Origin: Nitrospirota bacterium
GTDB taxonomy: Bacteria; Nitrospirota; Thermodesulfovibrionia; Thermodesulfovibrionales; Dissulfurispiraceae
Assembly: GCA_015233655.1 (NCBI GenBank)
Contig: JADFXI010000015.1
Coordinates: 1-38,233 of the forward strand
DNA length: 38,233 nucleotides
Direction: 5' to 3'
Part shown: one piece after another, positions 1 through 38,233 of the stretch
Layout: the number at the start of each line of letters is the position of its first letter
Position numbering within the stretch: position 1 is the first letter of the stretch
Translations under genes and position numbers: made by a program
Notes under the pieces: generated by a model
The model's database searches: none
The model's input: the letters and a program-made list of their open reading frames with translations, nothing else
What the model was told of the DNA's origin: nothing

Positions 1-941
1 ATGTTTGTCTTTATGTTCGAAAATGCGCCTCCTGCAAGGGCCAGTCTCCTTTGGCCGGTAGTCTCCATAACATTGGTGACCAGTTCAGCCACTTTGAGTT
101 CAAACATCCTCTGAGCGAGCCAGGCGAACTGCTCGGACGGATATCTCCAGAAGACTTTTTTCAGCTCCTGATACATCCCCAGCGCGCCGTATTTGGCCCG
201 GACATCGACTCCTTCTATTTTGAAAAAATCGAGCAGCGGATTTTCACTATCGGGGATCGGGTAAGCGTATGTCGCGAGCGCCATCACTTTTCCTTCGTCT
301 TCCAGTTCGCGCATATTCATGAGATTTGTCACATGCTCAAAAAATATGCCCAGCGACGACTTCCCGGAAATTGCATGCAGCCGCCTGATCGCGCCGTTTT
401 TGAAAACTGATACGGTCCCTGAAAGCCCGTCTCCAATGCCGTCCAGGGTCAGGACCGCGCATTCGTCAAAGCCGCTGCCGAATGCCGCCGCTGCCGCATG
501 GCATTCATGATGGTCGAAAAAAGATATCCTGAAATCCTGAAAGCCCGGCAGCCCGAGTCTTTTCCTGACAACTCGTTCGCTCAAATACCTCGTTATTCCC
601 GAAGGCCCTATCTCTGTAAGCTTATACTTAGCGGCCTTTTTAATTTGAGAGGCGAATCCCGGCGCTTTTTTTCTTCTCCTGATCTGGTAATACTCTTCCT
701 TTAATTTCGGGAAAATACGGGTCAACGTCTTGGAAAAGTCTGCAGTCGAAACAGCAATATGATTTATGTCTACCGGACGTGCTCCGACGAGATCGAGACA
801 TGCCGTTATCGCTCTTTCAGGAAACTCAACTTCGAGTTTGCGCCTCGAAAGTCTTTCCTCGTTGACAGCGGCCAGAACGCGGCCGTCACTTACGATTGCC
901 GCCCCTGAATCATGTCCATCCCAGATGCCGAGAATATACAT
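1..941 (-). CDS. Carbamoyltransferase, NodU/CmcH family (3' end cut by window edge)
   Basis: The open frame runs from an ATG at 941 to the window edge, about 313 codons with no stop; the ORF track omits it because it is open-ended. The N-terminus (YILGIWDGHDSGAAIV), the motif FFDHHECHAAAAAF and the segment TLDGIGDGLSG are typical of the N-terminal Kae1-like domain of NodU/CmcH/TobZ enzymes, where the HxxxH-type histidines bind metal. These enzymes transfer a carbamoyl group from carbamoyl phosphate to a sugar or antibiotic hydroxyl via an adenylate intermediate. Known members are about 550-600 residues, so the YrdC-like C-terminal part lies outside the window. The acceptor cannot be told from the sequence. 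GAGATAAATCAA precedes the start as a weak ribosome site. It follows osmC on the same strand with a 46-base gap. Confidence 0.88.
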   Translation of the reverse strand, partial: MYILGIWDGHDSGAAIVSDGRVLAAVNEERLSRRKLEVEFPERAITACLDLVGARPVDINHIAVSTADFSKTLTRIFPKLKEEYYQIRRRKKAPGFASQIKKAAKYKLTEIGPSGITRYLSERVVRKRLGLPGFQDFRISFFDHHECHAAAAAFGSGFDECAVLTLDGIGDGLSGTVSVFKNGAIRRLHAISGKSSLGIFFEHVTNLMNMRELEDEGKVMALATYAYPIPDSENPLLDFFKIEGVDVRAKYGALGMYQELKKVFWRYPSEQFAWLAQRMFELKVAELVTNVMETTGQRRLALAGGAFSNIKTN

Positions 942-987
942 TTGATTTATCTCAATGGTCTCGCGGAGCAGGCATCAGCCGGCCAGG

Positions 988-1416
988 TCAAATTATCAGT
1001 CTGGCCTTCAATTTGATCTCAGTCCCGCTCAGGGCCTGTGAAACCGGACATCCTTTTTTAGCCGCCTCGGCCAGTTCCATAAATGACTTTTCATCGATGC
1101 CAGGGACTTTGGCCTCCGTGTCCAACTCTATGGAGGTGATCTTGAATCCGTCACCCACCTTCTCGACAGAAACCTTCGCCACCGTGTGTACATGCTCCGC
1201 TGTGTGGCCTGCCTTGTCAATCATAAATGAGAGGGCCATAGAAAAACAGCCTGCGTGGGCCGCTCCAATAAGTTCCTCGGGATTTGTGCCTGTGCCGTCC
1301 TCGAATCGGGAAGCGAATGAATATGCCCCCTCATACGCACCGCTACCAAATTTCATGCGACCCTTTCCCTTGCTGAGATTACCTTCCCACACTGCTTCTG
1401 CTTTGCGTGTCGGCAT
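988..1416 (-). CDS. osmC: OsmC family peroxiredoxin
   Basis: 142 residues, the usual length for OsmC. OsmC proteins are cytoplasmic thiol peroxidases that reduce organic hydroperoxides. The two redox cysteines are visible in their expected contexts: the first in GAAHAGCFSMALS (about residue 57) and the second in KKGCPVSQAL (about residue 122). The N-terminal AEAVWEGNLSKGKGRM and the GTNPEELIGAAHA helix are also characteristic. The start is secured by GGAGGTGAGTAATT directly upstream of the ATG. A sigma-70-like promoter (TTGTCT-N17-TATATT) lies about 75 bases upstream, so it is probably transcribed separately from the nitroreductase and lipoprotein pair. Confidence 0.95.
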   Translation of the reverse strand: MPTRKAEAVWEGNLSKGKGRMKFGSGAYEGAYSFASRFEDGTGTNPEELIGAAHAGCFSMALSFMIDKAGHTAEHVHTVAKVSVEKVGDGFKITSIELDTEAKVPGIDEKSFMELAEAAKKGCPVSQALSGTEIKLKARLII

Positions 1417-1491
1417 AATTACTCACCTCCATTTTTTAGTGAAGAATGCCCATGGAATGCGGGCTGTCTGAAGCGGACCGTACTACAAGCT

Positions 1492-1520
1492 AATATAACA
1501 GTTTTATTTCTTGCAGACAA
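1492..1520 (-). promoter_or_regulatory. Putative sigma-70 promoter of osmC
   Basis: On the minus strand TTGTCT (1520-1515) and TATATT (1497-1492) are separated by exactly 17 bases. Transcription would start near 1485, giving a leader of about 70 bases before osmC. Assigned by sequence match only. Confidence 0.5.
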
Positions 1521-1539
1521 CTTCTTTTCTTTACAAAAA

Positions 1540-1713
1540 TCAATATTCATCGACTCCACCCATCTTCTTCAAATCCCTGTATGCATCCACGTCCCTGAGC
1601 CTCTGGACCATACAATCGTGACTATTGGCATTGAACGGTCCGCACTTAGTCTCGCTTGTGGCACATGCTGATAAAATAATCGCAAGAAAAAGGGAGAAAA
1701 TTATTTTATTCAA
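1540..1713 (-). CDS. Small lipoprotein of unknown function
   Basis: The ORF track starts this frame at 1899, but the upstream part lies inside the nitroreductase gene. The likely start is TTG at 1713, whose TTGA overlaps the TGA stop of the upstream gene (1712-1710), suggesting translational coupling. The 57-residue product has a classic lipoprotein signal (NKIIFSLFLAIILSAC) with lipobox LSAC and lipidated Cys17. The mature part is only about 40 residues, with two more cysteines (Cys24, Cys34) and a charged C-terminus ending VDEY. No family is recognised. Context suggests co-expression with the ferredoxin-nitroreductase, but no function follows. An upstream in-frame ATT start is an alternative. 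Confidence 0.7.
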   Translation of the reverse strand: MNKIIFSLFLAIILSACATSETKCGPFNANSHDCMVQRLRDVDAYRDLKKMGGVDEY

Positions 1714-2630
1714 AATCTCGGCTGCTGTCCCTCGAAATATCGCGGGGTTACTTTCTTGCGCCCGGCTACTCGCTGATAGACCTCGTCGGGATATCCGAGG
1801 GCAATAACTGCATGAATCCCCTCCTCTGACGGAATTCCCATAGGCCGCTGGATCGAAGGATCTTTCTTCATCGCTGCCACGGCATATCCGATGAGACAAG
1901 AGCCGAGTCCCATGCTGTGGGCCGCAAGCAGAATATTCTGTGTTGCGAGCAAGGCGTCTTCAGCTGGACAGCTTGCTCCCGGTTTAGATCCAATAAGGAT
2001 GGCTGCCGTGCTACCGTGAAAGAGACGGTCTCTTCCTTCTCCGTGCCATTCCTTAAGCGCCTCCTTCACCTTCCTGTAATAACCGTGGTAATAAGCGTCG
2101 AGTTCCCCTTTTCCTATCAGTCTGAGGAACAGACGAAGCAAGGTCTTCTCCGCAGTTGTGTTTAATCGCCCGAAGTAAGACGCGATGTATTCTGCAAAAG
2201 AGGTCACAGCCTTTCTCGTTGGCAAAATGGTGAAGGTCCAGGACTGACTGTTGGTCCCGGACGGTGCGGTAATACCGACTTTTACCAGGTCCTCAAGCAT
2301 GGCCCTCTCTACGGGCTGGTCTGTGAAGCAACGGCAGGACCGGCGAGAGGCCATAAGCTGCACCAAAGCGGATGTGCTGAATTTTCCGGGGGGAAGCCAC
2401 TGTTGATCGCCGGTGAAAGTTTTATACCGCGACATTTCTTCATCAATGGCCATGACGCGAATCGCCCCTTGGGGACATACTGCCTCGCAATGTCCGCAAG
2501 AGAACGAATCCTCCCCTGAGACGGCAGCCTTTCCTTCAACCAGTGAGATAGTGCCTGTCGGGCAGACGCCGGCGCATAACCCGCAGCCGTTGCAAAGGTC
2601 GCTGTCAATGTTTATCCTGTTTTCTTCCAT
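1710..2630 (-). CDS. Ferredoxin-nitroreductase fusion protein
   Basis: 306 residues. The N-terminal 60 residues form a ferredoxin-like domain: CNGCGLCAGVCP (Cys13, 16, 19, 23) supplies a full 4Fe-4S ligand set. The second motif, SFSCGHCEAVCP, has Cys45, 48 and 52 but serine at residue 42, where the first ligand is normally found. From about residue 90 the FMN nitroreductase fold begins (SRRSCRCFTDQPV, then APSGTNSQSWTF), ending near residue 285 (VIALGYPDEVYQ). Such proteins are flavoenzymes that take electrons through their ferredoxin domain; the substrate is unknown. It is followed by the coupled small lipoprotein and is divergent from the HD-GYP gene. GAGAAG lies about 8 bases before the ATG. 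Confidence 0.9.
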   Translation of the reverse strand: MEENRINIDSDLCNGCGLCAGVCPTGTISLVEGKAAVSGEDSFSCGHCEAVCPQGAIRVMAIDEEMSRYKTFTGDQQWLPPGKFSTSALVQLMASRRSCRCFTDQPVERAMLEDLVKVGITAPSGTNSQSWTFTILPTRKAVTSFAEYIASYFGRLNTTAEKTLLRLFLRLIGKGELDAYYHGYYRKVKEALKEWHGEGRDRLFHGSTAAILIGSKPGASCPAEDALLATQNILLAAHSMGLGSCLIGYAVAAMKKDPSIQRPMGIPSEEGIHAVIALGYPDEVYQRVAGRKKVTPRYFEGQQPRF

Positions 2631-2698
2631 TACCGTCTTCTCAATATGTATCTATATACTCATCATAATGATAACACTATCTTAACCTTGGGATAAAC

Positions 2699-4012
2699 AT
2701 GAGGACGTTCTGTCATCCTGTTTCGAGTTCTGCTCCGGCATGCTATCATTGTCATATGGTGCATGGGAAGAGATATCGTGAAGCCATAGACAACATACAA
2801 AAGAAGATCCAGTTGGACTGCCTCATCATAGGCGCCTGCCTGCCGTTCGACGTGTACCTTAGAGAGGGAGGCCGGGTGCACTTGCTCTTTAAAGAAGGCA
2901 TGCGCTATACGAACTGCGAGAAGGACATACTGCACGGCAAGAACATAAGCGAAATATATTTTGACGAAAAAGACGCCAGGGATGCCGAGCAATTCATCTC
3001 TGAAGGCGACGAAGAGGATAGGGTCAATGTCGTCGATCCGGTAGTCTTCAGCCGGTACGATGAAGAGAAGGAGGATTATCATCAGGTAGAACGCAGCCTG
3101 CTCGTGCCCGGTGCAGATATTGACTTCAGCGTCTATGTCTTAAACAATATGAAGATTTCACCGGTCCTGGAACTTGCAGATAGCCAATCTGCAAAGATAG
3201 GCCCTGAGCTTGTGCAAGCTTACGGAGACATACTTATTAAAAAGGCCGACCTTCCAAAATATACGGAATATATGCATACGATGGCGAAAAGGATTGAATC
3301 TCTGCCGTCGAGAGATGCGGAGAAAGTCACCTCACTTGTAATCAGGGAAAATTCCAAACTGATCATCAAGGACCTGATAGACGACCCCCGCAGCGGCAGA
3401 AAAATAAAGGAAGTCGACAGGGAGGTCAACAACATCATCGATACAATCCTGAAGAATAAAGACACGATCTACGACCTGATTGACCTTAGCAAATACGACT
3501 ACTACACCTATACCCACTCTGTGGATGTGGCTGTAATGTCAATAGGTCTTGCAACGGCGATCAATATGGACAGGGAGCATGTTGAGAAGTTGGGGATCGG
3601 CGCCATGCTTCACGATCTCGGCAAGAGCATGGTTGATCATGAGATACTTAATAAGCAGGGAGGTCTTAACTCCTATGAGTTTCAGGTCATCAAGAAACAT
3701 GTCATCGAGGGCAATAATATACTTAGTGTTCAGAAAGATTTCCCCAGGGAGTCTTTTCCTGCCGTCCTGCAACATCATGAAAAACTCACAGGCAACGGTT
3801 ATCCACTCGGTGTTGCCGGTAAAGACATAACTCTTTTCGGCAGAATTACTTCGATTGTGGATTGTTATGACGCGCTCACAACGTGCAGGCCGTACAAAAA
3901 GGCATTTACGCCATATTACGCCCTGGAACTGTTGGTTAAGCAGAAAAAAGACTTTGACTGTGATATATTGCGAGAATTCATACGAATGCTTGGAAGATTA
4001 CAGAAAGCTTAA
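2699..4012 (+). CDS. HD-GYP domain protein, probable cyclic-di-GMP phosphodiesterase
   Basis: 437 residues from the first ATG; a second in-frame ATG at 2756 (MVHGKRYREA) may be the true start, since neither has a strong ribosome site. Residues about 35-160 form an N-terminal domain (LPFDVYLREGGRVHLLFKEG) like the small beta domain found in many HD-GYP proteins. The catalytic domain spans about 250-430, with the HD pair in AMLHDLGK (His305-Asp306), HH at 359-360 and the GYP signature in HHEKLTGNGYP (367-369). HD-GYP enzymes hydrolyse c-di-GMP and so modulate motility, pili and biofilm. No transmembrane segment or response-regulator receiver domain is seen, so the input signal is unclear. Confidence 0.93.
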   Translation: MRTFCHPVSSSAPACYHCHMVHGKRYREAIDNIQKKIQLDCLIIGACLPFDVYLREGGRVHLLFKEGMRYTNCEKDILHGKNISEIYFDEKDARDAEQFISEGDEEDRVNVVDPVVFSRYDEEKEDYHQVERSLLVPGADIDFSVYVLNNMKISPVLELADSQSAKIGPELVQAYGDILIKKADLPKYTEYMHTMAKRIESLPSRDAEKVTSLVIRENSKLIIKDLIDDPRSGRKIKEVDREVNNIIDTILKNKDTIYDLIDLSKYDYYTYTHSVDVAVMSIGLATAINMDREHVEKLGIGAMLHDLGKSMVDHEILNKQGGLNSYEFQVIKKHVIEGNNILSVQKDFPRESFPAVLQHHEKLTGNGYPLGVAGKDITLFGRITSIVDCYDALTTCRPYKKAFTPYYALELLVKQKKDFDCDILREFIRMLGRLQKA

Positions 4013-4042
4013 GGCTGCACGCTTCGTTTTATGTACCAAAGA

Positions 4043-4075
4043 TAAAAAAATACGCTGGTTTTTAGTCGCCCAGCG
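4043..4075 (-). terminator. Rho-independent terminator of the 4166-4645 gene
   Basis: Read on the minus strand, CGCTGG pairs with CCAGCG across an 11-base loop (stem 4075-4070 and 4058-4053) and is followed immediately by TATTTTTTTATC. It lies about 90 bases beyond the stop of the minus-strand gene. On the plus strand the A-run precedes the stem, so it would not terminate the HD-GYP gene. Confidence 0.7.
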
Positions 4076-4165
4076 CGCCGCGACATCCGCACAGTAACCG
4101 GTGCGTAAGAGCATCTGGATTACTGCGCGAAGTTATCGGGCAATACTACCTTTCACACGCCCTCA

Positions 4166-4645
4166 TCATTGTTGCTTGTATTTATCGCAGAGTCTCTCGA
4201 TAAAGGCCTGAAGTTCAGGTGGCCCTGGAAGTTTCTCAGGCAATGGAAGTTCGAGCATGCAGGAGTTGAATATTATTTTTAAAAGGTTGGTTACACAGAA
4301 AGAGATCAGATCATCGGGAAATGAATCGGATGCGTTTTCTATCGACAAGACATCGGAGTACCAGAAGTCATTTGAGGGAGCGAGTCCCACACAGGCGGCG
4401 CCACCGACAATTCTGGACTTCGCACCTCTGGACGCTGCGAAATCAGTCACCATATGATGCAGCTGTTGCAAACCCCGCTGGCAAGGGTTTGCATATAACC
4501 CATGCCGTTTTCTTGTGATGGGCAGAAAACCGTACACATTGACCCCTGAGCAACACCTCAATGCATTTTCACCTCCGCTCTTGTCGGGACTGATGATAAA
4601 GTAAAGAAAATCGTTTTTGTACTCATGAGTCTTTTCCATTTCCAT
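4166..4645 (-). CDS. Conserved-looking hypothetical protein, cysteine-rich
   Basis: 159 residues with no family I recognise. The start is well supported: GGGAGGTAGCCGACAG precedes the ATG. The gene has its own promoter match upstream and a stem plus T-run terminator downstream, so it looks like a monocistronic unit. There are seven cysteines, including a CC pair (ALRCCSG) and isolated ones in NPCQRG, GGAACVGLAP, SFCV and SCM. There is no signal peptide or clear transmembrane segment, so the protein is probably cytoplasmic. The glycine-rich RIVGGAACVGLAPSND and the cysteine spacing would suit metal or cofactor binding, but that is a guess. It shares no operon with a gene of known role. Confidence 0.7.
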   Translation of the reverse strand: MEMEKTHEYKNDFLYFIISPDKSGGENALRCCSGVNVYGFLPITRKRHGLYANPCQRGLQQLHHMVTDFAASRGAKSRIVGGAACVGLAPSNDFWYSDVLSIENASDSFPDDLISFCVTNLLKIIFNSCMLELPLPEKLPGPPELQAFIERLCDKYKQQ

Positions 4646-4692
4646 CTGTCGGCTACCTCCCTTCGTGAAATATAACAGGCTGCTGCTTATTA

Positions 4693-4721
4693 ATTATACT
4701 ATTTAGGAGTAATTTTGTCTT
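4693..4721 (-). promoter_or_regulatory. Putative promoter of the 4166-4645 gene
   Basis: On the minus strand AAGACA (4721-4716) is followed after 17 bases by a perfect TATAAT (4698-4693). The predicted leader to the ATG at 4645 is about 40 bases and contains the GGAGG site. Confidence 0.5.
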
Positions 4722-4763
4722 CTTATATATTTTTTCATTATCTTCTCCACAGCATCAGGACTG

Positions 4764-4791
4764 ATATGACCATATTGACTAATATGACCAT
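4764..4791 (+). promoter_or_regulatory. Candidate toxin-antitoxin operator
   Basis: The ten-base word ATATGACCAT occurs at 4764-4773 and again at 4782-4791, 18 bases apart. The first copy is also part of a short palindrome (ATATG-AC-CATAT, 4764-4775). The pair flanks the proposed -35 element of the antitoxin gene, where an autoregulatory Phd-type repressor would be expected to bind. Confidence 0.45.
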
Positions 4792-4803
4792 CTTTGATAA
4801 CAT
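4775..4803 (+). promoter_or_regulatory. Putative promoter of the toxin-antitoxin operon
   Basis: TTGACT (4775-4780) and TAACAT (4798-4803) are spaced by 17 bases, about 30 bases upstream of the antitoxin ATG. The -35 lies between the two ATATGACCAT words, so bound antitoxin would block RNA polymerase. Confidence 0.5.
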
Positions 4804-4834
4804 GTATATATGCAGTAAGAATAACGGAGGCACT

Positions 4835-5086
4835 ATGAAGGCTTTAAATATTGCAGATGCGAAGGCGAAACTGTCGGAAGTAATCACCGATGCAGAGTAC
4901 AAGGGAGGCCGGACAATCATAGCCAGACGTAATAAACCTGCTGCCGTAGTTATAGGGTACGATGATTTCCTGAAGCTCGAAGCTCTGGAAGATATCTATG
5001 AGTCGAAGTTGCTTGAAGAATCGCTCAAAAAGGGAAGGTCCGTTTCTCTTGAAGATGCAGCAAAGAGGCTGAAAATTGAGCTATAG
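4835..5086 (+). CDS. Phd/YefM family antitoxin
   Basis: 83 residues. The ORF track opens the frame at 4715, but the ATG at 4835 is preceded by GGAGG and starts the family-typical sequence MKALNIADAKAKLSEVI. The middle segment TIIARRNKPAAVVIGYDDF matches the conserved Phd/YefM fold, which binds DNA as a dimer. The C-terminal 30 residues (KSLEESLKKG-like, then LEDAAKRLKIEL) would be the toxin-neutralising tail. The stop overlaps the toxin start by 11 bases, as usual for coupled toxin-antitoxin genes. Autoregulation through the upstream repeat is expected. Confidence 0.92.
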   Translation: MKALNIADAKAKLSEVITDAEYKGGRTIIARRNKPAAVVIGYDDFLKLEALEDIYESKLLEESLKKGRSVSLEDAAKRLKIEL

Positions 5087-5372
5087 GATTGATTTTTCCG
5101 AGGCTGCGCTGTCCAAATTAGAAGCGCTCGGGACTGCCAATGCAAAAATAATGAAACAAGTATTCATGAAATGTTTGGCGCTCAGGAGAAATCCAAAACC
5201 GCAGGACTGTGTAGATCTCCAGAATTTTATTTATAAGGGGTTTAAAGGCCGCCGCGTTGACCAGGGCGAGTACCGCATAATTTTTGGAGTAGACGAAGAT
5301 CATAAACAAGTATTTATTGGCCCAATACTCAATAGAAACGAAGATTATAAAGAAATTAAGAATATGCGCTGA
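5076..5372 (+). CDS. RelE/ParE superfamily toxin
   Basis: 98 residues beginning at TTG 5076, inside the last codons of the antitoxin gene (11-base overlap). The sequence has the RelE/ParE pattern: an N-terminal strand (SYRIDFSEAA), two helices (LSKLEALGTANAKIMKQVF), then GFKGRRVDQGEYRIIFGVDEDHKQVFIGPI, ending with NRNEDYKEI. Arg in GEYRIIF and the preceding basic cluster are typical of the mRNA-cutting RelE branch, but a ParE-like gyrase inhibitor cannot be excluded. No dedicated ribosome site is needed given the overlap. It converges on the radical SAM gene ending at 5433. Confidence 0.88.
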   Translation: MSYRIDFSEAALSKLEALGTANAKIMKQVFMKCLALRRNPKPQDCVDLQNFIYKGFKGRRVDQGEYRIIFGVDEDHKQVFIGPILNRNEDYKEIKNMR

Positions 5373-5432
5373 ATACGTAGCGTGATCCATAATTCTTCTT
5401 AGCAACCTTAAGACCCGAAATACTGACGTTTT

Positions 5433-6860
5433 TTAGAATAACCCTTTAATAAATTTTAAGGCTGCCGGCAGGCTCTTCAACAGGGACTTCCATCTCATCA
5501 GTTTAAGGAGTTTCAGGACGCGCGACGGGCGCATGTAAAAAGTCCTGACGGCCTCTTTCCTGATAGCTTCAACCTCACCGGTAGATATTGTAGGCAACGA
5601 CATTACGGCTTTCTCCTGCCTGAAGCATTCAAAGCCCCCGCTTGGGCGTGTAGAGATATACCCTTTTTCAACTGCCATGCCGTAAAGTTCTGAACCCGGA
5701 AAAGGGACCGCGCAGTAAAACTGGGCAAAATCCAGATTAAGGTCCGCCACCAGGTCTGCAGTTGCACGGGCGGATTCAGCCGTCTCGCCCGGAAGGCCGA
5801 AAATGACATGGCCTGACGAGATCAGCCCATTTGCCCTTGTCATGTCCACGGCCTTCCTGACCTGTTCGACAGTAATATTCTTTTTCACATTTTTCAGGAC
5901 AGCCTGGTCCGATGATTCGATGCCGTAGCTCACCATCCAGCAGCCTGCGTCACGCATCAAACCGAGCATTTCGTTATCAACGGTATCTACCCGGGCATTG
6001 CAGACCCAACTGATTTTAAGGCCGCTCTTTATTATCTCCCTGCAAAGTTCAACAACAAAGGCGCGATTGACAGTGAACGTTTCGGCCCAGAAAAAAAAAT
6101 CTCTCACGCCGAATGTATCAATATCATTTTGCATCTCCGCTATGAGGGATGACGGACTGCGCAGCCTGGTCCTGCTGCCGTAATAAGTCCGGCTCGTACA
6201 AAACGCGCAAGTGTACGGACATCCTCTAAGCGGGGAAACAATAAGAAACGGCTCGCCTTTCAAGGGAAGTACATATGATTTAAAATTAATCAAAGACCAG
6301 TCTGGAAAAGGCAGCCTGTCAAGGTCCGTGATGAACTCCCTGGCAGGGTTTCTCACGATCTCTCCGTGGCGATTCCGTATTGTGATTCCCTCGATAGCGG
6401 CATTTTTTTCAGGATCTCCGAGGGAGTTAATCCAGTCAAGGGCGGTGTATTCCGGCTCGTTCCTTATGACAGCATCCAGCAATGGGGCTCCCGCCATGCA
6501 TTCCATGTCGAGAATGCTGACATGAGTACCGAAAACAGCGGTCTTTACTGACGGCGCGATTGATTTAAAACGCGACGCCAGGGACAGATCTCCTTCTATA
6601 GTGGGCGTTGCCGTACTCCATATTATTGCGTCAGGGGCATAAGACCGAATGACTCCTTCGAGTTGTTTTATCGCCATGCCGACCGCGGGACAATCCAGGA
6701 CCTTTACGTCATGCCCCGACTTTTTCAGCAAGGTGCCTGTATAAACCAGCGAAACAGGAGGCCAAAGAGTCGACCAAAAACCGTCGTTCTGGGTGCATCT
6801 TCCTTCTCTGGTAAACTTTTCTTCTTCTGCGGCAGGCGGGTTCAGAAGGAGTATTTTCAT
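5433..6860 (-). CDS. B12-binding-domain radical SAM protein
   Basis: 475 residues. The N-terminal 140 residues form a Rossmann-like B12-binding-type domain (MKILLLNPPAAEEE, later AVFGTHVSILDMECM), though no DxHxxG cobalamin-ligand motif is visible. The radical SAM core begins with GCPYTCAFC (Cys214, 218, 221), the CxxxCxxC ligand set of the 4Fe-4S cluster that cleaves S-adenosylmethionine. SYGIESSDQAVLKNVKK and GHVIFGLPGETAES are typical of the family. Its reaction is not known; relatives carry out methylations and ring modifications in lipid, bacteriochlorophyll and antibiotic pathways. Its ATG overlaps the glycosyltransferase stop by four bases. It is the last gene of the long operon. Confidence 0.92.
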   Translation of the reverse strand: MKILLLNPPAAEEEKFTREGRCTQNDGFWSTLWPPVSLVYTGTLLKKSGHDVKVLDCPAVGMAIKQLEGVIRSYAPDAIIWSTATPTIEGDLSLASRFKSIAPSVKTAVFGTHVSILDMECMAGAPLLDAVIRNEPEYTALDWINSLGDPEKNAAIEGITIRNRHGEIVRNPAREFITDLDRLPFPDWSLINFKSYVLPLKGEPFLIVSPLRGCPYTCAFCTSRTYYGSRTRLRSPSSLIAEMQNDIDTFGVRDFFFWAETFTVNRAFVVELCREIIKSGLKISWVCNARVDTVDNEMLGLMRDAGCWMVSYGIESSDQAVLKNVKKNITVEQVRKAVDMTRANGLISSGHVIFGLPGETAESARATADLVADLNLDFAQFYCAVPFPGSELYGMAVEKGYISTRPSGGFECFRQEKAVMSLPTISTGEVEAIRKEAVRTFYMRPSRVLKLLKLMRWKSLLKSLPAALKFIKGLF

Positions 6861-7549
6861 AAAAGATTTTTCAGGAGGCAGTATCCATATCTGAACCAGA
6901 CCGATTTCAGTCTTATCTTGGAATATCCGGCAACGCGTTTGTATTCATGGGCCGGGACCTCAGCAAGTCGGAACCCTTTTCTTATCGTTTTAATTATCAT
7001 TTCCTGCTCTATTGTAGTTATGTTCTCTTTCAGGTCCAACTGCTTCATAACATCGGTAAGGATGGCCCTGAACCCGTTCTGGCTTTCGCTGATGGTGACA
7101 CCCAATCTGTAATTAATGCAGGCCGTGATAAAAGCGCTTCCGGCGAGCCTGAAGAACTCGTCGAACCCTCCGTGGAGTTCGCTCGACCCGCCTATAAGCC
7201 GCGACCCGGAAACGTGGTCTGCATCTCCACTGATGATAGGCGCCGTCAATCTCGGTATATCGTCGGCGTCATGAGAGCCGTCGGCATCGATGAAAACTAT
7301 AATATCGCTAGTCACATGCCGGACAGCCTCACGCATTGCTGCGCCCTTGCCTTTTCCGTTATCCAGGACAACAGTCGCACCGGCCGCCTCGGCGACTTCC
7401 CGGGTGTTGTCAGTAGAATGACCGTCCATAACTATTATCTGCTGCCCGTATTTTCGACATTTGGCAAGAACGTCGCCGATAGTGGCCCCTTCATTCAAGG
7501 CTGGGACAACAATAGAAACAGTATGAGGGCCTGGATTGGTATTCATCAT
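6857..7549 (-). CDS. Family 2 glycosyltransferase, DPM1-like
   Basis: 230 residues of a GT-A glycosyltransferase: SIVVPALNEGATIGDVL at the start, VMDGHSTDNT for nucleotide binding, DNGKGKGAAMREAV, and the metal-binding FIDADGSHDADDI. Length and layout match the dolichyl- or undecaprenyl-phosphate mannose synthase branch (DPM1-like) without the C-terminal membrane helices of longer members. It likely uses a nucleotide sugar to glycosylate a polyprenyl phosphate or similar acceptor at the inner face of the membrane. Four-base overlaps link it to both neighbours, suggesting a shared pathway with the radical SAM enzyme and the membrane-anchored protein. Confidence 0.92.
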   Translation of the reverse strand: MMNTNPGPHTVSIVVPALNEGATIGDVLAKCRKYGQQIIVMDGHSTDNTREVAEAAGATVVLDNGKGKGAAMREAVRHVTSDIIVFIDADGSHDADDIPRLTAPIISGDADHVSGSRLIGGSSELHGGFDEFFRLAGSAFITACINYRLGVTISESQNGFRAILTDVMKQLDLKENITTIEQEMIIKTIRKGFRLAEVPAHEYKRVAGYSKIRLKSVWFRYGYCLLKNLL

Positions 7550-8397
7550 TTTTTAGTAAAGAATGATCGTTTAAGTTTAACAAGATAAAAAAGACAGATA
7601 CCGCTTACAAGTACGGCCAACAATATTGCCAACGGCAGTTTCAGTCCATGCCAGATGCCTTTCTTCATGACAACGATGTTCCCCGAAGCTACACTCAAAT
7701 AGCGGTACGAAGTGTCCTCGTAAATAATAAGCGCAAAAACAGGATAGGTGCTTCCCGGAAGTCCCCCCGTATTTTTAACGTCGAACGAAAGTTTTTTTTC
7801 ATCACCTGGTGACACGGCAATTTCCTGCAATCTGTTCTGTACAGCAAACTCTTTGGAAGTCACCAGCCGCACCAAGACTTTTCTTTCAATTTCATCGGTG
7901 TTTTTTACGGAAACCTTCAGTTTTTCGCTGCCGGACAGGTTAAGGGTACCGACAGAGCCCGCCACACGGGCATTGGGCGATTCCTGGTAATCGGCATAGT
8001 TTATGGTCAACGCATTAAAAGGGTATTGGTTCGCGTCGGTATAATCAACTGATATAAGCACCGGATACCGGCCCGGCTTTTCAAAAATAACCGGGGTAGT
8101 GAATTCCTCGGTAAACTGTTCATTCGGCCCCAGTACCCTGCGGGCCTTTCCATAAGTCCGCTTGCCCTGGACTTCGACGCTCGTTTTCACATTCTCTGCC
8201 GGTTCATCTCCCTTGTTCGTCACCTTTACAGATGTCCTTAAACTATTCTGAAACAGCTCCACTCCTGCCTCTATCTCGATAGAAATAAAAGAAGCAGCCG
8301 ACGGATCGGGGCACACAACTCCCAACATAAGGAGTAGTACCAAGAAAAAATATATTTTCCGCATCATTGTCATGTCACTCATTTTAGCCCACATCAT
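7546..8397 (-). CDS. Exported membrane-anchored beta-sandwich protein
   Basis: 283 residues from the ATG that overlaps the upstream stop; an in-frame ATG at 8367 (MMRKIYFFLVLLLML) would give a more ordinary signal peptide. After the signal come two beta-rich segments resembling CARDB/NEW3-type Ig-like modules: VKVTNKGDEPAENVKTSVEV (about residues 55-75), and VKNTDEIERKVLVRLV to FDVKNTGGLPGSTYPVF (about 160-220). A single transmembrane helix (PLAILLAVLVSGICLFYLV) sits near the C-terminus, followed by a basic tail (KLKRSFFTKK), so the bulk should face the periplasm. No catalytic motif is visible. Operon position suggests it accompanies the glycosyltransferase in envelope work. Confidence 0.8.
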   Translation of the reverse strand: MMWAKMSDMTMMRKIYFFLVLLLMLGVVCPDPSAASFISIEIEAGVELFQNSLRTSVKVTNKGDEPAENVKTSVEVQGKRTYGKARRVLGPNEQFTEEFTTPVIFEKPGRYPVLISVDYTDANQYPFNALTINYADYQESPNARVAGSVGTLNLSGSEKLKVSVKNTDEIERKVLVRLVTSKEFAVQNRLQEIAVSPGDEKKLSFDVKNTGGLPGSTYPVFALIIYEDTSYRYLSVASGNIVVMKKGIWHGLKLPLAILLAVLVSGICLFYLVKLKRSFFTKK

Positions 8398-9149
8398 TGA
8401 ACAATGTCCTTTATTATTTCTTCAAGCAGGAATATCAATTGCTCAACATCAAAGCAGACATCCGCTGTAGTGTCAAAGCGTATGCTGACCTGTGAATCAA
8501 ACTCATCATCACGCGGCCAATACAGAAAAAGCACAGGCAGCCGTGGAAAGACATATACCAGCCATGCGTGGCCCGTCGAAAAACCATCAGGGTGTTCGGC
8601 GCCTTGCCGGTCAAGATACGAGGCCGTTTCCATTAAATGTCCGTCAAACAAATTCTTCAGCGGTTCTTCACACTCCCTCTTGAACGCCTTATATTTCATA
8701 AGGCCTCCTCTCAGTTCGCTATGCAAGACCCACTTGCCGGAGATTTTTTTTGCCCCTCCGTTCTTTATATAGAATAACGCCAGCATTCTCATCCAGGGGG
8801 TGAGAATGCCGTCTGTCTGCAAATCCCCTCCTGCGCCGACAGAAACATCCCTGCCGAAACATCTCATCAAAAGCCTTCCGTCCCTTAACTCCGCGCCGAG
8901 GTCTGCGGCAATATCCTCAAACCGGATTTTCCCCATTTCGTCTTCCAGGTTTGATATCAGGTCCTCCCGCCAATCGGTTTTCGTGATCAAGCACGCCATA
9001 TCGTCTCGTTCTTTGTCTGTCAGCTTCGGGCATTCCGAAAGGTCAGCGTCTCCTTTCAGCACTGCAAAAGCGAAAGGCATGCATGCCTTCTGCCTGCAAG
9101 TGCCGCAGTTGGTCTTTGGGAGTCTTTTATATACATCAATTGGGTTCAT
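8394..9149 (-). CDS. DUF3786 protein with N-terminal Fe-S domain
   Basis: 251 residues. The first 55 residues carry NCGTCRQKACMPFAFAVLKG and LSECPKL: Cys15, Cys18, Cys23 and Cys40 match the four-cysteine 4Fe-4S module (PF04060-like) found in corrinoid proteins and RnfB. The remainder resembles DUF3786, an uncharacterised family often found in anaerobes, with PDGFSTGHAWLVYVFPRLPVLFLYW and an acidic C-terminus (FLLEEIIKDIVQ). It is probably cytoplasmic; the function is unknown. A 21-base gap separates it from the upstream Fe-S gene and a four-base overlap couples it to the downstream membrane protein. GGAG lies 12 bases before the ATG. Confidence 0.85.
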   Translation of the reverse strand: MNPIDVYKRLPKTNCGTCRQKACMPFAFAVLKGDADLSECPKLTDKERDDMACLITKTDWREDLISNLEDEMGKIRFEDIAADLGAELRDGRLLMRCFGRDVSVGAGGDLQTDGILTPWMRMLALFYIKNGGAKKISGKWVLHSELRGGLMKYKAFKRECEEPLKNLFDGHLMETASYLDRQGAEHPDGFSTGHAWLVYVFPRLPVLFLYWPRDDEFDSQVSIRFDTTADVCFDVEQLIFLLEEIIKDIVQ

Positions 9150-9170
9150 TAGAAGACAAACTCCGACGGC

Positions 9171-10394
9171 TTATGAACTGCCGTACTTAGGTTTCTCACC
9201 TTGCACGGCTTCGCCTATAATTTCCACAATATGCTTCACATTGCCTCCTTTTATGCCGCTTCTAAGCTGCAGGACGCAGTTAGGGCAGGAGGTGACTATC
9301 ATGCCTGCATCCTTATAAGACTCCACCTTTTTTTCGAGAAGTCCCTTGGACATGTCAGGATACAATATCCTGAACGTTCCGGCCAGTCCGCAGCACCCCT
9401 TTTCAGAATCAATGGGACTGATTCCTGCCGACTTCAGCACCGCCCTCGGTTCGGCCTGCAGACCAAGACTATATATTGCATGGCAGGGATCGTGGTAAGC
9501 TACGCTGGACAAGATTTGGCCCATGTCTTTCTTTATCTCGGGCTTCTCTGAGCTGAAAAACATGGTAACATCCATCGCTCTCTTAACGCCGTCGCCGATT
9601 AATTTTCTGTATTCGTCCCTGATAAAATAGACGCATGTCGGACAAAGGCCGATGATCGCTTCCACGCTCATTTTTCTGAACAACTTCATATTTCTCTCCG
9701 CCAGTTCAGCGGCATCCTCTTCAAAGCCCAGCCCCAGAAGGGGTGCGCCGCAGCAAACTTCTCCCTTCGGGACCACGACATCGAAGTTCATACTGTTTAA
9801 AATAGTTATTAGTGAACTGCCGATGTGAGGGTAAAGGAAGTTAACAGTGCATCCCGCAAACACAGCGACCCGGCCTCTCGGTCTTGCCACCTTGAAAAGA
9901 GAAGTGCCGTCCCTGAGCGACGGACCGGTTATATTTACGCCCATCTCATGCAGCGTCCTGAAATAAGGGAGTTTATGCACCGGCAGCAATTCCCCCAATC
10001 CATCAAGAAATTTCAGCACCTTAAAGCCGGTGGAGGCCCTTTTGAAAGCAAGCCTGGCAGCAACCCCGAGGAATCTCCTTCTCTTGCCTGACTTCCTGAG
10101 GCTCTTTCTTCCTTCGTAGACAGCGTCGGTGATATTGATGCCCAAGGGACAAAGTGTATTGCACGCCCCGCAAAGCATACAGCTGAATATTCTTTCGTCG
10201 AGTATTTCGGACGGCCCGATCTCTCCCTCTATATATTTTTTAAGCAGGATAACGCGGCCCCTGGCACTCATCCCTTCGGTAACATCCTCGCCATATGTCG
10301 GACACTGGGCCTTGCAACTGCCGCACCTAACGCACAAATCCAGATCATGCGCAGAGCGCAAAATACCCCTTCCCTCTTCCGGCGCGTTATTCAT
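9171..10394 (-). CDS. GlcF-like (Fe-S)-binding oxidoreductase subunit
   Basis: 407 residues. Two ferredoxin motifs are complete: CVRCGSCKAQCP (Cys21, 24, 27, 31) and CMLCGACNTLCP (Cys72, 75, 78, 82). Two CCG-type domains follow, with GEVCCGAPLLGLG near residue 215 and GCCGLAGTF near residue 335; these usually bind a further Fe-S or heterodisulfide-type centre. The layout is that of GlcF, the electron-carrying subunit of glycolate or lactate oxidases, and of HdrD-like proteins. No GlcD-type FAD subunit lies next to it. Its start overlaps larE by eight bases (GGGAAGCTGA precedes the ATG). The pairing with LarE hints at 2-hydroxyacid metabolism, but this is inference. Confidence 0.88.
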   Translation of the reverse strand: MNNAPEEGRGILRSAHDLDLCVRCGSCKAQCPTYGEDVTEGMSARGRVILLKKYIEGEIGPSEILDERIFSCMLCGACNTLCPLGINITDAVYEGRKSLRKSGKRRRFLGVAARLAFKRASTGFKVLKFLDGLGELLPVHKLPYFRTLHEMGVNITGPSLRDGTSLFKVARPRGRVAVFAGCTVNFLYPHIGSSLITILNSMNFDVVVPKGEVCCGAPLLGLGFEEDAAELAERNMKLFRKMSVEAIIGLCPTCVYFIRDEYRKLIGDGVKRAMDVTMFFSSEKPEIKKDMGQILSSVAYHDPCHAIYSLGLQAEPRAVLKSAGISPIDSEKGCCGLAGTFRILYPDMSKGLLEKKVESYKDAGMIVTSCPNCVLQLRSGIKGGNVKHIVEIIGEAVQGEKPKYGSS

Positions 10395-11169
10395 TCAGCT
10401 TCCCGCTCCTGAACCCTTCCAGGTCAATGCTCACACATTTAAAGCCCAAATCTTTAAGGCGCTGAACAACTGCGTTCCTTGTCTCATTCTCAAAAAACCT
10501 GGAGAGTTCCTTTGCTCCGACCTCTATCTTCGCCATATCATTGTGGTTCCTGACCCTGAGATCTCCAAACCCCAAGCCTCTTAGAAAGGCCTCAGCCAGC
10601 TCCACTCTTTTCAGGGCCTCCTTAGTAATCTGAACGCCGTATGGGAACCTCGATGAAAGGCAGGGAGACGCGGGCTTGGACCATGTAGGCAACCCCATGT
10701 CCCTCGAAAGGCCCCTTATTTCATCTTTTGTCAGACCTGTTTCGAGCAGGGGGCTTCGCACGCCGTACTTTGCCGCAGCTTGTCTCCCGGGGCGCCAATC
10801 CGACAGGTCGTCGTAATTGCTGCCGTCAAGTACAAACCTGTATCCTTCATCCCTCGCTATAGCAGCCAGTTTTGAAAAAAGCTCGTCCTTGCAATGGAAA
10901 CACCTGTCTCTGGGGTTGCACGCAAAGAGAGGATTGGACAGTTCATCCGTCGGAATCACTTTATGGGCAGCGCCCAGAGATTTCGCAATCGCCACAGCAT
11001 TATCCAGTTCGGCGCCGGGCATGGTTTCAGAATATGAGGTAACTGCAAGGGCGGATATGCCGGAATCCATTACCGCCTTAAGAAGAAATGTGCTGTCAAC
11101 GCCGCCGGAGAAAGCAAGCACCGCTGACTCCATCTCACGGAGTATAGATAAAAGTTTCTGATATTTCAT
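10387..11169 (-). CDS. larE: LarE, ATP-dependent sulfur transferase for nickel-pincer cofactor
   Basis: 260 residues. The PP-loop ATP pyrophosphatase signature is SGGVDSTFLL (residues 21-30). LarE adenylates a carboxylate of the pyridinium precursor and inserts sulfur to build the nickel-pincer cofactor of lactate racemase and related enzymes. Cys170 in PASPCLSSRFPYG sits where the sacrificial cysteine lies in Lactobacillus LarE. There are also Cys84, Cys90 and Cys93 (CNPRDRCFHC). Some LarE proteins use an Fe-S cluster on three cysteines instead, and I cannot decide between the two mechanisms here. No larA, larB or larC is in the window. The start shares one base with the rng stop (TAATG). 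Confidence 0.93.
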   Translation of the reverse strand: MKYQKLLSILREMESAVLAFSGGVDSTFLLKAVMDSGISALAVTSYSETMPGAELDNAVAIAKSLGAAHKVIPTDELSNPLFACNPRDRCFHCKDELFSKLAAIARDEGYRFVLDGSNYDDLSDWRPGRQAAAKYGVRSPLLETGLTKDEIRGLSRDMGLPTWSKPASPCLSSRFPYGVQITKEALKRVELAEAFLRGLGFGDLRVRNHNDMAKIEVGAKELSRFFENETRNAVVQRLKDLGFKCVSIDLEGFRSGKLNE

Positions 11170-12677
11170 TAAAGAATGGTGATTTCGTAATTCTCCTGAT
11201 GGAACCGGATGTCCTCTTTTATGATGAGCTGGATGCCGTATGCATTTTCGATCTCCTCTATGCCCTGACGCTCTTCATAGGACAGGAGTTCCGCCACGTC
11301 AGGATGGGCCTTGATCATCGCTATAGTGCCCCTGGTGAGGTTCATTTTCCTCACCTTCCTGAATATTTCATACGTCACAGTCCGCGCGGATTTCACAAAC
11401 CCCCTGCCCTCGCAGTACGGGCACTGCTCGCACAGTACTCTCCCAAGGCTCTCGCGTACCCGCTTTCTCGTCATCTGTATAATGCCGAGTTCGGAAATAT
11501 TGTAAATGGTGTTCTTGGCCTTGTCCCTCTTCATTATTTCGACCAACGCCTTGAAAACCTTTTCCCTGTTTTCGAGCTTTTCCATGTCGATAAAATCCGT
11601 AATGATAATACCTCCCAGATTTCTCAACCGTATCTGGTAGGCTATTTCCTTGACCGCCTCAAGGTTAGTTTTCAAAATAGTGTCTTCGAGATCCTCTTTG
11701 CCTACGAACTTGCCGGTGTTGACATCAATGACCGTCATGGCTTCCGTCTGGTCGATGACGACATAGCCTCCTGATTTCAGCCATACCTTCCGGCCCAGTG
11801 CCCTCGAAATATCAAGCTCTATCCCGAAGGCCTCGAACATCGGCTCCCGGCCATCATAAAGCTCTATCTTATCTATAAGCCTGGGGAAATACGTACCGAC
11901 AAATTCCTTGAGCCGCCCGTATTCCTCCGGAGAGTCTATGACCAGCCTCTCGACATTATGGCTCATGAAATCGCGGACGCTCCTGAAAACCAGGTCCAGA
12001 TCACTGTAAAGGAGATTCGGCGCAGAGGCCTTCTCCCTCTTTTTCTGAACACTGTCCCACAGTAGTATCAGAAATTCGAGGTCCCGTTTTATCTCATCGG
12101 TCGTGGCATCTTCGCAAGCCGTCCTCATTATCAGGCCATAACCTTTGGGTTTTATCTCCGCCGCAATATCTTTCAGTCTTTGCCTTACCTCTTCATCCTC
12201 TATACGGCGCGAAATACCTATATGTTCGACATTGGGCATGAGCACCACATACCTTCCGGGCAGAGTAACATATGAAGTGACCCGCGCACCCTTGGTGCCG
12301 ATAGGGTCTTTCGATACCTGCACAAGCAGCTCCTGGCCCTCCTGTATCAGTTCCTCTATAGACAGCAATTCCTCCTTGCACTCATTTCTCTCATACAAAT
12401 CGTTCTCTTCGATTTCGCTGTCCAGGAATGCGGAGTAATAGTCCTCCATGTCCCTCATAATGTCCGCCACATACAGGAAAGCGGCCTTCTCGAGACCTAT
12501 ATCAATAAATGAAGACTGCATTCCGGGCAGGATCTTGAGCACCTTCCCCTTGTATATGTTACCGACAAGGCTTGTGTCCCTCTTCCTTTCAATATACAGC
12601 TCGACTACCTGTCCCCCTTCAAGAAGGGCGACCCTGCTTTCCTCTTTGGTAACATTGATAATCAGTTCCGATGTCAT
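11169..12677 (-). CDS. rng: Ribonuclease G (RNase E/G family)
   Basis: 502 residues from the ATG at 12677, whose ATGA overlaps the upstream stop; the track start at 12704 would add nine unlikely residues. An S1 RNA-binding domain lies at about 35-130 (GNIYKGKVLKILPGMQSSFIDIG). The catalytic DNase I-like region has MTVIDVNTGKFVG and ITDFIDME, whose aspartates match the magnesium ligands Asp303 and Asp346 of RNase E. The zinc-link is present as CEQCPYCEGRG. The length fits RNase G, without the long C-terminal scaffold of RNase E. It processes rRNA and decays mRNA in the cytoplasm. Genes for TIGR03960-type proteins often precede rng in other bacteria. Confidence 0.95.
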   Translation of the reverse strand: MTSELIINVTKEESRVALLEGGQVVELYIERKRDTSLVGNIYKGKVLKILPGMQSSFIDIGLEKAAFLYVADIMRDMEDYYSAFLDSEIEENDLYERNECKEELLSIEELIQEGQELLVQVSKDPIGTKGARVTSYVTLPGRYVVLMPNVEHIGISRRIEDEEVRQRLKDIAAEIKPKGYGLIMRTACEDATTDEIKRDLEFLILLWDSVQKKREKASAPNLLYSDLDLVFRSVRDFMSHNVERLVIDSPEEYGRLKEFVGTYFPRLIDKIELYDGREPMFEAFGIELDISRALGRKVWLKSGGYVVIDQTEAMTVIDVNTGKFVGKEDLEDTILKTNLEAVKEIAYQIRLRNLGGIIITDFIDMEKLENREKVFKALVEIMKRDKAKNTIYNISELGIIQMTRKRVRESLGRVLCEQCPYCEGRGFVKSARTVTYEIFRKVRKMNLTRGTIAMIKAHPDVAELLSYEERQGIEEIENAYGIQLIIKEDIRFHQENYEITIL

Positions 12678-15142
12678 AATGGTTCCACCCATCCGTCTTT
12701 CCACCCGTAATATGCAGTTCGCGTAATGTCCATTCCTCTGAAACTTCCGCCGAAAAGCGTTTCGGCAACTTCCCCGACCCTGGCCTTTAAAGACCCCTGG
12801 TCCCGCAACAAAAGACCGATGTCCATACTGCCGCCGTCAACGACACTTGAGACTTCCTCTATACAGGGACTTATATCGATTTCCTTACCGTCTCTAATGG
12901 CGATAAGCGCGCCGTATCGTCCGCCTTCAACCCGGCTGGGAAGGTCCTTTGCCGGCAGGCCTTTAATAACATACTCATAACGGGTCACAAAAGTACTCAG
13001 GGAAGGCTCGCCCGTTGGAATGACGGCCATTTTGCCTATCCTGATCTCTTCGGGCATGCGCCTGTTTATCTCATCCCTATAAAATTCTATATCAAAAGGG
13101 CTGAAAACCTCTACATCAAAATACTCCCTCTCTCCGGCTATGCCGACACTGAGAGACGGACCGAAAGCGACTCGCGGCGCAGGATGGAACCCCTTGGAAA
13201 CGTCGAACCTGACCCCGGCCCTCCTCAGACCCCTCAGCACCGCTGTTGCCAATTCAAGATGGGAAAGATAGCGAAGCATGCCCAGCTTTGAGAACTGCAC
13301 CCTGACACGCAGTTTGGGACGCGCCGAATCCGAACGGATGGGAGCAACTGCAGGGCCCTCCGAAGCCGGGATACCGGTACGCCTGGAAGAAGGACACCGC
13401 AATCCGCAGCTCGTACAGCTCTCAGTGCAGGAGGCGGTCTTTTCGACAGCCAATGCGCGCTCGTATTCCTTGTAAAGAAAATCCTTCTTTACCCCAATGT
13501 CAATAATGTCCCACGGCAGTTGTTCATCCCTGCCAAAAACCCGTTCTGCGTAAGCGGCGCAGTCTATGCCTGTCTTGTTCATTGCATCAGACCACAACGA
13601 AAAATCAAAATGCTCCGACCATCCGTCCAGCCGACAACCCGCCCCCCACGCCGCCTCGATCAGACGCGACATGTGTTCATCGCCACGGGCAAAGGCCCCC
13701 TCCAGAAAACTCGTGCGTTCATCGTGCCCTTTATACTTCAGCTTCCTGCTGCCCAACGATTGCCTCAGGTAGCCCAGCTTCCGCTTCATCTCGTCGAGGC
13801 TTATCTGCCCGCACCACTGAAACGGGGTGTGTGTCTTCGGCACAAATGGAGAAACTGTGACGCTGACATTGACGAATTTGCCGGTACTCTTCCTGGCTAT
13901 CTTAAGTGCGGAGGCGGCCATTTCCCCTATGGCCTCTATGTCTTCATCAGTCTCAGTAGGAAGCCCTACCATAAAATAAAGTTTAAGATTGAGCCATCCT
14001 TCTTCAAAGAGCGCTCTCAGGGCCTGTTCGTAATCATCAGAGGTAAAATCCTTGTTGATGACTGCGCGCAGGCGGTCGGTGGCCGCTTCAGGGGCGATCG
14101 TGAAGCCGGTCTTTCTAACCGAACGTATCTCCCTTAGGACCGACCTGTCAATTGCCTTAACGCGCAAAGACGGAAGCGATACCGCAATGCCTGAATTGCC
14201 GTGGCCGGCATTGAATTCTTTTATTACCGGCAGAAGGCAAGAATAGTCGCCGGCACTTAGCGAAACCAGCGATATCTCGTCATATCCCGTATTTCTGAGC
14301 GATTCCTCGGCAAGCCTCAATACTGTCTCGGGTCTCCTCTCCCTTAGAGGGCGGTAAATCATTCCCGCCTGGCAGAATCTGCATCCCATAGGACATCCCC
14401 TCGATACCTCGATGTTAATCCTGTCATGGACAATCGAAGTATATGGGACCACGGGTTTGACCGGGTAAGCCTGGGAATCGAGATCATCGACAATTCGTCT
14501 GTGTATCCTTTGCCCCGCGCCATGAATCGCAGGCACATAAAAACCCTCAAGCGCCGCAATCTCCCTCAGCACCGACTCGCGTCTGCCGTCACCTTCCTTC
14601 TTCCAGCGATTAATAATTTGCGCCAGTTCGATAACAGCGCCCTCTCCGTCACCAATGAGAAATGCGTCAATGAACGGGCCCATGGGGGCAGGATTGACTG
14701 TGCAAGGCCCCCCGGCAACGACGAAAGGCACATGCCCCTTAATGTCCAATCTTTCCGCAGCATGCAGCGGCACGCCGCCGAGGGAAAGCATATTGAGCAC
14801 GGTTGTATAAGACAACTCGTACTGCAGACTGAAACCGATTATATCGAAGTCCCTGATCGGGACGCGCGATTCAAGGGCTGCAAGGGGTTGTGACGAACTC
14901 TTCATGTGCGCTTCGAGGTCAGGCCAGGGGGCAAAACAGCGCTGCGCAGAAGCGAACGGGAGACTGTTAAGGATGTCATAAAGTATTTTCAATCCCAGAT
15001 GCGACATGCCGACTTCATATGTGTCAGGGAAAGCGAGTAAAAAGCGAACGTCGTCCTTGCGCGCCGCGGCACCTGGGGGTTCGACTGCATTATACTCACT
15101 GTTTATGTAACGGCTGGGCTTTTGGAAAAAAGAAAGGTCCAC
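12674..15142 (-). CDS. TIGR03960-type radical SAM protein fused to TIGR03936/DUF2344 domain
   Basis: 822 residues beginning with GTG at 15142. A B12-binding-like N-terminal region (FLLAFPDTYEVGMSHLGLKI) is followed by the radical SAM core at about residue 250, with GCPMGCRFCQ (CxxxCxxC) and FTIAPEAATDRLR. A cysteine cluster, CTESCTSCGLRCP near residue 585, may hold another cluster. The C-terminal 200 residues form the DUF2344 domain (QFSKLGMLRYLSHLELA, then VSKGFHPAPRVAFGP), which in many genomes is a separate protein. The fused form is common in deltaproteobacteria and Nitrospirota. The reaction is unknown, but the gene sits beside rng widely, suggesting RNA-linked chemistry. It heads the long minus-strand operon. 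Confidence 0.92.
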   Translation of the reverse strand: MDLSFFQKPSRYINSEYNAVEPPGAAARKDDVRFLLAFPDTYEVGMSHLGLKILYDILNSLPFASAQRCFAPWPDLEAHMKSSSQPLAALESRVPIRDFDIIGFSLQYELSYTTVLNMLSLGGVPLHAAERLDIKGHVPFVVAGGPCTVNPAPMGPFIDAFLIGDGEGAVIELAQIINRWKKEGDGRRESVLREIAALEGFYVPAIHGAGQRIHRRIVDDLDSQAYPVKPVVPYTSIVHDRINIEVSRGCPMGCRFCQAGMIYRPLRERRPETVLRLAEESLRNTGYDEISLVSLSAGDYSCLLPVIKEFNAGHGNSGIAVSLPSLRVKAIDRSVLREIRSVRKTGFTIAPEAATDRLRAVINKDFTSDDYEQALRALFEEGWLNLKLYFMVGLPTETDEDIEAIGEMAASALKIARKSTGKFVNVSVTVSPFVPKTHTPFQWCGQISLDEMKRKLGYLRQSLGSRKLKYKGHDERTSFLEGAFARGDEHMSRLIEAAWGAGCRLDGWSEHFDFSLWSDAMNKTGIDCAAYAERVFGRDEQLPWDIIDIGVKKDFLYKEYERALAVEKTASCTESCTSCGLRCPSSRRTGIPASEGPAVAPIRSDSARPKLRVRVQFSKLGMLRYLSHLELATAVLRGLRRAGVRFDVSKGFHPAPRVAFGPSLSVGIAGEREYFDVEVFSPFDIEFYRDEINRRMPEEIRIGKMAVIPTGEPSLSTFVTRYEYVIKGLPAKDLPSRVEGGRYGALIAIRDGKEIDISPCIEEVSSVVDGGSMDIGLLLRDQGSLKARVGEVAETLFGGSFRGMDITRTAYYGWKDGWVEPL

Positions 15143-15205
15143 TATTTAAAATAGCATCTGCAAGCAGCTTAGAGCAAGAAAACCGGATATGTTAAAATAA
15201 ATGTT

Positions 15206-16054
15206 GTGAAGAAATACATTGCATATTCTCTGTTGCTGCATCTGTTGCTCGTTCTTATCGCTTTCCTGCTGGTCCGTTACACTAAATTAAAGACGCCGGA
15301 AACTTTTGTTGCATCTATTGTTGCGCCTGAGGAACTGCAGGAGAAAAAGCAGCCTGAAGCGACCCCGCATATGCAGGAAAAAGACCTCCGCAGGATGCCG
15401 CGACTTCCGAAAAACCTGCCGCCCCCGGAAAAGTTGACCGCACTGCCTTCATCTCCTGCCCAGGCAAAGAAATCCCGCTCAGTTGAACGTCCGGAAGAAA
15501 ACGTGAGTGCAAATGCCGGCCGCGGCCCTTCCGTCAGCCCTCATGAACCCTCGCCAACCAGGGATGAGCCGGGCATGTCACAGGAACAGGGCAAAAGGGG
15601 CATTGGAGATTCGTTTCAGTCATCGAGACAGCCATCTTGGGGCAGGACAACACGAGATAAGCTCTTAGACAGGGAAGTCATTGACAAATTTGCGTCGAAG
15701 GACAGTGAAACAAAGAAAGACAACAGCATTACATTCGATACGACTGAATACAAATATTATGGCTATATGCAGCGACTCCGCGAAAAGATAGAGGGCATAT
15801 GGAAATATCCTGCTGAAGCTGAACAAAGAAAACTTAACGGTGAGGTCTATATCAGATTTACCATCAGGAAAGACGGGGCCCTGGCTGCGGCCGAACTGGT
15901 CCATACCTCGGGGTATAAAGTCCTGGACGATGCTGCCATCAGGGCCTTAAAAGAAGCAAATCCATACTGGCCGCTGCCTGACAGCTGGAACCAGGACTCA
16001 CTCACCATTACAGGCAGGTTCGTTTACTACTTTTATAATACATATATAAGATAA
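15206..16054 (+). CDS. TonB-family energy transducer
   Basis: 282 residues starting at GTG 15206 (KKYIAYSLLLHLL). A single N-terminal transmembrane helix (residues about 5-24) is followed by a long proline- and lysine-rich periplasmic linker (about 35-180) and a TonB C-terminal domain from about 190 (YMQRLREKIEGIWKYP, GEVYIRFTIRKDG, VLDDAAIRALKEANPYWPLP). TonB couples the inner-membrane proton-motive force to outer-membrane transporters. No exbB or exbD lies beside it in the window, so partners must be elsewhere. There is no strong ribosome site before the GTG. It is divergent from the TIGR03960 gene with a 63-base gap. Confidence 0.9.
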   Translation: MKKYIAYSLLLHLLLVLIAFLLVRYTKLKTPETFVASIVAPEELQEKKQPEATPHMQEKDLRRMPRLPKNLPPPEKLTALPSSPAQAKKSRSVERPEENVSANAGRGPSVSPHEPSPTRDEPGMSQEQGKRGIGDSFQSSRQPSWGRTTRDKLLDREVIDKFASKDSETKKDNSITFDTTEYKYYGYMQRLREKIEGIWKYPAEAEQRKLNGEVYIRFTIRKDGALAAAELVHTSGYKVLDDAAIRALKEANPYWPLPDSWNQDSLTITGRFVYYFYNTYIR

Positions 16055-16104
16055 GCGGCAGCCCGGCCTATTCTCTTCGTCCGGCGCGTTGTTATAATAA
16101 TTAC

Positions 16105-16344
16105 ATGGGGTGCCGGTTATATCTGAAAGTGGGAGACAGGGTCAGCCATAAAAGGTACTGGATCTGGGGAACAGGCGAGGTTGTCGAAGAAAGACACTCC
16201 GACCTGCCCGGAGGATTTTGCCTTGTCAGGATTCTCTTTCAGGACGGCAGGGAGCGCTCCTTCATCAATGACCTCAACAGTGAACTCTGCTGCTACTTTG
16301 CAGGAATCAGGCTGCTCGACAATTTCTCACCGTGGGAAACGTAA
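16105..16344 (+). CDS. Small DUF3553-like protein
   Basis: 79 residues. LKVGDRVSHKRYWIWGTGEVVEE followed by CLVRILFQDGRERSF has the pattern of DUF3553 (a small beta-barrel module, also found at the C-terminus of some UvrD-like helicases). It has no signal peptide or membrane segment. The product is short but the composition and strand pattern look genuine, and the antisense frames are not convincing. Its role is unknown. A TATAAT lies only six bases upstream of the ATG, so it may be read from the tonB transcript or as a near-leaderless message. It converges on pilQ with an 18-base gap. Confidence 0.72.
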   Translation: MGCRLYLKVGDRVSHKRYWIWGTGEVVEERHSDLPGGFCLVRILFQDGRERSFINDLNSELCCYFAGIRLLDNFSPWET

Positions 16345-16362
16345 AACTAAAATAAACCGGCC

Positions 16363-18537
16363 TTATTGTTGTTCTATGACCCTGGGCGTTATGAAGATCA
16401 ACAGTTCGTCCGTACTCGTTGTCTTGGCATTCCTCTTGAACAGCGCTCCCAGAAGCGGTATCTTGGAAAGGCCGGGGATGTTGCTCTCACTGTCCTGATC
16501 AGTAGTTGATAAAATGCCTCCCATTACTACAGTCTCCCCGTCCTTTATCAACACCTGCGTCGAGGCCTCGTTTGTCGTTATGGACGGCAGTCCCTGCGAT
16601 GTGTTGGAGAAATCAGCCGAGTCTTTGTTCGCCACTATGGTCAGAAGAATTGTGTTGTCAGGACCGATCTGGGGTGTTACGGTAAGACCCAGTGCGGCAT
16701 CGATAAATTGGACCTGCGTACCGGAATTGGAAACAGTGGAGTAAGGAATTTTTCGGCCCTGCTTGATTACCGCCTTTTCATTATCAAGTGTCATTATCTT
16801 CGGACTCGAAACGATCTTGCCTTTACCGTTCGATTCGAGAGCCGATATTCTCAAGTCCAGCCCCAGGGTCCGCGCGGCATTAAGATAGCCGACCGTAAAG
16901 GCCCCTGTAGGCGCCCCCGATGTGCCGAGCGACACGAGTGTAGGGAAATAGCTTGCAAGGGGGTTAACAGTAGGCGTAGTACCTCCTCCCCCTCCTGTAG
17001 CGCCGGGAAGATTATTAACAGAGGTCGCACCGCTGACTGCGGTGGAAGAAGCGGAACCTACCCCATACATGGCCGATCTCGATGCATTGGGAGACAAGTA
17101 GCCGCTCCACTCGACGCCGAGTTCGTTACTGAAATTCTTTGAGACCTCGACAATCCTCGCCTCGATCAATACCTGGCGGGTAGGCTTGTCGAGTGTTTCG
17201 ACAAGCTTGCCCATTTCCTCAAGACTCGATGGAATGTCCTTAACTATTATAGAGCGGGTCCTGGGATCAGTGCTGATATTGCCCCTTGAAGTAAGTAATT
17301 TTGCTTTGTCAATCGCGTCCTTTACTTTATCGACATTCGCATAGTTGACTATAAAAATTTTTGTCTCGATATTTACAAGCTCTTTCTCGGCTGCTGCAGA
17401 CTTCTGCTCCTCCTGGTATGCTGTTTTGGTAATAATCCTGATAACATTTCCATCCACAACCTTTTCGAGCCCGAAGGTCTTCAGGATTATGTCGAGCGCC
17501 TGGTTCCAGGGCACGTCGTAAAGCTTCATGCTTATCTTCTTGCCCTTGACATCATCGGGGTTGACAACAATGTTGCAGCCGGTCATATCATAATTCAATA
17601 TTCCCATTATCGCCACAATATCGGCATCCTGCATGTCAAAGGAGACCGGCTGTTTTTTGCCTCCTCCCCTGCAGTCGCCATTCGCGGCTGTCGCAGTCTT
17701 CCCGCTCTTTGTGCCGGAAGAGGTTATATTGACGATCAACTCGTCATCAAGCGCAGCTACAGAAGCCTTCGCTCCCGGCTCCATATCAATGATAAAGCGC
17801 AGCTTATCTTTCTCCTTCCTGTATTGGATGCCTTTAACAGGCAACGCAATGTCCGAAGGCAGCGGCGCATCGGTCTCGACATCAGCGATATCAACTATGA
17901 CCCGGCCTTCTGATTTGTATACCACGGGTTCCGGGACGGTCCCGTCGCCTTTCAATACCACTGCAGCGCCATCAGCTGTCTTACTGAACCGCAGACCTGT
18001 TATTTCGTCGGCATATGCAGGTCCTGAATCCTCAGCAGCGTTTTCGTCACCATCCTCCGAAGCGCCCTCCGCTTTTTCGACGTCATGCGTATCTGCTTCC
18101 GCAGGTGCGACTGCGGCAGCCTTCCCGTCTTCTTTGATCGTCAGGAGAAGGACATTGTCCCTTACCTCGGGCGTTAGCATGGCCGGCGCCTGGAGCAATA
18201 TGTTCAGTCGCGCAACAACAGACGGTTTCAGTATCTGGATAGGGTTAATCTCGGTGACCCCTGCGCGGTCAGGATACATCTTCTCTGAAAAAAAACCGAG
18301 ACGGGCCCTTTCAATGTCCACAGTGACCCTGAATGGATCGTCAGTATGATTAATCTTATAAGTTATAGGGGCATCAGTCGTGATCCGTATTGCATGGTCG
18401 AGCACTACTATGCCGGTTATTTCAGCGTCTTTCAGAGTTTTGTCTGAGGCTTGTATTTCGGCAAGAGATGCCAGCACGATTGAAAGCGATAAAAGAAAAA
18501 CTCCGGCAAGCGCCCAACTTATCTTCTTTATCTTCAT
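16363..18537 (-). CDS. pilQ: PilQ, type IV pilus secretin
   Basis: 724 residues with a signal peptide (WALAGVFLLSLSIVLASLAEIQA). In order: two AMIN domains that bind peptidoglycan (about 33-135 and 180-275), an STN/N0 domain (about 300-385, QPVSFDMQDADIVAIMGIL), a secretin N domain (about 393-460, KIFIVNYANVDKVKDAI) and the secretin channel (about 560-724), including VIKQGRKIPYSTV and GGILSTTDQDSESNIPGLSKIPLLGALF. A glycine- and threonine-rich segment (GATGGGGGTTPT) lies just before the channel core. PilQ forms the outer-membrane gate for the pilus. It overlaps pilP by four bases and is last in pilMNOPQ. Confidence 0.96.
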   Translation of the reverse strand: MKIKKISWALAGVFLLSLSIVLASLAEIQASDKTLKDAEITGIVVLDHAIRITTDAPITYKINHTDDPFRVTVDIERARLGFFSEKMYPDRAGVTEINPIQILKPSVVARLNILLQAPAMLTPEVRDNVLLLTIKEDGKAAAVAPAEADTHDVEKAEGASEDGDENAAEDSGPAYADEITGLRFSKTADGAAVVLKGDGTVPEPVVYKSEGRVIVDIADVETDAPLPSDIALPVKGIQYRKEKDKLRFIIDMEPGAKASVAALDDELIVNITSSGTKSGKTATAANGDCRGGGKKQPVSFDMQDADIVAIMGILNYDMTGCNIVVNPDDVKGKKISMKLYDVPWNQALDIILKTFGLEKVVDGNVIRIITKTAYQEEQKSAAAEKELVNIETKIFIVNYANVDKVKDAIDKAKLLTSRGNISTDPRTRSIIVKDIPSSLEEMGKLVETLDKPTRQVLIEARIVEVSKNFSNELGVEWSGYLSPNASRSAMYGVGSASSTAVSGATSVNNLPGATGGGGGTTPTVNPLASYFPTLVSLGTSGAPTGAFTVGYLNAARTLGLDLRISALESNGKGKIVSSPKIMTLDNEKAVIKQGRKIPYSTVSNSGTQVQFIDAALGLTVTPQIGPDNTILLTIVANKDSADFSNTSQGLPSITTNEASTQVLIKDGETVVMGGILSTTDQDSESNIPGLSKIPLLGALFKRNAKTTSTDELLIFITPRVIEQQ

Positions 18538-19172
18538 CCCTCTTCCCCCCGGCGCAGTTTAAAAACAGAATCCTGTGGTCTCACAATCCCCCTGTAATCT
18601 TTCAAAAACTCCCTAATAATAACAGAATCCGGCGCGATTTTATATACCTTGCCGCTGTGCAACCCGATGATCGTACCTTCCCGCAAAGTGAAGTTCTTGC
18701 CGTCAGGTGACAAAAACAATGCGTAAAATCCGGACTTGTTCCATAAGATAGCGGTCAGCTTAAACGAGGTAACGTCATAACTTTCGAGAGGTGGAGCGCC
18801 CTTTCTCTTCTCGGTCTCAACCTGCACCAGCAAAGACGCAAATGGATCTCTTCTGCCCCTCGAGCTATATTCATAAGCAGGAGGCGCAACTGTCGTCCGG
18901 GCAGTCCCCGGCGGAGTTGCGACAGGCGCAACCTCCGGCTTCTTTGTTTCCGCAGTAACAGCTGTCTGGACGCCTTTCACCGCCGCAGGCGGGGGAGGCG
19001 CAGGAGTCACCGCTATGGGTTGCGGCTTTGGCGCAGCAGGCTGCGCAGCCTTGATCACTTTGGCAGGCTTGGAACCAGAATACATTATAAAACCTACAGC
19101 GGCAGCAATAATTATCAGAACGCCCAGGACAGCCGCCAGCAGAGTTTTGTTATTGATGGAGAGCTTTTTCAT
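18534..19172 (-). CDS. pilP: PilP, pilus assembly lipoprotein-like subunit
   Basis: 212 residues. An N-terminal transmembrane segment (LLAAVLGVLIIIAAAVGFIMY) anchors the protein; there is no lipobox cysteine, unlike the classical PilP lipoprotein. A long proline- and alanine-rich linker (about 45-100) leads to the globular domain opening with SSRGRRDPFASLL, the RDPF motif that marks PilP, then LTAILWNKSGFYALF and the C-terminal strands. PilP bridges PilN/PilO to the secretin PilQ in the periplasm. It overlaps pilO and pilQ by four bases each. Confidence 0.9.
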   Translation of the reverse strand: MKKLSINNKTLLAAVLGVLIIIAAAVGFIMYSGSKPAKVIKAAQPAAPKPQPIAVTPAPPPPAAVKGVQTAVTAETKKPEVAPVATPPGTARTTVAPPAYEYSSRGRRDPFASLLVQVETEKRKGAPPLESYDVTSFKLTAILWNKSGFYALFLSPDGKNFTLREGTIIGLHSGKVYKIAPDSVIIREFLKDYRGIVRPQDSVFKLRRGEEG

Positions 19173-19810
19173 TTCTTTTGCGCCTTCTGCTGCAGTTCCT
19201 TCTTTTCCTTCTCCGGAATCAGGGAGTATGTTATCGCCGAAAAATTCACATTAAGGCCTGTCATGCCGCGCGGGAACACCTTTGGATCGCCTGGTCGCAT
19301 CGTTATATTCGCAATATTCACAATCCTGCTTAGCGCGGTCACATTGCTGAAGAACTGGCCGAACTGATGATAAGATCCGCGCATTTCGACATCAACGGGA
19401 ATAACATAGATTTCGTTGCTCTGATGCACGCTCCTTGTCCCCGGCCTCCAGGATGCCACCTGTAAGCCTGACTTTACACCGAGTTCAGATACCTGCTTCA
19501 AAAGACCGGACACCTCTTTCTCTTCAGGGAGTTGAAGCTGCAATTCAAAGAGCTGGTCGCTAAGCCGCTTGTTGTCGGCCCGCAATTGCGGCAGGGCGGC
19601 AGTGTTTTTCTGCAAAGTCCCGATCTCGGTCATCTGTTTGCCGGTCTCCTCCTCCAGGGCTTTCTTCTCATCCAGGCCCGGGACAACCAGAAAATAGACC
19701 GTGAGCGCAATTATCAGTACAGGCGGAATGGCGAGCAGCAAATTCTTCTTGAGCGGAGAGAGTGCTTCAAGTTTTGAACCTGTCTGCGCCAAAGTTTCCT
19801 TAATATTCAT
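19169..19810 (-). CDS. pilO: PilO, inner-membrane pilus alignment subunit
   Basis: 213 residues. One transmembrane helix (NLLLAIPPVLIIALTVYFLV, about 24-43) is followed by a coiled coil (KALEEETGKQMTEIGTLQKN to SDQLFELQLQLPEEKEVSGLL) and a ferredoxin-like fold (VDVEMRGSYHQFGQFFSNVTAL). This is the PilO layout; PilO pairs with PilN and binds PilP to form the alignment complex across the inner membrane. The gene starts seven bases after pilN stops and overlaps pilP by four. Confidence 0.92.
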   Translation of the reverse strand: MNIKETLAQTGSKLEALSPLKKNLLLAIPPVLIIALTVYFLVVPGLDEKKALEEETGKQMTEIGTLQKNTAALPQLRADNKRLSDQLFELQLQLPEEKEVSGLLKQVSELGVKSGLQVASWRPGTRSVHQSNEIYVIPVDVEMRGSYHQFGQFFSNVTALSRIVNIANITMRPGDPKVFPRGMTGLNVNFSAITYSLIPEKEKKELQQKAQKK

Positions 19811-19817
19811 GACCGGG

Positions 19818-20432
19818 TCACACCTTCACCCTGAAACTGACTTTGAAATGATAGATCCTGGGTTTTTCAGCTGACTTTGCCTCCCGTTCCTTTCCTTCCT
19901 GCTCCAATGCATCCATCATTCTGGATTTTTTGGGAGCGGCCTGCTCCGCGGCTTCCCTTGATTCCTCAAGATACGTATCGGTTAGCACTGAAGAGTTCTT
20001 CAAATTGTCTATAAAAGAAACAACATCTATATTCGAAAATGCGACGCCTTCAAGGCTGATTCCGTTGTCCCTGAAAACAAGAGAAGTCAGCCAGACTGCA
20101 TCTGGAACAAGCATGTTCACTTCATCAAGGACCCGCACAGGGATGGATTGAGTATTCCGCAGCGATTCTATAAGCTTGCCTCTCGCCTCAAGTTCCTTAT
20201 TGAGCTTTTCAAGTTTTCTTATTTCATTGATCTTGGTAGAGAGCTTTGCGATAGCGGCCTTATTGGCCTCGCTCTGCTCTTTCAGTCTGGCGATCCCGCT
20301 ATGCAGCCATAGAGTTGCGCCTCCGGCAATAAGCAGGGCAGCCACGTTTGCCACGAAAAGAGACAGGAGCAGGTTCTGCGGTCCTTTTGCTTTTTTCTTT
20401 CTCTTCTCTGTCAGCAGGTTTATTCTAATCAT
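19818..20432 (-). CDS. pilN: PilN, inner-membrane pilus alignment subunit
   Basis: 204 residues. The cytoplasmic N-terminus MIRINLLTEKRKKK carries the INLL peptide that inserts into PilM. A transmembrane helix follows (LFVANVAALLIAGGATLWL, about 27-46), then a coiled coil (RLKEQSEANKAAIAKLSTKINEI region) and a periplasmic domain (IPVRVLDEVNMLVPDAVWLTSL). A lysine- and glutamate-rich insert (KKSRMMDALEQEGKEREAKS) precedes the final strand and is longer than usual. Its ATG overlaps the pilM stop by four bases. Confidence 0.93.
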   Translation of the reverse strand: MIRINLLTEKRKKKAKGPQNLLLSLFVANVAALLIAGGATLWLHSGIARLKEQSEANKAAIAKLSTKINEIRKLEKLNKELEARGKLIESLRNTQSIPVRVLDEVNMLVPDAVWLTSLVFRDNGISLEGVAFSNIDVVSFIDNLKNSSVLTDTYLEESREAAEQAAPKKSRMMDALEQEGKEREAKSAEKPRIYHFKVSFRVKV

Positions 20433-21511
20433 AGTTTGTCCCCGCCGCGACGCAAGGCAAGTCCAACAGCTACAGCCGCAATCGGGGCCATCTTCCTGAC
20501 ATACCCCGGGTCAAGCTTGTCCGAGATCTTTATGTTATTGAAAGGATCGGCGACATTAACCTGCATGCCGAGTTTTTCAGCCATCATTTCCGGGAACCCT
20601 TTTATGAGAGCTGCTCCTCCGCTCAGAATGACTTCGGACACTTCTGTCTCGTCAGCAACGCTGCTTTTGAAATATTCAAAAGAACGGTAAATCTCAGTAT
20701 AAATTTCATCCGAGGCGGACGTCATGGCGAGTTGCACGCTTTCAGGCGACACCCCGGCAACGGATTCCCCCATCTTCAGCTTCTCGGCATTCTGCCAGGT
20801 AATTTCAAGTTCCCTTTCGAGTGTTTCCGTATGATAATTGCTTCCCATTGCGCTGTCTCTCGTAAAGACCGGACGGCCCTCATGCAAGACATTTATATTA
20901 GTTTTGCTCGCGCCGACATTTACAAGGGCCACATTCTTCTTGTCCGTACCGGCATAGCAAAGCTCGTACATGTTGCTCAATGCAAAAGCATCTACATCAA
21001 GGATAAGGGCGTCCAGGCCCGCGAGTTCAATTACCTCAGCGTAATCGGAAATTACGTTCTTCTTCGCAGCAACAAGGAGCACGTCCATCTGCCCCTCTTC
21101 GTCCGCCTTGGGACCGATAATCTCAAAATCTATGTTCACATCATTAATGTCAAAGGGTATGTACTGTTCAGCTTCATACCTGATCGAAGTGCCGAGTTCT
21201 TCTGCGCTCATCGCGGGCACGGCTATTTTCTTAATAATGACCGACGAATGCCCTGACACGCCGATAACCGCTTCTCCACCCCTCGCGCCGGCCTTTTTCA
21301 AGACTTCCTTTACTGCAGCCGCCAGCCTTTTTTTATCTGTAATGTTTCCTTCGACTATAAGGTCATGGTCCAGCGGAAGAATGCTCATGAGAGACAGCTC
21401 GTAGCCGTCTTTGGCGTTGTTGAGTTGAACAGCCTTGATATAGCCTGAACCTATATCAAGTCCGATAGGGTTCTTCTTTTTAAAGTTCAACAGTTCTTTT
21501 AGAGGTTTCAT
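20429..21511 (-). CDS. pilM: PilM, actin-like pilus assembly ATPase
   Basis: 360 residues of the FtsA/PilM actin fold: GLDIGSGYIKAVQL for the first phosphate-binding loop, VIGVSGHSSVIIKKIAVP, YIPFDINDVNIDFEIIGP, LVNVGASKTNINVLHEG for the second phosphate-binding loop, and VILSGGAALIKGFPEMM near the adenosine site. PilM sits on the cytoplasmic face and binds PilN. It is the first gene of pilMNOPQ. No ribosome-binding site is apparent before its ATG (AGCGAAACG). Two candidate promoters lie upstream: a close TATAAT box and a sigma-54 element about 65-90 bases away. Confidence 0.96.
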   Translation of the reverse strand: MKPLKELLNFKKKNPIGLDIGSGYIKAVQLNNAKDGYELSLMSILPLDHDLIVEGNITDKKRLAAAVKEVLKKAGARGGEAVIGVSGHSSVIIKKIAVPAMSAEELGTSIRYEAEQYIPFDINDVNIDFEIIGPKADEEGQMDVLLVAAKKNVISDYAEVIELAGLDALILDVDAFALSNMYELCYAGTDKKNVALVNVGASKTNINVLHEGRPVFTRDSAMGSNYHTETLERELEITWQNAEKLKMGESVAGVSPESVQLAMTSASDEIYTEIYRSFEYFKSSVADETEVSEVILSGGAALIKGFPEMMAEKLGMQVNVADPFNNIKISDKLDPGYVRKMAPIAAVAVGLALRRGGDKL

Positions 21512-21522
21512 CGTTTCGCTAT

Positions 21523-21551
21523 ATTATAAAAGTATATATAAAATATATCCA
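21523..21551 (-). promoter_or_regulatory. Candidate sigma-70 promoter close to pilM
   Basis: On the minus strand TGGATA (21551-21546) is 17 bases from a perfect TATAAT (21528-21523). Transcription would begin only about five bases before the pilM ATG, giving a nearly leaderless message. The surroundings are very AT-rich, so a chance match is possible. Confidence 0.35.
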
Positions 21552-21586
21552 TTTTGAATTCCCATAGTTGCCCAAGCTCTTATGCA

Positions 21587-21602
21587 GGCAAATACCGTGC
21601 CT
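21587..21602 (-). promoter_or_regulatory. Sigma-54 (-24/-12) promoter for pilMNOPQ
   Basis: The minus strand reads AGGCACGGTATTTGCC. Against the RpoN consensus TGGCACG-N4-TTGCW, it keeps GGCACG and TTGC, with the GG and GC doublets exactly ten bases apart; only the two outer positions differ. Transcription would start near 21576, about 65 bases before pilM. The element also lies in a 7-base inverted repeat (GCAGGCA/TGCCTGC, 21584-21604). Sigma-54 control with the activator PilR is known for pilin genes in other bacteria. Confidence 0.65.
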
Positions 21603-21815
21603 GCTAATGTTACACCGCCGACCAGACGAAGAAGCTCTATTCGTGATCAGAGATAAGGCACATTACTGTTAGCCAAAATGACAGTCGGCAGAATAAAAAC
21701 GTCATAAATTTGACATTATTGTTCGTCTCAATGAGATAAACTTTAGAAAATACTCCTAAAGTGCGGCAACCCTCTGCCTAAGGGGTATTGTGCTTGACAA
21801 AGTATTATACGCTTG

Positions 21816-21844
21816 TTGACAATGAGGATGTATTATGGTAGATT
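21816..21844 (+). promoter_or_regulatory. Putative promoter of the first surface-protein gene
   Basis: TTGACA (21816-21821) and TAGATT (21839-21844) are separated by 17 bases, about 57 bases before the ATG at 21901. A second TTGACAA begins at 21794, two helical turns upstream, without a well-placed -10 of its own; it may be a duplicated binding site. Confidence 0.55.
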
Positions 21845-21900
21845 GTGGACGGTAAAAGGAGCCGCCCAATACTTTCTTGCTATTCGAAAAGGAGAATAAA

Positions 21901-23511
21901 ATGAAGAGGGGATTGAAAACATTACTGGTACTTTCTCTGTCTTTTATAATGTCTGTTATACTCATACAATGCGGAGGGGGACACGCTCCGCAAAGCACCA
22001 GTCCATCCTCATCGTCATCTTCGTCATCCAACCCTGCTTCGTTAACACTCGTATCCATAGCAGTTACTCCTGCCGCGTCCAGTATAGCAGGCGGGACAAC
22101 CCAACAATTCACAGCTACCGGGACGTATTCGGACAAGTCCACCCAGAACATATCTTCAATCGTGACATGGACTTCATCGGATGCATCGGTAGCCACGATT
22201 AACGCCACCGGCAAGGCCACATCAATAGCTGCGGGTACCACAACGATCAAAGCAACTTCATCAAGTATCGTGGGCTTTACAACGCTGACAGTTTCGACTG
22301 CCACGCTCGTATCCATCGCAGTCACACCAGCTAATCCGAGTATAGCCACCGGCACGAGTGAACAATTCACGGCAACGGGGACCTTTTCCGACAAAACTAC
22401 TCAGAACATTACATCGTCCGCAACATGGAGTTCATCAACCGTCTCCGTCGCCGCCGTAGACTCCAATGGAAAAGCCACATCGGCATCTGCCGGTGCTACT
22501 ACAATCATGGCCATATCTGGGAATGTCTCAGGCTCCACAACATTGACGGTTACTGCACCGAATACTTTGAACTCGTTGACCTACAATGTCGGCATTAATC
22601 CTACGAGCATTGCTATTGATTCAGCCGGCAATGTTTGGGTGACGGATTTCGGCGGCAACAACGTCACTAAATTAAGCTCCACAGGGACTGTCCTCGGCGC
22701 ATTCCAGGTAGGCAGCGGTCCTTACGGCATCGCCATAGATTCCATAGGCAATGTGTGGGTGACAAATTACTACTCCAATAACGTAATGGAATTAAGCGCC
22801 GCCGGAGCCCTTCTTGGAACATTCACAGTCGGTAACGGTCCGCGCGGGATCGCCATTGACTCCCAGGGAAACGTGTGGGTAGCCAACCAGGGCAGCGGCA
22901 GCCCTCTGGGAAACACCGTTACAAAGTTGAGTTCCAGCGGGGCCGCTCTCGGAACGTTCCAGGTAGGCCTCGGACCATGGGGCATTGCCGTAGATTCGCA
23001 GGGCAATGTGTGGGTATCGAATTACGGAAGCGCTGACTCTCTCGGCAGCAGTGTCACGGAGTTAAGCTCCACCGGCTCCGTACTAGGCACTTTCCAGGTA
23101 GGCAACGGTCCGCAAGGCATTGCCATAGACCCATCAGGCCATATATGGGTGGCTAACACCGGCAGTGACACGGCTGCAGGCAATACCGTCGCAGAGTTGA
23201 GTTCCAGCGGATCGCTTATAAAGACTTTTTCCGTGGGCAGTGAGCCGCGTGGCATAGCCATTGAGACATCGGGGAATGTCTGGGTGTCGAATTCCGGCAG
23301 CACAACTTCGCCCGGAAATACACTGTCAGAGTTAAGCTCCAGTGGCTCATCGCTCAATACTTTCAAAGTCGGAAACAATCCCGGCGGAATTGCGATAGAC
23401 TTCTCAGGCAATGTGTGGGTTGCAAATTATTACGACAACACAGTTACTGTTTGGAAAGGAGCGACCACAGGAAATCATTTCGTTCCCTACAATGGACCCA
23501 TTTGGCCGTAA
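21901..23511 (+). CDS. Surface lipoprotein with two Ig-like domains and a seven-bladed NHL-like propeller
   Basis: 536 residues from ATG 21901, chosen over the track start at 21877 because AAAGGAG stands five bases before it. The signal peptide ends LIQCGGG, a plausible though not perfect lipobox, then a serine run (about residues 36-45). Two bacterial Ig-like (Big_2) domains lie at about 50-134 and 135-220 (LVSIAVTP ... TTLTVS). From about 225 there are seven NVWVxNxxxNxVxxLS blades with linking GPxGIAIDSxG turns; the leading half-repeat [11 protein letters not shown] could close the ring with the last blade. The C-terminus is [13 protein letters not shown]. Likely exported and cell-surface; binding partner unknown. 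A paralogue follows immediately. Confidence 0.88.
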
Positions 23512-23543
23512 GAAGTGGGAAATGGCAGCGTGTCAGGGATTGC

Positions 23544-23572
23544 TTGACATCAGAGAGCTAATTGATTAATAT
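23544..23572 (+). promoter_or_regulatory. Putative promoter of the second surface-protein gene
   Basis: TTGACA (23544-23549) is 17 bases from TAATAT (23567-23572), inside the 117-base gap between the two paralogues. The leader to the TTG start at 23629 would be about 50 bases and ends in GGGGGCTTAA. The gene may therefore be transcribed independently of the first. Confidence 0.5.
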
Positions 23573-23628
23573 GATGTTTAAGCTGTGCGCTATTAATGAT
23601 TACTGTATATGGCCTAACGGGGGCTTAA

Positions 23629-26600
23629 TTGCAAGAGCAAATTGAGGGACAGGAGGACCACTTTACGAAGGGACTCTCCGGCATTTCAGCTTTGATTAGA
23701 TATGGCAGAGCAAAACTGTCTCTTAAGATTGTGCTGCCTCTTTTAGTCTGCCTGCTGTCTTTCACAATGCTCCCGGTCAACGAATGCCAGGGGGCCTCGC
23801 CTGTTGCGAATATCGGGGTATACGGCAGCGGCACATGGATGCTGGACTATCCCGGCACAGGCTCGTGGGCCGGATGCGGAGCGCCCTCAGACTCCACAAA
23901 AGATACTTGCTTCTACGGCTTTGGGTGGGAATCAGACGATGTCCCTGTTGTCGGGGACTGGAACGGCGACGGCAGGGCGAAAATCGGCGTTTACAGAAAT
24001 GGCGCCTGGTATCTTGACTATCCCGGTACAGGCTCATGGGTGGGATGCGGTGCGCCTTCAGACCCTACAAAAGATGCCTGCTTTTCATTTGGCTGGACTG
24101 GCGGCACACCTGTTGTCGGAGATTGGAATGGAAACGGAAAATCAAAGATAGGAGTATACGGCAACGGCACATGGCTTCTTGACTATCCCGGTACAGGCTC
24201 GTGGATAGGCTGCGGCGCTCCTTCTGACACTTCAAAAGATGCCTGTTTCTATGGTTTTGGCTGGTTGTCAATTGATGTGCCTGTTGTAGGAGATTGGAGC
24301 GGAAGCGGCAAGACCAATATCGGTATATACAGAAGCGGCTCATGGTATCTCGATTATCCCGGCACTGGCTCGTGGATAGGCTGCGGCGCTCCTTCTGATG
24401 CAACTAAAGACGCATGCTTCTATGGCTTCGGCTGGAATTCCACCGATGTCCCCGTTGTTGGGGACTGGAGCGGAAACGGCAAGACTAAAATCGGTATTTA
24501 CAGGAGCAGCGGCAGTTGGTATCTCGACTACCCGGGCACTGGCTCGTGGATCGGCTGCGGTGCGCCTTCGGACACTACTAAGAACGCCTGTTTTTATGGC
24601 TTTGGATGGTCGGGCGCTGTCCCAATAGTAGGCAGCTGGAAAGGAAAGTCGTCAGGCGGCAACAGTGCTTCTCTTGTATCTATCGCGGTTACTCCGGCAA
24701 ATTCGAGTCTTGCCGTCGGGTCGTCTAAACAGTTTGCCGCTACCGGTACTTATTCGGACGGCAGCACCCAGGACATTACTTCATCCGTCACTTGGGCATC
24801 GACTCTGACGTCTGTCGCTACCATCAGTAATGTGTCAGGCGCAAACGGCTTGGGTTCCTCCGTAGCTCCGGGCACAACAACAATCTCGGCCACATCAGGC
24901 AGTATAGCCGGTTCCACTACCCTGACAGTCAGCAGGGCAACGCTTGTATCTATTGCAGTAACTCCTGCCAATCCGACTATCGCCAAGGGCGGAACTGAAC
25001 AGTTTACTGCCACCGGGACTTATTCAGACGGCAGCACTCAGATTATCACTTCATCTGTTACATGGAGTTCATCTGCAACATCCGTCGCCACTATTGCAGG
25101 AACTAATGGACTGGCATCCTCCGTAGCCACCGGCACAACAATCATCTCTGCCATTTCAGGAAGCATATCAGGCACCACCACACTTACCGTCACGCCGGCA
25201 ACTCTTGCATCCATCACAATCACTCCTGCTAATCCAAGCATCGCCAGTGGAACAATTAAGCAGTTTTCGGCCACTGGTAATTATACAGATGATAGTACAA
25301 AAGATCTTACGGCATCAGTTACATGGAGTTCATCTGCGGCGACGGTCGCAACCATCAGCAACGTACCAGGTTCCAGCGGACTGGCGACCTCAACTTCGGC
25401 AGGCACGACGATAATTTCAGCCACGCTGGGAAATGTATCGGGCACGACTACGCTGACAGTTACACAGCCGACACTCGTCTCTATTGCGGTCAGTCCGGCT
25501 AATCCGAGTATAGGGGTTGCGTCGACCAAACAATTCACGGCCACAGGGACTTATTCTGACGGCAGTACGCAGAACCTGACCACATCAGTGACATGGACAT
25601 CGGCACTGACGTCTGTTGCAACGGTCAGTAACGTATCAGGCTCAAACGGACTGGCCACTTCTGTTGCTGCAGGCACAACTACTATATCCGCAACGTCAGG
25701 CATAATATCGGGTACTGCCACGCTTACAGTTACTGCAGCAACGCTTTCGTTTATCTCTGTCACTCCAACCTCGCCTAGCATTGTCCTTGGCACTACGCAG
25801 CAGTTTACTGCAACCGGGACCAATACGGACGGCAGTGTTCAGAATCTTACGGCTTCAGTATCATGGAGTTCGTCATCCGCATCGGTAGCAACAATCAGCA
25901 ATGCATCGGGCTCCAATGGCAAAGCGACCTCCGTTGCTGCCGGTTCCACTACAATCACGGCAACTCTGGGCAGCGTATCGGGCTCCAGCACGCTTACAGT
26001 CACTTCACCGACAGCTACTACGCCGTCCTCTTATACTACGCCCATAGTTGGGGTCCTTCCTTCCAGCCTTGCCATAGACTATACAGGCAATGTTTGGGTA
26101 ACAAACTTCGGCATCAACACGGCTACAGAGCTGCTCACAGGCATGACCTCCTCTGGCGGTGTTGTAAATGCACCTATATCACTTAACACATGGCAGTTTG
26201 GCGGTGCCAGTCCTTTTGGCATTGCAATAGACTACACTAATGACATATGGATGACAAACTATGACAGTTTCAATGGCGGTTACGCTATTACAATGTTGGA
26301 ACAAAGCCAGCCTGCATGGGACAACACCGGCGGCTGTCCGGTTTCAGCTGCAGGTTCGTGTGATTGTCCTTCAGTTTATCCGCTCTTAGGCAAAACAAAA
26401 GACGCTGGGGGAGACAAGTTTTACACATATACAGCAGGGACCGGGCCTCGTGGTATGGCGATAGACGGCTCAGGCAATGTCTGGGTAACAAATTACGGCA
26501 CTAACACAATCACAGAGTATTCTCCTACCTATTATTTTTGCCCGAGCAGCGCAACAAAACCTGGCCATGTGGCTGTAACCTCCGCTTCCTATTCTGTAGG

Positions 26601-27117
26601 CAATAATCCATACGGCGTCGCCATAGACTCGCTCAGTCATATATGGGTATCGAATTACGGCAGCAATACTGTTACGGAGTTAAGCTCCAGCGGCACGGTG
26701 CTCGGCACTACGACAGTCGGCACCAGACCTATGGGCATTGCTGTGGACCCGTTAGGCAACGTATGGGTAGCCAACTCCGGCGACAATACGGTTACAAAGT
26801 TAAGCTACACCGGCACAGTGCTCGGGACATTCTCGGTCGGTTCGGTACCGCACAACATTGCTATAGAGACGTCCGGCAATGTATGGGTGACCAACTTCGG
26901 CACTACGACTTCTCCAGGCAATACCGTTTCAGTGCTGAACACCAGCGGGACACTGATCAACACTTTTACAGTCGGGAAAAATCCGGAAGGGATTGCAATC
27001 GATTTCTGGGGCAATGTTTGGGTGTCAAACTACTACGACAATACCCTTACAGTATGGAAAGGAGCGACATCAGGACCTCACTTCTCTCCTTACAGCGGAC
27101 CTATTTGGCCGCAGTAA
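23629..27117 (+). CDS. Large exported protein: five cysteine-paired modules, five Ig-like domains, NHL-like propeller
   Basis: 1162 residues starting at TTG 23629 after GGGGG; TTG 23692 is an alternative giving a more normal signal peptide. The hydrophobic signal is IVLPLLVCLLSF, with likely cleavage after ECQGA. Residues about 60-340 hold five modules of 55-58 residues, each with IGVYxxGxWYLDYPGTGSW, then GCGAPSD..K..CF, and (modules 1-4) a VVGDWNGDG-type loop resembling FG-GAP/VCBS calcium loops. Five Big_2 Ig-like domains follow (about 350-800). A seven-blade propeller (about 807-1162) has cysteine-containing insertions after blades 2 and 3, and the tail matches the upstream protein (GPIWPQ). 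Probably a cell-surface or secreted protein; its ligand is unknown. Confidence 0.87.
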   Translation: MQEQIEGQEDHFTKGLSGISALIRYGRAKLSLKIVLPLLVCLLSFTMLPVNECQGASPVANIGVYGSGTWMLDYPGTGSWAGCGAPSDSTKDTCFYGFGWESDDVPVVGDWNGDGRAKIGVYRNGAWYLDYPGTGSWVGCGAPSDPTKDACFSFGWTGGTPVVGDWNGNGKSKIGVYGNGTWLLDYPGTGSWIGCGAPSDTSKDACFYGFGWLSIDVPVVGDWSGSGKTNIGIYRSGSWYLDYPGTGSWIGCGAPSDATKDACFYGFGWNSTDVPVVGDWSGNGKTKIGIYRSSGSWYLDYPGTGSWIGCGAPSDTTKNACFYGFGWSGAVPIVGSWKGKSSGGNSASLVSIAVTPANSSLAVGSSKQFAATGTYSDGSTQDITSSVTWASTLTSVATISNVSGANGLGSSVAPGTTTISATSGSIAGSTTLTVSRATLVSIAVTPANPTIAKGGTEQFTATGTYSDGSTQIITSSVTWSSSATSVATIAGTNGLASSVATGTTIISAISGSISGTTTLTVTPATLASITITPANPSIASGTIKQFSATGNYTDDSTKDLTASVTWSSSAATVATISNVPGSSGLATSTSAGTTIISATLGNVSGTTTLTVTQPTLVSIAVSPANPSIGVASTKQFTATGTYSDGSTQNLTTSVTWTSALTSVATVSNVSGSNGLATSVAAGTTTISATSGIISGTATLTVTAATLSFISVTPTSPSIVLGTTQQFTATGTNTDGSVQNLTASVSWSSSSASVATISNASGSNGKATSVAAGSTTITATLGSVSGSSTLTVTSPTATTPSSYTTPIVGVLPSSLAIDYTGNVWVTNFGINTATELLTGMTSSGGVVNAPISLNTWQFGGASPFGIAIDYTNDIWMTNYDSFNGGYAITMLEQSQPAWDNTGGCPVSAAGSCDCPSVYPLLGKTKDAGGDKFYTYTAGTGPRGMAIDGSGNVWVTNYGTNTITEYSPTYYFCPSSATKPGHVAVTSASYSVGNNPYGVAIDSLSHIWVSNYGSNTVTELSSSGTVLGTTTVGTRPMGIAVDPLGNVWVANSGDNTVTKLSYTGTVLGTFSVGSVPHNIAIETSGNVWVTNFGTTTSPGNTVSVLNTSGTLINTFTVGKNPEGIAIDFWGNVWVSNYYDNTLTVWKGATSGPHFSPYSGPIWPQ
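23806..24645 (+). repeat. Five tandem ~170-base coding repeats
   Basis: DNA-level tandem repeats underlie the five cysteine-paired protein modules. Words such as TATCCCGG(C/T)AC(A/T)GGCTCGTGG recur in every unit, with mainly synonymous differences between copies. The repeats stay in frame, so they are a protein architecture rather than a CRISPR-like array. Confidence 0.85.
24670..26015 (+). repeat. Five tandem Ig-like coding repeats (about 260 bases each)
   Basis: Each unit encodes [13 protein letters not shown] ... [15 protein letters not shown] ... SVTWSS ... TTTISATSGSxSGTTTLTVT. Similarity is visible at the DNA level as well as in protein. The related gene upstream has two copies, so unit number differs between the paralogues. 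Long antisense frames over this region are by-products of the periodicity. Confidence 0.85.
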
Positions 27118-27126
27118 AAAAACAGG

Positions 27127-28050
27127 TCATTTTTTCAGCATGAAAGATTTGTATTTCGGATATTCCTCTTCGACTTTTTCCATTAATCTTTCAATCTGAG
27201 CCGACTTTGTCAGCCCTATGAATGCAAGGTCTTTCTCAATAAAACCATAGTTGTCGCCGATGCCTATCTTCAGTTCAGAACATACATAGTTGGCTGCCTT
27301 GACCAGCAAAACGTCAAAGGCATGTTCGTTGTCGGCTATGTCGGAAGCCGTAAGGTGGTGCATCGAAATTACGCTGCGGATTTCGACAGGCATACGCCAT
27401 TTTTTTGCTACATAATCACCTATTCCACAGTGGCTGAAACCGAAGGCCGCAAATTCCACCTCCTCGAAAGGCTTGGCTGCGGACCTGACTTCATCTATCA
27501 CAGCAGCATATTTTTCTTTGAAGTTAATGTTCATCACCATTTTACCGATGTCATGCAGCAAGCCATGGATAAAATGCTCGCCCAGTCTGCCTGCCCCCAG
27601 TTGAACGGCAATCAGCCTGGACGCAACTGCAACGGCGGTGCTGTGTTCCCAAAGTCCTTCATCGATTGCGTCAGAGCCCCTTCGGAGGTCTTTCAGCGCA
27701 GACATTACAACAATGTCACTAACGGCCTCGAACCCCATATTCATGATAGCCTCGTCAATTGAACTCACTTTATCGCCCCTGCAGAAATAAGGCGAATTGG
27801 CGACTTTCAGTACGCGTGAAGTAAATGCCGGGTCAAAAGAAATAACTTCTGCCAGGTCGTCCGCATTCAGCATCTCTTCGCTAAGCATGTCCAGCACCCT
27901 GGCGGCAATCACCGGAAGCGACGGGATGTCCAGTTTCGAAGCGTCGGCAATTTCCTCGAAATCATCATCTTTATGCGTGTTCATATGAAATATCATAAGC
28001 AATATAAATAATAAAGTGCAACTGTATTTATGAACTGAGGTGCCGCGCAT
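27127..28050 (-). CDS. HDOD domain signalling protein
   Basis: 307 residues from the ATG at 28050, which has GAGAGGGGAAGTGAG upstream; an alternative ATG at 27984 (MNTHKDDDF) removes a hydrophobic N-terminal stretch and matches usual HDOD starts. The HDOD domain covers about residues 35-240: LDIPSLPVIAARVLDML, VISFDPAFTSRVLKVANSPYF, then an HD-like GLLHDIGKMVMNIN and HCGIGDYVAKKWRMP. HDOD proteins lack phosphodiesterase activity in most studied cases and act as partners in two-component or second-messenger signalling. It converges on the second surface-protein gene with nine bases between stops. Confidence 0.9.
   Translation of the reverse strand: MRGTSVHKYSCTLLFILLMIFHMNTHKDDDFEEIADASKLDIPSLPVIAARVLDMLSEEMLNADDLAEVISFDPAFTSRVLKVANSPYFCRGDKVSSIDEAIMNMGFEAVSDIVVMSALKDLRRGSDAIDEGLWEHSTAVAVASRLIAVQLGAGRLGEHFIHGLLHDIGKMVMNINFKEKYAAVIDEVRSAAKPFEEVEFAAFGFSHCGIGDYVAKKWRMPVEIRSVISMHHLTASDIADNEHAFDVLLVKAANYVCSELKIGIGDNYGFIEKDLAFIGLTKSAQIERLMEKVEEEYPKYKSFMLKK
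27992..28021 (-). promoter_or_regulatory. Alternative HDOD promoter implying a leaderless start
   Basis: On the minus strand TTGCAC (28021-28016) and TATGAT (27997-27992) are 18 bases apart, with the ATG of the shorter HDOD form beginning eight bases after the -10. If used, the message would start at or next to the 27984 ATG, which has no ribosome site. A tentative match in AT-rich DNA. Confidence 0.3.
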
Positions 28051-28079
28051 TGACTCACTTCCCCTCTCTCGAATATAAT
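28050..28079 (+). promoter_or_regulatory. Promoter of the methyltransferase gene
   Basis: TTGACT (28050-28055) is followed after 18 bases by a perfect TATAAT (28074-28079), with predicted transcription start near 28086 and a short leader to GTG 28111. It overlaps the start region of the divergent HDOD gene. Confidence 0.6.
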
Positions 28080-28110
28080 CAGGAAAAGTCCTCGACCATA
28101 CCTTATTTCT

Positions 28111-28926
28111 GTGAAACCAATATCAAATACTGCTTTTTATTGCTGCGGCATACGAATGGATGACGCCGAGGGCGCTCATCCTGTTTGTGGAGACGACTAT
28201 GCCAAAGTCTTTATGGATGATGCGGCAATGCGAATTTACGGCCCTTTCAGGGGAGACACAAGGACAAATGCCGTCAGCGTGGCGCGCCACAGGATCATAG
28301 ACGACTTTCTGCGCACTGAGCTTGCTGAAGATCGAAACACCCGCGTATTGATAATAGGCTCCGGTTTTGACAGCCGGCCCTATCGTCTTGAAGGGGGCAT
28401 ATGGCTTGAGTTTGATGAGCCGCAGGTCATCGCGTACAAGAATGAGAGGCTGCCGGTATCGGACTGCCGAAACGAACTGCAACGCATAGCTGTTGACTTC
28501 TCGATGGATTCGCTGGAGAAGAAACTTTCCGATATCCCGCCAGGACGCAACACAATAATAGTCATTGAGGGCGTTTTAATGTACCTGGACCATACATCCA
28601 TCAATAAGCTGCTTCAAACTCTGCGTCGTATTTTTCCATGCCACACGTTAGTCTGCGACCTGGTGACCCGAAAATTCTTTGAGAAATACAGCAGGAAGCT
28701 GCATGAAAAACTGCGAAACCTGGGGGCGGTATTCCAATATGCTGTCGACAGCCCCCCCGAAATCTTCCTCGATAATGGGTACATCCTTAAAGACACGGAG
28801 TCTGTAGTCGGCAAGGCAGTAGAATACGGCTCAATGCACATCCCGGAACCTGTCTTAAGGGTGTTCCTCCGTACCCTGGCAAACGGCTATAACATTTATC
28901 TCTTTGAATCAAAGCAGATGTTATAA
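28111..28926 (+). CDS. Class I SAM-dependent methyltransferase, leucine carboxyl methyltransferase (LCMT/PPM) family
   Basis: 271 residues beginning at GTG 28111. HPVCGDDYAKVF near the N-terminus and the AdoMet-binding motif VLIIGSGFDSRPYRL (about residues 79-93) identify the PF04072 family, as do WLEFDEPQVIAYK and VIEGVLMYLDHTSI. Bacterial members are O-methyltransferases of largely unknown substrate, some acting on polyketides or small acids; the eukaryotic enzymes methylate a protein C-terminus. No signal or membrane segment. A strong promoter lies 30-60 bases upstream. It converges on aspS with nine bases between. Confidence 0.88.
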   Translation: MKPISNTAFYCCGIRMDDAEGAHPVCGDDYAKVFMDDAAMRIYGPFRGDTRTNAVSVARHRIIDDFLRTELAEDRNTRVLIIGSGFDSRPYRLEGGIWLEFDEPQVIAYKNERLPVSDCRNELQRIAVDFSMDSLEKKLSDIPPGRNTIIVIEGVLMYLDHTSINKLLQTLRRIFPCHTLVCDLVTRKFFEKYSRKLHEKLRNLGAVFQYAVDSPPEIFLDNGYILKDTESVVGKAVEYGSMHIPEPVLRVFLRTLANGYNIYLFESKQML

Positions 28927-28935
28927 TAATATTTA

Positions 28936-30717
28936 TTAAAGCGGTGCATCGACTTTTATAAACAGGTCCTTCAATTGCTTCGGCTCCACCGTTGACGGGG
29001 CCCCGCTAAGATTGCAAACCGCCTTCTGGGTCTTTGGGAAGGCTATCACATCGCGTATCGACTGTGCCCCGACCATCAGCATGACAAGCCTGTCCAGTCC
29101 GAGCGCGAGCCCGCCGTGGGGAGGCGCGCCAAAGTCGAGCGCATCGAGCAGAAAACCGAATTTCACGCGTGCTTCATCCTCCGAGATTCCCAGGAGTTCG
29201 AATATTTTTTTCTGAACATCGCGCCTGTGGATACGGATACTCCCGCCGCCGATCTCGCAACCGTTCAGCACAATGTCATATGCCTTTGCCTTGAACGATG
29301 CCGTCAGTTCACGGTCAGCGCTGCCGCTCGCCGCAAAGAGCCTCGGCAAATCATCGTCAAGAGGCGAGGTAAAGGGATGATGAATGGCGACAAAACGCCG
29401 CTCGTCTTCGTCCCACTCCAGCAAAGGGAAATCTGTTATCCATACAAAGTTAAACTCATCTTTTATCAGGTTCAACCTTTTCCCGAGTTCAAGCCGCATA
29501 CGGCTGAGCACGTCATGCACGACTTTCTCCCTGTCAGCGACAAAAAGCATTAAATCGCCCTCTTCCGCATCGAGCCGTTCGGCCATCTGCTTCAGCACTT
29601 CTTCGGGAAAAAATTTGGCAATCGGAGAGTCAAAACCGGCCTTGATCTTGATCCACGCAAGGCCCTTTGCGCCGAACGACTGGGCCTCTTCCGTCAGTGT
29701 GTCAATTTCTTTCCTGGAGAGTCCGGCCATTCCCTTGCCGTTGATCGCCTTTACTCTACCCCCTGATGCCAGGGCATCGAGAAAGACCTTGAATGTCCCC
29801 TTAGAGGCGAGATCTGCCATGTCCCTCAGTTCAAGCGCAAACCGCATGTCAGGCTTATCATTTCCGAACCGCTCCATGGATTCCGTAAAACCGAGCCGTT
29901 TAAAAGGCACTTGTATGTCAGTGTGCAGCACGTCCTGAAAAAGTTTTTTCAGGAGCAACTCAATAAGCCCCATTATGTCTTCCCTGTTGATAAAGGACAT
30001 CTCCATATCAATCTGGGTGAATTCCGGCTGCCTGTCCGCCCTCAGGTCTTCGTCTCTGAAACATTTAACTATCTGGAAATATCTTTCGAGCCCTGACACC
30101 ATAAGTATCTGCTTAAAGAGCTGTGGTGATTGGGGTAAAGCGTAAAACTGTCCGGGGTTTAACCTGCTCGGGACAAGATAGTCCCGCGCGCCTTCGGGAG
30201 TGGATTTTGTAAGCACAGGTGTCTCGATTTCAAGAAAGCCCTGCTCATCAAGATAGTCCCTCACGATCTTTGTCACCTTATGGCGCACGATAAGGTTATT
30301 TTGCAGTTCAGGCCTTCTCAGATCGAGATACCGGTATTTTAGACGCAGGGATTCAGAGGCCTCGCCCGCTTCTTCCATGGGGAACGGCAGGGTTTCCGCC
30401 TCATTCAGTACTGTCAGCGTATCAACATACAATTCAATCATGCCGGTGGGAAGATTGAGGTTCTCAGTGCCTTCAGGCCTTTTTCGCACGTCACCGGATA
30501 CCGCTATTACAAATTCCGATCTGAGGTCGTGTGCTCGGGAATGGGTTTCTTTAGAGACATCAGGGCTGAATACTATTTGTACCAGACCGCTCCTGTCGCG
30601 CAGATCGATGAATATGAGTCCGCCGTGGTCCCTCCTCCTGAATACCCAGCCTGCAAGAGTACAGCGGGCACCTATATCAGCAGCATTAAGTTCACCGCAC
30701 CATTTATCACGCAACAT
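28936..30717 (-). CDS. aspS: Aspartyl-tRNA synthetase
   Basis: 593 residues. Start chosen at ATG 30717, ten bases after GGAGG; the track ATG at 30726 lies one base from that site. The OB-fold anticodon-binding domain comes first ([24 protein letters not shown]), then the class II core with motif 2 ([23 protein letters not shown] region), the bacterial GAD insertion (about 290-410) and motif 3 ([13 protein letters not shown]). It charges tRNA-Asp; whether it also charges tRNA-Asn (non-discriminating form) cannot be decided here. It lies downstream of rluB on the same strand with a 65-base gap. Confidence 0.96.
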
Positions 30718-30791
30718 CCTTCGCATACCTCCAAAACATTTATTGACCTCAAGATATTTTACAGAGATTTTAACGTATTCTTAGCGGCTTC

Positions 30792-31526
30792 TTAATTCCC
30801 GCTTCCGGCTGCCTGAAGCAGGCGTTCAATTTCTTCCGGGGTCAGTGGCCGGAACGCTCCGGGTTTCAGACCGCCTAATTTGAGTCCGCTGATGGCCACG
30901 CGTTTCAGCTTCGTCACGTCATGCCCCACTTTCTCCAGCATCCTCCGCACCTGCCGCTTCTTGCCCTCGTGGATCGAAACTTCCAGCCACTGATTTTCTT
31001 CAGAGGCCCTGCCCATCCTGACCCTTCTCACTCCGGCAGGGGCCGTCATTCCGTCCTCAAGACGGACGCCGCGGCGCAGCTTATCCATGCTCTCCTCTTT
31101 CACCAGCCCTTTGACCTTGACCAGATACGTCTTGGGGACTTCATGTGAAGGATGCAGCAGGGCCTGGGCGAAATCACCGTCATTTGTTATGAGCAGCAGG
31201 CCCTCGGAATCATAATCTAGCCTGCCGACCGGAAATACCCGGTATTTGACCCGCTGGAGGAAATCTTTGATCGTGGGCCTCCCTTCGGGGTCGGCAAGCG
31301 ACGTCACCACTCCCCTCGGCTTATTGAACATAAGATAGACTTTGGGCTCGGGCCTGACCTTAAGCTTGCCGTCGACCTTTATGTGGTCCCTGGCAGGATC
31401 AGCCTTCATGCCGATTTCCGCCTCCTTGCCGTTGACAGTCACCCTGCCTTCAGCAATAAGCTCTTCGGCCTTTCGCCGCGAAGCGACACCCATCTGCGCC
31501 AGTATTTTCTGTATTCTCTGTTCCAT
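30792..31526 (-). CDS. rluB: 23S rRNA pseudouridine synthase, RluB/RsuA family
   Basis: 244 residues. An N-terminal S4 RNA-binding domain (QRIQKILAQMGVASRRKAEELI, about 1-60) is followed by the RsuA/RluB/E/F catalytic domain with the nucleophile motif VGRLDYDSEGLLLITNDG near residue 110, and NKPRGVVTS. RluB modifies U2605 of 23S rRNA in E. coli; RsuA modifies 16S rRNA, so the exact target is inferred. The basic, glycine-rich C-terminus is normal for the family. Confidence 0.92.
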   Translation of the reverse strand: MEQRIQKILAQMGVASRRKAEELIAEGRVTVNGKEAEIGMKADPARDHIKVDGKLKVRPEPKVYLMFNKPRGVVTSLADPEGRPTIKDFLQRVKYRVFPVGRLDYDSEGLLLITNDGDFAQALLHPSHEVPKTYLVKVKGLVKEESMDKLRRGVRLEDGMTAPAGVRRVRMGRASEENQWLEVSIHEGKKRQVRRMLEKVGHDVTKLKRVAISGLKLGGLKPGAFRPLTPEEIERLLQAAGSGN

Positions 31527-31558
31527 ATATTTAGAAATGTCGAACGGTAAATTTTGAA

Positions 31559-32506
31559 CTATGTTTTAATCTCTACGTAGGCCCTGTCGCGCAATCCCCT
31601 CGCCCAGCTTTTAAGTTCGGCGTTGTATTTCTCATTCAGCAATTTCTGACGGAGCGCCTCACGAACTTCTTTATCGGACTTGAAGATCCTTGCCTCATTT
31701 AACCTGAGAATATACATTCCATCATTTTTCCGAAACGGTTCGCTTATATCGCCCTGCTTTATCCCTGAACAGACGTTCAGGAAGTCCTCCGACATATCAC
31801 ATTTTCGCACAAAGCCCACATTCCCGCCCGTCTTCGCGCTGGAATCGTCGGAATAAGATCTGGCGAGTTCCGAGAAACTCTCACCCGCTTTTATTCTTTT
31901 GTAAATATCCTGCGCCTTCTGCTCCAGTTCCTGATCATTGCCGGTCTTCTTGAGCCAAATACGGCTTATATCGAACCCCTCGATGTCTTTGGCCGCATCT
32001 TTGTTAGCGGCAATATAGGCGTCTATCTCCTGTTCCGTTACGATTACTTTGCTCCTCACTTCCTGCTCAATCAGGCGGCCCAGCGTTATCTGTTCCGTCA
32101 TCTTCTTCTTGTATGACTCAGGAGTAAACCCTTCCTTCTTGATTGTTTCGTTGAACGCTTCGTCGGTCATGGAATATTTGCTCTTGATATTATTGATCGC
32201 TGCCGTCACTTCAGTGTCGGATACGGTAATCCCATTCTTGGCTGCTTCCTGCAACTGCAGTTTCATATCAATAATGCTTTCCAGAAAAGACATTTCATTG
32301 TCCTTGAAAAAGCGCTGCCTGTCGGCGTCCTTCATGGCCCTGATTTCGTCGCTGGCATTAAACTCCATCTCACGGTACAGATCGCTCCAGGTTATGACTT
32401 CTTTATTCACTATAGCCATCACACGGTCCAGCAACATTTCGCTCCGGGCAGCAGACGCAAAAACAACCACAATGAGATAAGCGCCCACCAAACATTTCTT
32501 AATCAT
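31559..32506 (-). CDS. SurA-like periplasmic peptidyl-prolyl isomerase/chaperone
   Basis: 315 residues from ATG 32506, preceded by GGAGGTGGCT; the track start at 32518 is a TTG overlapping that ribosome site. A signal peptide (CLVGAYLIVVVFASAARS) leads to a SurA N-terminal chaperone domain (LLDRVMAIVNKEVITWSDLYREM, about 25-165) and one parvulin domain (about 170-285; ISRIWLKKTG, FSELARSYSDDSSAKTGGNVGFV). E. coli SurA has two parvulin domains; the single-domain form is common elsewhere. It helps fold outer-membrane proteins, possibly including PilQ. The gap to hypE is 115 bases. Confidence 0.88.
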   Translation of the reverse strand: MIKKCLVGAYLIVVVFASAARSEMLLDRVMAIVNKEVITWSDLYREMEFNASDEIRAMKDADRQRFFKDNEMSFLESIIDMKLQLQEAAKNGITVSDTEVTAAINNIKSKYSMTDEAFNETIKKEGFTPESYKKKMTEQITLGRLIEQEVRSKVIVTEQEIDAYIAANKDAAKDIEGFDISRIWLKKTGNDQELEQKAQDIYKRIKAGESFSELARSYSDDSSAKTGGNVGFVRKCDMSEDFLNVCSGIKQGDISEPFRKNDGMYILRLNEARIFKSDKEVREALRQKLLNEKYNAELKSWARGLRDRAYVEIKT

Positions 32507-32531
32507 AGCCACCTCCAAAGACAGGTAAAAT

Positions 32532-32545
32532 GTTAAAAGTTAAAA
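32532..32545. repeat. Short tandem repeat upstream of surA-like gene
   Basis: GTTAAAA occurs twice in direct tandem on the plus strand (TTTTAAC TTTTAAC on the coding strand), followed by another GT. It lies 26-39 bases upstream of the start and may affect promoter spacing or be incidental. Confidence 0.4.
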
Positions 32546-32621
32546 GTGAGAAGTAAAGACTGATAAAGAAACGGCCATTTTGATTATTATTTACTTCCAA
32601 CTTGTTTGCTTATTATGTATT

Positions 32622-33647
32622 TTAGCATATTCTCGGCAGTTGCTCCCCGGCCAGCATGTCTATGATGCGTGTCCCTCCAATAACTGTCTTAAGCAGCAGC
32701 ATGCCGCGGTCACGGCTTTCACCGCAGCAGACTTCGCCGATTACCGCTGCGCCGGCTCCCAGAGGATGCCCTTTCATTTTTTCTATCAGCCTGGCTGCCT
32801 CGCCGGACCCAACTATCGCCAAAAGTATCCCTTCGTTTGCAACATAAAGAGGATCAAGACCCAAAAGATCGCAGGCGCCTCTCACCCCATCAGGCACAGG
32901 CAGCAACTGTTCATTTATCGAAATGCACCGCCCCGATTCCAGGGCAATTTCCTTCAGCGTTGTAGCCACGCCGCCCCTTGTAGGGTCTCGCATCATATGT
33001 ACCGCTCCGGAAATGCCGAGCATCTCTGCGACTAGCCCGTTCAAAGCAGCCGTATCGCTGACCACCGGGGGATCAAACGCAAGACCGTTCCGCTCAGCCA
33101 TTACCGCGATGCCGTGGTTCCCTATCGGCCCGCTGATTATGACCTTATCGCCCTCCATGACCCTGTGCGGGCCGAGATCACATCCGCCGGTAATAATGCC
33201 TATTCCCGACGTATTGATAAACAAGCCGTCTCCCTTGCCCTTATCGACAACTTTCGTGTCCCCGGCAACTACGCTGACACCGGCCTTTTTAGCGGCTTCG
33301 GCCATTGACGCTATAACACGCCTCAAATCATTAACAGGAAATCCTTCCTCGATGATAAAGCCGGTTGCTATATATAGCGGGGTTGAACCTGCCATTGAGA
33401 GATCGTTGACCGTGCCGTTGATCGCCAGATCGCCTATGTTCCCCCCAGGGAAAAAAAGAGGGGACACGACATAAGAATCAGTTGTAAAAGCAAGCTCTGG
33501 ACTCCCCACAGCATCGTTGATAATTGGGATGCGGATGACCGCGGAGTCGCCCAGCTGACCCATATTAAATGCAGGAGCAAAGTGTTCCCTGATCATCTTG
33601 TGCATGAGTTTTCCGCCGCTTCCGTGCCCCAGTAAAATACGTTCCAT
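32622..33647 (-). CDS. hypE: HypE, hydrogenase maturation carbamoyl dehydratase
   Basis: 341 residues of the PurM/AIR-synthase fold: RILLGHGSGGKLMHKMI at the N-terminus, FTTDSYVVSPLFFPGGNIGDLAINGTVNDLSM, and AVHMMRDPTRGGVATTLKEIA. The C-terminus ends PRIC, carrying the cysteine that HypF carbamoylates and HypE dehydrates to a thiocyanate, the source of the cyanide ligands of NiFe hydrogenases. No hypA, B, C, D or F gene is in the window. It begins eight bases after the FN3 lipoprotein stop. Confidence 0.95.
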   Translation of the reverse strand: MERILLGHGSGGKLMHKMIREHFAPAFNMGQLGDSAVIRIPIINDAVGSPELAFTTDSYVVSPLFFPGGNIGDLAINGTVNDLSMAGSTPLYIATGFIIEEGFPVNDLRRVIASMAEAAKKAGVSVVAGDTKVVDKGKGDGLFINTSGIGIITGGCDLGPHRVMEGDKVIISGPIGNHGIAVMAERNGLAFDPPVVSDTAALNGLVAEMLGISGAVHMMRDPTRGGVATTLKEIALESGRCISINEQLLPVPDGVRGACDLLGLDPLYVANEGILLAIVGSGEAARLIEKMKGHPLGAGAAVIGEVCCGESRDRGMLLLKTVIGGTRIIDMLAGEQLPRIC

Positions 33648-33655
33648 ATTACCGG

Positions 33656-34639
33656 TTACCGGTCCTGCGGAGGAGGGTTGACTTCCAGCAGTGCCGATGC
33701 TCCACCTTCCCTGGAAGTTCCTAACGCCGTAACATAGTATGTCGTTTGGGAGTTGAGGGGACTGTTATCTTTGAATGTGGGTGTGACTGCTTCACCAATG
33801 AATCCAAAGTTGCTTTCCGTCGCCCTTTTCCGGTACACATGATAACGTTTTACCCAGGTCTCGGGGTTCTCATTCCACAAAAGCACCAGGCCGCCCTGCC
33901 GGGCATACACATATTTTAACGCTGAAGGCTTGGAAGGCACAAAGTCAGCCGGGTTGACTTCGAGCACTTCCGAAGGAAACCCTTCATCCTTGATGTCGGA
34001 ATCGAGCAGTGATCTGACAAAATAATATGAGGGCAGATAAGTTTCCACTTTGTCGCTGAATAGAGGGCCGCTCAATGCAGACTTGTTCAAAAGTACTGCG
34101 CTCGAAACGTTCTTGTCACGGCCCTTGTAAATGTTATATTTTATCTTTCCCTCCGCTGCCTTCCATCTGATGTCGACAGCATCGTTTTTCACCTCATAAG
34201 ATAATCCGGCGGGTGCAGGCGGGAGCATTAAGGGCGTGACTTTAATGACAGGAGACTGATCGCTTATAATGTTCCTGACGCTGAGCACCAGTATTCTATA
34301 GAAATAGGCAGTGCCTGCCGTAAAATCATTGTCTGTATAATGCGTCACATTAGCCGGCAGAAAAACGATATTCTTAAATTCAGTCGGAATTTTATCCGAG
34401 TTCCCGACAGCCTTCTCAACATAAAAACCCTTAATGAGGTCCTGCATGTCCGATGACACAGAGTAAGACCACGAAAGCAGCAACGCATCTTCACGATGCA
34501 CGACCGAAATGTTCGTTACAGGAGCGGGCTTAACAAAAGTTACAAGCGTAGGTTCACCTTTCTTACCGCAAGACGTAAGCAATGCGCCTGCTGTAAAACA
34601 AATCACGAAGATAGAAAATACGAAACCGCGAAATTTCAT
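33656..34639 (-). CDS. Lipoprotein with fibronectin type III-like domains
   Basis: 327 residues. The signal peptide FVFSIFVICFTAGALLTSCGKKGEP has lipobox LTSC (Cys24), and CGKKGEP recalls the LptM/YifL-type motif after the lipidated cysteine. Three FN3-like segments can be traced: PAPVTNISVVHREDALLLSWSY (about 38-135), PPAPAGLSYEVKNDAVDIRWKA (about 138-225) and PSKPSALKYVYARQGGLVLLWNE (about 235-320). It is probably anchored to a membrane, facing the periplasm. Function unknown. Its ATG overlaps the argH stop by four bases. Confidence 0.87.
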   Translation of the reverse strand: MKFRGFVFSIFVICFTAGALLTSCGKKGEPTLVTFVKPAPVTNISVVHREDALLLSWSYSVSSDMQDLIKGFYVEKAVGNSDKIPTEFKNIVFLPANVTHYTDNDFTAGTAYFYRILVLSVRNIISDQSPVIKVTPLMLPPAPAGLSYEVKNDAVDIRWKAAEGKIKYNIYKGRDKNVSSAVLLNKSALSGPLFSDKVETYLPSYYFVRSLLDSDIKDEGFPSEVLEVNPADFVPSKPSALKYVYARQGGLVLLWNENPETWVKRYHVYRKRATESNFGFIGEAVTPTFKDNSPLNSQTTYYVTALGTSREGGASALLEVNPPPQDR

Positions 34640-36009
34640 TTAAGGGAATTCCGGAATCGCTTAATCTGCGCCTTTACAGCGGTCGGCGAAGTGCCCCCGT
34701 ATGATTTCTTGGCATTGACCGATGCCGAAGAACTAATAACATCAAAAACATCTTTTTCTATCTTAGGTGAAAATAAGCGGTATGATTCCAAATCCAAATC
34801 ATGTAACTGCTTACCGTTATCAAGGCAAAAACGCACAATCTTGCCGGTTATTTCATGTGCAGTCCTGAAAGGCAGTCCCTTATTCACAAGGTATTCGGCA
34901 ATGTCGGTGGCGGTAGAGAAGGCCGCGTCACTGCTTTGCCTAAGTCTCGCCGCGTCGAAAGTCATGTTCTTCAACATCTCAGGAAGGATCGAAAGCACAG
35001 CCCTCAGAGTATCGGCAGTATCAAAAAGCGGCTCCTTGTCTTCCTGCATGTCCCTGTTATAAGTCATGGGGAGGCCTTTCATAACAGTAAGGAGACTCAT
35101 CAGATTGCCGTAAACTCTGCCAGTCTTGCCGCGCATTAATTCAGCTACATCAGGGTTCTTCTTCTGCGGCATTATGCTGGAGCCGGTAGCAAACGCATCG
35201 GCTATTTCGACAAAACCGAATTCCTCTGAAGACCATAGGACCATTTCCTCCGCCATCCTGGAGACATGCATCATGAGTACCGCTGCACAGGACAGAAACT
35301 CCAGCGCAAAGTCCCGGTCCGAAACAGAGTCCATACTATTGTCTGAAACAGAGTCGAACTTCAGCAGAGATGCAACGTACTGTCTGTCTATCGGCAAACC
35401 TGTCCCGGCAAGCGCGCATGAGCCGAGCGGCAGCACATTAATCCGCTTAAGCGCATCTCCGAATCTCATGCGGTCCCTGCGGAACATCTGTGCATACGCC
35501 ATGACGTGGTGCGCCAGAAGGACAGGCTGCGCCCTCTGAGTGTGCGTGTAGCCCGGCATAACAATCCCAAGCGTGCCGTCAGCCAGGTCGGCCAAAACTG
35601 TCTCAAGCCTCCTGAGAAGCCCGATAATTTCCTCGACAGAGGCCCTGACATAGAGCCTCAAATCAAGCGCCACCTGGTCATTGCGGGAACGTGCAGTGTG
35701 GAGCATGCCGCCCGCGTCTCCGACCTTCTTGATGAGCGCGGCTTCTATATTCATATGAATGTCTTCAAGTTCCTCTCTGAACCTGAAGCGGCCCTCTTCT
35801 ATTTCTGTCCAGATGTCCTTCAGCCCTCTAACAATGCGCCCAGAGTCGCGTTTTGAAATTATGCCCTGCTTTGAAAGCATCTTTGCGTGCGCAATACTGC
35901 CTTCAATATCGTATTTCCAGAGCTTCTTATCGAAGGATATTGACTCAGTGAAGTCCTCAACGCTCTTAGACGTCTTTTCGGTAAACCTTCCTGCCCAGGG
36001 TTTCTTCAT
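34636..36009 (-). CDS. argH: Argininosuccinate lyase
   Basis: 457 residues, full length. It cleaves argininosuccinate to arginine and fumarate in the last step of arginine synthesis. Visible signatures are MKKPWAGRFTEKTSKSVEDFTESI, HTARSRNDQVALDLRLYV, PGYTHTQRAQPVLLAHH and the superfamily signature GSSIMPQKKNPDVAELMRGK. The catalytic serine lies in the flexible GSSIMPQ loop. It begins three bases after the EF-G-like gene stops and overlaps the FN3 lipoprotein, so it is in one operon with both. No argG is in the window. Confidence 0.97.
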   Translation of the reverse strand: MKKPWAGRFTEKTSKSVEDFTESISFDKKLWKYDIEGSIAHAKMLSKQGIISKRDSGRIVRGLKDIWTEIEEGRFRFREELEDIHMNIEAALIKKVGDAGGMLHTARSRNDQVALDLRLYVRASVEEIIGLLRRLETVLADLADGTLGIVMPGYTHTQRAQPVLLAHHVMAYAQMFRRDRMRFGDALKRINVLPLGSCALAGTGLPIDRQYVASLLKFDSVSDNSMDSVSDRDFALEFLSCAAVLMMHVSRMAEEMVLWSSEEFGFVEIADAFATGSSIMPQKKNPDVAELMRGKTGRVYGNLMSLLTVMKGLPMTYNRDMQEDKEPLFDTADTLRAVLSILPEMLKNMTFDAARLRQSSDAAFSTATDIAEYLVNKGLPFRTAHEITGKIVRFCLDNGKQLHDLDLESYRLFSPKIEKDVFDVISSSASVNAKKSYGGTSPTAVKAQIKRFRNSLK

Positions 36010-36012
36010 GGC

Positions 36013-38109
36013 CTACTGGTGCTCTTCAGCCTTTATTTTCTGACGCTCGGCAATGATCTTCTGCGTAATGTGAGAAGGCACTTCCTCATAATGGGACGAC
36101 TCCATCGAATAGAGTCCCCTGCCGGACGTAATGCTCTGGAGCTGGTTGGCATAAGTCAGCATCTCTGCCATTGGGACAAGTGCGTTGATTTTCTGGTTGC
36201 CGCCGGCTTGCGGTTCGACACCCTGAACTTTCCCGCGCCGGGTGTTCAGGTCTCCTATGACAGAACCGAGCGTGTCCTCCGGGGTGGTAACTTCAACTTT
36301 CATGATCGGTTCAAGCAGTACCGGCCTGGCATCCTGTACAACTTTCTTAAAGGCCATTGATCCGGCTATCTTGAACGCCATTTCCGACGAGTCGACTGAA
36401 TGATAAGTGCCGTCATAGAGCGTGACCTTGACGTCGACCATCTGGTATCCTGCAATAACGCCCTCGTGCATGGCCTCGACTATCCCTTTCTCGACTGCCG
36501 GTCTGTATTGATGAGGGATTACGCCGCCGACTATTCTGTCGGTAAACTCGTAACCGCCACCCCTGGGCAGCGGCTCCATTTCGATCCAGCAATCGCCGTA
36601 TTGCCCCCGTCCCCCGGATTGCTTCTTGTACCTGCCCTGCCCCTTAGCAAAAACGCGTATAGTCTCCCTGTAGGGGATTTTGGGGGTCTTCATGGCGACT
36701 TCGACCCCGAATTTTCTCTTGAGTTTTTCGAGTGAGACCTCCAGGTGCACCTGTCCCATGCCGGAGAGAATCATTTCCTTCGATTCCTCGTCGCGCGTGA
36801 AATGAAGGGTCGGGTCCTCTTCGAGAATTCTGTGAAGTCCGACACTGACCTTCTCTTCATCACCTTTTGTTTTTGGCGCTATTGCATAAGAGATCAGCGG
36901 CTCGGCGAACTTGACCCTTTGAAGCACAATAGGGTGATGCTCTTCACATAGCGTATCACCGACGTTCGTGTCCTTTAATTTGACTACAGCCGCTATTTCG
37001 CCCGGCCCGGCTGTCTGGGTTGGGACATGTTTTTTGCCCTGAAGGTAAAAAACCTGGCCGATCCTTTCTTTGCTGCCGGTTTCAGAGTTAAGGACAGTAG
37101 AGTCGGCTTTCAATATTCCGGAATAGACCCTGAAAATCGACATTTTCCCCGAATAGGGGTCCGCAACTGTCTTGAAGACATAAGCGGTAAGCGGATCAGT
37201 TTCTACAGGTTTTCTCTCAATCTCTTTTCCATCTTTGGGGTTCTTGCCGCGCACAGGCGATATCCTGCTCATGTCTTCAGGTGACGGCAGGCAGAGCAGC
37301 GCCGAGTCCAGAAGCTGGCTTGCGCCGACATTGAGCGTAGCGGAGCCGCATATAACAGGTATAAATCTCCGGGTAAGCGAGGCTTCCCTGACACCCTTCA
37401 TTATTTCCTCTTTTGAAAGTTCCGTCCCCTCAAGGTATTTTTCCAACAGAGAGTCGTCCGACTCAGCAATCTTTTCAACCAGCTTCTTCCTGTATTCTGC
37501 AGCCTTATCCTGCATGGATGAAGGGACATCGGATTCCACAGTCTTTCCGTCTTTCACAACATACGCCTTCATCGCAACGAGATCAATTATTCCCGTGAAG
37601 CCCTCGCCCTCGCCAATGGGGATATAAAGCGGGACCGCCTCAGACTCAAAAGACTTCTCAAGCTCCCCGACCGCCATGTAGAAATTAGCAGCCTCCTTGT
37701 CGAGCTTATTTACAAAGACGACACGCGGCACTTCAAATTCGCAGGCATACTTCCATATCTTTTCGGTTTCAGCTTTTACGCCTGATATTGCGCTGACAAT
37801 TACGACCGCCCCATCGGATACCCTGAGACTGCCCCTGGTATCTTCAATAAAATTTATAAAACCGGGGGTATCTATAAGATTGAAGCGCGTGTTCTTCCAA
37901 TCACAGTAAGCAACCGCGGACACCACGCTTATTTTCCGGGAAATCTCTTCAGGCTCGCAATCCGTTGTAGTATTTCCGCCCTCGACACTGCCGACCCTGT
38001 CTATTACCCCGGCATTGAACAACATAGCCTCTGTCAATGAAGTCTTGCCGGCCCCGCTATGAGCTATAATTGCTACATTTCTGATCTGCCCAGCGTTCAA
38101 TCCTGACAT
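36013..38109 (-). CDS. Elongation factor G-like GTPase (EF-G paralogue)
   Basis: 698 residues with the five-domain EF-G layout. GTPase motifs are AHSGAGKTSL (G1), DTPGFINF (G3) and VNKLDKE (G4). The switch I region reads TTTDCEPEEISRKISV in place of the canonical MDxxxQExERGITI, so the usual G2 threonine context is altered. Domain IV is recognisable (GGRGQYGDCWIEMEPL, GVIPHQYRPAVEKGI), as is domain V (LLEPIMKVEVTTPEDTLGSVIGDL). Such a switch I is typical of the second EF-G class that coexists with canonical EF-G, so this is less likely to be the main translocase. It starts two bases after the preceding gene, with CAGGGGGTAGTT as ribosome site. Confidence 0.88.
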   Translation of the reverse strand: MSGLNAGQIRNVAIIAHSGAGKTSLTEAMLFNAGVIDRVGSVEGGNTTTDCEPEEISRKISVVSAVAYCDWKNTRFNLIDTPGFINFIEDTRGSLRVSDGAVVIVSAISGVKAETEKIWKYACEFEVPRVVFVNKLDKEAANFYMAVGELEKSFESEAVPLYIPIGEGEGFTGIIDLVAMKAYVVKDGKTVESDVPSSMQDKAAEYRKKLVEKIAESDDSLLEKYLEGTELSKEEIMKGVREASLTRRFIPVICGSATLNVGASQLLDSALLCLPSPEDMSRISPVRGKNPKDGKEIERKPVETDPLTAYVFKTVADPYSGKMSIFRVYSGILKADSTVLNSETGSKERIGQVFYLQGKKHVPTQTAGPGEIAAVVKLKDTNVGDTLCEEHHPIVLQRVKFAEPLISYAIAPKTKGDEEKVSVGLHRILEEDPTLHFTRDEESKEMILSGMGQVHLEVSLEKLKRKFGVEVAMKTPKIPYRETIRVFAKGQGRYKKQSGGRGQYGDCWIEMEPLPRGGGYEFTDRIVGGVIPHQYRPAVEKGIVEAMHEGVIAGYQMVDVKVTLYDGTYHSVDSSEMAFKIAGSMAFKKVVQDARPVLLEPIMKVEVTTPEDTLGSVIGDLNTRRGKVQGVEPQAGGNQKINALVPMAEMLTYANQLQSITSGRGLYSMESSHYEEVPSHITQKIIAERQKIKAEEHQ

Positions 38110-38111
38110 AA

Positions 38112-38233
38112 CTACCCCCTGTTAATAATTTCTTCTATTATTGGCATGTATTCTGTCTTGCGTTCGAAGGTCTTGGACCACAATTTAAGGACTAAAAAAG
38201 TGAGAGCGAAAAGGCCGAACCCGCCGGTGGCTG
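38112..38233 (-). CDS. C-terminal fragment of a membrane protein (5' end cut by window edge)
   Basis: The minus strand is open from the window edge to TAG at 38114-38112, encoding about 40 residues: a hydrophobic helix (GGFGLFALTFLVLKLW) followed by a charged tail ending EEIINRG. This looks like the last transmembrane helix and cytoplasmic tail of a small membrane protein. Its stop overlaps the ribosome site of the EF-G-like gene, so it is in the same operon. The frame is too short for the ORF track and too incomplete to name. Confidence 0.55.
   Translation of the reverse strand, partial: ATGGFGLFALTFLVLKLWSKTFERKTEYMPIIEEIINRG

Follow-up and report, generated by a model that had tools for sequence, protein, structure and literature searches.

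Sequence elements upstream of pilMNOPQ suggest that a pilus-base operon has joined the flagellar hierarchy in one family of Nitrospirota

Results

The DNA analyzed here (the window, 38,233 nucleotides) belongs to the draft genome of an uncultured Nitrospirota bacterium (G000; 3.29 Mb, 262 contigs, 84% complete) and carries on its minus strand a pilus alignment and secretin operon with the gene order pilM-N-O-P-Q. The operon consists of pilM (20429 to 21511, ATG at 21511; PF11104, PilM_2, E 3.5e-77; TIGR01175), pilN (19818 to 20432; PF05137), pilO (19169 to 19810; PF04350), pilP (18534 to 19172; PF04351), and the secretin gene pilQ (16363 to 18537; PF00263, AMIN; TIGR02515). The immediate upstream neighbor of pilM is aspS in 18 relatives, while in the window other genes separate the two; positions 21877 to 28926, between aspS and pilM, encode two Big_2/NHL-repeat proteins, one HDOD protein, and one methyltransferase. 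Retrieval with PilM gave, as named relatives, Nitrospirae metagenome bins and one Thermodesulfovibrio, and the compared genomes are mostly metagenome bins. The source genome also encodes RpoN (PF04552, E 3.2e-60), a FliA-type sigma factor scoring above the family cut-off, and 31 matches to the sigma-54 activator domain. No Rfam family was found in the region.

A preliminary description of this DNA had placed a GG-N10-GC element on the minus strand upstream of pilM and proposed that RpoN controls the operon. The sequence confirms the element. The minus strand from 21604 to 21584 is GCAGGCACGGTATTTGCCTGC and contains the predicted sigma-54 core CAGGCACGGTATTTGCC (21587 to 21603, minus strand), in which exactly ten bases separate the GG (21601-21600) from the GC (21589-21588). 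The distance of about 65 bases to pilM given in that description holds for the predicted transcription start (21576, 12 bases past the -12 C and 65 bases before the pilM ATG) and not for the core itself, which lies 76 to 92 bases upstream of pilM. The core has two mismatches to TGGCACG-N4-TTGCW, and on a weight matrix that approximates the published RpoN consensus, it ranks first in the window (15.8; runner-up, 11.1). A strict sigma-54 pattern matches 12 sites across the source genome, and a loose RpoN consensus (three mismatches or fewer) matches the window 47 times against 55 expected, which is no excess. Because loose matching alone is uninformative, the weight of the sigma-54 assignment rests on conservation. 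When the 450 bp upstream of pilM were scanned in 29 genomes of the family with a score cut-off of 13.3 (chance per sequence, 0.0074 under a first-order Markov model), six genomes had a sigma-54 site, namely, the window, G001 of the same genus, G004 and G016 of a second genus, and G018 and G006 of a third, and all six sites fall 64 to 107 bases before pilM. With rpoN present and the GG-N10-GC element kept before pilM in five relatives, one of them from the window's own genus, the prediction that pilMNOPQ is under sigma-54 control is well supported.

It is also conceivable that an ordinary sigma-70 promoter drives pilM and that the sigma-54 match is fortuitous, for example, from TGGATA-N17-TATAAT at 21551-21523, whose hexamers agree with the consensus at 10 of 12 positions. 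Sigma-70-like elements are indeed usual in this place: in the other families of the order, all 20 pilM upstream regions that were fetched contain TTGAC-N16-18 some 30 to 70 bases before pilM, and many members of the window's own family, including most of the relatives, likewise have a TTGAC element just upstream. The window hexamers, however, lie in very A/T-rich DNA and include a poor -35, the ancestral TTGACA-N17 is missing at its position here, and the five relatives in which the sigma-54 element is kept have no TTGACA-N17 beside pilM either. We thus regard a sigma-70 promoter as quite unlikely to account for pilM transcription in the window, and we favor the sigma-54 core.

The core coincides with a perfect inverted repeat, GCAGGCA/TGCCTGC (21584 to 21604), whose arms (21584-21590 and 21598-21604) are 100% complementary and 7 nucleotides apart, just as the preliminary description had it; the inverted-repeat listing bears this out. 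The same description had suggested that another factor might occlude the promoter through this palindrome, that is, that a repressor bound to it as an operator would block sigma-54 binding. Among simulated sigma-54 sites, a repeat in the exact register seen here arose in only 0.08%, which speaks for such an operator, but the sigma-54 motif by itself contains part of the dyad (GGCA...TGC), a perfect repeat of 7 bp touching the site anywhere arose in 0.66%, and the five relatives with a sigma-54 site keep only 3 to 5 of the 7 pairs. An operator at this position therefore appears very improbable, and the repeat is probably incidental and without a role.

Farther upstream, about 98 bases from the -24 element, lies an enhancer-like box, TGTCAAATTTATGACG (21700 to 21715, minus strand), with the GTCA-N6-TGAC arms of the FleQ consensus. 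It is a conserved sequence match to an activator-type site and differs by one mismatch from the flagellar box TGTCATATTTATGACR, which marks the start of a FleQ-like flagellar activator gene in G001 and in most of the other genomes of the family that were checked; its 14-bp form, with GTCA/TGAC arms and an A/T centre, is GTCAAATTTATGAC. On a matrix of flagellar boxes it scores 24.2, better than 99% of random boxes built with these arms. A perfect TGTCA-N6-TGACR occurs upstream of pilM in 5 of the 29 genomes (the window, G004, G002, G018, and G006), with a chance of 0.0005 each, a figure obtained after the fact since the dyad was first spotted by eye in these same sequences. In four of the five it stands upstream of the sigma-54 site, and G002 has no such site; G001, the sole other genome of the window's genus, has the sigma-54 site and no perfect box. 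Genome-wide, TGTCA-N6-TGACR occurs in the source genome in two places only, one of them within the nadA coding sequence, and since control matches are at least as many, the dyad alone proves little. The composite of dyad and sigma-54 site (70 to 100 bases apart) was found six times in 60 genomes, four times at pilM, against one control match; a fifth match (L150 in G025) lies on a contig with a FleQ-like helix-turn-helix gene. A possible second box, TGTCATTTTGGCTAACA (21667 to 21683, minus strand), 32 bases from the first, is weak, degenerate, and half-conserved, and comparable weak elements lie 31 to 42 bases from the first box in G004, G018, and G006.

How well these boxes resemble flagellar ones differs between genomes. 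By sequence, the window and G002 have a strong assignment and G004 a moderate one. It is weak for G018 and G006, because the centres of their dyads do not look flagellar; they share only the arms and have no A/T centre (G006, 7.6, and G018, 9.7, against a random mean of 12.0).

An independent test covered 13 flagellar loci (217 kb), picked by an FlrC-like activator or fliA, and showed a strong enrichment of the dyad: GTCA-N6-TGAC occurs 24 times, and these arms at any other spacing (2-5 and 7-12) 1 to 5 times. The distance from the dyad to a following sigma-54 site is 53 to 54 bases in four of these loci and 57 in a fifth; among them is the source genome's own fliL, with a box at L219:9439 and a sigma-54 site at 9493. 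The published FleQ consensus is GTCaNTAAAtTGAC (PMC6120874), and FleQ sites are described as inverted repeats, GTCAAT/ATTGAC, separated by two bases (PMC10723142).

The family also possesses a FleQ-like protein, a sigma-54 activator of about 330 residues without a receiver domain, whose top match among solved structures is Pseudomonas aeruginosa FleQ (E 1.7e-98, across AAA+ and helix-turn-helix). Its gene has GTCATATTTATGAC, or a box much like it, across the promoter and start region in G001 and in most of the other family genomes examined, and in nearly all of those from which the start could be retrieved. We observed the gene starting directly after or inside GTCATATTTATGAC at L221:3062, L225:1003, L231, L229:5326, and others. 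Its TTGAC-type promoter is overlapped by this box, and autorepression conserved across the family is probable. The gene was not found in the 84% complete source assembly, in which contig C219 opens partway through what is, in relatives, the next gene after it; from this synteny and from G001 it is presumably present within the contig gap. Because the gene falls in that gap, we infer the identity of the pilM activator. The FlrC-like protein L192 of the flagellar cluster, found in 28 of 31 genomes, is a possible binder of the box as well. L198, encoded beside motAB and with a receiver-like N terminus, was considered as FleQ and rejected; it has no FleQ-specific family match, and three genomes with the sigma-54 site, G006, G018, and G016, lack it.

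A further candidate activator is PilR, which the preliminary description had brought in by analogy with pilin genes. Acting from the dyad at 21700-21715, it would control the pilM promoter in the manner of classic pilin regulation. The source genome groups pilS, pilR, pilC, and two pilA genes at one locus (L190, contig C207), both pilA genes have sigma-54 sites, and described PilR sites, a NifA-like TGT-N11 motif with GTCT elements (PMC6058289), have the half-site TGTC in common with the dyad. The pilA promoters of at least nine family genomes, however, have boxes of another geometry, TGACA-N5-TGTCA, mostly in tandem; these are absent upstream of pilM in the window, and the pilM dyad agrees instead with the flagellar GTCA-N6-TGAC. 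Activation of pilM by PilR thus found no support and seems unlikely, and as the arrangements at pilM and pilA differ, the two halves of the pilus system seem to obey different activators.

At the pilA genes of the source genome we noted TGACR-N5-TGTCA-type boxes together with sigma-54 sites, ATGGCACG-N4-ATGCT (L190:7093-7131 with 7201, and 7824-7851 with 7923), and in at least eight more family genomes pilins are preceded by a comparable layout. This type of box is a candidate PilR box for Nitrospirota. Separately, a sigma-54 site precedes a LuxR-type regulator gene (L062:1300-1516, G000:C9), and about 200 bases upstream of it TTGACATGATATTGTC resembles the pilA boxes.

Another flagellar-type element is found at pilM, which we interpret as the relic of a sigma-28 promoter (21719 to 21745, minus strand). 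Its -35, TAAAGTTT, is intact and its -10 decayed, with ACGAACAA in place of NCCGATAA, so that the window does not carry the full consensus TAAAGTTT-N11-NCCGATAA; the relic aligns with the consensus sigma-28 sites of G004 and G016. The full consensus stands upstream of pilM in G004, G016, and G002, and a TTCGATAA variant does so in G014 and G023; three sister genera have consensus flagellar sigma-28 promoters before pilM. Among 31 genomes, strict sigma-28 sites number 18 (control, 1), five of them before pilM, and most of the others precede flagellins, fliD, fliW-type clusters, or other flagellar genes. The box and the predicted sigma-28 start overlap in G004 and G002, and one protein could thus repress one promoter and activate another.

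On a PilM tree, flagellar-type promoters appear in several separate clades, and because the deep branches are poorly resolved, a single gain followed by losses and several independent gains both fit. We lean toward the view that, in this one Nitrospirota family, pilMNOPQ moved, perhaps repeatedly, from sigma-70 to the flagellar hierarchy, through a FleQ-type box with sigma-54, through sigma-28, or through both, while the pilins stayed under PilS/PilR.

Two further arrangements upstream of pilM were observed. In G018 and G006 (L022 and L023), a sigma-70-like TTGACA-N17-TACAAA lies near the end of aspS (-286/-267 from pilM), with the dyad and sigma-54 site located between this element and pilM, as would fit the insertion of a new promoter. 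In G007 (L007), TGTGATTGCCGTCACA, a perfect CRP-type site (TGTGA-N6-TCACA), lies about 93 bases upstream of pilM, with TTGACA at -38, and may be yet another, fourth way of controlling pilM within the family.

Discussion

Taking the parts that can be read directly from the DNA (the core, the box, the conservation of both, the sharing of the box with flagellar genes, and rpoN, fliA, and pilS/pilR), we propose that pilMNOPQ has probably been rewired into the flagellar hierarchy via a FleQ-like activator and sigma-54. Sigma-54 RNA polymerase would transcribe the operon from 21587-21603, and an activator sitting on the 21700-21715 box would loop over and open the complex with its ATPase. The likeliest activator would be the family's FleQ/FlrA-like flagellar master regulator. 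Synthesis of the pilus base may thereby be tied to the flagellar programme, with the pilin genes remaining under PilS/PilR.

This arrangement recalls the FleQ/FlrA regulon of P. aeruginosa (FleQ) and Vibrio (FlrA), with which it has in common the GTCA-N6-TGAC box, a sigma-54 activator with a FleQ-like AAA+ domain and a Fis-type helix-turn-helix, and the pairing of box and sigma-54 site at flagellar genes. A sigma-70-like TTGAC element accompanies the FleQ-like gene here, and fleQ has been described as a class I gene transcribed by sigma-70 (PMC6543871). In contrast to FleQ and FlrA, the activator here lacks a receiver domain and has the box across the region of its own start codon, and a pilus alignment and secretin operon is the target. 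PilS/PilR-RpoN control of pilA similarly joins a sigma-54 promoter to activator sites upstream of a pilus gene, although the geometry of the pilM box is unlike that of the family's pilA boxes. As for the sigma-28 (FliA) class, the promoter pattern found before pilM in relatives also finds flagellins, fliD, and fliW-type clusters, but here the target is a pilus operon, and the window copy keeps only an intact -35.

PilMNO-type proteins have been linked with flagella before, in the FcpMNO flagellar cage of Campylobacterota, which is built of PilMNO homologues (PMC11870540). There, the proteins are motor parts, and their genes are reported to lie outside the RpoN/FliA cascade (PMC11870540), whereas here a full pilMNOPQ operon carries flagellar-type promoter elements. 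Cross-talk between pili and flagella has been seen in mutants, such as the effect of PilSR on fleSR (PMC6058289). Our literature search, whose coverage was incomplete, returned no account of FleQ-box, sigma-54, or sigma-28 control of pilMNOPQ and nothing direct on PilR boxes and regulation in Nitrospirota.

If our reading is correct, cross-talk between pilus and flagellum is encoded in the DNA of the pilus-base operon, three sigma-factor classes serve one operon within a single bacterial family, and the evolution of promoter rewiring becomes directly testable. Pilus assembly in these bacteria would then depend on flagellar gene expression, and since the pilins are still under PilS/PilR, building a pilus would need flagellar and PilSR signals together.
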